A stretch of DNA of 64,000 bases. Source: Maritimibacter sp. GTDB lineage: Bacteria > Pseudomonadota > Alphaproteobacteria > Rhodobacterales > Rhodobacteraceae. The translations under genes and the position numbers were made by a program. The stretch is from NCBI GenBank assembly GCA_017792445.1, contig CP051232.1, forward strand, positions 1,488,001 to 1,552,000. The letters are read 5' to 3'. The notes below the pieces were generated by a model. That model saw only the letters and a list, made by a program, of their open reading frames with translations, did no database searches and was not told where the DNA came from. Numbering within the stretch: position 1 is the first letter of the stretch; the number at the start of each line of letters is the position of its first letter. Below are positions 1-64,000 of the stretch, one piece after another.

Positions 1-1
1 C

Positions 2-556
2 GCCGGGACGGTCGCGGGCAATCTGTGTACCGCCTCGCCTGCGGGCGACGGCGCGCCGTGCCTGATGACGCTGGACGCAGAGGTCGAATTGATGTCCGCC
101 ACCGGCACCCGCAGTCTGCCGCTGGCCGCATTCCTTACTGGCGCACGGCGCACGGCGCGTCGCGATGACGAACTGGTCTCCGCCATCCGTATTCCGGCGC
201 GGGCGGCATCGGGCGAGGGCGACTTTCTGAAACTCGGCGCGCGCCGTTATCTGGTGATCTCCATCGCGATGGCCGCAGCGCGGTTCGAGACGAAGGACGG
301 CGCGATCACGCGGGCCGCGCTGTCGGTCGGCGCGTGCAGCCCGACGGCCGTCCGACTGACGGAACTTGAGAAGGCGCTTGGAGGTGCGCCCCTTGCGACC
401 GCAGCAAAGCTTGTCTCGCCAGCCACCGTCGCGCCGCACCTGTCGCCCATCGACGACATCCGCGGCGACGCCGGATACCGCAGCGAAGCGGCGACCGAGC
501 TTGTCCGCCGGCTGATCCTTCGCTGCGCAGAAAAACGCGCGGAGGTCGCGGCATGA
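2..556 (+). CDS. Xanthine dehydrogenase-family FAD-binding subunit (5' truncated)
   Basis: The coding frame is open from the first bases of the window, so the start lies upstream and about the C-terminal 184 residues are present. The visible start reads TVAGNLCTASPAGDGAPCL, the conserved GN-x-A-SPAxD loop that contacts FAD in CoxM/XdhB-type subunits of molybdenum hydroxylases. It is followed by the usual C-terminal flavin-subunit domain. In these enzymes this subunit passes electrons from the 2Fe-2S clusters to an acceptor. The stop overlaps the next gene's start by 4 bases (ATGA), so the two are translationally coupled and are partners in one complex. The substrate cannot be told from this fragment. 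Confidence 0.9.
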   Translation, partial: AGTVAGNLCTASPAGDGAPCLMTLDAEVELMSATGTRSLPLAAFLTGARRTARRDDELVSAIRIPARAASGEGDFLKLGARRYLVISIAMAAARFETKDGAITRAALSVGACSPTAVRLTELEKALGGAPLATAAKLVSPATVAPHLSPIDDIRGDAGYRSEAATELVRRLILRCAEKRAEVAA

Positions 557-3267
557 ACCGGCCCTTCGGAACCACGACGATGCGGCTGAACGGCGCGGAG
601 ACGCCCTTTGCGGCCACGCCCGGACGGCGCCTTTCCGAAGTGCTGCGCGAGGATCTGCGGCAGTTCGGAACCAAGATCGGCTGCGATGCGGGCGATTGCG
701 GGGCCTGTACCGTTCTGCTGAACGGCGACCCGGTCTGCGCCTGCCTGACTCCCGCGATCCGCGCCGACGGGGCCGAAGTGACGACCGTAGAGGGGGTGCA
801 GCATATCGTGCCGATGCTGCAGCAATCCTTCCTGCGGCATGGCGCTGCTCAGTGCGGCATTTGCACCCCCGGCATGCTGACCGCCGCTGCAGCATTGCTG
901 CAGAAAAATGCCGCGCCCAGCCGCCGCGAGGTCGAAGATGCTCTGGGCGGCGTGCTGTGTCGCTGCACCGGCTATGCCAAGATCATCGACGCGGTCTGCG
1001 ACCTGTCCGGCATCTCTGAACCCGGACGGCCGGACGCCGGCGCGGCAGTGGGCGCGCGGTTGGAACGGCTGGATGGCGGGCCGAAGGTTGCGGGGACCGA
1101 GGTCTATGGCGCGGACCTTGTTCTGCCCGACACGCTGGAGGTTCGCGCGATCCGTTCGCCGCATCATGCTGCGGCCTTCACGCTTGGCGATGCCGCGGCA
1201 TGGGCCGCTACCGCGCCCGGCGCTGTCGAGGTCTTCACAGCCGCCGACATCCCCGGACCGAACCTGTTCGGAACGATCCCGGATTTCGTCGATCAACCTG
1301 TGCTGGCCGAGGCGTTCGTGCGCCAGCGTGGCGAAGCCGTGGCGATCGTCGTCGGCGAGACCGCCGTGCTGGATGCGCTCGACTTCTCGCGCTTCCCGGT
1401 CGACTGGACCCCGACGCCCGCCGTCACCGATCTGGAATCCGCGCCGCCCAAAGACCTGCACCCGAACCGCCCCGGCAACCTGATGATCCGGGGCCTTGTC
1501 CGATGCGGCGACGCCGAAGCGGTGCTGGACACGTCAGCCTTCACCGCCGAGGCACAGGTGGACACCAGCTTTGTCGAGCACGCCTATATCGAGCCCGAGG
1601 CGGGCATCGCATGGATGGACGGCGATACGCTGGTGATCCGCGCCTGCACGCAGGCCCCGGTGATGGACCGCGACGAGACGGCGAAGGTGCTGGGCCTGCC
1701 GCTGGACAGGGTCCGCGTTCAACCCGCAGCGACCGGTGGCGGGTTCGGTGCGAAGCTCGACGTGTCGCTACAGCCGCTGATCGGTCTTGCTGCGCTGAAG
1801 ACCGGGCGGCCCTGCCGCATGGTGTACACCCGCAGCGAAAGCATGGCGTCGACGACCAAGCGGCACCCCGCGAAGATGACCGGCCGCGCCGGATGCGATG
1901 CGGAAGGCCGGGTGACGGGCATGACATTCGACGGCGACTTCAACACCGGCGCTTATGCCAGCTGGGGTCCGACCGTCGCGGTGCGCGTGCCGGTTCATGC
2001 CTCTGGCCCCTACCGCACGCCCCACTATCACGCAGAGGCGCGGGCGATGCACACGAATGGCCCCGCCGCAGGCGCGTTCCGCGGCTTTGGCGTGCCGCAG
2101 GCGGCGGTGGTGCAAGAGACGCTGTACGACGACCTCGCGATTGCCGCCGGAATTGACCGGCTGGAGTTTCGTATCATCAACGCGCTGCGCGACGGCGACA
2201 CCACCGTCTGCGGCCAGACACCCGACGGCATCGGCATTGCCGAATGTCTCGAAGCCCTGCGGCCCGCATGGCAGGCCGCGCTGGCGTATGCAGACACCTC
2301 GGACCCGCGCAGGCTGCGCGGCGTTGGTGTCGCGTCCTGCTGGTACGGCTGCGGCAACACCGGGCTGCCCAACCCCTCGACCATCCGCGCCGGGATAAAT
2401 TCGGACGGGGCGCTGGTGCTGCACCAAGGTGCTGCGGACATCGGCCAGGGCTCGAACACCGTGATCGCACAGATCTTCGCGGACGCGGTCGGACTGCCGG
2501 TCGGGCACGTTGCGCTGGTCGATGGCGACACCGCGCTGACGCCCGACTGCGGCAAGACCTCGGCCTCGCGGCAGACCTTCGTGACCGGAAATGCTGCGCT
2601 GCGGGCGGGACGGATGCTGCGAAGCGAGATCCTGTCGCTGACCAACGCCGGGGCCGCGGCGAAGCTGTCGCTGGAAGGCGGCGCGCTGACGGTCAGCGAC
2701 GGGCGTGCGATCCGGACCATCCACCTTGCCGACCTGCCCGCGAACCCGCTGGGCTATGTCCTGTCTGCCGAGGAAACCTATGACCCGCCGACCCGGCCGC
2801 TGGACGAAAACGGACAGGGCGAGCCCTATGCCGTCTACGGCTACGGCGCGCAGGTGGCAGAGGTCGAGGTGGACGCGACGCTGGGCACGGTGCGCGTTTT
2901 ACGGATGACAGCCGCGCACGACCTTGGTCGCGTGGTGAACCCGCTGCTGGCCGAAGGGCAGGTCGAGGGAGGCATCGCGCAGGGCCTTGGTATGGCACTG
3001 ATGGAGGAATACATCCCCGGCCGCACCGAGAACCTGCACGACTACCTGATCCCGACAACCGGCGACATGCCGGAGATCCGCTCGATCTTCATCGAGAAGC
3101 CGGATCCCGAGGGGCCGCTTGGGGCAAAGGGGCTTGGCGAACACGTGCTGATCCCCACCGCCCCCGCAATCCTGAACGCGATCCGCCACGCCAGCGGCGC
3201 GCGGATCACGCGGCTTCCGGCGCTGCCGCATCGGGTGCGCGCGGCGATCCGGGAGGCGGGCCGATGA
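553..3267 (+). CDS. Molybdenum hydroxylase: 2Fe-2S subunit fused to molybdopterin-binding subunit
   Basis: 904 residues. Residues 1-155 are a complete CoxS-type two-cluster domain: plant-type 2Fe-2S cysteines C44, C49, C52, C64, then the second cluster C101, C104, C136, C138. From about residue 165 the protein is a CoxL/XdhB-type molybdopterin subunit, with the GGGFGAK and GAFRGFG cofactor loops and a late GAKGLGE segment carrying the presumed catalytic Glu. The two parts are usually separate genes (about 160 and 770 residues); here they are one chain with a short linker. Together with the upstream FAD subunit this makes a full oxidoreductase that hydroxylates an aromatic heterocycle or aldehyde. 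The neighbouring hydroxynicotinate-reductase-like gene suggests an N-heterocycle, which is inference. Confidence 0.92.
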   Translation: MNRPFGTTTMRLNGAETPFAATPGRRLSEVLREDLRQFGTKIGCDAGDCGACTVLLNGDPVCACLTPAIRADGAEVTTVEGVQHIVPMLQQSFLRHGAAQCGICTPGMLTAAAALLQKNAAPSRREVEDALGGVLCRCTGYAKIIDAVCDLSGISEPGRPDAGAAVGARLERLDGGPKVAGTEVYGADLVLPDTLEVRAIRSPHHAAAFTLGDAAAWAATAPGAVEVFTAADIPGPNLFGTIPDFVDQPVLAEAFVRQRGEAVAIVVGETAVLDALDFSRFPVDWTPTPAVTDLESAPPKDLHPNRPGNLMIRGLVRCGDAEAVLDTSAFTAEAQVDTSFVEHAYIEPEAGIAWMDGDTLVIRACTQAPVMDRDETAKVLGLPLDRVRVQPAATGGGFGAKLDVSLQPLIGLAALKTGRPCRMVYTRSESMASTTKRHPAKMTGRAGCDAEGRVTGMTFDGDFNTGAYASWGPTVAVRVPVHASGPYRTPHYHAEARAMHTNGPAAGAFRGFGVPQAAVVQETLYDDLAIAAGIDRLEFRIINALRDGDTTVCGQTPDGIGIAECLEALRPAWQAALAYADTSDPRRLRGVGVASCWYGCGNTGLPNPSTIRAGINSDGALVLHQGAADIGQGSNTVIAQIFADAVGLPVGHVALVDGDTALTPDCGKTSASRQTFVTGNAALRAGRMLRSEILSLTNAGAAAKLSLEGGALTVSDGRAIRTIHLADLPANPLGYVLSAEETYDPPTRPLDENGQGEPYAVYGYGAQVAEVEVDATLGTVRVLRMTAAHDLGRVVNPLLAEGQVEGGIAQGLGMALMEEYIPGRTENLHDYLIPTTGDMPEIRSIFIEKPDPEGPLGAKGLGEHVLIPTAPAILNAIRHASGARITRLPALPHRVRAAIREAGR

Positions 3268-3294
3268 TACCGGACCTTATCAAAGCAACGCCCG

Positions 3295-3342
3295 CCCGGC
3301 GGCACCGCCGGGTAGCCCCCGACCGCCCCCCCGGGCGGGGGC
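3295..3342. other. GC-rich intercistronic hairpins
   Basis: The 124-base gap between the Mo-hydroxylase and the next gene holds a perfect 8-bp stem with a 2-base loop (3295-3302 with 3305-3312). It is followed by a second stem pairing 3315-3320 with 3337-3342 around a C/G-rich centre. No U-tract follows, so this is not a standard intrinsic terminator. It could stabilise the upstream message 3' end or attenuate the downstream genes. No Shine-Dalgarno is obvious before the next ATG. Confidence 0.6.
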
Positions 3343-3391
3343 TTCACCCCCACCCGCGGCCGGGGGCTGCCCTATTCCCCTCACTCGCCAC

Positions 3392-4861
3392 ATGACCACC
3401 CGCGCCGATACCTCGACCGGCGAGACGCCACGCACCAAACCGGACAAGATCCGCTGCGATGCGTGCCCGGTGATGTGCTATATCGCCGAGGGCCGCGCCG
3501 GGGCCTGCGACCGTTATGCCAACGAGAACGGGCGGATCATTCGCTGCGATCCGCTGACGATCCTCGACAGCCGGCTTGCCGCCGGAGAAGACCTTGTCCC
3601 CTTCCTCGCCCGCGACTGGGACGGCACCATCGCCCCCGACGCCGAGTTGTTCCCCACGGCCATCGGCGCAGGCACGACCTATCCGGACTACAAGCCCGCG
3701 CCGTTCCTTGTGTCGCGCCAGATCGATGGCGCCGATTTCGTCACCGTCGTGACCGAGGCGATCTTCAGCTATTGCGGCGTGAAGGTGAAGATCGACACCG
3801 ACCGACACCTTGGCCCCGAAGCCGCCGCCGTCCGCGCCGGGGGCGAGGTCATCGGCCATGTCACCACCGCCGAATACGGCAGCCAGATGCTGTCCCTTGG
3901 CGGTGTCGACCACCTGACCGGCGGGTCGAAATCCGAAGGCCGTGCGACCTGCGAGGCGATGCTGGCGCTGTGCAATGGCGAGGCGGTGACGCTAAGCGTC
4001 GACACCGGGGCCGAGGTTGTCGTGCAGGCCGGACAACCGCCCATCGTCGACGGCCAGCGCGAAGAGCGGATGCGCGTCGGCTGCGGCTCCGCGACCATCG
4101 GCATGTTCGCCGACCAGTGGCAGGGGCTGGTGGACGAGGTGGTCGTCGTCGACGATCACATCACCGGCGTCGTCAGCGAGCATCAGGCGGGCAAGGTGAT
4201 CGATTGGCCCGACACGGGCATCCGCATCAAGGGCCGCAGGTCCACGCCCGGCCGGTATTTCCAGGTGGCCGAGCCGGGGTTGGGCTGGGGCGGCACCGAT
4301 ATCGAGAACCCGCTGACCATTCTTGGTCCGTGGCGTCCGGAGAAGGGCGCGCGGCCGGGTCTGACTCTTCTGATGGTGTCCACCACGGGCGAACAGTACG
4401 GCTATTACGTGTTGAACGACGATCTCATCCCAGAGCCCGCGCCATTGCCAGCCGCGCTGAAGCCGACGGTCGATCTGATCGAAGAGAACTGCGAACCCGC
4501 ACTGTGCACCGTGATGTTCATGGGCGGCGCGGGCGGGTCCTTGCGCGCCGGGGTGACGCGCAATCCGGTGCAACTGACGCGCTCGGTGCAGGCGCTGAAG
4601 ACCACAGTCACCAGTGGCGGCGCTCCGGTCTATGTCTGGCCGGGTGGCGGCATCACGATGATGGTCGACGTCACGACGCTGCCCGCGCGGGCCTTCGGTT
4701 CGGTTCCGACGCCTGCGTTGGTCGCGCCGCTGGAGTTCACGCTGCGCCGCGACGACTATGCCGCGATGGGCGGGCACGAGGCGTCGATCCGAAGTCTCGA
4801 AGACATCCTTGCCACCGGTGGCGAATACGGCGCGGCGACGAAAGGCACGGGTCGCCCCTGA
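3392..4861 (+). CDS. 6-hydroxynicotinate reductase-like iron-sulfur protein
   Basis: 489 residues. The N-terminus has a cysteine cluster C22-x2-C25-x3-C29 with C39 and C52, typical of a small Fe-S domain, followed by a long domain with many Gly-rich turns. I recognise this as the family annotated 6-hydroxynicotinate reductase, after the Fe-S flavoprotein of nicotinate fermentation in Eubacterium barkeri, which reduces the pyridine ring of 6-hydroxynicotinate. In aerobic roseobacters the actual substrate is not known to me, so the name is a family label. It follows a molybdenum hydroxylase and shares the TGATG overlap with the next gene, which supports a hydroxylate-then-reduce N-heterocycle module. 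Confidence 0.7.
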   Translation: MTTRADTSTGETPRTKPDKIRCDACPVMCYIAEGRAGACDRYANENGRIIRCDPLTILDSRLAAGEDLVPFLARDWDGTIAPDAELFPTAIGAGTTYPDYKPAPFLVSRQIDGADFVTVVTEAIFSYCGVKVKIDTDRHLGPEAAAVRAGGEVIGHVTTAEYGSQMLSLGGVDHLTGGSKSEGRATCEAMLALCNGEAVTLSVDTGAEVVVQAGQPPIVDGQREERMRVGCGSATIGMFADQWQGLVDEVVVVDDHITGVVSEHQAGKVIDWPDTGIRIKGRRSTPGRYFQVAEPGLGWGGTDIENPLTILGPWRPEKGARPGLTLLMVSTTGEQYGYYVLNDDLIPEPAPLPAALKPTVDLIEENCEPALCTVMFMGGAGGSLRAGVTRNPVQLTRSVQALKTTVTSGGAPVYVWPGGGITMMVDVTTLPARAFGSVPTPALVAPLEFTLRRDDYAAMGGHEASIRSLEDILATGGEYGAATKGTGRP

Positions 4862-5691
4862 TGGAACGCGCGTCCGCTGCGATGCTGCCCGACGGGCGGC
4901 TGCACCTGCATCATGGCCCCATCGACATCATCGCCGACGCCTCTGGCCCAGCGCGCGACGAGGCGCTTCGCTGCGCAGCGAACCGGTTCGACGGGGTGCT
5001 GGAGGATCTGGCCTCGGAACTGCCGATGCTGCGGACGCCCGTCACGGAAAAGCCCCGCATCGAAGGCCCCATCGCCCGACGTATGCTTGCCGCCACCGCC
5101 CCTTTCGCACCGCTGTTCGTCACCCCCATGGCCGCCGTCGCTGGCTCGGTCGCCGACGAGATCGTGGCGGCCTTGGCGATCGACGGCGTGACGAAGGCGC
5201 ATGCCAACAACGGCGGCGACATCGCGTTCCATCTGACCGAGGGCGAAAGCGCGAGCGCCGTTCTGGCGGGTCCGGTCCCGGCGACGATCGACCTGCCGTT
5301 CGAGGGTCCGGTGCGGGGGCTGGCGACCTCTGGCTGGCGGGGGCGCAGCCACTCGCTTGGCATCGCGGACAGCGTGACCGTTCTTGCCGCCAGCGCAGCG
5401 CAGGCCGACGCCGCGGCGACGCTGATCGCGAATGCCGTCGACCTTCCCGGGCATCCCGGCATTCTGCGCACCCCGGCGGACGCGCTGTCGCCCGACAGTG
5501 ACCTTGGTCCGCGCCCGGTGACGGTGGATGTCCTGCCCCTGACCGACGCCGAACGCGCCATGGCGTTAAGCCGTGGCGTCGCCGTCGCCGAAAGCTACCG
5601 CGCGCGCGGCCTGATCGTCGCCGCGCTATTGGTGCTCGGGGGCGACACACGGGCCACCGGCGCGCTTTTCCCCGTGGCAGAATCGCGCTGA
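4861..5691 (+). CDS. UPF0280 / ApbE-like family protein
   Basis: 276 residues, starting at the ATG that overlaps the preceding stop by one base. It contains NNGGDIA and [15 protein letters not shown], the signatures of the UPF0280 family, a relative of ApbE flavin transferases. ApbE covalently attaches FMN to target proteins. Whether UPF0280 proteins do this is not established, but pairing with a probable flavo-Fe-S reductase makes a cofactor-related role attractive. The end is near a Pro/Val-rich C-terminus, and the short gap to mutL has no terminator. Assignment to the family is firm; function is inferred from neighbours only. Confidence 0.8.
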
Positions 5692-5711
5692 GCCATGCTA
5701 TCCCTTGTGGC

Positions 5712-7613
5712 ATGTCCAGCGCACACCCCAAGATAGACCCGGCGGAAACCGTCCGCAGCCCGATCCGTCAGCTTGACGAGGCGGCCATCAACCGCATCGC
5801 GGCGGGCGAAGTCGTGGAACGTCCGGCCTCGGCTGTGAAGGAACTGGTCGAGAACGCGCTGGACGCAGGCGCAAGCCGGATCGACGTCGCCATAGCCGAT
5901 GGCGGCAAGACGCTGATCCGCGTCACCGACGACGGGCACGGAATCCCCGCGGACGAACTGCCGCTGGCCCTGTCGCGGCATGCCACGTCGAAGATCGACG
6001 GAAGCGACCTGCTGAACATCCACAGCTTCGGGTTCCGGGGCGAGGCGCTGCCCTCGCTTGGCGCGGTCGGACGGCTGACTATCACCTCGCGTTCGGGATC
6101 CGAGGCCGCGACCATCGCGGTATCCGGCAGCCGTCTGGACCCGGTGAAGCCCGCCGCGCTGAACCGGGGCACCGTGGTCGAGCTGCGCGACATCTTCTTC
6201 GCCACGCCCGCCCGTCTGAAGTTCATGCGCAGCGACCGCGCCGAAAGCCAGGCAGTAAGCGACGTCATCAAGCGGCTGGCGATGGCCGAGCCATACGTCG
6301 GCTTCACCCTGCGCGACGTGAGCGGCGGCGGCGAGGGCCGCACCACCTTCCGCGCCGATCCGGAAACCGGAGATCTGTTCGACGCGCTGCACGGTCGGCT
6401 TGGCCGCATCCTTGGCGCCGAGTTCGCCGAGAACGCGCTGCGCATCGGCGCCGACCGGAGCGGGCTGGCGCTGTCGGGATATGCCGCGCTGCCGACCTAT
6501 TCACGCGGGTCCGCCGTGGCGCAGTATCTGTTCGTCAACGGACGCCCGGTGCGGGACAAGATGCTGCTGGGCGCGCTACGGGCTGCCTATTCCGATTACC
6601 TCTCGCGCGACCGGCACCCGGCGGCGGTGCTGTTCATCGAATGCGATCCGCACCTTGTCGATGTGAACGTCCACCCCGCGAAATCCGAGGTGCGGTTCCG
6701 CGAACCCGGCATGGCGCGCGGGCTGATCGTGTCGGGCCTGCGTCATGCGCTGGCAGAGGCCGGGCACCGCGCCTCGACCACCGTGGCGGGCGCGACGCTG
6801 GGCGCGATGCGGCCCGAGCCGGCGGAAGGGTCGGAACCCCGCATCTATCAGATGGATCGCGCGCGCGGCTACGCTGCGCCGCAATACGCCTCGTCCCGTG
6901 CATTGGCAGAAGCGCGGTCGTGGCAGGCTCCGCCCGCCCCGCCGCCCCAGTACGGCTTCGCGGAAACCGAGGCGCGACAGGCGCGGGTCGACCCCGTGAT
7001 CGAAGATGACGCGCCCGAGACCGCACCGGCGCATCTGCCGTTGGGCGCGGCGCGGGGTCAGGTTCACCAGAACTACATCATCGCCCAGACCGATGACGGC
7101 ATGGTCATCGTCGACCAGCACGCGGCGCATGAACGGCTGGTCTACGAAAAGTTGAAACGCCAGATGGCGGAGAACGGCGTCGCCGCGCAGGCGCTTCTGA
7201 TCCCCGAAGTGGTCGAATTGTCGGACGGCGACGCCGCGGCCCTTCTCGACATGGCCGATGACCTGCAACGGCTGGGCCTGACCATCGAACCTTTCGGCGC
7301 CGGTGCCGTGGCGGTGCGCGAAACGCCCGCGATCCTTGGGCAGGTCGACGCGGCCGCCATGCTGCGCGACATCGTCGACGAGCTTGCCGACATGGGCGAC
7401 AGCCAGACCGTGAAGGACCGGATCGAGGCGGTGCTGTCCCGCGTCGCCTGTCACGGCTCGGTCCGCTCGGGCCGCCGGATGACCGGCGACGAGATGAACG
7501 CCCTGCTGCGCGAGATGGAAGCGACGCCGCATTCCGGTCAGTGCAACCACGGGCGTCCGACCTACGTGGAACTGAAGCTGTCCGACATCGAACGGCTGTT
7601 CGGGCGGACATGA
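5712..7613 (+). CDS. mutL: DNA mismatch repair protein MutL, endonuclease type
   Basis: 633 residues. The N-terminal GHKL ATPase carries the usual motifs ([35 protein letters not shown]). The middle is a Pro/Ala-rich linker. The C-terminal dimerisation domain contains [12 protein letters not shown] from about residue 468. This fits the DQHA-x2-E-x4-E metal-binding motif of MutL proteins that nick DNA themselves, which Escherichia coli MutL lacks. ACHGSVRSG and CNHGRP near the end are the accompanying C-terminal motifs. Mismatch repair here is therefore expected to be MutH- and Dam-independent. The stop overlaps the rmuC start (ATGA), so the two are coupled. Confidence 0.97.
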
Positions 7614-8779
7614 TCGAGATCGGCGGCGTCGCCTATTCGCTGGAAGACCCGATTGTTTGGGCCGCGCTTGGCGGCGGCGCATTTCTTCTGTTGCTGGTTC
7701 TGCTGCTGATGGTCTCGATCCGCCGCGCTGGCCGCTCTGCGGCGGCGGCCGAAAAGGTGTCGGCCCATATGGCGGGCCTTGGCCAGCGGGTGCAGATGTT
7801 GTCGGACGGGCAACAGCAACTGTTCGGCGGGCTGAACTCGGTCTCGGAAGCGCAGGCGATGCAACAGGCGCAAACGCTGCAGTTGATGGAACAGCGGCTG
7901 GCCGAGGTCAGCCGGGTGACGGGCGAGGCGCTGCAAGGGTCGGCCACACGCACGGCCCGGTCGCTGGGTGCATTGCAAGAGCGGCTGGAAGCGATCGACA
8001 AGGCGCAGGAGAACATCACGCGCCTGTCGGGCGACGTGCTGTCTTTGCAGGACATCCTGTCGAACAAGCAGACGCGCGGGGCGTTCGGGGAAATCCAGCT
8101 GAACGATATCGTCGGCAAGGCGCTGCCCTCGGACAGCTATACGCTGCAGGCCACGCTGTCGAATGGACGGCGGGCGGATTGCCTGATCCACCTGCCGGAA
8201 CCGCCCGGCCCCATCGTGATCGACGCCAAGTTTCCGCTGGAAGCCTACGAGCGCTTGCGTGCCGCCGAGGACAAGGCGGCGCTGGCCGAGGCGCAGCGAC
8301 AGATGCGCACCGCCGTCCGGGCGCACCTGCGGGCAATCTCGGAGAAATACATCCTCGACGGCGAGACGGCGGATGGTGCGCTGATGTTCCTGCCGTCCGA
8401 GGCGGTCTATGCCGAGTTGCACGCGAACTACCCCGAACTGGTGCGCGAGGGGTTCGACGCGCGGGTTTGGATCGTGTCGCCGACCACCTGCATGGCCACG
8501 CTGAACACGATGCGCGCGATCCTCAAGGACGCGCGGATGCGGGCGCAGGCCGGGGCGATCCGGCAGACGCTTCGGCTGCTGCACCGCGACGTGGAACTGG
8601 TGCTGCAACGCGCCGGCAAGCTAGAGACCCACTTCCGGCAGGCCCGCGAGGATGTCGAGGGGATCGGCACCGCCGCCGAGCGGGCGGGCAAGCGGGCGGC
8701 GAAGCTGGACAACTTCGACTTCGAAGAGCTGGAACCGGACCGCGACCGCGCGGTGGTGCCTCTGCCGCGGCAGGGCTAG
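7610..8779 (+). CDS. rmuC: DNA recombination protein RmuC
   Basis: 389 residues from the ATG that overlaps the mutL stop; longer in-frame readings upstream run inside mutL and lack family similarity. There is one N-terminal membrane segment (about residues 10-32), then a coiled-coil rich in Gln, Glu and Leu (about 45-150). The RmuC domain follows, with [10 protein letters not shown] and [12 protein letters not shown], the latter resembling a PD-(D/E)xK nuclease core. RmuC limits inversions and rearrangements at repeats in E. coli. Coupling to mutL fits a genome-stability pair. Its stop overlaps the convergent gene on the other strand by three bases. Confidence 0.94.
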
Positions 8780-9849
8780 GGCGTAAGGTCCAGCCGGATA
8801 TCCGACGCAGTCGCGAACGGCGCGCCCTTGAGCACTGCAACACGCGTACCGTTCAGCGACACTTCGGCGTCCTGCCCCTCATCGGATGGCGTCACCTTCA
8901 CCAAGGGCGGACCGTCCAGCGCCCAGCCTTCCCCGACCTGCACGCGCAGCAGTTCTTCCCCCGGGCTGAAGCTTGTAACCTCGGCCGGTGCGGCGGCGGA
9001 CCCGTCCAGCCAGCCGCTTTCGGCGTCTGGATCGACCGGGTCAATTACATCGCCCGATCCCGCCGGCCCGGGAACGTCGGGCGTTTCAGGGTCGACCGGG
9101 TCCAGCACCGGGCCCGTCACCTCGGGCCCCGGCGTGTCGGGCGCATCGGGGTCCACGGGGTCAAGCGGGTCCGAGGCAGTGTCAGGATCATCGGCGATGT
9201 CCGGATCGACGGGGTCGATAACCGGGCCGTCGACCTCTGGGCCGGGTGTGTCCGGCGTGTCCGGGTCAACCGGGTCGGTCACATCCGCCTCGCCGTCCGG
9301 GCCAGGGGCGTCCGGGGTGTCCGGGTCGGTCGGATCAAGGACGCCGTCGCCAAGGATCTCGGCCGCGTCCCCGAGGCTGACCTGGTAGGGATCGTCGCCC
9401 GACCCGTCCGAGACGGAAAGGAATATGTCCTCAACCGGGACGTCCTGAAGCCCGGGGAAATCCAGCGTCATGACCTCGTCGTCGTCGAAGGCGATGGAAA
9501 GCCTGGCCCCGTCGGGCAGGCTTGCGGTGTCGAAGAACAGGTCGTCGCCGACATCCGTCATGTCCAGCAGGATGCTGTCCTCACCCGGCCGGAAATCCGG
9601 GAAGGCATGCGCGCCCGCGCCCGGCAGCACCGCGTGACGCGTGCCGCCAGCGAAGTCGTCTTCGGCGTCACTGGCCACCTCGTCCAGCGGGGTGTCTTCC
9701 GTTCCGTTCGGGGTATCTGGGTCCGGGTCCCGTTCAGGGGAATTCCCCCCGCCGAACCCGGTTTCAAGGATGGGCATCGCTGCGAACGGCAGCAGCCCGA
9801 GCAAAAGCAAAGCGGCAAGCAAAATCCCACCTCCGGCCGTGTCCCCCAC
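8776..9849 (-). CDS. Membrane-anchored acidic Asp-Pro repeat protein
   Basis: 357 residues from a GTG start. It has an N-terminal hydrophobic helix (about 8-27), then a very acidic chain. Residues about 85-160 and the C-terminal 70 each read as a small beta-domain with an opening F-x-PGED/E and a closing V-x-LNG/DG..VA.L.G...DI.L pattern. Between them lie about six imperfect units built on LDPVDPDTPDTPGPEV, 18-20 residues each. The overall charge and repeats suggest an extracytoplasmic, possibly Ca2+-binding, protein; function is unknown. The C-terminal domain resembles that of the next gene upstream on this strand, so the two look like relatives in one operon. Confidence 0.75.
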   Translation of the reverse strand: MGDTAGGGILLAALLLLGLLPFAAMPILETGFGGGNSPERDPDPDTPNGTEDTPLDEVASDAEDDFAGGTRHAVLPGAGAHAFPDFRPGEDSILLDMTDVGDDLFFDTASLPDGARLSIAFDDDEVMTLDFPGLQDVPVEDIFLSVSDGSGDDPYQVSLGDAAEILGDGVLDPTDPDTPDAPGPDGEADVTDPVDPDTPDTPGPEVDGPVIDPVDPDIADDPDTASDPLDPVDPDAPDTPGPEVTGPVLDPVDPETPDVPGPAGSGDVIDPVDPDAESGWLDGSAAAPAEVTSFSPGEELLRVQVGEGWALDGPPLVKVTPSDEGQDAEVSLNGTRVAVLKGAPFATASDIRLDLTP

Positions 9850-9920
9850 GTGCGTTGTAAGGACCAGACCTGAAGGAAGAGTCGCAATTACCTTTTGGGT
9901 TTGAAGTTAACGGCCCGCGA

Positions 9921-10334
9921 TCAACCGGCTTCGACTAGCCGCACAGCGTCGGCGGTCAATGCGCCGTTCACCGCCTGCACCCGTGCGACCTCGGCCCCGT
10001 CGAGCGCGACCACGGAGGTGCCGTTGTCGTCTTCGACCGTGACATCGGGGTCGGTGGAGCCGCCGGCGACCTCTACGACGACCACGTCCTGCTCTGCATC
10101 GAATTCCTCGATCAACACCGAGTCCCCGGCGGCGGCGCCCTCTTCGTCGCCCACCAGCGCCGCGACATCCGTCACCGGCGTGTCGCCAGAGTCGCCGTTG
10201 GCGACCTCTTCATCCTCGGAAGCCGGTTCGTCGTCATTGGACAACGCGTCAAGCGACATGCCCAACAACATCATGCCCAGCAGCAATGCGAGACTCATCA
10301 TACCCGTAACCCCGAATTCTCGTGACAGCAGCAT
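9921..10334 (-). CDS. Small membrane-anchored acidic protein
   Basis: About 137 residues from the ATG at 10334; ATGs about ten codons further in (10304, 10301) are equally possible and have a G-rich stretch upstream. A Met/Leu-rich membrane helix (GMMSLALLLGMMLLG) is followed by an acidic tail. The tail ends in a beta-type domain (VVVVEVAGG ... VVALDGAEVARVQAVNG ... DAVRLVEAG). This domain matches in pattern the C-terminus of the neighbouring 357-residue protein, so the two are probably paralogues of different length. The in-frame extension upstream to 10547 lacks sensible composition and runs through the rpsO promoter region, so I excluded it. Function unknown. Confidence 0.65.
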   Translation of the reverse strand: MLLSREFGVTGMMSLALLLGMMLLGMSLDALSNDDEPASEDEEVANGDSGDTPVTDVAALVGDEEGAAAGDSVLIEEFDAEQDVVVVEVAGGSTDPDVTVEDDNGTSVVALDGAEVARVQAVNGALTADAVRLVEAG

Positions 10335-10479
10335 CGGAACGGTACCGTTTCGCCATGACTTCGACAAAGTTCTGCCCGATTTCGGCAAGCACGGGACATG
10401 CACGCGCCACTGTCCCACCGTGATGGGTGGATTGACCGCTTCCGGGAAACGCTGACGACAACGCCGTGAGATTCGCACT

Positions 10480-10507
10480 TTGCAAAGCGAAGGCGATCCT
10501 CTATACG
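10480..10507 (+). promoter_or_regulatory. Candidate sigma-70 promoter of rpsO
   Basis: TTGCAA (10480-10485) and TATACG (10502-10507) are separated by 16 bases, about 95 bases ahead of the rpsO ATG. Each box has four or more consensus matches. It also lies just upstream of the divergent acidic-protein gene. Read by eye only. Confidence 0.4.
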
Positions 10508-10601
10508 CGCGGCTTCCGTTCGGACGATCCGGGCGGATTCTCTCCACGGGCCTTGCTGGACGACATCCCGGCTTGCGCCATCAATCCGAAAGGAGACCCC
10601 G

Positions 10602-10871
10602 ATGTCGATTACTGTCGAAGAAAAGACCCGCCTGATGAAGGAATTCGCCACCAAGGACGGTGATACCGGTTCGCCGGAAGTCCAGGTTGCGATCCTGACC
10701 AGCCGCATCTCGACCCTGACCGAGCACTTCAAGACCCACAAGAAGGACAACCACTCGCGTCGTGGCCTTCTGAAGCTGGTGGCCCAGCGCCGCAAGCTGC
10801 TGGACTACACGAAGGCGAAGGACGAGAAGCGCTACCAGGACCTGATCCAGCGCCTCGGCATCCGCCGCTAA
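10602..10871 (+). CDS. rpsO: 30S ribosomal protein S15
   Basis: 89 residues, the standard length, with the family pattern throughout ([48 protein letters not shown]). An AAAGGAGA Shine-Dalgarno lies 7 bases before the ATG. S15 binds 16S rRNA early in assembly of the small-subunit platform. rpsO-pnp adjacency is conserved in bacteria. Here a weak terminator and a small minus-strand gene separate the two, so pnp may have its own promoter. Confidence 0.98.
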
Positions 10872-10895
10872 GCGACGGCCCAGCCCGATCTTCGA

Positions 10896-10924
10896 CGCCC
10901 GCACGGTCCGCCGCGCGGGCGTTT
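10896..10924 (+). terminator. Weak intrinsic terminator after rpsO
   Basis: CGCCCGC (10896-10902) pairs with GCGGGCG (10915-10921) around an 11-base loop, followed by TTTGAGTTTT. The interrupted T-tract suggests partial read-through toward pnp. Confidence 0.55.
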
Positions 10925-10987
10925 GAGTTTTCAGGGTCCCGCATCTCGGGCCCCGAATTTTCGCCGAAAATTCACGCCCGCCTGACG

Positions 10988-11215
10988 TCACACAAGCCGG
11001 CGTATCGGGGCGTGGCTGCAGATCACGATGAACTGTCCGCCCGCCTCCAGAAGATGAAAGCCGCGCGCCTGCACTTCGGCCACGAAGCGTGCCCGGCCGA
11101 TCTCGTTCTCGACCCACGCGACCGAGCGCCGGACCACCCCGCCCTTCTCGACCGCCTTTGCGGAGAAGACGAGCGCGATCCATTCCTCGGGGCGACTTTG
11201 AGACGGAGCAACCAT
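10988..11215 (-). CDS. Small conserved protein beside pnp
   Basis: 75 residues from the ATG at 11215, chosen because a GAGG lies 8 bases upstream; the longer frame to 11317 adds residues with no family look. The sequence has a compact conserved core (EEWIALVFSAKAV, GGVVRRSVAWVE, GGQFIVIC). I recall similar short proteins between rpsO and pnp in roseobacters, sometimes carrying a doubtful phosphoribosylanthranilate isomerase label. Nothing here supports that enzyme, since the protein is far too short. No membrane segment or signal peptide. Function unknown. It is divergent from pnp and shares its upstream region. Confidence 0.6.
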   Translation of the reverse strand: MVAPSQSRPEEWIALVFSAKAVEKGGVVRRSVAWVENEIGRARFVAEVQARGFHLLEAGGQFIVICSHAPIRRLV

Positions 11216-11440
11216 GCCGCATCCTCGTCCCGACAGACTTAACAAATCCTGAACAGGCGACGTACCGTCAGAGAATCCGGTTTCAAAATGTGCCATTCTC
11301 CTGTATGGCCCGCCCATCTGAGACGATGTGCACCAGTCCCCGGCACGCGAAATGGATGACAGGGGACGGCGGCAATGGGGCCGCCAATCAAACGGGAGAC
11401 CCGGGATACGCCTGGGAGGGCTCCCTCATAGGATACGCAT

Positions 11441-13582
11441 ATGTTCAACGTTACGAAGAAATCGATGCAGTGGGGCGAGGAAACGCTCACGCTGGAAACG
11501 GGCAAGATTGCCCGTCAGGCCGACGGCACCGTTATCGCCACCCTGGGCGAGACGTCGGTCATGGCGAACGTCACGTTCGCCAAGAAACAGAAGGAAGGGC
11601 AGGACTTCTTCCCCCTGACTGTCCACTACCAGGAAAAATACTACGCCGCCGGTAAAGTCCCGGGCGGCTTCTTCAAGCGCGAGGCGCGGCCGACCGAGAA
11701 GGAAACGCTGACCGCCCGCCTGATCGACCGTCCGATCCGTCCGCTGTTCGTCCCCGGCTTCAAGAACGAAGTTCTGGTGATGTGCACCGTGCTGTCGCAC
11801 GATCTGGTCAACGACCCCGACATCGTCGCGATGATCGCCGCCTCGGCCGCGCTGACGATCTCTGGCGCGCCCTTCATGGGCCCGATCGCCGGTGCCCGCG
11901 TGGGTTACGAGGATGGCGAATACATCCTGAACCCGGAAGTCGACGACATGCACAAGCTGCGTGAGAACCCGGACCAGCGTCTGGACCTCGTCGTCGCCGG
12001 CACCAAGGACGCCGTGATGATGGTGGAATCGGAAGCCTACGAGCTGACCGAGGCCGAAATGCTGGGCGCCGTGACCTTCGCGCACGAGCAGATCCAGCCG
12101 GTCATCGACCTGATCATCGCGCTGGCCGAAGACGCCGCGAAAGAGCCCTTCGACTTCCAGCCGCCCGATTACTCCGCTCTGTACGACGCGGTGAAGGCTG
12201 CCGGCGAAGAGAAGATGCGCGCCGCTTACGCGATCACCGACAAGCAGGAACGGACCAACACCGTTGCCGCCGTCAAGGAAGAGATCATCGCCGCGCTGAC
12301 CGAAGAGCAGCAGTCGGACGAGAACCTTGGCTCGGCGCTGAAGAAGCTGGAATCCGGCGTTCTGCGCGGCGATGTCGTGAAGAACGGCCGCCGCATCGAC
12401 GGCCGCGCCACCGACGAGGTGCGCCCGATCGTGTGTGAAACCGGCCTGCTGCCGCGGACCCACGGCTCGGCCCTGTTCACCCGTGGCGAGACGCAGGGCC
12501 TTGTGGTCACCACGCTCGGCACCGGCGACGACGAGCAGATGATCGACGCGCTGAACGGCACCTACAAGTCGAACTTCCTGCTGCACTACAACTTCCCGCC
12601 GTACTCGGTCGGTGAAGTGGGCCGCGTGGGTTCGCCGGGTCGCCGCGAGATCGGCCACGGCAAGCTGGCATGGCGCGCCCTGCAGGCCGTTCTGCCTGCT
12701 GCGACCGACTTCCCCTACACCATCCGCGTCGTGTCCGAGATCACCGAATCCAACGGCTCGTCCTCGATGGCGTCGGTCTGCGGTGGTTCGCTGTCGATGA
12801 TGGATGCGGGCGTTCCGCTGAAGGCTCCGGTGGCTGGTGTGGCCATGGGCCTCGTGCTGGAAGAGGACGGCTCTTACGCCATCCTGACCGACATCCTTGG
12901 CGACGAGGATCACCTCGGCGACATGGACTTCAAAGTGGCCGGTACCGAGAACGGCATCACCTCGCTGCAGATGGACATCAAGGTCGCGGGCATCACGCCC
13001 GAGATCATGGAGAAAGCCCTGGCGCAGGCCAAAGAGGGCCGGATGCATATCCTCGGCGAGATGGCCAAGACCCTGAGCGAGGCTTCGGGCTTCTCCGAGC
13101 ACGCTCCGCGCATCGAGACGATGACGGTTCCGCAGGACAAGATCCGCGAAGTCATCGGGTCGGGCGGCAAGGTCATCCGCGAGATCGTGGAAGTGTCCGG
13201 CGCCAAGGTCGACATCAACGACGACGGCGTGATCAAGATCGCCTCGCCGAACGGTGAAGCCATCCAGAAGGCCTATGACATGATCTACTCGATCGTGGCA
13301 GAGCCGGAAGAGGGTAAGGTCTACAAGGGCAAGGTCGTGAAGATCGTCGATTTCGGCGCCTTCGTGAACTTCTTCGGCAAGCGGGACGGTCTTGTCCACG
13401 TGTCGCAGATCCTGCCCAAGCGCCTGAACCATCCGTCGGACGTTCTGAAGGAAGGCCAGGAAGTCTGGGTCAAGCTTCTGGGCTTCGACGATCGCGGCAA
13501 GGTTCGCCTGTCGATGAAGGTCGTCGATCAGGACACCGGCGAAGAGATCGCGGAAGAGAAAAAGGAAGAAGCCGCCGACTAA
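11441..13582 (+). CDS. pnp: Polynucleotide phosphorylase
   Basis: 713 residues, the usual length. It has two RNase PH-like halves ([12 protein letters not shown] and DRPIRPLF in the first; [20 protein letters not shown] in the second). A KH domain follows from about residue 566 ([16 protein letters not shown]), then an S1 domain ([16 protein letters not shown]) and an acidic tail. PNPase degrades RNA 3'-to-5' by phosphorolysis and is part of the RNA degradosome. The start is an ATG after GGATACGCAT. The upstream 220 bases are shared with a divergent small gene. A strong terminator closes the unit. Confidence 0.98.
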
Positions 13583-13604
13583 GGCGCGACTTCTTCACAG
13601 ATCG

Positions 13605-13635
13605 AAAGGCCCCGGCATCGTCCGGGGCCTTTTTC
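13605..13635 (+). terminator. Intrinsic terminator of pnp
   Basis: GGCCCCGG and CCGGGGCC form a stem around CATCGT, flanked by AAA before and TTTTT after. This is a textbook Rho-independent terminator 22 bases after the pnp stop. Confidence 0.93.
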
Positions 13636-14152
13636 GTTTCCGGGTGTCGCGCCTGGCAAGATCGGCCGGGCGCGTCGTAATTTGCGCCCCACAAGCATGA
13701 GCCTGTCATGAATATGAAATACACCCGTTTTCACGACAGTATTTCTGCTAACTTAATAAGCATTCGTAAACCATGATCGCAGGTTTCCGTACGGTGAATC
13801 TTGATCGGTTTCCGGAACTGCCTTTTATCCGGCCCTGCGTTCCGAAGCATTCCAGCTATACGAGGGCAAGGCAGACCATTCTTTCCGGCGCTGATCGACG
13901 AAACCTAACAAACTCTCCGCGCTGAGAAGGTAAATTCAGACCAAATACGACCCGCAACAAGCATTAATGCAAGAAGACGGAATCTTAAATTTGGAAACAT
14001 CTGAATCAACGGATTATAAACCCGACTCCCGCTGTATAGCCTGATCGGCCCAAATGACCGGCCGGAACGCCAAATCGACCAAAACCGCCCGGAAGTCTTG
14101 GCCGGGCGCCCCCTAACCTTCTTACCACCGCAACTGTAAAGAGACCTGTACC
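13636..14152. other. AT-richer intergenic region with no convincing gene
   Basis: Roughly 520 bases between the pnp terminator and the next GTG start are visibly richer in A/T than anything around them and carry no reading frame with sensible composition. A GCCCGG ... CCGGGC hairpin lies about 50 bases before the next gene (about 14088-14107). The stretch could hold the promoter of the SH3-domain gene, a small RNA, or foreign DNA; I see no feature that decides. Confidence 0.5.
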
Positions 14153-14893
14153 GTGACACATCCGTTCAAGCGGCCGCTGACCGGCCTTCTTTTCGCAGCG
14201 ACGCTTACCGCCTCGGGCGCCGCGCAGGCGCAGGACGTGCAGCAAGCCGTCATTGATTTCATCCAGTGCTATTCCGAGCCTGACGCGGCAGAGACCATCG
14301 CGGACATGGCGACCGGCGGTATCCTGAACCTGTCCGCCACGCGGTACGAGGACAGCAGCAGCTGCATCCCCTTCAACCGCGGCGGACTGACCATCAACGG
14401 TGTGACCTTCGACACGATCTGCGCCTTTGACGAAGACGTAAGCGTTCCGGACTGGTCCCGCTATTTCCAGCGCGGCCCCGGCACCAGCCCCGGCACTTTC
14501 CTTGAACTGCGCACGCAGGCGTCGGTCGGTCTTCTGCAAGCATGGGCACTGGAACTGTCGCCCTCTGGCTATGGCGTCCAGATCGACAGCCTGTACGGCG
14601 GCGGCGCCTATGTCCTGTGCTCCAGCCTCTATCAGCAGAGCGAAGAGTACTACGAGGAAGAGCAGGGCTATGGCGAGTACATGGATGCCGTCGTGGTCGA
14701 TCCCGACGGCTACACCAACATCCGCAGCGGCCCCGGCACGAATTATCCGATCGTCGGCCGCGTCTATGTCGACGAACTGGACATGCAGGCGATCCCGACC
14801 AATCAAGATTGGTGGGAAGTCCGGACTTACGGCGGAACCGAAGGCTGGATGCACGCGTCGCGGATCGAGCTGATTTACCTCGATCAGAACTGA
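14153..14893 (+). CDS. Secreted SH3-domain protein
   Basis: 246 residues from a GTG start (the only start preceding the signal peptide). Residues 1-26 form a Sec signal peptide ending ASGAAQAQ. The middle part (about 30-165) has several Cys (QCYS, SSCIPF, TICAF, VLCSS) and no domain I recognise. Residues about 183-242 are a bacterial SH3 domain (YTNIRSGPGTNYPIVG, then WWEVRTYGGTEGWMHASRI), which in periplasmic proteins often binds peptidoglycan or tethers partners. The following gene is an L,D-transpeptidase, so an envelope role is likely. The gene is closed by its own terminator. Confidence 0.85.
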   Translation: MTHPFKRPLTGLLFAATLTASGAAQAQDVQQAVIDFIQCYSEPDAAETIADMATGGILNLSATRYEDSSSCIPFNRGGLTINGVTFDTICAFDEDVSVPDWSRYFQRGPGTSPGTFLELRTQASVGLLQAWALELSPSGYGVQIDSLYGGGAYVLCSSLYQQSEEYYEEEQGYGEYMDAVVVDPDGYTNIRSGPGTNYPIVGRVYVDELDMQAIPTNQDWWEVRTYGGTEGWMHASRIELIYLDQN

Positions 14894-14920
14894 TCCGAAG
14901 CCGTTCAACCCGGTCTTTCA

Positions 14921-14954
14921 GGGCCGCCCCAGACAGCGTTCGGGGGCGGCCTTT
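14921..14954 (+). terminator. Intrinsic terminator after the SH3-domain gene
   Basis: GGCCGCCCC pairs with GGGGGCGGCC around AGACAGCGTTC, followed by TTTCC. Long GC stem with a short T-run. Confidence 0.8.
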
Positions 14955-15096
14955 CCATGTCTTGGCCTGATGCCTGGGCTGGGTCACGAAAGCATTTTTG
15001 AACCTTTTCCAAGGGTTCCGCGTTCTTCCCCGGACAGAGCAAGGAACACGAGCATCCCCGCGACCCTGCGCGGGGCACCCAAAGAAAGGATCCAGA

Positions 15097-15681
15097 ATGG
15101 TTTCCCGTCGCACTTTCCTCGCCAGCGGTTCGGCCACCCTTGCCGCGCTGGCCACCGCCCCTGCCCTTGCGCAGGAGACCTACACCGTTCCGCAGGAACA
15201 CATGCCGATGCGCGTGCGCGTGTCCAAGGACTATCCGGCGGGTGAAATCCACGTCGATCCGAACCGCTATTATCTGTACCTGACCGAAGGCGACGGAGAG
15301 GCGCTGCGCTATGTCGTGGGCGTCGGTCGCGACAGCCTTTACGAGTCCGGCACCTTCACCGTTGGCCGGAAAGCCGAATGGCCGACATGGACGCCCACCC
15401 CGGACATGATCGAGCGCGATCCGACGAGCTATGCCAAGTACGAAGACGGCATGCCGGGCGGCCCGGACAACCCGCTGGGCGCGCGTGCGCTGTATCTCTA
15501 CAACGCCAACGGCTACGACACCGCGCTGCGCATCCACGGTACGCCGCAGCCCTGGACGGTGGCGCAGGCGATCTCGAACGGTTGCGTGCGGCTGGTGAAC
15601 AGCCACGTCGCGCACCTGTACGAGCGCGTCGCGGAAGACACCAAGGTGGTGCTGCATCCGAAGATGGCTCCCACCGCGTAA
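15097..15681 (+). CDS. L,D-transpeptidase with Tat signal
   Basis: 194 residues from the ATG preceded by AAAGAAAGGA; the longer frame from 14998 has no signal peptide and runs through the leader. The N-terminus SRRTFLASG followed by a hydrophobic stretch and APALAQ is a twin-arginine signal. The rest is one YkuD domain with H148 and C163 in HGT-x8-AISNGCVRLVN, the catalytic His and Cys. These enzymes form 3-3 peptidoglycan cross-links or attach proteins to peptidoglycan in the periplasm. This size is typical of the short ErfK/YbiS/YcfS/YnhG-like enzymes common in Rhodobacterales. Confidence 0.92.
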   Translation: MVSRRTFLASGSATLAALATAPALAQETYTVPQEHMPMRVRVSKDYPAGEIHVDPNRYYLYLTEGDGEALRYVVGVGRDSLYESGTFTVGRKAEWPTWTPTPDMIERDPTSYAKYEDGMPGGPDNPLGARALYLYNANGYDTALRIHGTPQPWTVAQAISNGCVRLVNSHVAHLYERVAEDTKVVLHPKMAPTA

Positions 15682-15700
15682 ATTGTGCAGCCGTGAATGA

Positions 15701-15735
15701 AAAAGGCCCCGCCGAATGGACGGGGCCTTCTTTTG
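15701..15735. terminator. Bidirectional terminator between L,D-transpeptidase and peroxiredoxin genes
   Basis: AAGGCCCCG and CGGGGCCTT pair around CCGAATGGA, flanked by A-rich and T-rich runs on both sides. It lies between two convergent genes and can end transcription from either direction. Confidence 0.88.
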
Positions 15736-15750
15736 TTCGGGTCGTACCCT

Positions 15751-16404
15751 TTACGACGGCAGCTTGGCCTTGCGGAGGTACGGGAACACGGTTTCGAAAT
15801 CGCCGTACTTCGCCTTGGCGTCGTCGTTCGAAACAGAGGTCGGGATGATCACGTCCTGACCGACTTCCCAGTTGGCCGGGGTCGCGATGGTCTCTTTCGC
15901 GGCGGTCTGCAGACCGTCCAGAGCGCGCAGCACCTCGGCGAAGTTGCGGCCGACGTTCATCGGATAGGTCATCGACAGCTTAAGCTTCTTGTCCGGGCCG
16001 ATGATGAAGACGGAACGCACGGTGGCGCTGTCGGCGGGCGTCGCGCCGTCCGGCAGGTAGTATTCCGCCGGCAGCATGTCGAAGGCCTTGGCGACGGCCA
16101 GATCGGTGTCCGCGATGATCGGAAAGCCCACGTCCGAGGACGCATAGCTTTCGATGTCGCCGATCCATTTCTTGTGGTCCTCGACCCCGTCGACCGAGAT
16201 GCCGATCACCTTCGTGCCGCGCTTGGCCCATTCATCGGACAACTGCGCGACAGCGCCGAACTCGGTGGTGCAGACGGGGGTGAAATCCTTCGGGTGCGAG
16301 AACAGGATCGCCCAGCTGTCGCCGATCCAGTCGTGAAAGCTGATCTGACCCTGGCTGGTGTCGGCCTTGAAATCCGGCACGGTGTCGTTGATGCGAAGTC
16401 CCAT
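15751..16404 (-). CDS. 1-Cys (Prx6-type) peroxiredoxin
   Basis: 217 residues. The peroxidatic cysteine is C45 in HPKDFTPVCTTE. No resolving Cys is visible, and the long C-terminal arm (PANWEVGQDVIIP) is that of the Prx6 subfamily. It reduces H2O2 and organic hydroperoxides using an external thiol. An AGGGAG Shine-Dalgarno precedes the ATG. The gene stands alone between two terminators. Confidence 0.95.
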   Translation of the reverse strand: MGLRINDTVPDFKADTSQGQISFHDWIGDSWAILFSHPKDFTPVCTTEFGAVAQLSDEWAKRGTKVIGISVDGVEDHKKWIGDIESYASSDVGFPIIADTDLAVAKAFDMLPAEYYLPDGATPADSATVRSVFIIGPDKKLKLSMTYPMNVGRNFAEVLRALDGLQTAAKETIATPANWEVGQDVIIPTSVSNDDAKAKYGDFETVFPYLRKAKLPS

Positions 16405-16437
16405 GACATCTCCCTTTCGTAACCCCTGAACGGGGCG

Positions 16438-16469
16438 AAAAATTTCGGCGCGGGCAATCGGCCCGCGCC
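16438..16469 (-). terminator. Intrinsic terminator for the DUF2125 pair
   Basis: On the minus strand GGCGCGGGC pairs perfectly with GCCCGCGCC around CGATT and is followed by GAAATTTTT. It lies about 50 bases after the stop of the downstream DUF2125 gene and just ahead of the peroxiredoxin leader. Confidence 0.8.
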
Positions 16470-16521
16470 TTCTACATGATCCGATGGGCGCGGAGCGGCA
16501 ACCCCGCGCGCCGCTTTGTCG

Positions 16522-18060
16522 CTAACGGATACGCTGACCGTTGGCGCTGATCTGCCCGGTCTCGCCGTCGATCACGATCTCCGAGGAATAGGTCCCCTCG
16601 TCATCCTTCTGCGCGAAGCCGCCCAGCATCATCCGCGCCATGCCGGCCTGATCCTCGGGCACCAGCCCCATGCCGATCAACGTGTCCAGAAGCGCGTCGA
16701 AACCTTTCAACGTCACCGTGGCCGCGCCATCCGTGGCAGGGAAACCGCCGAAGGTCTCGAGATCGGAGTTGTCCAGCGTGAAGCCCCCGGTCGCCATCAG
16801 GTCGGCGCCCACGGCGTTCACGCGGATTTCGGAAATGCCCACCTCGGACACCTCTGCCGGCACCTCGTCAGAGTCTTCCAGCGCCACGAGTTGTTCGTAG
16901 TCGACCATGTCGAACAGCAGTTTCACCTTGGCGGTCATGTCGACGACAAGCTGCGCCGGGTCGCGCGGCAACTGACCGGCCGGATCGAACATACCCCACA
17001 GGGAGTCGCCGATGGTCAGGCCTTCGAAATTGAGCCGGATATGCGAATCCACCGCCTCTTCGCTGCTCAGCACGGGCATCGACATGCTGCCGTCGGCGGC
17101 TGCGATCGCGAACTGAAGCGGCATCGGTACGATCATCGGCTGGAACATCTCCATCTCGTAGCCTTCGACGCGACCGGTCAGGTTCAGACCGTCGGCGCTG
17201 AAGCCAAGCGAGCCGTCGGTCATGCCGTAGACCGCGCTTTGCGACCCCATCGGCTCGCCGTTCATCGTCTGCTCCTGCCGGGACTCCTGACCTTCAAGGC
17301 GATACTCGTAGCTGACCATGAGGCCGTCGCGCAGCGCTTGCCCAAGCGCCATGACAGAGGTGCCCTGCGGGATCGCAACCTCGGCCGAGCTTTCCATCGC
17401 GCCCATCGTGGCGGTGTTGGTCTGCGTGACCGTATCGCCATCCGGCGAGGTGAAGGAAAAGCCCATGTCGAATGCGCCGGTCTCCATGGTTCCGCGCATC
17501 GACATGCGGACCACGTCTTCGCCCCAGATGCGATAGAAGCCCTTCATGCCCTCGAACCGCATCGTGCCGGTGATCTCGGGCGTCCCCATCTCCTCGGCGG
17601 CGTCGCCGGTCAGTTCGAGGCCGGTGAACGTCGCATCGTACGTCTCGAGTTCGTAGTGATAGGTGACGTCACCGGGTTCGCCCGTCGCCGTGGTCAGGTA
17701 GTTCGGCGTATCCATCCGCATCGTGGCGCTGAACCCGCCCTCGCCCGTCAGTTCACCGCCGAAGGTCATGTCCTGCGACGCGGGCAATTCGATCAGGACG
17801 GTGCCATCGTCGCGGCCGGTCAGCACCATGTCGCCCATGTGCATCTCGAAGCTGCCCGTGTCGTTCGGAAACGTGAAGCGGGCCACCATGTCCGAGACGG
17901 TCATCGTCGCGCCATCCTCGGCAACGTCGGCGGTGACTTCCGCGCCCATCGCGTTCATCGCGGTGGTCATGTTGGCCCAGACATCCTGAGGCGTCACGTC
18001 GGCGGCGGCGGCCAGCGGGAACAGCGTGAACGCGGCCAGCGAAAGGGGGGCGTGTTTCAT
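16522..18060 (-). CDS. DUF2125 domain protein, secreted (paralogue 1)
   Basis: 512 residues from the ATG at 18060, preferred over one 15 bases upstream because GAGGAG sits at the right distance. It has a signal peptide of about 20 residues (AFTLFPLAAAADV). The body is acidic, Met/Thr/Gly-rich and strongly beta-predicted, ending GETGQISANGQRIR. This is the DUF2125 family, periplasmic or outer-membrane-associated proteins of alphaproteobacteria with no established role. The ending and internal layout (SLWGMFDPAGQLPRDPA, ISEIRVNAVGADL) match the gene just upstream, so the two are tandem duplicates, 84 bases apart. Confidence 0.85.
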   Translation of the reverse strand: MKHAPLSLAAFTLFPLAAAADVTPQDVWANMTTAMNAMGAEVTADVAEDGATMTVSDMVARFTFPNDTGSFEMHMGDMVLTGRDDGTVLIELPASQDMTFGGELTGEGGFSATMRMDTPNYLTTATGEPGDVTYHYELETYDATFTGLELTGDAAEEMGTPEITGTMRFEGMKGFYRIWGEDVVRMSMRGTMETGAFDMGFSFTSPDGDTVTQTNTATMGAMESSAEVAIPQGTSVMALGQALRDGLMVSYEYRLEGQESRQEQTMNGEPMGSQSAVYGMTDGSLGFSADGLNLTGRVEGYEMEMFQPMIVPMPLQFAIAAADGSMSMPVLSSEEAVDSHIRLNFEGLTIGDSLWGMFDPAGQLPRDPAQLVVDMTAKVKLLFDMVDYEQLVALEDSDEVPAEVSEVGISEIRVNAVGADLMATGGFTLDNSDLETFGGFPATDGAATVTLKGFDALLDTLIGMGLVPEDQAGMARMMLGGFAQKDDEGTYSSEIVIDGETGQISANGQRIR

Positions 18061-18123
18061 CCGTAATCTCCTCAAAACGAACGTGCCGCCGCGATGAAAC
18101 GCGACGGCACGAAAAACGCAAGT

Positions 18124-18142
18124 CTTTGTTATGCCAACAAAG
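18124..18142 (-). other. Intercistronic hairpin between the DUF2125 genes
   Basis: CTTTGTT and AACAAAG pair perfectly around a 5-base loop, immediately after the stop of the upstream paralogue. No T-run follows directly, so it probably stabilises the upstream message or attenuates rather than terminates. Confidence 0.5.
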
Positions 18143-18144
18143 CC

Positions 18145-19662
18145 TTACTGCAGGCGCTGCCCGTTGGCCGAGATTGCGCCGGTAGCGCCGTCAATTTCGA
18201 TCTCGGACACCAGCGAGTCCTCGCCTTCGCCGGGACGGGCGAAGAGACCCATCATCATGCGCGCGCCCATCGCCTGATCCTGCGGCAGCAGGCCCATCGC
18301 GACGAGGTTGTCGAGAAGCGCGTTCGCGCCGGTCAGTTGCAGGTTCAGACGGCCGGTCGGAGCCGGGACGCCGTCGAAGGTTTCAAGGTTGTTCATGTCG
18401 AAGGTGAAACCGCCGTTGCCGGTCAGATCCGCCCCCGCCACCTCAAGCTTCAGCTCGTTGACGTCCAGTTCGTGGATCTCGGCAGGCATTTCGGCGTCGA
18501 CCATTTCCATCGATTCCGGGTCGAACAGGTCGAACAGGAAGTTCGCCTTGCCGGCCAGATCCAGACGCAGCGTCGCCGGGTCATGCGGCAGCGCGCTGGA
18601 CGGGTCGATCAGACCCCAGATCATTTCGCTTACACCCAGCTCGTTCAGGGTCAGGGCAAAGGCGAAGTCCTGCGGCTCTTCGGATTTGGAGACCGGCGTG
18701 GTCAGGGCAAAGCCCATTTCCGCCATCGTCACCGCGACCTCGGGCAGCGGGATCTGAGCGCCCGACAGGTTCATCGCGATACCGGTGTTCGACACGTCGT
18801 AGGTCAGCGCCTCGGAGCTGAGGCCAACCGTCAGCGCACCGCTTTCGGCCGAGCCGTTCAGGTCGAAGCTGTCGTCCTTGTTGTCCAGAACGACCTCGTA
18901 GCTGCCGGCACCGTGGGTAACGGTGGTCATGCTCGACTGGCCATTGGCAAGAGCGGTCGACAGTTCCTTCACGCCTCCGGCCATCAGCGCAACCGAACCT
19001 TCGGATTCCATGCTGATATCGGCAAGCTCGGCGGTCATGTCGAAGGTGCCGTCGCCGCCGTCCGGCTCGTCCATATGCGCGACAAGGTTCATCGTTGCCG
19101 CGGTGACCTTGGACACGACGGATGCATCCGCGCCGGTCTCGTAAGAACCGGCCACGTCGGACAGGGTGACGTCCACGTCCAGTTCCATCTGCTCTTCATC
19201 GACGACAAGATCGCCGACCGAGATGGTGACGCTGCTGGCGTCGAAGTCGTAGTTCACGGCGTCCGGGTCGCCCGACGCGGTCAGGTTCAGACCCTCGTAG
19301 GCGATGTTCAACGACATCTCGACGGTCTCGCCGCCTTCTTCCGGCGTGACGTTCAGCATGACGTCGTAGCTCGGCGTCATCGTGATCGACACGGTGCCGT
19401 CGCCGTTCTCGGTAAAGACGACCTCGGGGATGGTGCCCGTCGCGCTTGCGTCGGTCGTCTCCATCGAAACGGCCATGTCGGTGACGGTAAGCGTGCCGCC
19501 GTCCTGAGTTTCGGAACCGGCGGTGAGGGTTTCGCCCATCTGCGTCGCCATCGACTGCCATGCGGCCCAGACGTCGGCGCTGGTCACATCGGCCTGCGCC
19601 GCGGACGTGCCGGCCGCAACCAGAATGCATGCGGTGCCGCTGAGGAGATGCCAGTGTTTCAT
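18145..19662 (-). CDS. DUF2125 domain protein, secreted (paralogue 2)
   Basis: 505 residues with a signal peptide (GTACILVAAGTSAAQA) and GGAAGGAA seven bases before the ATG. It is related along its whole length to the gene downstream. Shared features are the opening DVT..DVWA, the MIWGLIDPSSALPHDPATLRLDL block, a Leu-rich NALLDNLVAMGLLPQDQ helix and the ending GATGAISANGQRLQ. Very acidic overall. As with its neighbour, the family has no known function. Divergent from the SDR gene. Confidence 0.85.
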   Translation of the reverse strand: MKHWHLLSGTACILVAAGTSAAQADVTSADVWAAWQSMATQMGETLTAGSETQDGGTLTVTDMAVSMETTDASATGTIPEVVFTENGDGTVSITMTPSYDVMLNVTPEEGGETVEMSLNIAYEGLNLTASGDPDAVNYDFDASSVTISVGDLVVDEEQMELDVDVTLSDVAGSYETGADASVVSKVTAATMNLVAHMDEPDGGDGTFDMTAELADISMESEGSVALMAGGVKELSTALANGQSSMTTVTHGAGSYEVVLDNKDDSFDLNGSAESGALTVGLSSEALTYDVSNTGIAMNLSGAQIPLPEVAVTMAEMGFALTTPVSKSEEPQDFAFALTLNELGVSEMIWGLIDPSSALPHDPATLRLDLAGKANFLFDLFDPESMEMVDAEMPAEIHELDVNELKLEVAGADLTGNGGFTFDMNNLETFDGVPAPTGRLNLQLTGANALLDNLVAMGLLPQDQAMGARMMMGLFARPGEGEDSLVSEIEIDGATGAISANGQRLQ

Positions 19663-19777
19663 TTGTTTCCTTCCAGGAATAATTTGAATGATGCCAACTT
19701 CCTTTGGCTGGCAATCGGGGTCAAGCTAGGTCTTTTTTGAGGCAAGGTATTCCCGACCTGCTCAAAAAACGCATGAC

Positions 19778-19788
19778 AAGGAGGTGAT
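19778..19788 (+). promoter_or_regulatory. Full-length Shine-Dalgarno site of the SDR gene
   Basis: AAGGAGGTGAT is an uninterrupted 11-base match to the anti-Shine-Dalgarno tail of 16S rRNA. It is far longer than elsewhere in the window and lies only 3 bases before the ATG. Confidence 0.85.
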
Positions 19789-19791
19789 AGC

Positions 19792-20544
19792 ATGGATTTC
19801 AGCGGAAAAGCGGTGCTTATCACGGGCGCAAGCCGCGGCATCGGCGCCGCTGCGGCACGGGCCTTCGCGGGCGCCGGGGCCAAAGTGGCGCTGCTTGCGC
19901 GCACCGAGACAGAGATCGGCGTGCTTGCCGGAGAGATCGGGCCGTCGGCAATCGCGATCCCCTGCGACGTCAGCCGCTACTGGGAGGTCGAGACGGCGGT
20001 GAAGGCCACCGTGCAGGCCTTCGGCAGCCTCGACGTGGTAATCAACAATGCCGGCGTCATCGAACCCATCGCGCATATCGCCAAGTCCGACCCGGAAGGC
20101 TGGAGCCACGCCATCGACGTGAACCTGAAGGGTGTCTACCACGGCATGCGCGCGGCGCTGCCGGTGATGCTGGCCGCCGGTGGCGGCTCGATCCTGACGG
20201 TATCGTCGGGCGCGGCGCATCACCCGGTCGAGGCATGGTCGCACTATTGCGCGTCGAAGGCAGGCGCGGCGATGCTGACCCGGTCCGCCGATGCCGAGTA
20301 CCGGGGCCGTGGCATCCGCGCCATCGGGCTGTCGCCGGGCACCGTCGCCACCCAGATGCAGCGCGAGATCAAGGCCAGCGGCATCAATGCGGTCAGTCAG
20401 CTGGACTGGTCGGCGCATATCCCGCCCGAATGGCCCGCGAAGGCGCTGATGTGGATGGCGACACCCGAGTCAGACGACTGGCTGGGCGACGAGATCTCGC
20501 TGCGCGACGAGACGATCCGCGCCCGTCTGGGCCTGACCGCGTGA
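19792..20544 (+). CDS. Short-chain dehydrogenase/reductase
   Basis: 250 residues, classical SDR length. The NAD(P)-binding TGASRGIG is at residues 11-18, NNAG follows at about 85, and the catalytic YCASK at about 152. The Ser comes from TVSSGAA. A charged residue pattern after beta-2 (LLARTETE) favours NADP(H), but that is a guess. The gene overlaps the following crotonase-fold gene (stop TGA inside GTGA), so the two are translationally coupled and may act on one acyl or hydroxyacyl substrate. The exact substrate is unknown. Confidence 0.9.
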   Translation: MDFSGKAVLITGASRGIGAAAARAFAGAGAKVALLARTETEIGVLAGEIGPSAIAIPCDVSRYWEVETAVKATVQAFGSLDVVINNAGVIEPIAHIAKSDPEGWSHAIDVNLKGVYHGMRAALPVMLAAGGGSILTVSSGAAHHPVEAWSHYCASKAGAAMLTRSADAEYRGRGIRAIGLSPGTVATQMQREIKASGINAVSQLDWSAHIPPEWPAKALMWMATPESDDWLGDEISLRDETIRARLGLTA

Positions 20545-21149
20545 TCCGGCTGGACCGTGACGGCGGGCTGTGGACGGTCACGCTCGACCGGCCCGACAAG
20601 GCGAACGCGCTGACCGGCGCGATGCTGGGGGACCTGGCCGGCATCGCCTCGGACGCCGCGGGGAAGGCGCAGGCGCTGATCCTGACCGGCACCGGCAAGG
20701 TCTTTTCCGCCGGCGCCGATCTTGACGCGGCCCGCGCCGGGCTGGCCACCGATCCGGTGTGGGAACAGGTCTCGGGTGCCATCGCGGCGCTGCCCTGCCT
20801 GACCATCGCCGCGCTGAACGGAACGCTGGCGGGCGGCGCCTTTGGCATGGCGCTGGCCTGCGATCTGCGGATTGCCGTGCCGTCGGCCAAGTTCTTCTAC
20901 CCGGTGATGAAGCTGGGCTTCCTGCCGCAACCGTCGGACCCGGTGCGGCTGGCCGCACTGATCGGTCCGGCCCGCGCGAAGATGATCCTGATGGCGGGCC
21001 AGAAGATCACCGCCGACACGGCGCTAGCCTATGGTCTGGTCGAGGAACTGGCAGAGCCGGACGCGCTTTTGCCGCGCGCCCGGCAATTGGCGACCGACGC
21101 GCTGGCGGCAACGCCCGCGCATGCCGCCGCGATCAAGGGGATGATCTGA
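20541..21149 (+). CDS. Short crotonase-fold protein (enoyl-CoA hydratase/isomerase family)
   Basis: 202 residues from the GTG that overlaps the SDR stop; the frame upstream of it is a shadow of the SDR. The oxyanion-hole segments FSAGADL and NGTLAGGAFGMALACDLRIA are intact. The two Glu of true hydratases are absent by alignment: the E144 position is Val in FYPVMKLGF, and the E164 position falls in GPARAKMILMAG as Met. The usual C-terminal helices are also short (typical length about 260). It is therefore probably not a hydratase but an isomerase, hydrolase or decarboxylase of the family, or a degenerate member. It works with the upstream SDR by context. Confidence 0.82.
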   Translation: MIRLDRDGGLWTVTLDRPDKANALTGAMLGDLAGIASDAAGKAQALILTGTGKVFSAGADLDAARAGLATDPVWEQVSGAIAALPCLTIAALNGTLAGGAFGMALACDLRIAVPSAKFFYPVMKLGFLPQPSDPVRLAALIGPARAKMILMAGQKITADTALAYGLVEELAEPDALLPRARQLATDALAATPAHAAAIKGMI

Positions 21150-21156
21150 CTTCGGG

Positions 21157-21543
21157 TCAGACGCTTCGCTGCGCGGTCGGAGCTTTCACCGAGACCCATT
21201 CCCGCGCTTCCGCAACCTCGGCCAGACCGAACACCCGCGTCTCGATCGGAGAGATCACCGAAGCCGCCCCGGCAAACGGCGCCAGCCAGGGCAGGTCGGT
21301 CACCAGCGCGGCGCGGCGCAGCTTGCTCATCGTCTGCAACCCGGTCCACGCATGCCCTACGGCGGCGGGAAGGTTCACGAACCCGATTCCGCGCACGACC
21401 TTCATCACCGAGATCTCGCCCTGCTCGGCGATAAACGCTTCAAGCCGCGGCATGACCTCGTCGAAGTCCGCCTTGCCGACCGTCCCGTCGACCACGATCT
21501 CGAAATACCCGGCGTCCGGGTGTTCGACACAGGTTACGCTCAT
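21157..21543 (-). CDS. SpoIIAA-like (STAS-fold) protein
   Basis: 128 residues from the ATG at 21543, which overlaps the upstream stop (ATGA) and has GAAAGGTGG before it. The sequence shows the SpoIIAA-like pattern: a small beta-sheet start (YFEIVVDGTVGKADFDEVMPRLE), a lipid/ligand-pocket stretch (VVRGIGFVNLPAAVGHAW), then RRAALVTDLPW and a C-terminal EAREWV helix. Such stand-alone proteins have no fixed role in proteobacteria. Coupled to the MOSC gene. Confidence 0.8.
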   Translation of the reverse strand: MSVTCVEHPDAGYFEIVVDGTVGKADFDEVMPRLEAFIAEQGEISVMKVVRGIGFVNLPAAVGHAWTGLQTMSKLRRAALVTDLPWLAPFAGAASVISPIETRVFGLAEVAEAREWVSVKAPTAQRSV

Positions 21544-22094
21544 GTTTCCACCTTTCTCACGCTGTCGCCCACGGACACGGTGCCGTCCCGGACCACCCGC
21601 CCGTATATCCCCCGCAGCCGCAGATCCCTGCCGCGCCCGGTGTTCACGAACACGCAGGCATCGCGCCCATAGCGGTCGATGAAGCCCTGACAGCCGTTGT
21701 GCGGCTCTTCGGTGATCACGATCTCGGCCGAGCCCATCGCCAGCCTTGTTCCCGGCGGGCAATTGCCCGGCGACAGGTCCATATCGATGAACAGGTTGTC
21801 TCCCGCAGGCCCCCAGTTCGCCGTGTCCGGCCCGGCGATCGCCTCGATCACGCGGGCGGGCATCAGGCAGATCTGAACGTCAGGATGCGGCGCGCCGTCC
21901 TCGGTCTCGCGCCAGCAGCCCTTTGACCAGTGATCGCCGTGCATACCGGCGGCAAGGCTCATCGCGTTCGACCCCGGCATCTCGCGCGCGCCCTTCTCGG
22001 GGCGGACCACGATGGCGCGGATGGTCCCCTCTGCCGGGGCGGCTTCTATCCGCGGCAGCGCCGCCTGCAAGTCGTCCATCGTGGCATGAGCCAT
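21540..22094 (-). CDS. MOSC domain protein
   Basis: 184 residues from the ATG at 22094, which has GGAGG just upstream; a start 27 bases earlier lacks one. The MOSC core is clear: IRAIVVRPEKGAR, GMHGDHWSKG, GPAGDNLFIDMDLSPGN, EEPHNGCQGFIDRYG with the conserved Cys, and GIYGRVVRDG. MOSC domains are known from molybdenum cofactor sulfurase C-termini and YiiM/YcbX-type proteins that handle Mo-bound sulfur or N-hydroxylated substrates. The Mo-hydroxylase at the window's left end could be a client, but distance makes that speculative. Confidence 0.88.
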   Translation of the reverse strand: MAHATMDDLQAALPRIEAAPAEGTIRAIVVRPEKGAREMPGSNAMSLAAGMHGDHWSKGCWRETEDGAPHPDVQICLMPARVIEAIAGPDTANWGPAGDNLFIDMDLSPGNCPPGTRLAMGSAEIVITEEPHNGCQGFIDRYGRDACVFVNTGRGRDLRLRGIYGRVVRDGTVSVGDSVRKVET

Positions 22095-22148
22095 GCGCGC
22101 CTCCGTGTTTGATGTCACCATGCAGCCCTTCGCCGCATCCGCAACCCC

Positions 22149-22463
22149 TCAGCGCCGCGCCCGGCGCTTTCCGGGGGTCTTCGAATGGAAGTCCGGCGGC
22201 CGCTTGCCGACCCATGCGATGAACTTCGCCAGACGCGGATGCGCCCGCAGCGCCTCGGGCGTCGCATAGCTGCGCGCCAGCTCGGCCTCGGTCAGGGTGG
22301 CGTGGATCTCGTTGTGGCAGATCTGGTGCAGCAACACAGTCTCGCCCCCCTTGCCGCCGCGCAGTTTCGGCACAAGATGGTGCAGGCTTTGCTTCGCCCA
22401 CGGCGGAACCACTCGCCCGCACAGGGCGCAGACCGGCCAGTCGTCTTGTCCTTCGTCGCTCAC
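22149..22463 (-). CDS. HNH endonuclease domain protein
   Basis: 104 residues from a GTG start. C12 and C15 in VCALCGR, then H28-H29 in SLHHLVPKLRGGKG and HQICHNEIH form an HNH/zinc-finger nuclease core of the McrA/CRISPR-independent type. The C-terminal half is basic (WVGKRPPDFHSKTPGKRRARR). Stand-alone HNH proteins of this size are common in alphaproteobacteria; the target is unknown. Its start is only 41 bases from the divergent flavoprotein start, so they share a control region. Confidence 0.85.
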   Translation of the reverse strand: MSDEGQDDWPVCALCGRVVPPWAKQSLHHLVPKLRGGKGGETVLLHQICHNEIHATLTEAELARSYATPEALRAHPRLAKFIAWVGKRPPDFHSKTPGKRRARR

Positions 22464-22504
22464 GGTGCCAGAGGATGGCGCGAAACCAGCGACAGGCAAG
22501 CGTG

Positions 22505-23689
22505 ATGACCAAACCCACCGCCCTCGTGATCGGCGCCGGCCCCGCCGGGCTGATGGCGGCTGGCGAACTGGCATCGGCAGGCATCGCGGTAGCGGTGGCC
22601 GAGGCGAAGCCGTCGGTCGCGCGGAAATTCCTGATGGCGGGCAAGTCCGGGCTGAACCTGACCAAGGCCGAGGACCCGGCAAGCTTCCGCGCCGCCTATG
22701 GCGAGGCCGCCGACTGGCTGGCGCCGATGCTCGACGCCTTCGGACCTGACGCGGTACAGGACTGGGCACGCGCGCTGGGACAGGACCTGTTCACCGGCTC
22801 CACCGGGCGCGTGTTCCCAAAGGCGATGAAGGCCTCGCCCCTGCTGCGCGCATGGCTTGCAGGCCTTGCCGCGCAAGACGTCACGATCCGAACCCGCTGG
22901 CGGTGGACCGGCTGGGAAGGCCACACGCTGACCTTCGACACCCCGGACGGCCCGAAGCGCCTGACGCCCGACGCAACCGTGCTTGCCCTGGGCGGTGCAA
23001 GCTGGTCGCGGCTTGGCTCGGACGGAGCCTGGGCGCCGTGGCTGGACGCCAAGGGCGTCGACCTCGTGCCCTTCGCCCCCGCCAACGCCGGTCTTCGCAT
23101 GGACTGGTCACAGCACATGGCGCGCCACTTCGGCACACCGGTGAAAGGCGTGCGACTGTCCGCCGGCGGCAGCGAAACGCGGGGAGAGTTCGTCATCTCG
23201 GAGCGCGGCCTCGAAGGCGGCGCGATCTATGCCCTCTCGCGCGCCCTGCGCGACGGCGCACCGCTGGTGGCCGACCTGAAGCCCGACGTCGCGCGCGACC
23301 GCCTCGCCGCCCGGCTCGCGCGGCCCTCGAAAGCCTCGGCCTCGAACCGGCTCCGCAAGGACGCGGGCCTTTCGCCGGTGCAGATCGCCCTGCTGCGCGA
23401 GGCGCTGCCGGACCTTCCGTCCGGTGACGACCTCGCGAAAACCATCAAGGCGCTGCCGATCCCGCATGCGGGCCTGCGCCCGCTGGACGAGGCGATCTCG
23501 ACCGCCGGGGGCATCGCAAGGTCGGCACTGGACGACGGCCTCATGCTGCGCACCCTACCCGGCACTTTCGCCGCGGGTGAGATGCTGGATTGGGAGGCGC
23601 CGACCGGCGGCTACCTTCTTACCGCCTGTTTCGCCACCGGCCGCCATGCCGGTCGCGCCGCGGCAGACTGGATCGGCCGACACACCTGA
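22505..23689 (+). CDS. NAD(P)/FAD-dependent oxidoreductase (BaiN/HI0933-type flavoprotein)
   Basis: 394 residues from the ATG at 22505. The N-terminal dinucleotide-binding GAGPAGLMAAGELA is followed by KFLMAGKSGLNLT, the family signature (GKSGLNLT/GGGRCN type). ALGGASWSRLGSDG comes mid-chain, and the C-terminus GEMLDWEAPTGGYLLTACFATGRHAG closes the FAD site. This is the conserved flavoprotein family often called TIGR03862 or HI0933-like. The substrate is unknown in most members; BaiN reduces bile-acid intermediates. A dispersed GC-rich repeat follows the stop. Confidence 0.9.
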   Translation: MTKPTALVIGAGPAGLMAAGELASAGIAVAVAEAKPSVARKFLMAGKSGLNLTKAEDPASFRAAYGEAADWLAPMLDAFGPDAVQDWARALGQDLFTGSTGRVFPKAMKASPLLRAWLAGLAAQDVTIRTRWRWTGWEGHTLTFDTPDGPKRLTPDATVLALGGASWSRLGSDGAWAPWLDAKGVDLVPFAPANAGLRMDWSQHMARHFGTPVKGVRLSAGGSETRGEFVISERGLEGGAIYALSRALRDGAPLVADLKPDVARDRLAARLARPSKASASNRLRKDAGLSPVQIALLREALPDLPSGDDLAKTIKALPIPHAGLRPLDEAISTAGGIARSALDDGLMLRTLPGTFAAGEMLDWEAPTGGYLLTACFATGRHAGRAAADWIGRHT

Positions 23690-23701
23690 CCCCGGCCCGC
23701 C

Positions 23702-23761
23702 CTTCTTCTCTTTCGAAATACCTCGGGGGAGCCGCGCAAAGCGCGGCGGGGGCAGCGCCCC
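23702..23761 (+). repeat. Dispersed intergenic repeat, copy A
   Basis: The head CTTCTTCTCTTTCGAAATAC plus CTCGGGGGA is followed by GCCGCGC-AAA-GCGCGGC and a GGGGC-AGC-GCCCC hairpin. It lies between two convergent genes. Related copies are at 26076-26137, 34082-34152, 43624-43687 and 43696-43743. Confidence 0.75.
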
Positions 23762-23774
23762 AAACCCAGCCCCG

Positions 23775-24359
23775 TCAGGACCCCAGCGCGCGCCGGAACG
23801 CGGGGCGCCCCAGCATCCTGTCGCGGTAGTCCGCAACCGCGCCGTCCGGCTCCGGGAACTTCGCCGCCCGCGCCCAGCTCAGGCAATGCGCCGCAACGAT
23901 GTCGGGCACCGTCATCGTGTCGCCCATCAGGAACGGGCCGGCGATGCGCGCGGCAAGGCGGTCCAGCGAGCGGGTGTATTCCCATCGCAGGCTCTCTTTC
24001 ACCTCCGGAACCCGGTGTTCTTCGGGCAGGGCGAAGGAATGCCGCGCGGCGGTCCACAGAAGCGCGTCCATCTCGTCCAGCACGAAGTGGGTGGCGCCGT
24101 CCTGCCGCGCGCGCTCCAGCGTTCCGGCAGGGAAGGTCAGGGCGTTGTGGCGGTCGGCAAGGAACTGCAGGATCGCGGTCGAATCGGTCACCGCCGTGCC
24201 GTCCACCAGCAGGACCGGGATCTTGCCCGAGGGGTTATGGCGCCGCGCCTCTTCGGACTGCGGCCCGGCGTCGATCCGGTCATAGCGCTGGCCGATCTCT
24301 TCCAGCATCCACAAGACCCGCAGCGCGCGGCTGCGCACCGATCCGATCACCGTGTACAT
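23775..24359 (-). CDS. Glutathione S-transferase family protein
   Basis: 194 residues. The thioredoxin-fold N-terminal half (YTVIGSVRSRALRVLWMLEE, NPSGKIPVLLVDGTAVTDSTAILQFLAD) carries the GSH-binding cis-Pro (KIPVL) and the ES/DS motif (TDSTAI). The helical C-terminal half has DTMTVPDIVAAHCL, the N-capping box region. Substrate unknown. It is separated from holA by 25 bases on the same strand. Confidence 0.92.
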   Translation of the reverse strand: MYTVIGSVRSRALRVLWMLEEIGQRYDRIDAGPQSEEARRHNPSGKIPVLLVDGTAVTDSTAILQFLADRHNALTFPAGTLERARQDGATHFVLDEMDALLWTAARHSFALPEEHRVPEVKESLRWEYTRSLDRLAARIAGPFLMGDTMTVPDIVAAHCLSWARAAKFPEPDGAVADYRDRMLGRPAFRRALGS

Positions 24360-24384
24360 CCTGCGTCCTCCCCCTGTTCCCGTT

Positions 24385-25416
24385 TTATCGGCGCGCCGCG
24401 CCCAGCATCGACAGCCGGATCAGCGTCCGCTCCACCAGCGCCATCGCGGGCGCGCGTTGCTGGGCGGATCGCAATTGCAGGTCGGTGTCGGTCAGCATTT
24501 CCAGCGCCTGCGCCAGACGGGCCGCGCCCCAGCCCTGCGCCTGCCGCTGCATCCTGTCGCGGCGGGGCCCGAACACCGGTGGGCGGGCGCGGGCGATGCC
24601 GGCGCTGGGGCCGCCCGGGTCCGACGCGGCGGCGTAGAGCGTGCGGAAATGGCGCGTCGCGCCGATCACAAGCCCGACGGGCTGCACGCCCTGCCCTTCC
24701 AGCTTCTGCATCAACGGCCCGATCTCGCGCGTGCGGGCCTCGGCGACCACGTTCAGCACATCGTCCATCGCGGCCTCGGTCGTGGCGGGGGCGCAGGCGG
24801 CGACATCCTCGGGCATCACGGGGTCCGGATCGTCCAGCTTGTACAACGCCAGCTTCTCGATCGTCTGGCGCAGGTCGCCGGGGTCCAGCACCCGCGACAG
24901 GGCGACGATGTCGGTCATCGCATCGCCTCCGATCTTGCCCAGCCCAGCCTTGGACAGCTCCGCTTCCAGCTCTTCGCGGCTGGGCGGGTCGTTGTAGATG
25001 CCGACGGCAAAGCCGGACTTCATTCCTTCGAACAGCTTGCGCAGCGCCGACTTCGCGGTCAGCGATCCGGCTGTCACGACGACATGGGCGTCCCCGGTGC
25101 GCCAGTCCTCCAGCGCGGCGGCAATGGTCTTGGCCAGCCCGTCGCCCGCCTCCTCGACGAAAACGGCGCGGGGGCCCGGAAAGAACCCCGTCTCGCGGAC
25201 CGCATCCGCCAGAAGGGCCGCGTCCTTGCGCAACTCGGACGCCGGGATGCGGGTCAGGCGCATCTCTTCCTCGCCCTGCGGACCGACGAGAGACGCGACA
25301 AGCTGCTGGCGCTTCAGCGCAACGCGCATCGCGTCCTGCCCGTAGATCAGCGTGGCGCAGCTGTTCGGGTCGGGTTTCGAGAAATGGCTGGCGGCGTCCC
25401 GGGTGGAAAGCTTCAT
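24385..25416 (-). CDS. holA: DNA polymerase III delta subunit
   Basis: 343 residues, normal length. Alphaproteobacterial HolA pattern: start MKLSTRDAASHF, LIYGQDAMRV, RLTRIPASEL, AVFVEEAGDGL, and the clamp-loader core FAVGIYNDPPSREEL ... DPGDLRQTIEKLALY. The subunit opens the sliding clamp. The ATG overlaps the lptE stop by 4 bases, giving the leuS-lptE-holA order seen widely in alphaproteobacteria. Confidence 0.95.
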   Translation of the reverse strand: MKLSTRDAASHFSKPDPNSCATLIYGQDAMRVALKRQQLVASLVGPQGEEEMRLTRIPASELRKDAALLADAVRETGFFPGPRAVFVEEAGDGLAKTIAAALEDWRTGDAHVVVTAGSLTAKSALRKLFEGMKSGFAVGIYNDPPSREELEAELSKAGLGKIGGDAMTDIVALSRVLDPGDLRQTIEKLALYKLDDPDPVMPEDVAACAPATTEAAMDDVLNVVAEARTREIGPLMQKLEGQGVQPVGLVIGATRHFRTLYAAASDPGGPSAGIARARPPVFGPRRDRMQRQAQGWGAARLAQALEMLTDTDLQLRSAQQRAPAMALVERTLIRLSMLGAARR

Positions 25417-25922
25417 TTCCGCCAGTCCGGCGCGGTGGCGATCAGTTCGGTCACCAACTGGTCGGCAAGGATGACCATCAGCCGCTCATAAGCGTCCTCG
25501 GTGGCCGAGATCTCGCCGATGATCGAGCCGGTGGCGGAATAGCCCGTGAAGTTCTCGACCTTGCCCTTCGCCAATTCGGCGTCGGTGACGCGGTCCTTCA
25601 GGGTATAGTCGATGCGGCCCAGCACGTTGTAGCGGGTCGTGGCGCGTTCGGTGGTGATGCCGACACCGTCCTCGCGCACCGAGATGGTGTAGTCGAGCAG
25701 GTAGGGTGCGGCCTCTGGCAGACCCAGCCGATCTTCCATCCGCGCCACGAAGACAAAGGCCTTCCGGTCTCCGGGATCGGCGACAAGGATCTCTCCGCGC
25801 AGTCCTTCCGCCTGACCGCCGGGACCGAACACCGGGGTAAAGCCGCAGGCGGAGAGGGCCAGCGCGCCAACAAGCGCGATCATGCCTCGGCGGGAAACGG
25901 TCTGGTTCGGGGAAAGCGTCAT
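25413..25922 (-). CDS. lptE: LPS-assembly lipoprotein LptE
   Basis: 169 residues from the ATG at 25922; a start at 25955 is possible and neither has a clear Shine-Dalgarno. Lipoprotein signal GMIALVGALALSAC, with lipidated C26 followed by GFTPVFGPGGQAEGLRG, is typical of LptE. The mature part is the alpha/beta LptE fold (RYNVLGRIDYTLKDR, FTGYSATGSIIGEISATEDAYERL). It plugs the LptD barrel that inserts lipopolysaccharide in the outer membrane. Located between leuS and holA as in relatives. Confidence 0.92.
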   Translation of the reverse strand: MTLSPNQTVSRRGMIALVGALALSACGFTPVFGPGGQAEGLRGEILVADPGDRKAFVFVARMEDRLGLPEAAPYLLDYTISVREDGVGITTERATTRYNVLGRIDYTLKDRVTDAELAKGKVENFTGYSATGSIIGEISATEDAYERLMVILADQLVTELIATAPDWRK

Positions 25923-26075
25923 CGCAGGGTCCGGTCGGTCAGTCCTGATTGTCATGCGTCTCGCCGGGCCCGGACGGCAGGGCCGGTGGCGGTCACAATC
26001 GCCCTGCGGGGGGCGAATGACAAGCGGTTGCTTCACCCGCGCCAGCCGGTGGCGCGGCGCTTGCGGGAACCGGGG

Positions 26076-26137
26076 AGGGGGCTCTGCCCCCGTCGCGCGC
26101 CGCGCGACTCCCCCGAGGTACTTGGAAAGAGAAGAAG
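26076..26137 (-). repeat. Dispersed intergenic repeat, copy B
   Basis: Read on the minus strand: CTTCTTCTCTTTCCAAGTAC, CTCGGGGGAG, a short GTCGCGCGGCGCGCGAC hairpin, then GGGGGCAGAGCCCCC. It starts 8 bases past the leuS stop, in the leuS-lptE gap. Confidence 0.75.
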
Positions 26138-26144
26138 GGGCCGG

Positions 26145-28718
<2,574 letters not shown>

Positions 28719-28806
28719 TGCGCGGGACTTCCTGTTCACCAAAGAAAACGCCGGGCGATCCGGCCCGGCGTTGATACTTTGGTCAGACTCTGGGGTCTAG
28801 GGCGGA

Positions 28807-29343
28807 TCAGAGGTTGCTGTCGCGCACCCGAAGCTGCCGCGCACGGGTCAGAATCGCGTCTTCGATGGCGCGCACCGTTGCGGGATCGGCCGGGCCCGAC
28901 TGGGTGTTCAGCGCGACGGTCAGCGACCGGGCGTCCAGCGCCGGGTCCTGCACATAGATCGTCGCGCGATAGGCGCGTCCGCCGCCGGGCGGGCGGCCAT
29001 AGCCGGTGACGATCACACCCGAGAACGGGTCCGCACCCTCGATCGGCAGGAAGGACAGAACATCCAGCGCGGCGTTCCAGATATACTTGTTCACCTCAAC
29101 GGTGACATTGGGATCGTCGGAATTGGCGCCGAACAGGTCCCAGATGGTGCCACGCTCTTCGCGCTCCCGATTCTCGATCTCGATCGGAGAATTCTGCCGC
29201 TGCTCCATTACAGCGTCGCTGACGGGACCGTCCGCGCCGTCCCCGAACACACCGTTGCCGACGCCCGCGGTCCCGCCGCACGCCACCAGAAGCGGCGCAC
29301 CAACAAGAATGCCGAGAGCTTTCAACGGTTTGAAATAGGTCAT
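28807..29343 (-). CDS. DUF3576 lipoprotein
   Basis: 178 residues from the ATG at 29343. Lipoprotein signal LGILVGAPLLVAC followed by GG. The mature part contains GTIWDLFG ... VEVNKYIWNAALDVLSFLPIEGADPFSGVIVTGYG, the hallmark block of DUF3576, a conserved alphaproteobacterial periplasmic family of unknown role. It stands just upstream of leuS on the same strand with a 90-base gap, so it may be transcribed with it. Confidence 0.9.
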   Translation of the reverse strand: MTYFKPLKALGILVGAPLLVACGGTAGVGNGVFGDGADGPVSDAVMEQRQNSPIEIENREREERGTIWDLFGANSDDPNVTVEVNKYIWNAALDVLSFLPIEGADPFSGVIVTGYGRPPGGGRAYRATIYVQDPALDARSLTVALNTQSGPADPATVRAIEDAILTRARQLRVRDSNL

Positions 29344-29589
29344 GCCAGAGTGCCCCGTGCCCTTTGTCTGCTGGGGTGTAACGGACACACATGCGAGCGA
29401 CAAGGCATTTTCATTTCAGTGGCTTCCGGGCGGCGAAAACTCACTGTGGCATAGGTGCATCAATCCTTTCCGCTTTGGCTGAGCCGGTCCGGTCTTCGTT
29501 GCATTCGAAGACAGTTGGAGCGACACACCCAACATACTCAATTCGAATACCGGGTTGAGGTGCACCTTTTAATGAATGAGGGAAAACCA

Positions 29590-30549
29590 ATGAAAAAGGT
29601 TCTCTTCGCGACCACCGCCCTCGTGGCCTCCGCCGGTATCGCGTCCGCTCAGGGCGTGTCGATCTCCGGTTGGGCTGAAATGGGTATCGTCGGCGGTAGC
29701 GTCTACGGCGACGAAGTTCAGTTCTGGACCGACGTCGACATCGAATTCCGCATGTCCGGTGAAACCGACAACGGCCTGACCTTCGGCGCCGGCGTCGACC
29801 TGGACGAGAACAACGCGTTCTCGGGCACCACGCAGGGCGGTGAATTCATCTTCATCTCCGGCGCGTTCGGCACCCTGACCATGGGTGACACCGACGGCGC
29901 GTTCGACTGGGCTCTGACCGAAGTCGGCATGGGCGCTTCGATCGACGACGCGCACACCTCGCACTGGGGTTACAGCGGCAACAGCTCGTTCGACGGCTTC
30001 GGCGGCAAAGACGGCCAGGTTGCTCGTTACGACTACTCGTTCGGCGACTTCGCCTTCGCCGTGTCGGCTGAACTCGACGACACCGGCACCTACGATCCGA
30101 CCCTCGCGATCGGTGCCAAGTACTCGACCTCGTTCGGCTCGGTCGACCTGGGCTTCGGCCTGGCCTACGTCACCTCCGAAGACGTCAACGGCACTGCCGA
30201 AGGCATCGGTGGTAGCGTCGACGTGACCTTCGCTGGCGGCTTCATGGCTGTGGTGAACTACACCTCGATCGACGGCCTGTTCTACAACCCGGGCGGCGTT
30301 GGTGCTCGCGAAGTCGACTCGCACATGGCGATCGGCCTCGGCTACACCACCGGCGCGATCTCGGTCTCGGCCAACTACGGTGTGTTCACCGGCGTTGCCG
30401 CGGACAGCGACGCGATGGGCTACGGCCTGCAGGCTGGCTACGATCTGGGCGGCGGCGCCGAGATCCAGTTCGGCTACGGCTACTCGGAAGACCAGCTGAC
30501 CGACACCACCGCGGACCAGTTCTCGCTGGGTGTTGCGATGAGCTTCTGA
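29590..30549 (+). CDS. Outer-membrane porin
   Basis: 319 residues from the ATG at 29590, preceded by GAATGAGGGA; an ATG 18 bases upstream is less likely. Signal peptide KKVLFATTALVASAGIASAQ, then a 16-strand-type beta-barrel pattern of alternating residues ending in Phe (LGVAMSF), as in Rhodobacter porins. The L3-like constriction stretch (GEFIFISGAFGTLTMGDTDGA) is typical. It passes small hydrophilic solutes. Codons are those of highly expressed genes. The 245-base leader carries a perfect GTCTTCG/CGAAGAC hairpin at 29492-29512, possibly a stability or sRNA target site. A strong terminator follows. Confidence 0.95.
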   Translation: MKKVLFATTALVASAGIASAQGVSISGWAEMGIVGGSVYGDEVQFWTDVDIEFRMSGETDNGLTFGAGVDLDENNAFSGTTQGGEFIFISGAFGTLTMGDTDGAFDWALTEVGMGASIDDAHTSHWGYSGNSSFDGFGGKDGQVARYDYSFGDFAFAVSAELDDTGTYDPTLAIGAKYSTSFGSVDLGFGLAYVTSEDVNGTAEGIGGSVDVTFAGGFMAVVNYTSIDGLFYNPGGVGAREVDSHMAIGLGYTTGAISVSANYGVFTGVAADSDAMGYGLQAGYDLGGGAEIQFGYGYSEDQLTDTTADQFSLGVAMSF

Positions 30550-30572
30550 TCCATCAGGATCATTTGTTCCGG

Positions 30573-30601
30573 AAAGGACGGGTCAATCGACCCGTCCTTT
30601 T
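30573..30601 (+). terminator. Intrinsic terminator of the porin gene
   Basis: AAAGGACGGGTC pairs with GACCCGTCCTTT around AATC, ending in TTTT. A 12-bp stem with symmetrical A/T flanks; strong. Confidence 0.95.
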
Positions 30602-30719
30602 CATTTTCAGGCACCACTTTTCCTATTGAACGGCATTCGACATGCTCCGGCGACCGTGCTAGCTGATCGCCGAAGGGCCCGATGGCCCACAGCGCCGGTT
30701 CACACAGCGATTTGCCCCC

Positions 30720-32888
30720 ATGTTACCACTTGGTCCCGCCCAGATTCCCGCACTGATCAAACAGGCCCGCGCGCTTGAGGGCGCAGGTCAACTGGAACAG
30801 GCCCGCGCGAAATATGCGAACGCGCTTGCCATCGACGCCCGGCTTGCGCCCGCGATGTTCCAGATGGCGCAGATCGACTTCAAACTGCAGCGGTTCGACA
30901 GCGCCGCCGGTCTTCTGGACCGGGCGCTGAAGCTCAAGCCCGGCGAGCAGGCGCTTTGGGGGCTGTATGTCCGCGTTCTGGAAAAGCTGGACGACCGCGC
31001 GCGCACCGCCAGCTTTCTCGAACGGGCCAAGGCGGCCCCCCTGCCGCCGAAATTCGTGGTCGCGATGCAGGACGCGCTGACCGGAAGCCGCACGAAATCC
31101 CGCGTCGACCTCGGCGGCGCCCCGCCTGCCGAGGTGCAAAAGGCGATCCGCATGATGGAGACCGGCGATCCCGCCGGTGCGGTTCGCGTCGTCTCGGCCC
31201 TGCGCCGGTCGCATCCCGACGTGGCGCTGCTTGCCGATATCCTGGCCAATGCGCAGGCCGTGCTTGGCAATACCGCCGAGGCCGATGCCGCCTTCCGCGA
31301 CACCATCCGCCTTGCCCCGGACTATGCCGAGGGGCTGGCGAACTACGGCGCCTTCCTGCAACGCACCGGCCGGCCCACCGAGGCTATTCCGCACCTGCAA
31401 CGTGCGGTGAAGCTGATGCCCCGAATGACCCGCGCTTGGGTGGCGCTGGGGGCGGCGATGGTCGCCGCCGATCGCCCCGGCCCGCAGGCCGAAGCGGCGT
31501 TGCGCAAGGCGCTTGCGCTTGACCCGAAACATCCCCAGGCGCTTCTGGAACTCGCGCAGCTGCAATTGCAGGAACACCAGGCCCAACAGGCAGTCGAAAC
31601 CGTACGCGCCGCGTTGAAGGCGGGTGCGGACCCCGAAGTCGCCCGCCTGTGTCTTGGCCGCGCACTGGCCGAACTTGGCGACGAGACCGGCGCCTTGGCG
31701 GAGTTCGACGCGCTTCTTGCCGCGAATCCGGACTTCGGCCCCGCCTATACCGCGCGCGGCGGCACGCTTCAGACCCTTGGCCGCTTCGACGAGGCCCACG
31801 CCGACTTTCGCAAGGCTTTGGAGATCATGCCGAAGAATGGCGAAAGCTACCGGATTTTCCTGCTGGCCGAGAAGATCTCGGCCGACGATCCGCTGATTCC
31901 GCAGATGGAGGCGTTGGTCGAGGACGAAACGGTTACCGAGTTCTCGCGCGCCAACATCGGGTTCGCGCTGGCGAAAGCGATGGAGGACACGAAGCAATAC
32001 GACCGCGTCTTTACCTACCTCCGCCCGGCCAACGACCTGACGCGCAAGCTTCACCCCTATGACATTTCAGAGCGGCACGACCGCATCGACGCGATCCGCA
32101 CAGTGTTTGGCGGGCGCGACCTGCCCGCGCGCAAGGTCGCGGGCACCAGCGATTTCGCCCCGATCTTCGTGACCGGCCTGCCCCGGTCCGGCACGACACT
32201 GGTCGAGCAGATCATCGCCAGCCACTCCCGCGTCACCGGGGGTGGCGAACTGGGCTACCTGCCCTCCGAGGTCGAGCGTGTTCTCGCAGGCCCCGACCAC
32301 GTGTTCCACGACATCGACAAGGTTTCCGACGCCGACATCGCCCGCGCCGGCAAAATCGCGGCCGAGCGGATGCTGGCGCTTCACCCCGGCGCCGATATCG
32401 TCACCGACAAAAGCGTGCAAAGCTATCTGATGATCGGCCCGATCCGGATGGCGCTGCCGAAGTCGCGCATTATCGTGGTGCAGCGCGATCCGCGCGACAA
32501 TCTGCTGTCGATCTATCGCAACATGTTCGCGCCGGGCCTGCATCTTTACAGCTACGATCTCAAGGATCTCGCGGCCTACTACCACCTTTACGAAGAGATC
32601 CTCGACTTCTGGCGCGCCGAGGCCCCCGGCTGGTTCTACGAGATCCGCTACGAAGACCTGATTGCCGATCCCGAAGCGCAGTCGCGCGCCCTGATCGAGG
32701 CCTGCGGGCTGGAATGGGAAGACGCCTGCCTGAACTTCCACGAGAACAAGCGCCGGGTCGACACATTATCGGTTCACCAGGTCCGTCAGCCGATCTACAA
32801 GAGCTCGCTGAAAGCGTGGGAGCGCTACGGCTCGGAGATCGACGAGCTGCTTGACGCGCTCGGCGGCGATTACGCCAGGAAGGATTGA
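30720..32888 (+). CDS. TPR-sulfotransferase fusion protein
   Basis: 722 residues. Residues about 1-400 are tetratricopeptide repeats (ALEGAGQLEQARAKYANAL, AEADAAFRDTIRLAPDYAEG, ALAEFDALLAANPDFGPAY and more). From about 480 it is a sulfotransferase: PAPS 5'-phosphosulfate loop FVTGLPRSGTTLVEQII and the 3'-phosphate motif VVQRDPRDNLLSIYRN. This architecture is frequent in alphaproteobacteria; the acceptor (peptide Tyr, polysaccharide or lipid) is not known. No signal peptide is seen, so it acts in the cytoplasm or the TPRs recruit partners. It stops 2 bases before the next ATG. Confidence 0.92.
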   Translation: MLPLGPAQIPALIKQARALEGAGQLEQARAKYANALAIDARLAPAMFQMAQIDFKLQRFDSAAGLLDRALKLKPGEQALWGLYVRVLEKLDDRARTASFLERAKAAPLPPKFVVAMQDALTGSRTKSRVDLGGAPPAEVQKAIRMMETGDPAGAVRVVSALRRSHPDVALLADILANAQAVLGNTAEADAAFRDTIRLAPDYAEGLANYGAFLQRTGRPTEAIPHLQRAVKLMPRMTRAWVALGAAMVAADRPGPQAEAALRKALALDPKHPQALLELAQLQLQEHQAQQAVETVRAALKAGADPEVARLCLGRALAELGDETGALAEFDALLAANPDFGPAYTARGGTLQTLGRFDEAHADFRKALEIMPKNGESYRIFLLAEKISADDPLIPQMEALVEDETVTEFSRANIGFALAKAMEDTKQYDRVFTYLRPANDLTRKLHPYDISERHDRIDAIRTVFGGRDLPARKVAGTSDFAPIFVTGLPRSGTTLVEQIIASHSRVTGGGELGYLPSEVERVLAGPDHVFHDIDKVSDADIARAGKIAAERMLALHPGADIVTDKSVQSYLMIGPIRMALPKSRIIVVQRDPRDNLLSIYRNMFAPGLHLYSYDLKDLAAYYHLYEEILDFWRAEAPGWFYEIRYEDLIADPEAQSRALIEACGLEWEDACLNFHENKRRVDTLSVHQVRQPIYKSSLKAWERYGSEIDELLDALGGDYARKD

Positions 32889-32890
32889 CC

Positions 32891-33541
32891 ATGGGTCTCG
32901 ACGACATCACCACCCGTGTTCGCAAGGCCGAACAGGACGCGGGCCGCGCGCCCGGCTCGGTGGATCTGATCGCGATCTCCAAGGTGCAGCCGCTGGAGCG
33001 GGTCGAAGACGTGCTGAAGGCCGGGCACCGGATGTTCGGCGAAAACAAGGTGCAGGAAGCGGCAAGCAAATGGCCCGGCTTCCGCGAACGGTTCGACGGC
33101 GTCACGCTGCACCTTGTCGGACCGCTTCAGACCAACAAGGCGCGACAGGCGATAGAGCTGTTCGACGTGATCGAAACCGTCGACCGCCCGAAACTTGCCC
33201 GCACGCTGGCGCGGCTGAAGGACGAACTGGGGACCTGCCCGGACCTCTACGTGCAGGTGAACACCGGCGAGGAAGAGCAGAAGGCAGGCGTCTCGCCCGA
33301 CGAAACCGACGCGCTGGTGGCCGAGTGCCGCGAGTTGGGCCTGCCCGTCGTCGGCCTGATGTGCATCCCCCCGGTCGACGAGGAACCGGCGCTGCATTTC
33401 GCGCTGCTGGCGAAGATCGCGGCGCGCAACGGGCTTGAGAAGCTGTCGATGGGCATGAGCTCGGATTTCGAGACGGCCATCGCACAGGGTGCGACCAGCG
33501 TGCGCGTGGGCTCTGCCATTTTCGGCGACCGCGTTTACTGA
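32891..33541 (+). CDS. PLP-homeostasis protein (YggS/PLPBP family)
   Basis: 216 residues from the ATG at 32891. The alanine-racemase-like fold has its PLP lysine at K31 in LIAISKVQP. MFGENKVQEA, HLVGPLQTNK, LYVQVNTGEEEQKAGV and LSMGMSSDFETAIAQGATSVRVG are diagnostic. It binds PLP without a known catalytic activity and balances vitamin B6 and amino-acid pools. It follows the sulfotransferase directly. Confidence 0.96.
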   Translation: MGLDDITTRVRKAEQDAGRAPGSVDLIAISKVQPLERVEDVLKAGHRMFGENKVQEAASKWPGFRERFDGVTLHLVGPLQTNKARQAIELFDVIETVDRPKLARTLARLKDELGTCPDLYVQVNTGEEEQKAGVSPDETDALVAECRELGLPVVGLMCIPPVDEEPALHFALLAKIAARNGLEKLSMGMSSDFETAIAQGATSVRVGSAIFGDRVY

Positions 33542-33575
33542 CCACCGCTACGCCGCGGGCCTCCGCCGGGCTCTT

Positions 33576-34076
33576 TCACCTAGAGGAAGCGAGGGTGCGC
33601 GGGACGACCAGTTCCGCACCCGGCTTCAGCCAGGCCGCCAGCGCGTGCAGGTGATCGCGCCGCAACGCCACGCAGCCCGCGGTCGGATACCGCGGCATAC
33701 GCCACTGGTGCATGAAGATCGCGGACCCACGCCCCGGCGTCGCGTCCGGGTAATTCCAGTCGGTTATCAGGATCAGGTCGTACAGGGGATCGGCCCGGCG
33801 CAGGTGTTCGTGGCTGGGCGCGTAGGGTGCGCGGACAAGGTGGTTATAGGCCGCGTCGCCGCCATCGTCGGACCACAGGTCGCGCGGCCCGATGGGAACG
33901 GCCCAGCCGTTCGGACGTGCGATCCGGTCGGCCCGGTATAGACAACCGACGATGCGGTGAATGCCGACCGGCGTCGCGCCGTCCCCCTCGCGCTTGTCCG
34001 CCCGGACACCGCCCCGTCCGATGGCGCAGGGAAACAGCCGCGCCCCAACGCGCAGCCCCTTTGGGCTCAGCACCAT
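33576..34076 (-). CDS. L,D-transpeptidase-like (YkuD-fold) protein
   Basis: 166 residues from the ATG at 34076, just downstream of a dispersed repeat. The longer reading to 34163 translates the repeat and is rejected. Pattern: PCAIGRGGVRADKREGDGATPVG, YDLILITDWNYPDATPGRGSAIFMH, then PTAGCVAL, with the catalytic His and Cys of the YkuD fold. No signal peptide is apparent, which is unusual for a peptidoglycan enzyme but common to this subfamily. Confidence 0.85.
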   Translation of the reverse strand: MVLSPKGLRVGARLFPCAIGRGGVRADKREGDGATPVGIHRIVGCLYRADRIARPNGWAVPIGPRDLWSDDGGDAAYNHLVRAPYAPSHEHLRRADPLYDLILITDWNYPDATPGRGSAIFMHQWRMPRYPTAGCVALRRDHLHALAAWLKPGAELVVPRTLASSR

Positions 34077-34081
34077 TCTCT

Positions 34082-34152
34082 GCTTCTTTGGTCCTGAAAT
34101 ATCCCGGGGGTTCGGGGGCAGCGCCCCCGACGGATCGTCGCCGAAGGCGGCG
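34082..34152 (+). repeat. Dispersed intergenic repeat, copy E (divergent)
   Basis: GCTTCTTTGGTCCTGAAATA, TCCCGGGGG, then a GGGGGC-A-GCGCCCCC hairpin and a CGTCGCCGAAGGCGGCGAG hairpin. It fills the gap between ribA and the L,D-transpeptidase-like gene. The head is less conserved than in other copies. Confidence 0.6.
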
Positions 34153-34159
34153 AGCCCCT

Positions 34160-35248
34160 TCAAAGGATATGCCCCGACTTCTTCGCCTTGGTATCGAGGT
34201 ACTTCGCGTTCAGCGGGTTCAGCCCGACCTGCAGCGGCACACGCTCGGTCACCGCAACGCCGTGGCCCTCCATCATCGCGACCTTCTTCGGGTTGTTCGT
34301 CAGCAGCCGCACCTCGCCAAAGCCCATGCGCTTCAGGATGTCCGCGCCGATCCGGAAATCGCGCTCGTCATCCTCGAAGCCCAGCCGGTGGTTCGCCTCG
34401 ACAGTGTCGAAGCCCTGATCCTGCAGCGAGTAGGCGCGCATCTTGTTGGCCAGCCCGATGCCCCGCCCTTCCTGGTTGAGGTACAGCAGAACGCCTGCCC
34501 CTTCCTCTCCCATCTGCGCCATCGCGGCGCGCAGTTGCGGACCGCAGTCGCATTTCAGCGACCCCAGCACATCGCCGGTGAAGCAGGCCGAGTGCAGCCG
34601 CGCCAGCACCGGCTTGTCGCGCGGCGGGCGGCCGATCTCGACGGCATAGTGTTCTTCGGCGCCGTTGTCGGGGCGGAAGACGTGGACACGCCCTGCCTCG
34701 GACACGGCCATCGGCACGCGGCCCGAGATGACGTCACGCATCGGGCTTGCGGCTTCCATCTCGGGGCCCGCCGCCGCCGCGTCGATCAGGGTCAGGTGGT
34801 GCGCGGCCGCCAGCGCCATGCCGTTCTCGACCGGCACCAGCACCGCGGCGGGCAGCAGGCGGGCGGATTTCGTCAGCGCGATCGCCGCGCGGGACAGCCC
34901 GGCGCCTCCGCCGCGCAGCGAGACATGCGGTCCCTTCATCGGCATCGCAAGATCGTCCGCCGGGTCGGCCATGCCGCTGATCCAGCCGATGTCCGCAACG
35001 TCCGGCACCGTCACCCGCGCCAGATCGCCGTCGTAGGCGCGGGCCTTCAGCGTCTCGGCCCGCCGCGCCGTGATCGCCAGGTGCGGCACACCCAGCGCTC
35101 GCAGATCCGCAAGCCGCGCGGCGTCCAGCGTCTCGGCCGAGGCCGCAAGCGCCGCGCCGCCGGTGTCGAACAGGACGACCGGCAACCCCATGCGCAGGTC
35201 GGCGCGGGCGCGCGACAGCTGTTCTGCGATGGTGGGGTCCAAGGCCAT
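34160..35248 (-). CDS. ribA: GTP cyclohydrolase II with degenerate RibB-like N-terminus
   Basis: 362 residues, against about 200 for a plain RibA. The C-terminal half is RibA: zinc cysteines C222, C233, C235 ([16 protein letters not shown]), [13 protein letters not shown], and the closing LTNNPKK ... RVPLQVG. The first 190 residues follow the layout of 3,4-dihydroxy-2-butanone-4-phosphate synthase. The acidic DDEDRENEGD active-site loop is replaced by [10 protein letters not shown], so RibB activity is unlikely. RibA makes the first committed riboflavin intermediate. Divergent from cenR, with 162 bases between starts. Confidence 0.93.
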
Positions 35249-35410
35249 TTACGAAATCCGGCTGTTTCGGTGCCGTTTGTTACGGGTAGCCTGAGATATG
35301 AAACATTTCCGCCTGTGTCGACACGAGCGCGTGAAATCGTTGCAGCAAATCTTGCAGGGAACCGGTTTCGCGCTCAAGTCGTTGATCACGAACGAAGGAG
35401 ATCGCCGTCC

Positions 35411-36100
35411 ATGTCTACGAATTTGAAGAAGATCCTGCTTGTCGACGACGATGACGACCTGCGCGAGGCGCTGAGCGAACAGCTGGTCATGACCGAGGAT
35501 TTCGATGTGTTCGAGGCCGGGAACGGCCACGATGCGCTCGAAAGGGCCAAGGAAGGTCTGTACGACCTCGTGATCCTCGACGTCGGCCTGCCCGACACGG
35601 ATGGCCGCGAGCTGTGCCGCGTGATGCGCAAGCAGGGGGTGAAGTGCCCGATCCTGATGCTGACCGGCCATGACAGTGACAGCGACACGATCCTCGGCCT
35701 CGACGCCGGTGCGAACGATTATGTCACGAAGCCGTTCAAGTTTCCCGTCCTGCTGGCCCGCATCCGCGCCCAGTTGCGACAGCACGAACAGTCGGAAGAC
35801 GCTGTCTTCCAGCTTGGGCCGTACACCTTCAAGCCCGCGATGAAGATGCTGATCACCGAGGACGACCGGAAGATCCGCCTGACCGAGAAAGAGACGAACA
35901 TCCTCAAGTTCCTCTATCGCGCGACCGAAGGCGTTGTGGCGCGCGACGTGCTGTTGCACGAGGTCTGGGGCTATAACGCGGGCGTCACGACCCATACGCT
36001 CGAGACACACATTTACCGTCTTCGGCAGAAAATCGAACCGGATCCGTCCAATGCGCGCCTTCTTGTGACCGAATCCGGGGGCTACAGATTGGTGGCATAG
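35411..36100 (+). CDS. cenR: OmpR-family response regulator CenR
   Basis: 229 residues from the ATG at 35411 with AAGGAG 10 bases upstream; the long open frame before it is antisense to ribA. Receiver domain with acidic pocket D12-D13, phospho-acceptor D57 (VILDVGLPDTDG), Thr in MLTGHD and K107 (YVTKPFKFP). The winged-helix domain follows, with EVWGYNAGVTTHTLETHIYRLRQKIEPDPSNARLLVTESGGY. The protein closely follows CenR as I know it from Caulobacter and Rhodobacter, a regulator of envelope genes that is essential there. No histidine kinase is adjacent. The upstream region has a GTGTCGACAC palindrome (35315-35324) and a TTGCAG direct repeat (35340 and 35352). Confidence 0.9.
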   Translation: MSTNLKKILLVDDDDDLREALSEQLVMTEDFDVFEAGNGHDALERAKEGLYDLVILDVGLPDTDGRELCRVMRKQGVKCPILMLTGHDSDSDTILGLDAGANDYVTKPFKFPVLLARIRAQLRQHEQSEDAVFQLGPYTFKPAMKMLITEDDRKIRLTEKETNILKFLYRATEGVVARDVLLHEVWGYNAGVTTHTLETHIYRLRQKIEPDPSNARLLVTESGGYRLVA

Positions 36101-36222
36101 GATGCCCCTGCGTAAGGTATTCCGGACTATCGCAAAGGTTGTCACCGCGTAGTCTGATCACCATATCGCAAAGAGACCCCGCCGCATGTCCGGGTAATGG
36201 CATGCACCTCCCTGTTGGACTG

Positions 36223-36253
36223 GCCCGGGCACCTTTGCCCGGGCTTTTTTTTC
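36223..36253 (+). terminator. Strong intrinsic terminator 120 bases after cenR
   Basis: GCCCGGGC pairs with GCCCGGGC around ACCTTT, followed by eight T. The 122 bases between the cenR stop and this stem have no reading frame. They carry a CCTCC stretch near 36208 and a possible promoter-like TTGTCA near 36139, so they could be a long 3' UTR or a small RNA. Confidence 0.92.
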
Positions 36254-36271
36254 GCGGCAACGGTCGCGCAT

Positions 36272-36802
36272 TCAGTCCTCCTCGGGCGCCAGTGCGGGCA
36301 CGCCGCACATCACCGAAACCTCGTCCAGCGCCGCGTGACTGCCGCTCAGGCTGATTTCCTGGATCACCGCGGCCAGCCCGGTGCCGAAGATCAGCCGGGC
36401 CCGGCTTCCCGCCATCAGGGCGGCGATCATCGCCTCGTCGCGGGCCGCGTCGAAGGGAGTGGCGAAATCGGCCATGTCCTCGTCCGGGCCGTCGTTCGGC
36501 AGGCGCGACAGAAACAGGTGCGAGACCATCTTGCCGTCGACCTGTACCGACAGCGGAACGTCGGGCTGGGCCATGTCCTGCCCGCCCAGCGCTACCCGGA
36601 TCAGCGGGTTGCCGCCCTCGGGCAAGCAGGCGACGGCGAAGCAGAAGAAGGCGCCGGTGTCGGCGTCGTCATAGGGGCAGACGGCGGCGCCCTTGCCAAG
36701 ATCGTGGCTGAACGTCTCCCATCCTTCCGCCATGGCGGGGCCTTGTGGAAAAAGCGTCAACGCTATGAAAAGGCATGAAGCAGGGCGCAGCATTCGTGAC
36801 AT
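36272..36802 (-). CDS. Secreted hypothetical protein
   Basis: 176 residues; a start at 36793 (three codons in) is equally plausible. Signal peptide CLFIALTLFPQGPAMAEG. The mature part (ETFSHDLGKGAAVCPYDDADTGAFFCFAVACLPEG) has four to five Cys that could form disulfides and resembles small periplasmic proteins of roseobacters without a named family. Function unknown. Convergent with cenR; divergent from the lytic transglycosylase. Confidence 0.75.
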   Translation of the reverse strand: MSRMLRPASCLFIALTLFPQGPAMAEGWETFSHDLGKGAAVCPYDDADTGAFFCFAVACLPEGGNPLIRVALGGQDMAQPDVPLSVQVDGKMVSHLFLSRLPNDGPDEDMADFATPFDAARDEAMIAALMAGSRARLIFGTGLAAVIQEISLSGSHAALDEVSVMCGVPALAPEED

Positions 36803-36971
36803 TCACCGAGTCGTCCGTAGCGGGCCGCCCCATCTTGGCGCGGACGCCGGACCGGTCAAGCGCGCAGGTCCCCGCCCGCCGAAACGTGATGCGCGTGGTC
36901 GGGCGGGGGGCCTTTTGGCCGGACCGCGTGCAGGCTAGTCTGCGGGGGATGTAACCAGACGGAACCAGCCG

Positions 36972-37421
36972 ATGCTCCGCATGTTGATCCTTGGGCTTTG
37001 CCTTGCGCTTGTCGCCGGATGCGGCGGGCGCGAACGCCGCGCCGCAGAGGTGCCGCTGTACCAGGGCGAGTCGCCGGAACTCCGGGCGCTGATCAACAAG
37101 TACGCCGACTATTACGACGTTCCGCGCGCGTTGGTGCATCGGGTCGTCCAGCGCGAAAGCCGCTATACCCCCGGCGCGCGCAATGGCCCCTACATGGGGC
37201 TGATGCAGATCCACCCGACCACCGCGCGCACCATGGGGCACCGGGGCCCGCCCGAGTCGCTTCTGGATGCCGAAACGAACCTGCGCTACGCGGTCAAATA
37301 CCTGCGCGGCGCGTGGCTGGTGTCAGGCGGCGACATGGACGAGGCGATCGGCTGGTACGCGCGCGGCTATTACTACGAGGCGAAGCGTCTGGGGCTGCTG
37401 GAAGAAACCGGATTGCGCTGA
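36972..37421 (+). CDS. Lytic transglycosylase lipoprotein (SLT domain)
   Basis: 149 residues. Lipoprotein signal ILGLCLALVAGC with lipidated C17. Compact SLT domain: catalytic E62 in VVQRESRY, then GARNGPYMGLMQIHPTTARTMG and the closing AIGWYARGYYYEAK. It cleaves peptidoglycan glycan strands from the periplasmic side of a membrane. Stand-alone minimal version, without extra domains. Confidence 0.93.
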   Translation: MLRMLILGLCLALVAGCGGRERRAAEVPLYQGESPELRALINKYADYYDVPRALVHRVVQRESRYTPGARNGPYMGLMQIHPTTARTMGHRGPPESLLDAETNLRYAVKYLRGAWLVSGGDMDEAIGWYARGYYYEAKRLGLLEETGLR

Positions 37422-37522
37422 CAAAGCACCCAGAGGGAGAGCGCCGGGCGCGGCGCGCCTTCGCCCTTGAGCCTGTCCCGCACCCCGCCTAGGGTCCGCC
37501 GCACCGCGAACCGGAGACCCCC

Positions 37523-38311
37523 ATGCCCTTCACCCTTGCCACCTGGAACATCAACTCTGTCCGCCTGCGCGAGCCGCTGGTGCTGAAGCTTCTGGCCGAG
37601 GAACAGCCCGACGTCCTGTGCCTGCAAGAGTGCAAGAGCCCGGTCGACAAGATCCCGGTCGAGAACTTCAAGGCGCTTGGCTACCACCACCTCGTCGCGC
37701 GGGGTCAGAAGGGCTACAACGGCGTCGCCGTGCTGTCGAAGATCCCGATCGTCGACGTGGGCGACATGGATTTCGCCACGCTGGGCCACGCCCGCCACGT
37801 CGCGGTGAAACTGGAGAACGGGGTCACGATCCAGAACTTCTATGTCCCGGCGGGCGGCGACGAGCCGAACCGCGAGATCAACGAAAAATTCGGGCAAAAG
37901 CTCGATTATCTCACCGGCATGCGCGACTGGTTCCACGCCGAACGGCCGCAGAAGGCGATCCTTGTGGGCGACCTGAACATCGCCCCGCGCGAAGATGACG
38001 TCTGGAACCACAAGCAGCTTCTGAAGATCGTCAGCCACACACCCACCGAGGTCGAGCATCTGGCGCAGACGCAGGACGCTGGCGGCTGGGTCGATATCAC
38101 CCGTCAGGATATTCCCGAGGGGCTTTTGTACTCGTGGTGGTCCTACCGCGCCCGCGACTGGTCGGGGGCGGACAAGGGGCGCAGGCTCGACCACGTCTGG
38201 GCCACGTCCGACATCGCGAACGCGGGCCACTCCAGCCGCGTCCTGCGCGACGCCCGCGGGTGGGAGAAGCCCTCGGACCACGCCCCGGTCTTCGCGACGT
38301 TCGATCTGTAG
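37523..38311 (+). CDS. xth: Exodeoxyribonuclease III
   Basis: 262 residues. Exonuclease-endonuclease-phosphatase fold: TWNINSVRLR, LCLQECK (metal Glu), NGVAVLSK, QNFYVPAGGDEPN, LVGDLNIAPREDDV, RRLDHVWAT and the catalytic SDHAPV. Cuts at abasic sites in base-excision repair and removes 3' blocks. Named as the XthA family; it could equally be written xthA2. Confidence 0.96.
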   Translation: MPFTLATWNINSVRLREPLVLKLLAEEQPDVLCLQECKSPVDKIPVENFKALGYHHLVARGQKGYNGVAVLSKIPIVDVGDMDFATLGHARHVAVKLENGVTIQNFYVPAGGDEPNREINEKFGQKLDYLTGMRDWFHAERPQKAILVGDLNIAPREDDVWNHKQLLKIVSHTPTEVEHLAQTQDAGGWVDITRQDIPEGLLYSWWSYRARDWSGADKGRRLDHVWATSDIANAGHSSRVLRDARGWEKPSDHAPVFATFDL

Positions 38312-38368
38312 GCTTGCCAGACCCCGTTCCCCGCGCAACGCTTCAAACAGGGGAACAGGGGACAGCCA

Positions 38369-39025
38369 ATGCCACAACGCGCCGTAGACGCCGTCACGCC
38401 CGACGAGATCCTGTCGTTCTGGTTTCCGGACAGGCTTGCCGACGGCGTCCCCGAGGACCATGCGGCGTTCTGGAACAGCCGGATGCATGGCGGGATGGAT
38501 GCGGCGATTGCCGAGACCTATGCCGACGTCACCGCCGCTGCCGCGCGCGGCGCCTTCGACGGCTGGGCGGACACGCCAGAGGGACGGCTTGCGCTGTTGC
38601 TGACGCTGGACCAGTTCCCGCGCTCGGTCTGGCGCGACACCCCCGCCGCCTTTGCGCAGGACATCAAGTCCTGCCGCCTGTGCCTTGACGGACTTGCCAA
38701 CGGTCATTTCGAGACGCTTAAGACCCCGTGGCAACGCCTGTTCTACATGATCGCCATCAGCCACTGCGAAGGGCCGGACCACCTGCAGCGGATGGACCTG
38801 ATCATCGACATCACCGACACGAAGATCGTTCCCATGTCCCGGGACTTCGGCAACATCTACGACGAGGCTGGCAACCAGCCGCGCCGGGTACGCGAGATCA
38901 TCCGCCGCTTTGGCCGCCACCCGCACCGGAACCCCGTTCTGGGCCGTCCCTGCACCCCCGAGGAAGACGCCTATATCGCCACCGGGGATTTCCCGCACGA
39001 GCGGCGCATCGAGCCGAAAGACTGA
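38369..39025 (+). CDS. DUF924 family protein
   Basis: 218 residues. Typical DUF924 pattern: PDEILSFWFPDR, FDGWADTPEGRLALLLTLDQFPRSVWRDTP, FYMIAISHCEG, and the C-terminal FGRHPHRNPVLGRPCTPEE. The family is all-helical, TPR-like, of unknown role. A second in-frame ATG is not needed. It lies 57 bases after xth on the same strand. Confidence 0.9.
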   Translation: MPQRAVDAVTPDEILSFWFPDRLADGVPEDHAAFWNSRMHGGMDAAIAETYADVTAAAARGAFDGWADTPEGRLALLLTLDQFPRSVWRDTPAAFAQDIKSCRLCLDGLANGHFETLKTPWQRLFYMIAISHCEGPDHLQRMDLIIDITDTKIVPMSRDFGNIYDEAGNQPRRVREIIRRFGRHPHRNPVLGRPCTPEEDAYIATGDFPHERRIEPKD

Positions 39026-39124
39026 TCCGACAGCGGCACCATCGCGCACGGCACTTGCAAGACCGCCGGGCATGCTCCATCTAACCCAACGACACCGATT
39101 GCACGAGATGATGGGGCATATGCC

Positions 39125-40051
39125 ATGCTGGAACTGGGCCAGAACACCGACCAAGCCGCGCCGCAAGGCGACCTGATCAAGGACGTGACCGAGGCGAACT
39201 TCGTCGCCGAGGTGATGGAAGGCTCGCAGGAGGTCCCGGTCATCGTGGACTTCTGGGCACCGTGGTGCGGCCCCTGCAAGACGCTGGGCCCGATGCTGGA
39301 ACAGGCCGTGACCGACGCCAAGGGCAAGGTCCGGATGGCCAAGCTGAATGTCGACGACAACCAGCGCCTTGCCGCGGCACTGGCGCAGCAGGGCCTGCCG
39401 CTTCAGTCCATCCCGACCGTCGTCGCCTTCCACCAGGGCCGCCCGGTCGACATGTTCCAGGGCGCCGTGCCGCAATCCGAGATCAAGGCCTTCGTTGACC
39501 GCGTCGCCGCGCTGGCCGGTGACGGCGGCCTTGGCGAAGCCCTCGAGGCCGCCGAGGCGATGCTGACCGAAGGCGCAGCGGTCGACGCCGCCCAGACCTT
39601 TGCCGCGATCCTCGGCGAAGAGCCCGAGAACGCCGCCGCCTATGCCGGACTTGTCCGCGCGCATATCGCGATGGACGATCTCGATCAGGCCGAAGCGATC
39701 CTGAACGGCGCGCCCGCCGCGATCAGCACCGCACCGGAACTGGAAGCCGCGCACGCCCAGCTTGACCTTGCCAAGCAGGCGTCGAACGCTGGCCCGGTCG
39801 CCGAACTGTCCGCGCAGGTTGAGGCGAACCCCGACGACCATCAGGCCCGGTTCGACCTTGCGCAGGCGCTGTACGCGAAGGGCGAGGCGGAAGAAGCCGT
39901 CGCCCAGCTTCTGGAATTGTTCCGCCGCGACCGAGAGTGGAACGATGCCGCCGCGAAGCAGCAGCTTTTCACCATCTTCGAGGCGCTGAAGCCACAGGAT
40001 CCGGTCGCTCTGAACGGCCGCCGCAAATTGTCGTCGATGATATTTGCCTGA
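39125..40051 (+). CDS. Thioredoxin-TPR chaperedoxin (CnoX/YbbN-like)
   Basis: 308 residues. N-terminal thioredoxin domain with WCGPC (C48, C51), IPTVVAFHQG and the family YbbN-type layout. TPR-like helices follow from about 140 (EAAEAMLTEGAAVDAAQTFAAIL, ARFDLAQALYAKGEAEEAVAQLLELF). In E. coli, CnoX holds oxidised clients for GroEL and DnaK; here the CxxC is kept, so reductase activity is expected too. First gene of a three-gene unit with the LON-domain and Trm112 genes. Confidence 0.93.
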   Translation: MLELGQNTDQAAPQGDLIKDVTEANFVAEVMEGSQEVPVIVDFWAPWCGPCKTLGPMLEQAVTDAKGKVRMAKLNVDDNQRLAAALAQQGLPLQSIPTVVAFHQGRPVDMFQGAVPQSEIKAFVDRVAALAGDGGLGEALEAAEAMLTEGAAVDAAQTFAAILGEEPENAAAYAGLVRAHIAMDDLDQAEAILNGAPAAISTAPELEAAHAQLDLAKQASNAGPVAELSAQVEANPDDHQARFDLAQALYAKGEAEEAVAQLLELFRRDREWNDAAAKQQLFTIFEALKPQDPVALNGRRKLSSMIFA

Positions 40052-40077
40052 GGTATGCGTCGGGCTAGGTTTGGCAC

Positions 40078-40722
40078 ATGATTTCAGCCGCCGACCTGCC
40101 CGACACGATCCCTGTGTTTCCCCTGCCCGGCGCCCTGCTGCTGCCGCGCGCGAAACTGCCGCTGCACATCTTCGAGCCGCGCTATCTGGCGATGCTGGAC
40201 GACTGCATGAAAACCCCGCAGCGCCTGATCGGCATGGTGCAGCCCTATGAAAGCCCCGGCGGCACACCGGACCGGCTGCATCGCATCGGCTGCGCCGGTC
40301 GGCTGACGGCCTTTTCCGAGACAGAGGACGGCCGCTATTTGATCACCCTGACAGGTGTCTGCCGGTTCCGCGTCCGCGAGGAAATCGACGGCTTCACGCC
40401 CTATCGCCGCTGCGAAGTCGGCTGGGACGATTTCTCGCGCGATCTTGGCCCGGCGGAACACGACCCCGGCTTCGACCGCAGCGACTTTCTGGGCCTGCTG
40501 TCGCGCTATTTCCAGGAAGAGAACCTCAAGACCGACTGGGAAGCGATGCGGGAAGCCGATGACGAGTTGCTGATCAACTCGCTGTCGATGCTCTGCCCGT
40601 TTGAACCGGAAGACCGGCAGGCGCTGCTAGAAGCACCATCGCTGTCGACCCGGCGGGAAACGCTGGTTACGTTGATCGAGTTCGCCCTGAGAGGCGGCGC
40701 TGGCGACGAGATCATGCAATGA
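40078..40722 (+). CDS. LON N-terminal (substrate-binding) domain protein
   Basis: 214 residues, only the LON substrate-binding domain: [29 protein letters not shown] at the start, [26 protein letters not shown] later, and a helical C-terminus. No protease or AAA+ domain follows. Such stand-alone proteins may select degradation substrates, unproven. It overlaps the Trm112 gene by 4 bases (ATGA). Confidence 0.93.
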
Positions 40723-40964
40723 CCGACGATACGAACGAACGCCCCCCGGTGCTTCCTACCCCCAGCGACGACGCTTCGGTCCCGGCCCCCGCGCCCGCGT
40801 TCGACCGGCGGATGCTGGAATCGCTGGTCTGCCCACAGACGCAGGCGGTGCTTAGCTACGACGCCACGCATCAGGAACTGATCTCGCGCGCGGCGCACCT
40901 TGCCTTCCCGATCCGCGACGGTATCCCGGTCATGCTGATCGACGAGGCGCGCCCGCTGGAATGA
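40719..40964 (+). CDS. Trm112 family small protein
   Basis: 81 residues. C-terminal YcaR/Trm112 core: [39 protein letters not shown]. The CxxC zinc pair of eukaryotic Trm112 is reduced to a single Cys, as is usual in alphaproteobacterial members. The first 30 residues are disordered and acidic/Pro-rich. Possibly a partner of methyltransferases. Translationally coupled to the LON-domain gene. Confidence 0.9.
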
Positions 40965-40971
40965 CGCCGGG

Positions 40972-41757
40972 CTAGAACAGCAGCCCCATCACGCCGCGCC
41001 GGATCAGGTTCAGCCCGGCCACGACCAGCACCAGCAGCATCGCACGGCGGAACTTCACCGCGTCCAGCCGGTCGTGCACCCAGTAGCCCGCGACCATTCC
41101 CAGCACGCAGGGGATCAGCATCGCGAAGGACAGCGGCAGCGTCTGCGCGTTCAGCACACCAGACCGCAGGTGCGACGCCAGCAACACCACGGACCCCGCG
41201 GCATAGACGACGCCCTGCATCCGCATCGCCTCGCCCTTCGGCGCCTGGATCGCGGTGAGATAGGCCACGGTCGGCGGCCCCCAGACCCCGGACAGCCCGC
41301 CGGTGAAGCCTGCCACCGCCCCGATCATCAATTCGGCCCGGGTCCGGTGCTCGGGGCGGATATTCAGCTTCCATCCCATGATCTGCACCAGCGCGAAACC
41401 GGTGATCGGGATACCCAGCAGCAGGTAGAACACCCAGCTTGGGATCACCCGCACCAGCTGAGCGCTGCCCGCGATGAAGACCAGCACGATCAGCATGTAC
41501 AGCCAGTACTTGCGCACCGTCCCCAGCGCCGCCGCGACCCCGTCGCGCAGGGCCTGCCACACGTTCGCCGCCACGGTAGGGATGATCAGCGCTGCAAGTG
41601 CGAGTTCGGGGGCCAGCACGGACCCCAGACCGGAAATCATGATCATCGGAAGCGCGAAGCCGACCGCCCCTTTCACGAAGCCCGCGAACAGGGTCACACC
41701 GACCGCGAAAGCAAGAATCGCAGGGGGAATCTGGGTGAAGACCTCGAACATCGGCAA
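40972..41757 (-). CDS. TauE/SafE (TSUP) family permease
   Basis: 261 residues with about eight hydrophobic segments and two TSUP repeats (GFVKGAVGFALPMIMISGLGSVLAP and GFTGGLSGVWGPPTVAYLTAI). The family exports sulfite, sulfoacetate or other sulfur/organic anions. The substrate is not predictable, and no sulfonate genes lie next to it. It converges on the Trm112 gene with only 7 bases between. Confidence 0.92.
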   Translation of the reverse strand: MPMFEVFTQIPPAILAFAVGVTLFAGFVKGAVGFALPMIMISGLGSVLAPELALAALIIPTVAANVWQALRDGVAAALGTVRKYWLYMLIVLVFIAGSAQLVRVIPSWVFYLLLGIPITGFALVQIMGWKLNIRPEHRTRAELMIGAVAGFTGGLSGVWGPPTVAYLTAIQAPKGEAMRMQGVVYAAGSVVLLASHLRSGVLNAQTLPLSFAMLIPCVLGMVAGYWVHDRLDAVKFRRAMLLVLVVAGLNLIRRGVMGLLF

Positions 41758-41921
41758 AGCTCCTGACCGTTCCCGACCGTCATACAGGCTTGTGCGGCGC
41801 TGCCTAGTTGTTAATCCGTAAAGTCATTTTACATCCCCTTGCGTACCATTTTTGAATTATTGTTGCGCTGCGACTGCAAAGGCGCTATCTCCTCCCGACG
41901 TAGCGGAAAAGGAATTGCCCG

Positions 41922-43604
41922 ATGCCCCATGACGGACAGGACATGTCGACGGACCCCGTGATGCTGCCGGACCTTCTGGCGCTGACCGCCGATGCCGTGC
42001 CGGCGGCCGAGGCCCTGCTGGACAAGGCGCGCGCGCGCGTCCGCGCGGAAGTCATAGACGGCGACCGGGTGTCGCCCGCCCGGATCGAGGCGCACCAGTC
42101 CGCCGCCCATGCGCTTGCCTGGCTCGCAACTTACGTCGAATCGCTGCGGCAGATGCAGCATTGGGCCGATGCGCTGGAGGCCGAGGGCCGGTTCGGCGAG
42201 ATGGAGCGGCTGATCCACCAGATCGCGTTCGGCGAATACCTCTGGCAGATCTACGGCGGCATCCCGATGAGCCAGAACGAGACCGCGCGTCCGCAGGACA
42301 TGTACCTGACGCAGGACGACCAGCGCACCCTGATGACCCCGTCCGTGATGACCCTGACCCAGTCGGGCAACACGCAGGCCGCGCGCATGCGGCTGGCCAC
42401 GCTGATGCAGGACAACGCCGGGCACGCCACCTTCGGCGCCACCGGTCTGGACGACGAGCTTGAGATGATCCGCGACCAGTTCCGCCGCTTCGCTGACGAA
42501 CGCGTCATCCCGTACGCGCAGGACTGGCACCTGAAAGACGAATTGATCCCGATGGAGATCATCGAGGATCTCGCCGAGATGGGCGTCTTCGGCCTGACCA
42601 TCCCCGAGGAACACGGCGGCTTCGGCCTGTCCAAAGCCTCGATGGTCGTGGTGTCCGAGGAACTGTCGCGCGGCTATATCGGCGTCGGCTCGCTGGGCAC
42701 CCGGTCCGAGATCGCGGCGGAACTGATCCTCTGCGGCGGCACCGAAGAGCAAAAGGCGCACTGGCTGCCGAAGATCGCGGCCGCAGAGATCCTGCCGACG
42801 GCGGTGTTCACCGAACCCAACACCGGCTCTGACCTCGGATCGCTGCGCACGCGCGCGGTGAAAACGGGCGACGACTATGAGATCACCGGCAACAAAACGT
42901 GGATCACCCACGCCGCCCGCGCCCACGTGATGACCCTGCTTGCGCGCACGGACCCCGACAGCACCGACCACCGCGGGCTGTCCATGTTCCTTGCGGAAAA
43001 GACGCCGGGCACCGACGCCGATCCCTTCCCCACCCCCGGCATGACCGGCGGCGAAATCGAGGTGCTGGGCTACCGCGGGATGAAGGAATACGAACTCGGC
43101 TTCGACGGCTTCAAGGTGCAGGGCGGCAACCTGCTTGGCGGGGTCGAGGGACAGGGCTTCAAGCAGTTGATGCAGACCTTCGAAAGCGCCCGCATCCAGA
43201 CGGCGGCCCGCGCCACGGGCGTCGCGCAGTCGGCTCTGGAAACCGGCCTGCAATATGCAACGGAACGCCAGCAGTTCGGCAAGCCCCTCGCCGCCTTCCC
43301 GCGGGTTGCGTCGAAACTTGCCATGATGGCGGTCGAGATCATGGTGGCGCGCCAGCTCACCTACTTCTCCGCCCGCCGGAAAGACAGTGACGAGCGCTGC
43401 GACCTCGAAGCCGGGATGGCGAAACTGCTGGGCGCCCGCGTCGCCTGGGCGGCGGCGGACAACGCGTTGCAGATCCACGGCGGCAACGGCTTTGCCACCG
43501 AGTACCGGATCAGCCGCATCCTGTGCGACGCCCGTATCCTGAACATCTTCGAGGGCGCCGCCGAGATCCAGGCCCAGGTGATCGCGCGCCGACTTCTGGC
43601 CTGA
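41922..43604 (+). CDS. mcd: (2S)-methylsuccinyl-CoA dehydrogenase
   Basis: 560 residues, about 150 longer than a normal acyl-CoA dehydrogenase. The extra N-terminal domain (RIEAHQSAAHALAWLATYVESLRQM, GEYLWQIYGGIPMSQNE) is the one I know from Mcd of the ethylmalonyl-CoA pathway. From about residue 180 it is a standard flavin domain (FTEPNTGSDLGSLRT, LQIHGGNGFATEYRISRILCDARILNIFEGAAEIQ). Mcd oxidises methylsuccinyl-CoA to mesaconyl-CoA, so the organism probably assimilates acetate without isocitrate lyase. AAAAGGA precedes the ATG. Its leader has a TTGC ... TGCAAA pair that only weakly resembles a short-chain-acyl regulator site. Confidence 0.88.
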   Translation: MPHDGQDMSTDPVMLPDLLALTADAVPAAEALLDKARARVRAEVIDGDRVSPARIEAHQSAAHALAWLATYVESLRQMQHWADALEAEGRFGEMERLIHQIAFGEYLWQIYGGIPMSQNETARPQDMYLTQDDQRTLMTPSVMTLTQSGNTQAARMRLATLMQDNAGHATFGATGLDDELEMIRDQFRRFADERVIPYAQDWHLKDELIPMEIIEDLAEMGVFGLTIPEEHGGFGLSKASMVVVSEELSRGYIGVGSLGTRSEIAAELILCGGTEEQKAHWLPKIAAAEILPTAVFTEPNTGSDLGSLRTRAVKTGDDYEITGNKTWITHAARAHVMTLLARTDPDSTDHRGLSMFLAEKTPGTDADPFPTPGMTGGEIEVLGYRGMKEYELGFDGFKVQGGNLLGGVEGQGFKQLMQTFESARIQTAARATGVAQSALETGLQYATERQQFGKPLAAFPRVASKLAMMAVEIMVARQLTYFSARRKDSDERCDLEAGMAKLLGARVAWAAADNALQIHGGNGFATEYRISRILCDARILNIFEGAAEIQAQVIARRLLA

Positions 43605-43623
43605 CGCCCGACACCCATCGCGC

Positions 43624-43687
43624 AGGGGGACGCTGTCCCCCGCGCCTTCGGCGCTCCCCCTGAGGTACTTTGGAAAGAGAAGAAAAG
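43624..43687 (-). repeat. Dispersed intergenic repeat, copy C
   Basis: On the minus strand: CTTTTCTTCTCTTTCCAAAG, TACCTCAGGGGGAG, a GCGCC-GAA-GGCGC hairpin, then GGGGGACAGCGTCCCCC. It begins 20 bases after mcd and is head-to-head with copy D. Confidence 0.75.
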
Positions 43688-43695
43688 GACAGCCG

Positions 43696-43743
43696 CTTCT
43701 TCTCTTTCTAAATACCTCTGCCAGAGGCTCGGCCCGCAGGGCC
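43696..43743 (+). repeat. Dispersed intergenic repeat, copy D
   Basis: CTTCTTCTCTTTCTAAATAC, CTCTGCCAGAGG, then GGCCCGCAGGGCC. It lies 8 bases from copy C in opposite orientation, so the two heads face each other between the convergent mcd and aminotransferase genes. Confidence 0.7.
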
Positions 43744-43745
43744 GA

Positions 43746-44912
43746 TCACTTGGACAGGAACGCCTTCATCCGCCCCAGCGCTTCGCGGATATTGTCCTGC
43801 GAGTTGGCATAGCTCAGGCGGATATAGCCTTCGCCCAGTGTTCCGAAGTCCGGGCCGCCAACGGTGGCGACGCCGGTTTCTTCCAGCAGGGACAGCGCGA
43901 GTTTCTTCGCCTTCCAGCCGGTCTGCGACACGTTCGGGAAGGCGTAGAACGCGCCCTTGGGCGTGATGCACGAGACGCCGGGCAGGTCGTTGGCGAGGTC
44001 GACGACCAGCTTCCGGCGGGCGTCGAATTCGGCGACCATCTTCGCGACTGCATCCTGGGGGCCGGTCAGCGCCTCGAGCGCGGCGTATTGCGAGGGTGTG
44101 TTGACGCAGGACCATGCGTTGACCGCCAGTTTCCGGGCCTTGTCGTACAGATCCTGCGGCCAGACCGAATAGCCCAGCCGCCAGCCGGTCATCGCGTAGG
44201 TCTTGGACCAGCCGTTCAGCAGGATCAGGCGGTCCCGGATCTCGGGGTAACCCAGGAGGGTGACGTGCTCTTCGCCGTCGTAGAGCATCTGGTCGTAGAT
44301 CTCGTCCGACATGATCGCCACCTCGGGCCAGTCGGCGAGGCCCGCGACCAGCTTGTCGACCTCGGCGCGCGGCGTGACGCCGCCGCAGGGGTTGGCGGGC
44401 GAGTTGACGATGATCAGGCGCGTCTTGTCGTTGATCAGCGACAGGGTTTCCTCGGCCGAGAAGGCAAAGCCGTTCTCTTCGCGGATCGGGATCGGCACCG
44501 GTTTCGCGCCGGTGAATTCGATCATCGAGCGGTAGATGGGGAAGCCGGGATCCGGGTACAGGATTTCCGCCCCCGGTTCGCCGAACATCAGGATCGCTGT
44601 GAACATGGTGACCTTGCCTCCGGGCACGATCAGCACGTTATCCGGGTTCACCTCCGCCCCGAAGCGGCGGTGCAGGTCGGCCGACACCGCCTCGCGCAGG
44701 GGCGGGATGCCGGTGGCGGGGGTATAGCCGTGCTGGCCGTCGCGCAGCGCCTTCACGGCCGCTTCGACGATGTTCTCCGGCGTCGGAAAATCCGGCTGGC
44801 CGATGCCGAGGTTGATGACGTCCATGCCCTGCGCCGCAAGTTCCCCGGCGCGCGCCAGCACGGCAAAGGCGTTTTCTTCGCCGATGCGGTCAAATCCCGC
44901 GATGGTCTGCAT
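43746..44912 (-). CDS. Class I PLP-dependent aminotransferase
   Basis: 388 residues. Fold-type I pattern: NLGIGQPDFPTPENI, GYTPATGIPPLREAVS, NSPANPCGG, DEIYDQMLYDG, and the PLP lysine K237 in NGWSKTYAMTGWRLGY. Most like aspartate/branched or methionine aminotransferases. The exact substrate is not readable, and neighbours give no clue. Divergent from gdx. Confidence 0.9.
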   Translation of the reverse strand: MQTIAGFDRIGEENAFAVLARAGELAAQGMDVINLGIGQPDFPTPENIVEAAVKALRDGQHGYTPATGIPPLREAVSADLHRRFGAEVNPDNVLIVPGGKVTMFTAILMFGEPGAEILYPDPGFPIYRSMIEFTGAKPVPIPIREENGFAFSAEETLSLINDKTRLIIVNSPANPCGGVTPRAEVDKLVAGLADWPEVAIMSDEIYDQMLYDGEEHVTLLGYPEIRDRLILLNGWSKTYAMTGWRLGYSVWPQDLYDKARKLAVNAWSCVNTPSQYAALEALTGPQDAVAKMVAEFDARRKLVVDLANDLPGVSCITPKGAFYAFPNVSQTGWKAKKLALSLLEETGVATVGGPDFGTLGEGYIRLSYANSQDNIREALGRMKAFLSK

Positions 44913-44983
44913 GGCTGTCCTCCCTGTTCCGGCCGTCCCGAGGTTGTTGCGTATCGGACCGCGTTTGGCAATGACCGCGCGGC

Positions 44984-45012
44984 TTGAAACCGGGGGCCGG
45001 GCGGGCTAGATC
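44984..45012 (+). promoter_or_regulatory. Candidate promoter of gdx
   Basis: TTGAAA (44984-44989) and TAGATC (45007-45012) with a 17-base spacer. The predicted start, near 45018, falls right at the beginning of the first riboswitch hairpin. Confidence 0.55.
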
Positions 45013-45015
45013 GCG

Positions 45016-45066
45016 GGCAGAGGACGGCCTCGCCATCAAGGTAATTCCGACCGGGACGGCCCGGAC
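45016..45066 (+). promoter_or_regulatory. Guanidine-II (mini-ykkC) riboswitch
   Basis: Two hairpins each with the ACGG tetraloop. GAGG-ACGG-CCTC is at 45020-45031, lengthened by GGC/GCC at 45016-45018 and 45032-45034. CCGGG-ACGG-CCCGG is at 45051-45064. A 16-19-base linker joins them. A GGAAGG ribosome site (45072-45077) follows within 10 bases of the second stem. Paired ACGR-tetraloop hairpins ahead of a small multidrug-resistance gene are the definition of mini-ykkC, which senses guanidine as a loop-loop dimer and controls translation of guanidinium exporters. Confidence 0.88.
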
Positions 45067-45087
45067 ATACTGGAAGGAAACTCTGTC

Positions 45088-45408
45088 ATGGCGTGGATCA
45101 TTCTCTCTGCCGCCGGCCTGCTTGAAATCGTCTGGGCGCTGGCGATGAAGAAATCCCAAGGCTTCACCGTGCTTGTCCCGTCGATCGTCACGCTTGTCGC
45201 GATGTTTGCGAGCTTTGGGCTGCTTGCGGTCGCGATGCGCACGCTGCCCCTGGGCACCGCCTATTCGGTCTGGACCGGGATCGGCGCGGTGGGCGCTTTC
45301 CTTGTCGGCGTCATGTTCCTTGGCGAAGCCGCGACACCGATGCGCCTGACGGCGGTCGCGATGATCGTGGGCGGGCTGGTTCTGATGCGGCTGTCGGGCG
45401 GTCACTGA
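45088..45408 (+). CDS. gdx: Guanidinium exporter, SMR family (Gdx/SugE)
   Basis: 106 residues, four membrane helices. The essential SMR glutamate is E13 in [42 protein letters not shown] is the Gdx/SugE-type signature, as opposed to EmrE. Gdx proteins export guanidinium in exchange for protons as antiparallel dimers. The riboswitch in the leader supports this over a broad drug transporter. The stop overlaps the convergent recO stop by 7 bases. Confidence 0.93.
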
Positions 45409-46142
45409 CCGCCGGGACGGTCCAGCCGGGCCTGCAGATCGACGAAGCGCTGCCGTGCCGACGGCAGCGCCCGATCTCCCAGCGCGGGCGCCAGCCAATG
45501 TTCCATGAAATGCCCTGTCGTGCGCAGCCCCTGCGCCACCTCGGACGACGGTGCGTCGTACAGAATGCGCAAACAACGCGGCAGCGGCAGCAGCCGGTCT
45601 TTCCACTCGCCCGCCCCCGCCTCTGATACCGCACGCCCGGTGCGGGGCGAGACATAGTCCAGCCCCTGCGTCGCCCCGGTCACCGCGCAGGCGCTGAAGT
45701 CGAGGCCGAAGCCCATCTCGTCCAGCAACGCGAGTTCCCAGTGCAGATAGGCAAGCGGCCAGAGATCCGGCGTATCCAGCATGTCCAGCAGCGCGACGCT
45801 GCGGTGATAGAGCGGCTCGTGCGCCTCGCGCTCGGGCAGCGTGAAGGACAGCAGCGCGGTCACCGCGTTCAGCCCGGCCAGCGCCAGCCGGTCGGACATC
45901 ACCGACGCGGCGCGGCTTTGCAGCGGCTCCACGGTGAAGGCGCCCAGATGATCCTCGAGCCGCGCGCGCCATGTCACGTCAAGCTGCGCCCCCGGTTGAA
46001 GGATCGGCGCGGTCTTGCGGCTGGCGCCGCCACGCACGACGCCAAGGTGCCGGCCACGGCCGGGAGTGAAGACCTCGATGATCGCGCCGGACTCGCCGTG
46101 GCGACGAGAGGTCAGCAGGATTCCCTGATCGCGCCATTCCAT
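45402..46142 (-). CDS. recO: DNA repair protein RecO
   Basis: 246 residues. OB-fold N-terminus ([30 protein letters not shown]) and the helical part with [23 protein letters not shown]. With RecR it loads RecA on SSB-coated DNA. Its zinc cysteines are reduced, as is common in alphaproteobacteria. It sits a little beyond era and DUF1491 in the rnc-era order. The start is divergent from the Pr6Pr gene. Confidence 0.95.
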
Positions 46143-46205
46143 CCGCCAAATATCGCTGCGTCACGGCGGCCTGCAAGTGTTTGCCTCGCGAAGAAACTGA
46201 ACCAG

Positions 46206-46211
46206 TATAAT
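46206..46211 (+). promoter_or_regulatory. Consensus -10 box overlapping the Pr6Pr gene start
   Basis: TATAAT lies only three bases before the proposed ATG, with TTGCCT 19 bases upstream as a weak -35. If used, transcription would start at or inside the ATG, giving a leaderless message or a start further in. The upstream sequence lacks a Shine-Dalgarno. Confidence 0.35.
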
Positions 46212-46214
46212 TTC

Positions 46215-46829
46215 ATGCTGCTGTCCGCCCCCGCCCGCACCTGTGCCGCCATCGTGGCGGCTTTGGCCGTGCTGTCGCTGTGCCTGAAGTTCGGGATCAC
46301 GCAGATGGAGACGGGGGACCGGATCGCGGGCGTGCTGTGGGCGCAGGCGCGGTACTTCACGATTCTCACCAACGGGCTGGTCGCAATCCTGTTCATGGCG
46401 ATGGTGATGGCGGGCCGGCAGGTGTCCGACCGGCTGATCGCCGGGTTGGTTCTGTGGATCGCCTCGGTCGGGCTGATCTATCGCCTGTTGCTGGCCGAGT
46501 TGTGGGAGCCGCAGGGGCTGCAACGGATTGCGGATCAGGGGGTGCACGCCGTGGTCCCGATGTCGGTGTTCCTGTGGTGGGTGATCTTCGCCCGGAAGAA
46601 CGACATCGGGTGGCTGGACCCTTTGCGGTGGCTGCTGTGGCCGCTTGCCTATCTTGCCTATGCGCTGGTGCGCGGCGCGCTGGACGGGGTCTATCCCTAT
46701 CCGTTCCTCGATCCGGGCCGTCTGGCACCGCCGCAACTGGTGTGGAACTGTGCCCGGCTGATGGAAGGCTTCGTCGGCGCCGGTTACCTGCTGTTCGGCG
46801 CGACACGCCTGTCGCCGAGACCCGCCTAG
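46215..46829 (+). CDS. Pr6Pr-type integral membrane protein
   Basis: 204 residues with six predicted membrane segments. Pattern of the Pr6Pr/FAR-17a/AIG1-like family: RYFTILTNGLVAILF, GLIYRLLLAELWEPQG, HAVVPMSVFLWWVIF, YPYPFLDP, and GAGYLLFGA at the end. The role is not established in bacteria. No Shine-Dalgarno precedes the ATG, and a perfect -10 box does, so translation may be leaderless or start a few codons in. The stop overlaps the convergent DUF1491 stop by four bases. Confidence 0.83.
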   Translation: MLLSAPARTCAAIVAALAVLSLCLKFGITQMETGDRIAGVLWAQARYFTILTNGLVAILFMAMVMAGRQVSDRLIAGLVLWIASVGLIYRLLLAELWEPQGLQRIADQGVHAVVPMSVFLWWVIFARKNDIGWLDPLRWLLWPLAYLAYALVRGALDGVYPYPFLDPGRLAPPQLVWNCARLMEGFVGAGYLLFGATRLSPRPA

Positions 46830-47158
46830 CTGTCGAGCCCTTCCTCATCCAGCAGGTGCCGGCCGGCGCGGTCCTCGACCTCGATCACCCACAGGTCCGG
46901 ATCGAACGAGCGTTGTTTCGTCACAGAGGCGTCGACCGAAGCCTCGTCTCCCTCGGCCAGCACGACCCAGCGCCGTTCGCCTGTCATCAGGTCGACCGAC
47001 CGCTGGTACAGCGTCGCCGTTCCGTCGAGCGGGCTTTGCTTTATCAGGACCGCGCCCGCCGTCGCATCGCCCTTCGAGACGACGAAGGCCGGGATATCCG
47101 CCAGACGCAGCCGCGCCAGATAGGCCGAGACCCAAAGGTCCGAGGTCAGGCGCGCCAT
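46826..47158 (-). CDS. DUF1491 family protein
   Basis: 110 residues. Family pattern: MARLTSDLWVSAYLARLRLADIPAFVVSKGD, AVLIKQSPLDGTATLYQRS, then RSFDPDLWVIEVEDRAGRHLLDEEG. This small alphaproteobacterial protein has no known role and is generally found next to era and recO, as here. It begins 4 bases after the era stop. Confidence 0.92.
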   Translation of the reverse strand: MARLTSDLWVSAYLARLRLADIPAFVVSKGDATAGAVLIKQSPLDGTATLYQRSVDLMTGERRWVVLAEGDEASVDASVTKQRSFDPDLWVIEVEDRAGRHLLDEEGLDS

Positions 47159-47162
47159 GGGC

Positions 47163-48071
47163 TCAGCCGTTGCCGTCCGAAAAATCGAGGCCCATCGCGG
47201 AGTAGCGTTCTTTTTCGTCCAGCCAGTTGGGCCGCACCTTCACTTGCAGGAACAGGTGGACGGGGCGGTCCAGCATCTCTGTCAGTTCCTCACGCGCCGC
47301 CTTGCCGACGGCCTTCACCGTCTCGCCGCGCTTGCCCAGCACGATGCCTTTGTGGCCGTCGCGGGCGACATAGATCATCTGGTGGATCACCGCGGATCCG
47401 TCGTCGCGTTCTTCCCAGCTCTCGGTCTCGACCGTCAGCTGATAGGGCAGTTCCTGATGCAGGCGCAGAGTCAGCTTCTCGCGCGTGATCTCGGCCGCGA
47501 TCATCCGCATCGGCAAGTCAGAAATCTCGTCTTCCGGGTACAGCCACGGGCCTTCGGGCATGCGGTCGGCAAGCCAGTGCCGCAGGTCATCGACGCCATG
47601 GCCCTTCTCTGCCGAGATCATGAAGGTCTCGACGAAGGGGAAACGGTCGTTCATCTTCTTGGTCAGCGCCAGCAGCGCGGGGGCCTGCACCCGGTCGATC
47701 TTGTTGATCACCAGCGCGACCGGACGGTCACCGCCGCGTTCCTCCAGCCCCGCGATGATCGCCTCGACGCCATCGGTCAGGCCGCGCTGCGCTTCGATCA
47801 GCAGCAGCACCTCGTCGGCATCCCCGGCCCCGGTCCAGGCAGCCGCGACCATCGCGCGGTCCAGCCGCCGGCGCGGACGGAACAGGCCCGGCGTGTCGAC
47901 GAACACGATCTGCGCATCGCCTTCCAGCGCGACGCCACGGATCCGGGCGCGGGTGGTCTGCACCTTGTGGGTCACGATCGACACCTTGGTGCCGACCATC
48001 GCGTTCAGAAGCGTGGACTTGCCCGCGTTGGGCTCTCCGATCAGGGCAACGAAGCCGGCTTTCTGGGTCAT
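47163..48071 (-). CDS. era: GTPase Era
   Basis: 302 residues from the ATG at 48071; the reading from 48113 adds the intergenic repeat. G1 GEPNAGKST, G3 DTPG, G4 NKID, then a C-terminal KH domain (YVARDGHKGIVLGKRGETVKAVGKAAREEL). Era checks 16S rRNA 3'-end maturation and ribosome assembly. Part of the acpS-lepB-rnc-era run. Confidence 0.97.
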   Translation of the reverse strand: MTQKAGFVALIGEPNAGKSTLLNAMVGTKVSIVTHKVQTTRARIRGVALEGDAQIVFVDTPGLFRPRRRLDRAMVAAAWTGAGDADEVLLLIEAQRGLTDGVEAIIAGLEERGGDRPVALVINKIDRVQAPALLALTKKMNDRFPFVETFMISAEKGHGVDDLRHWLADRMPEGPWLYPEDEISDLPMRMIAAEITREKLTLRLHQELPYQLTVETESWEERDDGSAVIHQMIYVARDGHKGIVLGKRGETVKAVGKAAREELTEMLDRPVHLFLQVKVRPNWLDEKERYSAMGLDFSDGNG

Positions 48072-48128
48072 GTCATGTCCAGTCTGGGAATCGCGCGTTC
48101 CTACATGATCCACCGGACCGGGGCCAGA

Positions 48129-48167
48129 GACCAGTACTTACGACCAGTACCTACGACCAGTACCTAC
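48129..48167. repeat. Three tandem 13-bp repeats over the rnc stop
   Basis: GACCAGTACYTAC occurs three times head to tail (48129-48141 with one change, 48142-48154, 48155-48167). The last unit contains the rnc stop (TAG on the minus strand), so the repeat spans the 3' end of rnc and the 93-base rnc-era gap. Confidence 0.85.
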
Positions 48168-48844
48168 CCGCCCAACTGATCAAGCAACGCCTTGGCCGCC
48201 GCCTGTTCAGCCCGCCGTTTGGACGGCGCTTCGGCGCGGGTGGATTCGCCCGACTGCAACGTGACCTCGATGGTGAAAACCGGGGCGTGGTCGGGGCCGC
48301 TGCGGGCGATTTCCTGATAGCTGGGCGGTTTCTGGCCCTTGGCCTGCGCCCATTCCTGCAACGCGGTCTTCGGATCGCGGGCGTCTTCCTCGACCGTTTC
48401 GATCCGGGCGCCCCAGGTCGTCAGGATCAGCGTGCGCGCGGCCTCGATCCCGCCATCGAGATAGACGGCGGCGATCACCGCCTCCATCGCGTCGCCCAGC
48501 AACGCCTGTTTGCGGCGACCGCCCGACAGCATCTCGGACCGGCCAAGGCGCAGGACCTCGCCCAGCCCCAGTTCGGCGGCGACTTCGGCGCAGGTTTCCT
48601 TGCGGACCAACGCGTTGAAGCGCGGCGCAAGCTGGCCCTCGGTCGCGCCGGTGTCGGCGCTTAGCAACGTCTCGGCCATCACAAGACCCAGCACACGGTC
48701 GCCTAGGAACTCCAGCCGCTGGTTGTCGGGCCGGTTGGCCGAGGACATCGAGGCATGGGTCAGCGCACGTTGCAGCAACTCGCCATTGGCGAACTTGTGG
48801 CCCAGCCGTTTGGCGAAGGCGGCTTGTTCGGCGGACAGTCTCAC
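48164..48844 (-). CDS. rnc: Ribonuclease III
   Basis: 226 residues from the GTG at 48844, which overlaps the lepB stop (GTGA) and follows GGAAGGA; the frame further upstream lies inside lepB. Catalytic signature [13 protein letters not shown] (E45, D49) and [16 protein letters not shown] supply the metal acids. The C-terminal double-stranded-RNA domain ([22 protein letters not shown] ... [17 protein letters not shown]) is complete. Processes rRNA precursors and structured mRNAs. The stop lies in a 13-bp tandem repeat. Confidence 0.97.
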
Positions 48845-49509
48845 CGGATTCCTTCCATGATGCGCCCTTCCCGCCAGCCTGCGGGGTTCCACAGATAGCG
48901 GCCTGCGGCGGAAAAGGCGACCGCCACCGCGCGGCCTTTCACATTCGCCTGCGGGACGAAGCCGACGCCACCGGTGGCGGCACCGATGCGGCTGTCGGTC
49001 GAGTTGTCGCGATTGTCGCCCATGACGAACAGGTGGTCCGCCGGCACCGTGAAGGCCGGCGTGTTGTCCAGTGCCATGCGCCCGATCTCAAGCACGGAAT
49101 AGCTTTGGCCGTCCGGCAACGTTTCGGTCCGCCGAAGCTTGCGGCAATCACCGCCAAGCGGCACGGGGTTGTTGCCGCAGCGGGGGATCACGCCCGACAT
49201 CCCGGCTGGAGTGTAGGGTTCGACGAATTCGCCGTCCGGGGTCTGCGGCAGCTCGGCGCCGTTCAGGATCACGACGCCATCCCGCATCTGCACCGTGTCC
49301 CCCGGCAGGCCAATCACACGCTTGACGTAGTCCTGACCGGTGACCGGGTGGAGGAACACCAAGACCTCGCCCCGCGCGAAAGGCGCGCGGTCGGGGATGA
49401 CAAGAATGTAGTCGCCCGGAAGCAGCGTCGGTTTCATCGAGCCTGCGGGAATCCAGTAGGGCTCGAACACCATGATCGTCATCAGAAAAAGCGAGATTGC
49501 GTGGAGCAC
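48841..49509 (-). CDS. Signal peptidase I paralogue 1
   Basis: 222 residues from a GTG start after an in-frame stop. One N-terminal membrane helix, then the S26 domain with catalytic S24 ([15 protein letters not shown]) and K63 ([13 protein letters not shown]), plus box [14 protein letters not shown]. It should be active. It lacks part of the N-terminal anchor of canonical LepB. It overlaps rnc and is the last of three signal-peptidase genes in a row. Confidence 0.92.
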
Positions 49510-49586
49510 GCCGAAGGCTTTCGGTTAGGGCCGATATTTCAGTCGGCATAGCCGATGGCGGGCGGCGGCGGCAAGGTGGCGCGCGC

Positions 49587-50534
49587 CTACTCGATCGAGG
49601 CGAAATAACGCTCGGGCCGCCATGCCCAGATGGCGACCGGCCTGCGCGCGCCGCTGGAGAACAGGACGAACCGCGCCTCGGCCATGATGCGCGCGGTGGG
49701 CAGGAACCCGATGCCGCCCTGTTCTGGGGCGAACCGACTGTCGCGGGCGTTGTCACGGTTGTCGCCCATCACGAAAACATGGTCTGCGGGTACCGTGAAC
49801 ACCGGCGTGTGGTCGCCGGGCGAGTTCTGCACATCGAGAATGGTATGCCCCGTTTCCTGCGCGAATTGTTCGACATACATCCGCTTGATGCATTCAGTGC
49901 CCGGCGCCGGACCGAAGGCGGCGCACATCGGCCAGATGCGGTTCGGGCCCTGTTCGCGGAACTCTTCCACGAAGGGGCGCAGCGCAAGCCGTTCGACCGG
50001 CCAGCCGTTTATGTAAAGCAGTCCGCCCTGCATCTGCACTGTGTCGCCCGGCCGTCCCACCACCCGCGCCGCGCTGTAGTCGCCGTCCGACGGGTGACGG
50101 AAGAACACGACGGCGTTGCGGTCCGGCGTGCCGATGACCCGCGTGCCGATCACGTAGTCGCCCACAAGGAATGTCGGCTTCATCGCGGCGTCGGTGATGT
50201 GGAACGGCTGCCAGAACACGCGCGACACCGCGAAGCCGACGATACAGCTCAGCAGGATCAGACCTGCGACCGGCCATTCGATCGGGAAAAGTTCGACATC
50301 CCCGCGCGCGTCGGTGGGGGCGGTCAGCAGGTAGAACAGGCAGAACAGGCCGATCACCGGGACGAAGACGAAAAACGCCCAAAGCCCCGAGGCGCCCGCG
50401 TCGTGATAGCGCCGCACGCAGTAGCCGGCGAAGGGATACAGCAGCAGCGCCATCAGGATGGTCAGCACGACAGCGGGAACCTCGTGCAGCACCCCGGCCA
50501 GCAGGATCGCCGTTCCGGCGATCCAGACCGTCAC
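49587..50534 (-). CDS. Catalytically dead signal peptidase I paralogue with DUF805-like membrane domain
   Basis: 315 residues from the GTG at 50534. Box E is intact ([13 protein letters not shown]) and RPGDTVQ is present. The nucleophile Ser is Ala117 (HITDAAMKPTF) and the general-base Lys is Ala156 (YSAARVVGRPGD), so both catalytic residues are gone. Before the peptidase fold are three or four membrane helices with YCVRRYHDAGASGLWA, resembling DUF805. The frame stays open about 30 codons upstream with sensible sequence (LATDWLDWDGATDRTRFGLFF) and no ATG/GTG/TTG, so the true start may be a CTG or lie in an area of sequence error. Probably a pseudoenzyme. Confidence 0.8.
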   Translation of the reverse strand: MTVWIAGTAILLAGVLHEVPAVVLTILMALLLYPFAGYCVRRYHDAGASGLWAFFVFVPVIGLFCLFYLLTAPTDARGDVELFPIEWPVAGLILLSCIVGFAVSRVFWQPFHITDAAMKPTFLVGDYVIGTRVIGTPDRNAVVFFRHPSDGDYSAARVVGRPGDTVQMQGGLLYINGWPVERLALRPFVEEFREQGPNRIWPMCAAFGPAPGTECIKRMYVEQFAQETGHTILDVQNSPGDHTPVFTVPADHVFVMGDNRDNARDSRFAPEQGGIGFLPTARIMAEARFVLFSSGARRPVAIWAWRPERYFASIE

Positions 50535-50623
50535 GACCAGGGCAAAGAACAGCCCGAACCGGGTGCGATCTGTCGCGCCGTCCCAGTCAAGCCAGTCGGT
50601 GGCCAGTTCCCTGGCCAGCGCTC

Positions 50624-51406
50624 CTATTCGATGGCCTTGAAGAACCTGTCACTCCTCCACGTCCAGAAAAACAGCATCGACCGGCCCGCGGACGAGAACA
50701 TGATCCGGTCGGCACGGCCGATCAGGTTTTCGAAGGGCACAAAGCCGACACCGCCCGCGCCCTGTGCGACGCGGCTGTCGGTGGAGTTGTCGCGGTTGTC
50801 GCCCATGAAGAAGAAGTGTCCTTCCGGGACGGTGAAGACCGGCGTGTTGTCCAGACGTGTGTTGGCGATATCCAGCACCGAGTGCTCCACCCCGTTCGGC
50901 AGAGTCTCGATATATTTCTGCTTGATGCAGTCGGCGCCAAGCCCCGGGCTGGGGTTGGAACACTGCGGCAGGTTTCCGGCCGGGCCCTGCGGTTCGAAGG
51001 TCTCGACGAATACGCCGTCGTCGACCTGCGGAACCTCTTCGCCATTGATGAACAGCACGCCGTCCTGCACCTGGACCTTGTCACCCGGCAGGCCGATCAC
51101 CCGCTTGATGAAGTCCGATCCGGTGGTCGGATGGCGAAACACGACGACATCGCCAAGCTCGGGTTCCTCGCCCATGATGCGGCCCGAGAACGGGCACATG
51201 GCGAACGGGCAACTGTACTGCGAATATCCGTATGCCATCTTGTTCACGAACAGGAAGTCCCCGATCAGCAGCGTGTCCTTCATGGACCCGGACGGTATCC
51301 AGAAAGGCTGAAAAAAGAGTGTGCGGAACACGCCCGCGATGAGCAGGGCGTAGACAATTGTCTTGATCGTCTCGATGATCCCGCTGCCGATGGAATTGCT
51401 GGACAT
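50624..51406 (-). CDS. lepB: Signal peptidase I, canonical
   Basis: 260 residues. N-terminal anchor, then IPSGSMKDTLLIGD with catalytic S41 and [15 protein letters not shown] with K101; box [14 protein letters not shown]. Full-length with the extra Cys pair (YSCPFAMC) seen in Rhodobacterales. It removes Sec signal peptides and is expected to be the essential enzyme of the three. Lies 57 bases after acpS on the same strand. Confidence 0.96.
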   Translation of the reverse strand: MSSNSIGSGIIETIKTIVYALLIAGVFRTLFFQPFWIPSGSMKDTLLIGDFLFVNKMAYGYSQYSCPFAMCPFSGRIMGEEPELGDVVVFRHPTTGSDFIKRVIGLPGDKVQVQDGVLFINGEEVPQVDDGVFVETFEPQGPAGNLPQCSNPSPGLGADCIKQKYIETLPNGVEHSVLDIANTRLDNTPVFTVPEGHFFFMGDNRDNSTDSRVAQGAGGVGFVPFENLIGRADRIMFSSAGRSMLFFWTWRSDRFFKAIE

Positions 51407-51463
51407 TCCGGTTCCCCGCTCGCCTCGATTTGTGTGTCGTCATGGGCGCGCGCGCCCGCGGTG

Positions 51464-51865
51464 TCAAGGCAACGGCCTTGCCTCTATGATCACGAAGGCC
51501 TGCGCCCAAGGATGGTCGTCCGTCAGGGTGACATGCACCACCGCCTCGTGGCCTTCGGGGGTCATCTCGCGCAGGCGTTCCGCCGCCCAACCCGTCAGCG
51601 CCATCACGGGCTGGCCGGTGTTCAGGTTCGACACCGCCATGTCCTTCCACGCGATGCCCATACGCAGACCGGTGCCAAGTGCCTTGGAACACGCCTCTTT
51701 CGCGGCCCAGCGTTTGGCATAGGTGCCGGCGGTGTCGCGGCGGCGTTCGGCCTTGGCCTGCTCGACCTCGGTGAAGACACGGTTGCGAAAGCGGTCGCCG
51801 AACCGCTCCAGCGTCCGCTCGATCCGCTCGATGTTGGCAAGATCGGTGCCGATGCCAAGGATCAT
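51464..51865 (-). CDS. acpS: Holo-[acyl-carrier-protein] synthase
   Basis: 133 residues. Standard AcpS pattern: [19 protein letters not shown] (Mg Asp), [10 protein letters not shown] and [16 protein letters not shown]. Transfers 4'-phosphopantetheine from CoA to apo-ACP. In relatives pdxJ precedes it; here a small secreted protein takes that place, overlapping by 4 bases (ATGA). Confidence 0.96.
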
Positions 51866-52320
51866 GGAATCTCGAACCGTGGGGAAAGGTCGCCGGTGGA
51901 CTGGTTCATCGTGACCGCCAGGATGGCGGGATCGAAACCGCCGGTGTCCGGCTCGAAGATCTCGACCCCGACGCGCAGGGTCAGCCCCGCCGCGGGGTCG
52001 TAGCTGGCGGACAGCGCGCCGAAATCCATGCTCGAAAAGCCCATACTCTCATCCAGCCCGATGATGCCGCAGCCGGGCGAGCCAAGCTCGTCATAGGGCG
52101 GGTGGATGACAAGCAGGTAGTAGGCCGCCGCCGCGGGTTCCACCGTGTCCAGCAACGCCACCCGGATCGCGCCGTTGGCGAAGGTGGTGCTGTTCTGCTC
52201 CCACGGTTCGGCGATGTTGCGGGCGCCGCCTTGCCAGCCGTTGCAGTCGATCACGGCCTGCGCCTGCGACGCGGCTGCGCAAAGGGCCAATCCGGCCCCG
52301 ATCAACAGCGATTTCCACAT
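51862..52320 (-). CDS. Small secreted protein upstream of acpS
   Basis: 152 residues from the ATG at 52320, preceded by GGAGGA. Signal peptide [18 protein letters not shown]. The rest ([47 protein letters not shown]) has two Cys and a beta-rich look; no domain is recognised. It leads the acpS-lepB operon and is divergent from the Gfo/Idh pair. Function unknown. Confidence 0.82.
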
Positions 52321-52435
52321 CCCGGATCCTCCGCCATGGGTTGCCCTGCTTTCGCACGCGTCGGGCGTTTTGGCAAACCCGTGGCATCCCGTGACACCGG
52401 GTGCTACGACTTCGCGAACAGGGGAGGAGACCTGC

Positions 52436-53464
52436 ATGACACAGCCATTCGGCATCGCCGTCATCGGCGCCGGCATGGCCGCGACGCCGCATGCCCGCGC
52501 GTTGGCGGACCTTGCGCCGGACATCTCGGTGCGCGGGGTCTGGACCCGTGGCGACAGCGGCGCGGCGATGGCCGCGGAGTACGGCTTTCCGCTGGCCGAT
52601 AGCGCCGAGGCGCTGGCCGCGGACCCGACCGTCGACGCCCTGCTGCTGCTGACCCCACCCGACGCCCGGCTGAATCCGGTACGGCTGTTCGCCGGGGCCG
52701 GCAAGCACGTCCTGTGCGAAAAGCCCATCGGCCGCACGCTGGCCGAGGCGGAAGAGGTCGCCGCCCTGTGCGCCGACGCGGGTGTACAGCTTGGCGTCGT
52801 GTTCCAGCACCGCTATCGCGCAGGCTCCATCGCGCTGCGGCAGAGACTAGAGGCCGGCGATCTGGGCGCGCTTCAGATGGCGCGCGCCGATATCCCGTGG
52901 TGGCGGGACCAATCCTATTATGACGCCCCCGGACGCGGCACGATGGCGCGCGACGGCGGCGGCGTCCTGATCAGCCAGGCGATCCACACGTTGGATCTGA
53001 TGCTGTCGCTGACCGGCCCGGTCGCGACCGTGCAGGCGCTGGCCGCCACGACCGGGTTGCATGATATGGAGTGCGAAGACTTCGCCACCGCCGGGATGCG
53101 GTTCGCGAACGGTGCCGTCGGCTCGGTCTTCGCGACCACCGCAGCATGGCCCGGAAGTGCGGAATCGATACGTTTGGACTGTTCCAAATGCGTCGCAACG
53201 CTGCAATCCGGCACTTTGCGGCTCGACTGGCGCGACGGGCGGACGGAAACGGTCGGCGAGGAAACCGGAACCGGCGGCGGGGCCGATCCGATGGCATTCC
53301 CGCATGACTGGCACCGCGACCTGATCGCGGGCTTCGTCAAGGCGGCGCGGGCCCGGCGCGCGCCCGATCCGTCCGGCACCGACGCGCTGACGGCGCAACG
53401 GCTGATCGACGCTATTCTGCGGTCTTCGGAAACGGGCCGCGCAATCCATCTGGGAGACACTTGA
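52436..53464 (+). CDS. Gfo/Idh/MocA-family oxidoreductase 1
   Basis: 342 residues from the ATG at 52436, after GGGGAGGAGA. Rossmann IAVIGAGMAATPHARAL, then HVLCEKPIGRTLAEAEE with the conserved Lys of EKP and DGGGVLISQAIHTLDLMLSL, the catalytic His region. NAD(P)-dependent sugar or polyol dehydrogenase; substrate unknown. The next ATG follows its stop directly, so the two act together. Confidence 0.9.
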   Translation: MTQPFGIAVIGAGMAATPHARALADLAPDISVRGVWTRGDSGAAMAAEYGFPLADSAEALAADPTVDALLLLTPPDARLNPVRLFAGAGKHVLCEKPIGRTLAEAEEVAALCADAGVQLGVVFQHRYRAGSIALRQRLEAGDLGALQMARADIPWWRDQSYYDAPGRGTMARDGGGVLISQAIHTLDLMLSLTGPVATVQALAATTGLHDMECEDFATAGMRFANGAVGSVFATTAAWPGSAESIRLDCSKCVATLQSGTLRLDWRDGRTETVGEETGTGGGADPMAFPHDWHRDLIAGFVKAARARRAPDPSGTDALTAQRLIDAILRSSETGRAIHLGDT

Positions 53465-54484
53465 ATGACGGGTCCGGTTCTTGGCGTGATCGGCATCGAC
53501 CACCGCCACATCTACGAAATGCTCGGGCTAATGACAGACCACGGCTGCGCCGGCCGCGGCTGGTGGACCGAGGGAGAGCCCGGCACGCAGGAGGGTTTCG
53601 TGAAGCGCTTCCCCGACCTGCCCCGTGTCGACGACCCCGAAACGCTGATCGCCGACCCCGAGATCGACATGATCCTGCTGGCCGGCGTGCCCTCTGAACG
53701 CGCGGATTTCGCGATCCGCGCGATGCGGGCGGGCAAGGACGTGATGGTCGACAAGCCGGGCTGCACCACGCTGGACCAGCTTGCCGAGATCAGGAAGGTG
53801 CAGGCCGAGACCGGGCGCATCTGGTCGGTCAACTATTCAGAGCACTTTCAGGTCGCAAGCGTTACGAAGGCGGCAGAGCTGATCGCGGCGGGGGCCATCG
53901 GCAAGGTGATCCAGACGGCGGGCTTCGGGCCGCACCGGTTGAACCGCCCGACGCGGCCGGACTGGTTCTTCGACGAAAGCAAGTACGGCGGCATCCTGTG
54001 CGATATCGGCTCGCACCAGTTGGAGCAGTTCCTGTTCTTCACCGGCACCGACGACGCCGAGATCGTATCCTCCAGCGTCGCCAACTTCGCCAACCCGAAA
54101 GATCCGGGGCTGCAGGATTTCGGCGAGATCCTCGTCCGGGGCGACGGCGTTCAGGGCTACATCCGGATCGACTGGTATACGCCCGACGCGCTGCCGACAT
54201 GGGGCGACGGTCGCCTGACGATCCTTGGCACCGAGGGCTATATCGAACTTCGCAAATACGTCGACATCACCGGGCGCGAGGGCAAGGATCACCTGTTCCT
54301 CGTGAACGGTGACCGCTGCGAACATATCGACGCGTCAGACGCGGGCCTGCCGTATTTCGCGGCGCTGATCGCGGACATCCGCGACCGGACCGAGACGGCG
54401 ATGCCGCAGGCGCGGTGTTTCAAGGCGATGGAACTGGCGCTTCAGGCTCAGGGTAAGGCCGCGCGGCTCGGGAACCTGTCGTGA
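53465..54484 (+). CDS. Gfo/Idh/MocA-family oxidoreductase 2
   Basis: 339 residues, ATG immediately after the previous stop. LGVIGIDHRHIYEMLGL is a departure from the strict GxGxxG. VMVDKPGCTTLDQLAEI keeps the DKP Lys, and ILCDIGSHQLEQFLFFTG the His. It is only distantly related to the first enzyme, so the pair may be two steps of one pathway, for example oxidation and epimerisation of an inositol-like or sugar substrate. No sugar transporter is adjacent. Confidence 0.88.
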   Translation: MTGPVLGVIGIDHRHIYEMLGLMTDHGCAGRGWWTEGEPGTQEGFVKRFPDLPRVDDPETLIADPEIDMILLAGVPSERADFAIRAMRAGKDVMVDKPGCTTLDQLAEIRKVQAETGRIWSVNYSEHFQVASVTKAAELIAAGAIGKVIQTAGFGPHRLNRPTRPDWFFDESKYGGILCDIGSHQLEQFLFFTGTDDAEIVSSSVANFANPKDPGLQDFGEILVRGDGVQGYIRIDWYTPDALPTWGDGRLTILGTEGYIELRKYVDITGREGKDHLFLVNGDRCEHIDASDAGLPYFAALIADIRDRTETAMPQARCFKAMELALQAQGKAARLGNLS

Positions 54485-54557
54485 GGTGATACGGGACGGC
54501 GGGCGGGGCGATGCGCGTCAGCGCGAGCGCCGTCGCCGTCCCGCTTCGCGATCCCTC

Positions 54558-54593
54558 AAAAAGAAATCGGCCGGCGCCCCCGTGCCGACCGAT
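54558..54593 (-). terminator. Intrinsic terminator of the Hint-domain gene
   Basis: Minus strand: ATCGGTCGGC pairs with GCCGGCCGAT (one mismatch) around an 8-base loop, followed by TTTCTTTTT. It lies about 25 bases after the stop and faces the Gfo/Idh operon. Confidence 0.78.
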
Positions 54594-54618
54594 CCCCAAG
54601 GCGGTGTCATGGGCCGTG

Positions 54619-55860
54619 TCAGGCCGACATCATCGCCTTCGCTTCAAAGTTCTTCAGAACCGGGCGGGCCGGAGCGCCGAAGGCGTCCACGTTCCGCTCG
54701 AGCTGCGGGAAGATGCGGAACAGCTCGTCGCGCGCAGCGGTGTCCAGCGTCGACAGGCCCAGCTCGCCGGGGTGGAAGCTCTCGGACTCCACGCCGTTGG
54801 CATAGACGATCTCGTGCTGCGCGAACATGAAGTGATAGTACACCACCTCGTCCGCGTCATGCTCGACCGTCACGGTGCTGTCGTTGACCAGCGCCTTCGC
54901 CGGCACCAGCATCTCGGTCTCGCCGAACAGCGCCTCGCAGCGCCAGTCGGAGACCAGCATACGGTGCTGCGGCGACACCAGCAGGTCGCGCTCGGGCATG
55001 TTCTCGCCCAGCGCGCCGGCGCGGATGCGGATCGGGCGCAGGTTGTCGCCACGGTTCAGTTCCGACGCGCCGATGCGGCGGTGCGCGATCCACTGAAGCG
55101 GCTGGAACCCGCTGTCTTTCGTCAGGACCATGTCGCCCGGTTGCAGGTCCTCGACCCGCTTCACGCCGCCTTTAACAAGGATCTCGGTGCCACCGGCAAA
55201 GCAGATCGGCGCGTCGACAAAATCGATCCCGATGGTCGCCTTGTCACCGTGGTCGACGTCGGCCTCGAGATAGATGGTCTTCTCGTTCCCGTCGCGGTCC
55301 AGATAGGTGATGACATACTTGCTGGGCGCGCCGTGGTGACCGTCGGTCTCTTTCAGCTTGTAGGTGCCGTCGCCGAAGTCGTCGCCGTTCTGGTCGCCGG
55401 TCTCGCCGCCGCCATAGACGTTGGATGCCGTGTAAACGGGCGAGATCGGATTGCCGTGCTTGTCCACCGCGGTGAAGCTGATGACGTTCGACATATACAG
55501 CTTGTCGATCGTCTGGATGCTTTGCACGTTCATGCAGAAGTCACCGACGAAATCGCCCGCGTTCACCTCGACGATGTCCACGTCGTGACCGCCGTCGTCC
55601 CAGCGCAGGTTCAGGCTGTCGCCGTAATCCTTGCCGGTCCCGTCGAGGTAGACGTAGGTGTCCTTGTCGACGTTCTCCTGCATCGTGCGGATCGACTTGT
55701 TGTCGTACGCACCGCCCGGGTTGTCGATCAGGACTTTGCCATGGTTGTTGATGTCGGCCTGATAGACGCCGCTGCCGTGATCGACGGGATTGCCATCCTC
55801 GTCGCACCAGCCCTTGGAAAGGCCCCACCAGAACCAATTCCCGAAAATCGAATATGTCAT
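54619..55860 (-). CDS. Hint-domain protein
   Basis: 413 residues. The first 215 are acidic, Gly/Asp-rich and repetitive (DNPGGAYDNKS, GDQNGDDFGDGTYK), as in secreted Ca2+-binding adhesin parts, with no signal peptide. From C220 (DAPICFAGGTEILV) comes a Hint module with VSPQHRM (H299) and the closing VYANGVESESFHPGEL. Roseobacters carry many such proteins, usually exported by type I secretion. Whether the Hint domain cleaves or splices itself is not known here. Confidence 0.9.
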   Translation of the reverse strand: MTYSIFGNWFWWGLSKGWCDEDGNPVDHGSGVYQADINNHGKVLIDNPGGAYDNKSIRTMQENVDKDTYVYLDGTGKDYGDSLNLRWDDGGHDVDIVEVNAGDFVGDFCMNVQSIQTIDKLYMSNVISFTAVDKHGNPISPVYTASNVYGGGETGDQNGDDFGDGTYKLKETDGHHGAPSKYVITYLDRDGNEKTIYLEADVDHGDKATIGIDFVDAPICFAGGTEILVKGGVKRVEDLQPGDMVLTKDSGFQPLQWIAHRRIGASELNRGDNLRPIRIRAGALGENMPERDLLVSPQHRMLVSDWRCEALFGETEMLVPAKALVNDSTVTVEHDADEVVYYHFMFAQHEIVYANGVESESFHPGELGLSTLDTAARDELFRIFPQLERNVDAFGAPARPVLKNFEAKAMMSA

Positions 55861-55995
55861 CAGCAGCTATTCCCCACAGAGGTATGGGGAGAATATATGC
55901 CGCAAGGTTATCTAAACAAAGCCCAGATTTTGCCCCAATTCAGAATTGAAAAGGGCCTTTTCCTTGTAAAACAGGTGCTTGCTGCCACAATTTCG

Positions 55996-56760
55996 TCAAT
56001 AATCGGTAAGCTCTGTTAACACCGCCACCGCTGCGGCGGTGGTTTCGATATCATCAATCCGGCGCACCGTATCGTATTGTTGCACAACCGTGTCCGACAT
56101 CGCCGAAATGGATTCTCCGGTCAGCTTGTGAAGCCCCCGGATCATGCCGATCAGATCGAATTCCTTGGCCCTGTAGCCGACTGATTCGAAGTCCAGGCCG
56201 ACGGCACCCTTGTCGTTGAATTTGAAGTTGTGGGCCGAGACGTCGCCCTTGGTCAGAACGTATTCGGTCAGCGGCACCTGGCTCAGCAAATCGCGCAGAA
56301 CCGCATAGGCCGGGTTGCCCTCCATCTCGTCGTACTGGCCGAAATGGTCCCACAGGGTCTCGTCGCGCTTCTGTGTCCCGACGGCGGCGTGAAACCCGGC
56401 GACCCAGCGCGCCATCATGCCCAGCGCGTCCATTACGCGGCCCTGCTCGATGAAATGCTTGAACCCGTGACCCTGGACCTCGCGCGTGACGATCACCCGT
56501 TCGGTGTCTGCGGAATAGACCATGACCGGCATCGGGACCGGCCAGCGCTTCGACAGGATCTGCTTCTCGCGGTCATAGCGCAGGTTCGCGTCGGCGGCGT
56601 TCACGTCGGCATCGGTGAAGATCTTGGCGAAGAAGACCTGCCCCTCGCCCCGCAGAAGCATCGTCATGTTCGAGCCGGACCGGGCCATCGGTTCGACCGA
56701 CAACTCGTTGACGCCGGTCGCCCGGGTGATGTCCTGTGCCAGTTCGCGAAGTACCGCCAT
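55996..56760 (-). CDS. Phosphotransferase-fold (APH-like) protein
   Basis: 254 residues from the ATG at 56760, preceded by GGAGGAG. Kinase-like fold: ATP-lobe Lys probably in QVFFAKIFTD; Brenner-type catalytic loop KGDVSAHNFKFN; metal site GLDFES. This places it in the aminoglycoside phosphotransferase/choline-kinase superfamily. The substrate is unknown; antibiotic resistance is not implied. Located upstream of the Hint gene with a 135-base gap. Confidence 0.85.
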   Translation of the reverse strand: MAVLRELAQDITRATGVNELSVEPMARSGSNMTMLLRGEGQVFFAKIFTDADVNAADANLRYDREKQILSKRWPVPMPVMVYSADTERVIVTREVQGHGFKHFIEQGRVMDALGMMARWVAGFHAAVGTQKRDETLWDHFGQYDEMEGNPAYAVLRDLLSQVPLTEYVLTKGDVSAHNFKFNDKGAVGLDFESVGYRAKEFDLIGMIRGLHKLTGESISAMSDTVVQQYDTVRRIDDIETTAAAVAVLTELTDY

Positions 56761-57104
56761 CGGACTCCTCCTGCGCTGTGCCCCGTGCCGGATCGGACGA
56801 CGCCGAGGCGGGTTCTTCGGTTCATGTGCCGCACCCGCCGCCCCTGCCAAGGCAGAGGCTTCCGGAGCGGCAGCCGGCGTAACCGCCGTTGCAGCATGGG
56901 ACTCCCCCACGTGTAAAGGGGAGGTTGCCGACTTCGGCCTGTCCCGGCCGATTTGCCGGCAGCGCCGGCGTTTTCCACACGCCAATACTTGGGCCGGTTG
57001 CCCGCATCGTCGAGCCGCCGCCTATCTTCGGCCCATCTGTTTCTTTTTGCGATACAATATCGCAAACGGAACCATCTTAGGGTGATTCTGAGAAACGTCG
57101 CCGC
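56761..57104. other. Structured intergenic region without a gene
   Basis: 344 bases with no credible reading frame. On + it carries CTCCCC ... GGGGAG (about 56900-56921), GGCC ... GGCC and TGCCGGCAGCGCCGGCG followed by TTTT (about 56950-56975), which could make a small RNA. A perfect palindrome lies near its right end. It also serves as the leader of the phosphotransferase-fold gene and the tail of the SDR cluster. Confidence 0.4.
57046..57066. promoter_or_regulatory. Perfect 9-3-9 palindrome, candidate operator
   Basis: TTTGCGATA-CAA-TATCGCAAA, an uninterrupted dyad between the SDR stop and the divergent-facing region. AT-rich, and unlike the GC hairpins used as terminators elsewhere in the window. 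Could bind a GntR-, IclR- or LacI-type repressor; none is encoded next to it. Confidence 0.5.
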
Positions 57105-57869
57105 CTAGCCCGCCGTCCAGCCCCCGTCGACAGAGACAGCCGACCCCGTCACCAGCGCCGAGGCGTCGGACGCAAGATACACCGCGGCCCCCGCTACATC
57201 GCCGACCTCGCCCGCGCGTCCCAGCGGGATGTTCTGGCCGATCCAGCGCCGGGTTTCCGGCTCGTCGAAAAACGGCGCGGTCAGGGGCGTCAGGATGAAG
57301 GTCGGGCAGATCGTGTTCACCCGGATTCCCATCGGCCCAAGGTCGATCGCCATCGCCTTGGTGAAGCCCTCCACCGCGTGTTTGCTGGCGCAGTAGACGG
57401 CACGCTTCGGTCCGCCCACCTGCCCCATCTGGCTGGAAATGGTGATCAGCGATCCGGGCCGGCGCGCAGCGATCAGACCCTTCGCCACCGACTGCGCAAG
57501 GAAGTACGCGGCACGCAGGTTGACCGACATCACCGCGTCGAAGTCCTGAACCTGCGTCTCGGTCGCGAAGCTGTGCCGCGCGGTGCCGGCGGCGTTCACC
57601 AGCACGTCGAACGGCCCGCTCTCGGCCACGGCCTTTCCGGTCGCTTCCAGGTCGGTAATGTCCAACGGCAGCCCATGCGCGGCATGGCCCTCGGCCTCCA
57701 GCGCGCCGCGGGTCTCTTCCACCAGTTCGGCACGGCGTCCGGCGACGGTTATCTCTGCCCCGGCGCGCGCAAGGGCGGCGGCGCAGGCAAGCCCGATGCC
57801 AGAGGTACCGCCGACGACAAGCGCGTGGCGGCCATCCAGACGCATGTCGGGCGTCATGGGCAGTTTCAT
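57105..57869 (-). CDS. Short-chain dehydrogenase/reductase in the TRAP cluster
   Basis: 254 residues from the ATG at 57869, which has GGAGGG upstream. VVGGTSGIG nucleotide site, NAAG, catalytic YCASK and the ending DGGWTAG. Most like gluconate 5-dehydrogenase/3-oxoacyl-ACP-reductase-type SDRs. It is the last gene of a minus-strand run starting with the LysR regulator, so it presumably oxidises the imported compound or its product. Confidence 0.9.
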   Translation of the reverse strand: MKLPMTPDMRLDGRHALVVGGTSGIGLACAAALARAGAEITVAGRRAELVEETRGALEAEGHAAHGLPLDITDLEATGKAVAESGPFDVLVNAAGTARHSFATETQVQDFDAVMSVNLRAAYFLAQSVAKGLIAARRPGSLITISSQMGQVGGPKRAVYCASKHAVEGFTKAMAIDLGPMGIRVNTICPTFILTPLTAPFFDEPETRRWIGQNIPLGRAGEVGDVAGAAVYLASDASALVTGSAVSVDGGWTAG

Positions 57870-57902
57870 CTCGGGCCCTCCGTCAGGCACCGGCCCCGGC
57901 CG

Positions 57903-60242
57903 TCACGCCTGCGATGCGATCGGGCGGCCCGGCTTGTCCCGTCCCATCCAGTGCCACGCGATGACCCCTGCCGCAAGAAGCGCCGCCACACCCCAGACAA
58001 GCGGCGCCTTGGCCAGCACCGCCAGCGCCAGCGCAAGACGCAACAGCGCCTCGATCCGGCCCATGCGACGGCCATCGAACCGGGCCAGCACGCTGGCCAG
58101 CAGGTACAGCGCCGCCGCAACGCGCAGCGAGACCAAGGCCAGCGCGCCCCAGTGCACCGTCCCGTCCAGCCCCGGCAGATACCGGTCGCCACCCGGCACC
58201 GGGTTCAACTGCGCCGGCTCGATCAGCAGAAGCTCGGGATAGAAGGCGAAGATGAAGGGGATGACGAACATCACAACCCCCGCCTTCACGGCGGCAAAGC
58301 CGGTGCCCATCGGGTCGCCCTTGGTGATCGAAGCCGCCGCGAAGGCCGCGACCGCGACAGGCGGCGTGATCGCGCTGGCGACAGCGAAGTAGAAAATGAA
58401 CATGTTGGCGGTGAAGGTCGCGATGCCCAGCCCCACCAGCATCGGCCCCATCAGAAGCGCGACGTTGATATAGGCGGGCACCGTCGGCATCCCCATGCCC
58501 AGCAGGATCGCCATGACCATCGTCGCGCCAAGCGCCATCACAAGGAACAGGCTGTTGTCGCCAATGGTGCCGCCCGACGCTCGAAGCCAGCCGATGATGT
58601 CCACCGCGATGTAGTTGGAAAGCCCGGTCAGGTTCAGGCAGAAGTCGATCACCGAGACGGCAAGGAACATCAGGTAAAGCCGGCTGACAAGCGTGCCCGC
58701 CTCGGCCAGCGCGGTGACGATCAGGCCGGGACGCTGGCGGATCTCGCGGTCGAGGAAGAACAGCACGATCAGCAGCGCCGTCGCCCACCAGCCCGCCGAT
58801 CCTGCGTCGCCCGCCGAGTTCTGGATCAGTTGCAGCAGCCACGGCAGGTTTTCGGCCCGGCAGCCGTTCTCGGTCACGATCTTCGTGACACCCCAGATGC
58901 CCGACAGCGGTCCGCAGCCAATCGCCTCTTTCGGGGTCAGCAGCAGGATCAGGATCAGCAGGATCGGGGCGAAGATCATCAGCAGGTGAATGCGGTCCTC
59001 GCGGGTCAGCCGCATGTCGTCTGTGGCGTCGCCGACCGGTTCGAGCCCCTGCTTCCGGGCCTGGAATACGACGGTCAGGAACAGGCAGCCGAAATACGCC
59101 ACCGCCGGGATCGCCGCCGCGATGATCACGTCGCGATAGGGCACCACCGTCATTGCCGACAGAACGAAGGCCGCGACGCCCATCACCGGCGGCATGATCT
59201 GGCCGCCCGACGAGGCCGCCGCCTCGATCCCGCCCGCGAAGTCGCGCCGGAAGCCGCGTTTCAGCATCATCGGGATCGTCAGCACGCCGGTGGACAGGAC
59301 GTTCACCACCGGCCCGCCCGATATCGTGCCGAACATGGCGGACGAGACGATGGCTGCGTGCGCGGGACCGCCACGCAGGCGGCGGGTCCACAGGAAGGCG
59401 ATCTTGATCAGGGACCGGCCGCCCGCCGACACCCCGAACAGCGCGCCCAGCACGATATAGGGGAAGACGGTGTTCATCAGGATGCCCATGAACCGGCCCA
59501 GCAGGCCCTGCCCGTTGTTCACGAGGATGTCCTCGACGTTGGGCCGCCCGTCGATCAGCTGACGGGGCTCACCGCCCAGCTTGGTGACGAGGTACTTGTT
59601 CACGTCGTCGGCGCCGAAGAAGTACCAGACGATCACCGTCAGCAGGGTATAGCTTGCGATCACGATGGCGACCGCCACCAGCGAAACGCCCCAGACCCGC
59701 ACGTTATAACCAAGAAACACCGTCACCGCCGCGGCGATCAGCGGGAAGATCCACAGTCCGAGGGTGCGGATGCAACTGGGATCGTCGACCGTGGTGGGCG
59801 CGGGCAGCCCCATCATCTCGGCGAAGTCTTTCTCTTCCTGAAGGCTTCGGGCGATCAGCTCGGCGCGTTCGCCCGTGAACTGGTCGATCAGGCAGACGGC
59901 GTCGATCTCGACCAGATAGCCCAGCGCGATCAGCGTCGCCATCGTGACCAACGCCACGTCCATGAAGATACCGAAGCCGCGCTTGGCGGGTGCCTGCCCG
60001 GCAAAGCCGCGAGCGAACGAGTGTTCCAGCGCGACGATGGTCATCATCAGGACAAAAACCAGCGGAAACAGATATTCGTAAGGGAAGCGCCGGATCACCA
60101 CGCCCTTGCCGAACGCCTGCTCGACCGCGGCGTCCAGTCCGGGAAGTGCGGGCATCGTGTTCAGCAGGCCGATGATCACAAGGATCAGCCCCAGCACGCG
60201 CGCCAGCCGGTGCGCGATGTCACGTTCGACGGTATCGGTCAT
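57903..60242 (-). CDS. TRAP transporter fused permease (TAXI type)
   Basis: 779 residues with about 18 membrane segments. The first part holds the small (DctQ-like) four-helix unit, here fused to the large DctM-like unit. The centre of DctM is visible as SSAMFGTISGGPVVNVLSTG and GVAAFVLSAMTVVPY. The fused 4+12 form is characteristic of TAXI-type TRAP systems, which import organic acids with a Na+ or H+ gradient. The partner binding protein is directly upstream. Confidence 0.95.
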   Translation of the reverse strand: MTDTVERDIAHRLARVLGLILVIIGLLNTMPALPGLDAAVEQAFGKGVVIRRFPYEYLFPLVFVLMMTIVALEHSFARGFAGQAPAKRGFGIFMDVALVTMATLIALGYLVEIDAVCLIDQFTGERAELIARSLQEEKDFAEMMGLPAPTTVDDPSCIRTLGLWIFPLIAAAVTVFLGYNVRVWGVSLVAVAIVIASYTLLTVIVWYFFGADDVNKYLVTKLGGEPRQLIDGRPNVEDILVNNGQGLLGRFMGILMNTVFPYIVLGALFGVSAGGRSLIKIAFLWTRRLRGGPAHAAIVSSAMFGTISGGPVVNVLSTGVLTIPMMLKRGFRRDFAGGIEAAASSGGQIMPPVMGVAAFVLSAMTVVPYRDVIIAAAIPAVAYFGCLFLTVVFQARKQGLEPVGDATDDMRLTREDRIHLLMIFAPILLILILLLTPKEAIGCGPLSGIWGVTKIVTENGCRAENLPWLLQLIQNSAGDAGSAGWWATALLIVLFFLDREIRQRPGLIVTALAEAGTLVSRLYLMFLAVSVIDFCLNLTGLSNYIAVDIIGWLRASGGTIGDNSLFLVMALGATMVMAILLGMGMPTVPAYINVALLMGPMLVGLGIATFTANMFIFYFAVASAITPPVAVAAFAAASITKGDPMGTGFAAVKAGVVMFVIPFIFAFYPELLLIEPAQLNPVPGGDRYLPGLDGTVHWGALALVSLRVAAALYLLASVLARFDGRRMGRIEALLRLALALAVLAKAPLVWGVAALLAAGVIAWHWMGRDKPGRPIASQA

Positions 60243-60275
60243 GGCTTGATCCCCGGGCTAGGTCCCTGGCGAGGT

Positions 60276-60298
60276 GGCCGGGCGTGCGCCGCCCGGCC
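60276..60298 (-). other. Hairpin between TRAP binding-protein and permease genes
   Basis: A perfect 9-bp stem (GGCCGGGCG with CGCCCGGCC) and 5-base loop, no U-tract. In transporter operons such intercistronic stems commonly protect the binding-protein message so that it is made in excess of the permease; inferred here. Confidence 0.6.
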
Positions 60299-60306
60299 GA
60301 ACGGCT

Positions 60307-61362
60307 TCAGCCCTCGGGCTTGGCGCAGTCGGGCACTTCATAGCCCGCCTCTTCCCACGCGGCGACGGCGCCGGGATGGTACTTCAACGGGTTCACACCG
60401 CAGAAACCGCTTAGCTCGGGGTCCAGAACACCGACGTTGATGTTGCCGGCATAGGGCGTCTTCGCCTTCATGCGGTCCATCGTCTCGATATAGGCGGCGG
60501 TCAGCGCCTTGGCGGTGTCGAAGTCCATGTCCTTGTGCACCACGTCCGCGAACGCGGTTCCAAGGCCACGGAACACGCCGTCTTCCGAGATCAGGCGCAC
60601 ACCGTCGGTATAGCCCATGTCTTCCCACGCGACCGAGATCGGGACGTTGCCGGGCGCGTTGAACAGCTTGCCGTAGGCCTCGCTTTCAAACACGTCCTTC
60701 GGCGTCGAGACGATCACCACGTCACCCGCGGCCTGCATCGTCGTCACGCGGGCCGAGGGGAAGGTCAACGGCACCACGAAGGCGTCCATCGAACCGTCGA
60801 CCAACTGGGTGGCAAGCTGCGCCCAGTTCGCCTGATGGCCGGTATAATCCTCGCCGTCGGTCAGGCCGGCGGCGCCGGAAATCGCCTGCCGCGCGTTGAC
60901 CAGAGCGGCGCCTCGGGGCGGGCCGTTCCAGACATTCTTGCCCTTGAGATCATCCCAGGAATCGATGCCTTCGCTTTCCAAGGCGATCAGGCCGTAGGCG
61001 CCGGCGTTGTAGGGGTACAGCGCCCGGACGTTGGCGGCCAGTTCCGCACCCTTCTCGGGGCCGATGCTGGAGAACGGGCCGCGCCCGGCGGCCAGCAGGA
61101 ACGGCAGGATCAGCGGCATGGCCGCGATGTCGGTCTTGCCCTCGGCTAGGTTCACCAGCGAGTTGGTCAGCGTCTGGCCTTCCTGCACCTGCAGGTTCGC
61201 GATGCCATACTCGGCCGCGATCTCGGCCATGTGCAGGATCGAGACGTGCGGGCTGTTGCCCGGGCTCGAAGTCTCGGCGGTCAGGTTCGCCTGCGCGCTG
61301 GCGCCGGTCGCGATGACAGCCGCCACCGCGGACGCGGCAAAGGCCTTGGTCAGATGTTTCAT
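60307..61362 (-). CDS. TAXI family TRAP solute-binding protein
   Basis: 351 residues. Signal peptide KAFAASAVAAVIATGASAQ. TAXI-family pattern: AETSSPGNSPHVSILHMAEIAAEYG and a late GVNPLKYHPGAVAAWEEAG. It captures the substrate in the periplasm and delivers it to the fused permease. The sulfatase upstream suggests a sulfated or phosphonated substrate, or the organic product left after its cleavage. Confidence 0.92.
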   Translation of the reverse strand: MKHLTKAFAASAVAAVIATGASAQANLTAETSSPGNSPHVSILHMAEIAAEYGIANLQVQEGQTLTNSLVNLAEGKTDIAAMPLILPFLLAAGRGPFSSIGPEKGAELAANVRALYPYNAGAYGLIALESEGIDSWDDLKGKNVWNGPPRGAALVNARQAISGAAGLTDGEDYTGHQANWAQLATQLVDGSMDAFVVPLTFPSARVTTMQAAGDVVIVSTPKDVFESEAYGKLFNAPGNVPISVAWEDMGYTDGVRLISEDGVFRGLGTAFADVVHKDMDFDTAKALTAAYIETMDRMKAKTPYAGNINVGVLDPELSGFCGVNPLKYHPGAVAAWEEAGYEVPDCAKPEG

Positions 61363-61417
61363 GGGTCCTCCTCCCCTTGATTTGGCTTCGCGCCGCCCTC
61401 CCCGGCAGCGCAGGTCT

Positions 61418-63106
61418 TCAGGTCTCTTCCGTCTGCTTTCCGCTTTTCATGTTCTTCGCCGTGCGGCCACGGTAGTGCACCGTAAGTTCCAGCGGAACGT
61501 CGTTTTCGTCGTACACGCCGATGATCACGCCGCGCCTGCGGGTCGAGGTGCGCATCGCGATCAACTGCTCTTCCGTCCGCGTGGTGCGCTGCGACGTGCG
61601 GCGGGCCCAGCGGAACAGCTTGTCGTACATCCGCTCGATCACCGGAGCCATGTCGACCCGGTCGCCAAGGTCGTCGAGTTCGTGCGGGTCATTCACGAGG
61701 TCGAACAGGATCGGGCGGAAGCCGCCCTCGCAATGGATCAGCTTCCAGTCCTTGTCCGCGACCATGAACATCACCGCCTCGCGCACGTTCAGACCCAGCT
61801 TGTCGGCCAGCGGCGTGGCGGCATAGTCGTATTCACAGATCACGTGGTCACGCAGCATCTCTGTCGCGGTGCCGTGCAGGATCGGCAGCAACGAATGACC
61901 TTCCAGAATATGCGTCGCCGGCTTGCCGCCCGCGACCTCGACGAAGGTGGGCGCGAAATCGATGCATTCGACCAGCGCATCCGACACCGTGCCGCGCGTC
62001 GCGTCCGCCTCGGGCGAGGGGTCATAGACGATCAGCGGCACGCGGGTCGAGGTGTCGTGGAAGAACTGCTTCTCACCCATCCAGTGATCGCCAAGAAAGT
62101 CGCCGTGGTCAGAGGTCAGGACGATCATCGTCTCGTCCATCCGCCCGGTGTCTTCCAGCCACTTGAACAGACGCCCCATCTGGTCGTCGCACTGTTTGAT
62201 CAGGCCCATGTAGGCAGGGATCACGGCGTTGCGCACCTTGTCGGTCGAGAACGCCTTGCCCACAGGGCTTTCCATCATCCCCTTCAGCACGGGATGCGAT
62301 CCGTCGTATTCCGCCTCGCTGCGGATCGGAGCCTGCACGTGTTCCGGGCCGAACATATCGTGGTAGGGCTCGGGCACGATGTAGGGCCAATGCGGCTTGA
62401 TGTACGACAGGTGGCACATCCACGGGCCGTCGTGACCCTCGATGAACTCCATCGCGCGGGTGGTCATGTAGGGCGTTTCGCTGTCCTCGTCGGCGATGTT
62501 CGCCGCCTCGGTCGAGTTCTTCAGGAACCAGCCCGACAGCACGTTCCCCTCGGCATCGACGCCGGAGTTGGCAAAGTCGTGCCACGGGTTCTCGGACTCG
62601 TAGCCGCGCGCTTTCAGGTACTTGGTGTAGTTGTGCGCGTTGGTGATGCCGCCCTCGGCAAAGCTGCCATCGGGCCCTTTCGTCACCATGCCGTCGTCAC
62701 GTTCCCAGATGTCAAAGCCGCATTCCGCGACGCGCGCGCCGATCTTCGAATCCGGGTCCAGTCCAAGGCGGGCCATGCCCTCTTCATCGGCCTCCATATG
62801 GGTCTTGCCCACCAGCCACGCGTCCATCCCGGCCTCGCGCAGGTGGTCGCCCATGGTCATCTCGCCCACCTTCAGCGGTGTGAAGTTCCAGCTTGCGCCG
62901 TGGCTGTGGACGTAGCGACCGGTATAGGTCGACATCCGCGACGATCCGCAGATCGGCGACTGGATATAGGCGCGGGTGAACCGCACGCCCTTCGACGCCA
63001 GCCGGTCGATGTTCGGCGTGTGAAGGTGTTCGTGCCCGTAGCAGCTGAGATAGTCCCAGCGGAGCTGATCGAACATGATGAACAGGATGTTCTTCGGCTT
63101 GGCCAT
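61418..63106 (-). CDS. Sulfatase / phosphonate monoester hydrolase superfamily enzyme
   Basis: 562 residues from the ATG at 63106. Alkaline-phosphatase fold: D13 (IMFDQLRWDYL), the nucleophile region with C53 in SPICGSSRMSTYTGRY, and a second metal site D333-H334 (TSDHGDFLGDH). The layout (YIKPHWPYIVPEPYHDMF, APIRSEAE, PILFDLVNDPHEL) is close to phosphonate monoester hydrolases. The formylglycine motif is C-G-S-S-R rather than C-x-P/A-x-R, so maturation should be checked. No signal peptide: probably cytoplasmic, acting after uptake. Confidence 0.88.
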   Translation of the reverse strand: MAKPKNILFIMFDQLRWDYLSCYGHEHLHTPNIDRLASKGVRFTRAYIQSPICGSSRMSTYTGRYVHSHGASWNFTPLKVGEMTMGDHLREAGMDAWLVGKTHMEADEEGMARLGLDPDSKIGARVAECGFDIWERDDGMVTKGPDGSFAEGGITNAHNYTKYLKARGYESENPWHDFANSGVDAEGNVLSGWFLKNSTEAANIADEDSETPYMTTRAMEFIEGHDGPWMCHLSYIKPHWPYIVPEPYHDMFGPEHVQAPIRSEAEYDGSHPVLKGMMESPVGKAFSTDKVRNAVIPAYMGLIKQCDDQMGRLFKWLEDTGRMDETMIVLTSDHGDFLGDHWMGEKQFFHDTSTRVPLIVYDPSPEADATRGTVSDALVECIDFAPTFVEVAGGKPATHILEGHSLLPILHGTATEMLRDHVICEYDYAATPLADKLGLNVREAVMFMVADKDWKLIHCEGGFRPILFDLVNDPHELDDLGDRVDMAPVIERMYDKLFRWARRTSQRTTRTEEQLIAMRTSTRRRGVIIGVYDENDVPLELTVHYRGRTAKNMKSGKQTEET

Positions 63107-63232
63107 ACTGCGCAAATCCGGCGTCGCGCAGGCCGCGCCGCCGGGGTCCTCCTCCCATTTCCTCGGGCTTCACGCTAGCGACGGGGTGTCCGCAAAGGAA
63201 ATAGCAATTCCGGAAACATCATAACCGTTCCG

Positions 63233-64000
63233 CTATGACAGGCCGAGCGCCACCACCTCGTCCCGGATCATCTGGATCAGCAATTGCGCCGGGGCCGACA
63301 GCTTGCGCCCCGCGACGTTCGAGATGCCGACAGCTCCCATCAGCTGCGGCGCATCCACGTCCAGGGTGATGACGGTGCCCGCCGCGATCTCCTGTCGCAT
63401 CGCGCCAAGGGGCAGGCAGACCACCGCGTCAGAGGCCTGAAGGTAGTTGCGCGAGAACTCGAAGGACACGGTTTCGATCATGTTGCTGAAACCACTGACG
63501 CCCTGACTGATGACGAAGCGGTTGATCTCGTCGCGGATGATGGTGCCCCCGGACGGCAGGATGACCGGGAAGCCGTCGATCTCGGCGACTTTCACCCCGG
63601 TACGTTGGGCAAGCGGATGGCCGGCACGGGCGAAGAACACAAGCCCCTCGCTATAGAGATGCTCGAAGTTCAGGCCCGCCATTTTCTCGGCCGCCGTGAT
63701 GCGGCCAAAGCCGAAATCGACGTCGCCATCGCGCAGGCGGTGGTGCAGCAGGCCGCTGGCGACGGTCTCAAGCTCGACATCCACCTCTGGGTACAGCGAC
63801 TTGAACCGCCGCACCGCGCCCGGCATCACGACCCGCACCACGTTGGGCATCGCGAAGGCCGTGACTTTCTGCGCGCCCATCTGGCCGCGCATCGTTTCGA
63901 TGCCCCGGTCCACCTGTCCGAGACCGGCACTGACATAGGACAGCAGGGTGCGCCCCGCCTCGTTCAGTTCCAGCCCGGTCGAGGTGCGTTCGAACAGGGG
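63233..64000 (-). CDS. LysR-type transcriptional regulator (N-terminus cut by window end)
   Basis: 256 residues are visible; the frame remains open to base 64000. The edge reads PLFERTSTGLELNEAGRTLL, the end of the LysR helix-turn-helix wing. The effector domain follows (VTAFAMPNVVRVVMPGAVRRFKSLYPEVDVELE, DVDFGFGRI). It presumably controls the downstream sulfatase-TRAP-SDR genes, being on the same strand and directly upstream. The DNA-binding helix itself is outside the window. Confidence 0.9.
   Translation of the reverse strand, partial: PLFERTSTGLELNEAGRTLLSYVSAGLGQVDRGIETMRGQMGAQKVTAFAMPNVVRVVMPGAVRRFKSLYPEVDVELETVASGLLHHRLRDGDVDFGFGRITAAEKMAGLNFEHLYSEGLVFFARAGHPLAQRTGVKVAEIDGFPVILPSGGTIIRDEINRFVISQGVSGFSNMIETVSFEFSRNYLQASDAVVCLPLGAMRQEIAAGTVITLDVDAPQLMGAVGISNVAGRKLSAPAQLLIQMIRDEVVALGLS

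Follow-up and report, generated by a model that had tools for sequence, protein, structure and literature searches.

The question raised by this locus of Maritimibacter sp. (Rhodobacteraceae; contig CP051232.1), which lies in a 64,000-nucleotide stretch of DNA analysed as a whole (positions 1,488,001 to 1,552,000; hereafter the window), is whether two short hairpins ahead of an SMR gene form a Guanidine-II riboswitch controlling a guanidine exporter, and which exporters stand behind such elements in related bacteria. The sequence bears out the arrangement originally predicted, with perfect stems of 4 and 5 bp, ACGG in both loops and a GGAAGG ribosome site directly ahead of the SMR gene, whose start is 24 bases from the aptamer end (Table 1).

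Table 1. Features of the riboswitch and exporter locus (positions refer to the window).
Feature	Position	Strand	Basis or details
Promoter-like pair TTGAAA-17-TAGATC	44984..45012	+	TTGAAA 44984-44989, TAGATC 45007-45012; predicted start ~45018-45020
Guanidine-II riboswitch aptamer	45016..45064	+	RF01068, 33.7 bits, cut-off 32
Hairpin P1	45020..45031	+	GAGG 45020-45023, loop ACGG 45024-45027, CCTC 45028-45031; 4 bp
Linker, 19 bases	45032..45050	+	TTCC able to pair with ribosome-site GGAA (fold prediction only)
Hairpin P2	45051..45064	+	CCGGG 45051-45055, loop ACGG 45056-45059, CCCGG 45060-45064; 5 bp
Shine-Dalgarno-like GGAAGG	45072..45077	+	Sequence; 10 bases ahead of ATG 45088
Gdx/SugE-type SMR exporter, 106 aa	45088..45408	+	Pfam, NCBIfam, PDB, residues E13, W16, S42, W62

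The covariance search by which the prediction was to be checked placed the element above the curated cut-off of RF01068 in both window and genome, with an alignment covering 48/48 model positions and a margin of 1.7 bits over the gathering score. The E-value was 0.0055 for the window against 4227 Rfam families and 9.4e-5 for RF01068 alone against the whole genome (4,675,334 bases), in which this is the single match above cut-off, the next-best scoring 19.5 bits; other guanidine riboswitch classes were searched for in the window with all of Rfam. Elsewhere in the window, 36177-36250 (+) matches the SorX sRNA (RF02784; 74 bits versus a cut-off of 46.6). Like other Guanidine-II elements, that of the window consists of two GC-rich hairpins, each with an ACGR loop, joined by a linker no shorter than 13 bases and adjoining the ribosome site of an exporter gene, and it differs in nothing essential, its P1 having just 4 bp and both its loops being ACGG. 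Judged by model and sequence, it is a genuine and ordinary member of an already known class. That there is no riboswitch here, the hairpins having arisen by chance ahead of a multidrug SMR gene, is hardly credible: the sequence is GC-rich and the whole leader shows no extra folding stability over shuffles (z -0.27), but besides the RF01068 score above cut-off, paired ACGR hairpins (four or more Watson-Crick pairs per stem; loop spacing 24-45 bases) occur once in the window, both strands scanned, and in 0/200 order-1 Markov sequences of 64 kb. The same arrangement also precedes relatives of the downstream gene, which is moreover of the Gdx rather than the EmrE type.

This last assignment follows from residues and best matches. 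The 106-residue protein matches Pfam Multi_Drug_Res at 91.1 bits, SugE leads the NCBIfam models that match it (121.6 bits; next model 68.3), and among structures in the PDB it is closest to Gdx-Clo (~1e-28, compared with 4e-13 for EmrE). With Gdx-Clo and SugE it shares a full-length match and the residues E13, W16, S42 and W62; Trp16 is conserved in Gdx, whereas the Qac subtype has Gly or Ala there (PMC7695847). However, its score falls 4.4 bits short of the SugE equivalog cut-off (126 bits). The name Gdx-type used here therefore reflects its residues and its best match, and by the equivalog rule it would not count as SugE; guanidinium/proton antiport is its putative activity. A second SMR gene in the genome, at 4081614, looks by eye to be of the EmrE kind, has Gly where Gdx has Trp16, and is preceded by no RF01068 match up to an E-value of 10. 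In a plasmid collection, 712 records (654 predicted conjugative) partly match window positions 44900-45410; they are mostly from Escherichia, Salmonella and Klebsiella, and the 20 matches listed are mostly to SMR genes.

A -35/-10 pair placing the transcript start at the first hairpin had also been predicted. Such a pair is present, with 11 bases between the end of TAGATC and the P1 loop. A strict promoter scan of the region reported none, because the -10 element does not have the final T that the scan requires. When 57 family leaders were aligned on the P1 loop (excluding L153, which has one ACGR loop, and the 10 places where no gene was matched), T-rich and A/T-rich positions appeared near -41 and -17. 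By one looser rule, a TTG..TA pair is found in 34 of the 56 distinct leaders (one duplicate dropped), against 1.2 on average, and 5 at most, in 200 rounds of shuffling. Transcription thus probably begins at the first hairpin across much of the family, and the conserved promoter position makes such a start likely in the window too.

On this footing, the Guanidine-II element would control translation of the Gdx antiporter as follows. The transcript would begin at the first hairpin. Without guanidine, folding of 45018-45100 predicts P1 to be open, with its 3' side and the following bases paired to the start-codon region, and the ribosome site to be paired with linker bases. Two guanidinium ions would then bind, and the ACGG loops of P1 and P2 would kiss through C-G/G-C pairs, as the ACGR loops of the G. 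violaceus hairpins do with two guanidines in crystals (PMC5486947). The bound hairpins would be locked, the ribosome site would be freed and the exporter made. For the P. aeruginosa element, guanidine-dependent initiation and a Shine-Dalgarno-pairing P0 helix, tested by RelE cleavage, are described (PMC9561414); in contrast, the probable start at P1 would leave the window leader little 5' flank for a P0. A canonical Guanidine-II riboswitch governing Gdx translation is very probably the explanation of the locus; guanidine binding, translational control and the exposure of the organism to guanidine, as originally proposed, are properties that we infer from the class.

The two predicted states lie close together in energy. 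Forcing the hairpins makes the window leader 0.4 kcal/mol less stable than its free fold, and the ribosome site is hardly more exposed (unpaired 0.53, versus 0.50 in the free fold). Across the 47 leaders compared in the same way (10/57 being dropped for having no scored ribosome site), access rises by more than 0.1 in 23 and drops in 5. A near-balanced switch is a plausible reading of these models. A specific anti-Shine-Dalgarno pairing, which the folds would allow, found no support in a swap test: when the P1 3' strand plus linker was matched with the ribosome site of its own leader or with those of other leaders, own-site complementarity was weaker than swapped (-8.98 versus -9.96 kcal/mol; p 0.9992; 55 distinct leaders), and no such pairing is claimed.

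Conservation of the loops in relatives gives a mixed picture. Two ACGR loops are kept in many Gdx leaders of the family, but ACGG itself is not conserved: ACGA is commoner in the 23 family SMR leaders (P1 18/23, P2 14/23). The fourth P1 pair is variously CG, GC, TG, AT and TA across these leaders, which were chosen with the covariance model and hence favour pairing. Loss of the loop in a related genome, named in the original proposal as an observation that would refute it, was seen in one relative, G296, which has the nearest Gdx relative (84% identical, same genus) and in which ACGR is gone from both loops. There (L163/L176; probably the MAG of L038/L039) P1 is palindromic with the loop GCGC and the P2 loop is ATGA, the element being degenerate or altered. 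One might suppose from this neighbour that the window element too is inherited but unresponsive, a decaying switch with Gdx expressed constitutively; the 1.7-bit margin, the four pairs of P1 and the small predicted effect of forcing the hairpins would all fit. However, both window stems are perfect, ACGR is retained in both loops and the promoter spacing has been kept, and we consider decay improbable.

Beyond the family, a variant form came to light. Nine Gdx leaders of other Alphaproteobacteria (L041, L045, L049, L056, L057, L058, L061, L062 and L065) have a P1 loop of at least six bases with ACG inside it (CCACGT and kin), and a P2 of CCGGGACGGCCCGG; RF01068 finds 0/9 of them at E <= 5. Of 385 class genomes searched, a model trained on the nine leaders together with L169 matches 15 at E <= 0.01. 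Two of the matches were strong, namely L233 (identical with the training leader L169) and a new one, L232 (62.6 bits); among the weaker, L238, L239, L241 and L234 share the form, and the others are ordinary members of the class, including the window's element, plus apparent chance matches. SMR genes follow L232, L238, L239 and L241. By eye, the variant element of L234 (genome G403) stands ahead of a short, broken Gdx-like remnant. In the hexaloop leaders, including L232, L238, L239 and L241, P2 is mostly invariant. Over 12 hexaloop sequences, three of the four P1 pairs vary on both sides and 91.7% of P1 cells pair, with the structure set from the same 12 rows; 30 of 500 shuffles equal that count of pairs varying on both sides. 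To judge from this hexaloop form, a branch of the Guanidine-II class may escape the Rfam model.

The genes behind RF01068 matches differ between the family and its wider surroundings. In Rhodobacteraceae, 65/295 genomes have a match at E <= 0.01 (41 above cut-off), amounting to 68 places; by tblastn across the following 500 bases, the next gene encodes a PACE protein in 33 of these, an SMR protein in 23 and UAAP1 in 2, with none assigned in 10, all of which score below the RF01068 cut-off. For the 42 places above cut-off, the counts are 23 PACE, 17 SMR (Gdx) and 2 UAAP1. In the class, 39/385 genomes hold 42 places, the best 30 of which precede 16 SMR, 8 UAAP1 and 4 PACE genes, and 2 genes of neither kind, the four PACE loci being spread over four other families. 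In the phylum (78/398 genomes with matches), 28 further best-scoring loci, 22 of them outside the class, precede 20 SMR genes, 1 UAAP1 gene and 7 genes that are guanidine/urea carboxylase-like by eye, with PACE behind 0 of these 28. Since the class and phylum loci are the best-scoring ones and not a random draw, the PACE link is alphaproteobacterial in these samples, and no more is claimed. UAAP1, an accessory of guanidine carboxylase, gave two matches in the window genome, both below cut-off.

The PACE assignment itself was put to curated models for four switch-linked proteins, and all four exceed the NCBIfam PACE_transport cut-off (130.0 to 138.4 versus 80 bits), the remaining switch-linked rows being assigned by tblastn alone. 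In this they resemble the known PACE proteins AceI and PA2880, from which they differ in sitting behind a Guanidine-II element and in falling below the AceI equivalog cut-off (4/4). Such an arrangement can be seen, for example, at L023 1501-1997 in a family genome. A survey of 100 family genomes found 22 PACE genes above cut-off in 21 of them: 12 lie behind an RF01068 match, 2 (G006, G050) behind two ACGR hairpins recognized by eye and 2 (G018, G071) behind degenerate elements, and 6, including the one in the window genome, have none.

A tree built from 53 PACE proteins (without L199 and L200, which score below cut-off, and without L157, a duplicate) gathers all 38 switch-linked rows in one clade of 44 with support of 98/98, or 97/93 when four long or stop-bearing rows are removed, the bootstrap being unsettled in both cases. 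The other six rows of the clade have a degenerate element (L181, L188) or none (L195, L196, L197, L278). The switch label needs six changes on this tree, which we read as losses. L197 is the window genome's own PACE gene (G000:C1:1318284-1318682, also L159), lying inside the switch-linked clade without an element; it pairs with L278 of G226, and both genomes have a switch-controlled Gdx. The window genome has both pumps, with the switch at Gdx only.

Gdx and PACE switches occur together in 0/295 family genomes, where 2.5 would be expected (P(0) 0.064); this exclusion within a genome is suggestive only. The 23 genomes with a switch at Gdx contain 9 PACE genes in 8 genomes, with no ACGR hairpin pair in the upstream bases printed. 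Conversely, the 32 genomes with a switch at PACE contain 27 SMR genes in 25 genomes, and at the Trp16 position of Gdx these have Trp once, Phe once and Gly or Ala in 23 cases, with 2 not covered. In these small numbers, uncorrected for relatedness, we read PACE as possibly standing in for Gdx.

What the switch-linked PACE proteins export can be read in two ways. They may be general cation or drug pumps and not guanidine exporters, guanidine serving as an alarm signal or the switch having simply captured them, a reading that we hold to be possible but short of probable. PACE proteins are published as exporting chlorhexidine, dyes and other biocides, and short-chain diamines have been proposed as their physiological substrates (PMC9045395), which would favour general pumps; PA2880, in the same source, conferred no cadaverine resistance, and 'guanidin' occurs there in a reference only. 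However, the confinement of the 38 switch-linked rows to a single clade, the occurrence of PACE in positions taken elsewhere by Gdx or by genes linked to guanidine carboxylase, and the rarity of Gdx Trp16 among SMR genes of the switch-PACE genomes (1/27, with the two unread ones among the 27) all speak against this. The other reading, to which we give an even chance, is that the PACE clade, present in Rhodobacteraceae and some further families of Alphaproteobacteria, constitutes a second, non-SMR exporter of guanidine, or of a derivative, under Guanidine-II control, which would take the place of Gdx, and that the clade members in genomes with a Gdx switch have lost their own. Chlorhexidine, a PACE drug, is a bis-biguanide. 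The literature searched contains no report of a link between PACE and Guanidine-II, and one review deals with the two families separately; the gene tables of the original class description, outside that coverage, may list it. Both this link and the hexaloop form of P1 may be new.

For Maritimibacter sp., the locus corrects an annotation: a gene that would ordinarily be annotated as a quaternary-ammonium or multidrug pump becomes a candidate guanidine exporter. For the family, if guanidine is indeed what the switch-linked PACE pumps carry, PACE proteins would gain a physiological substrate, the question of their purpose could be tested directly, and one RNA switch would control guanidine export by two unrelated kinds of protein.
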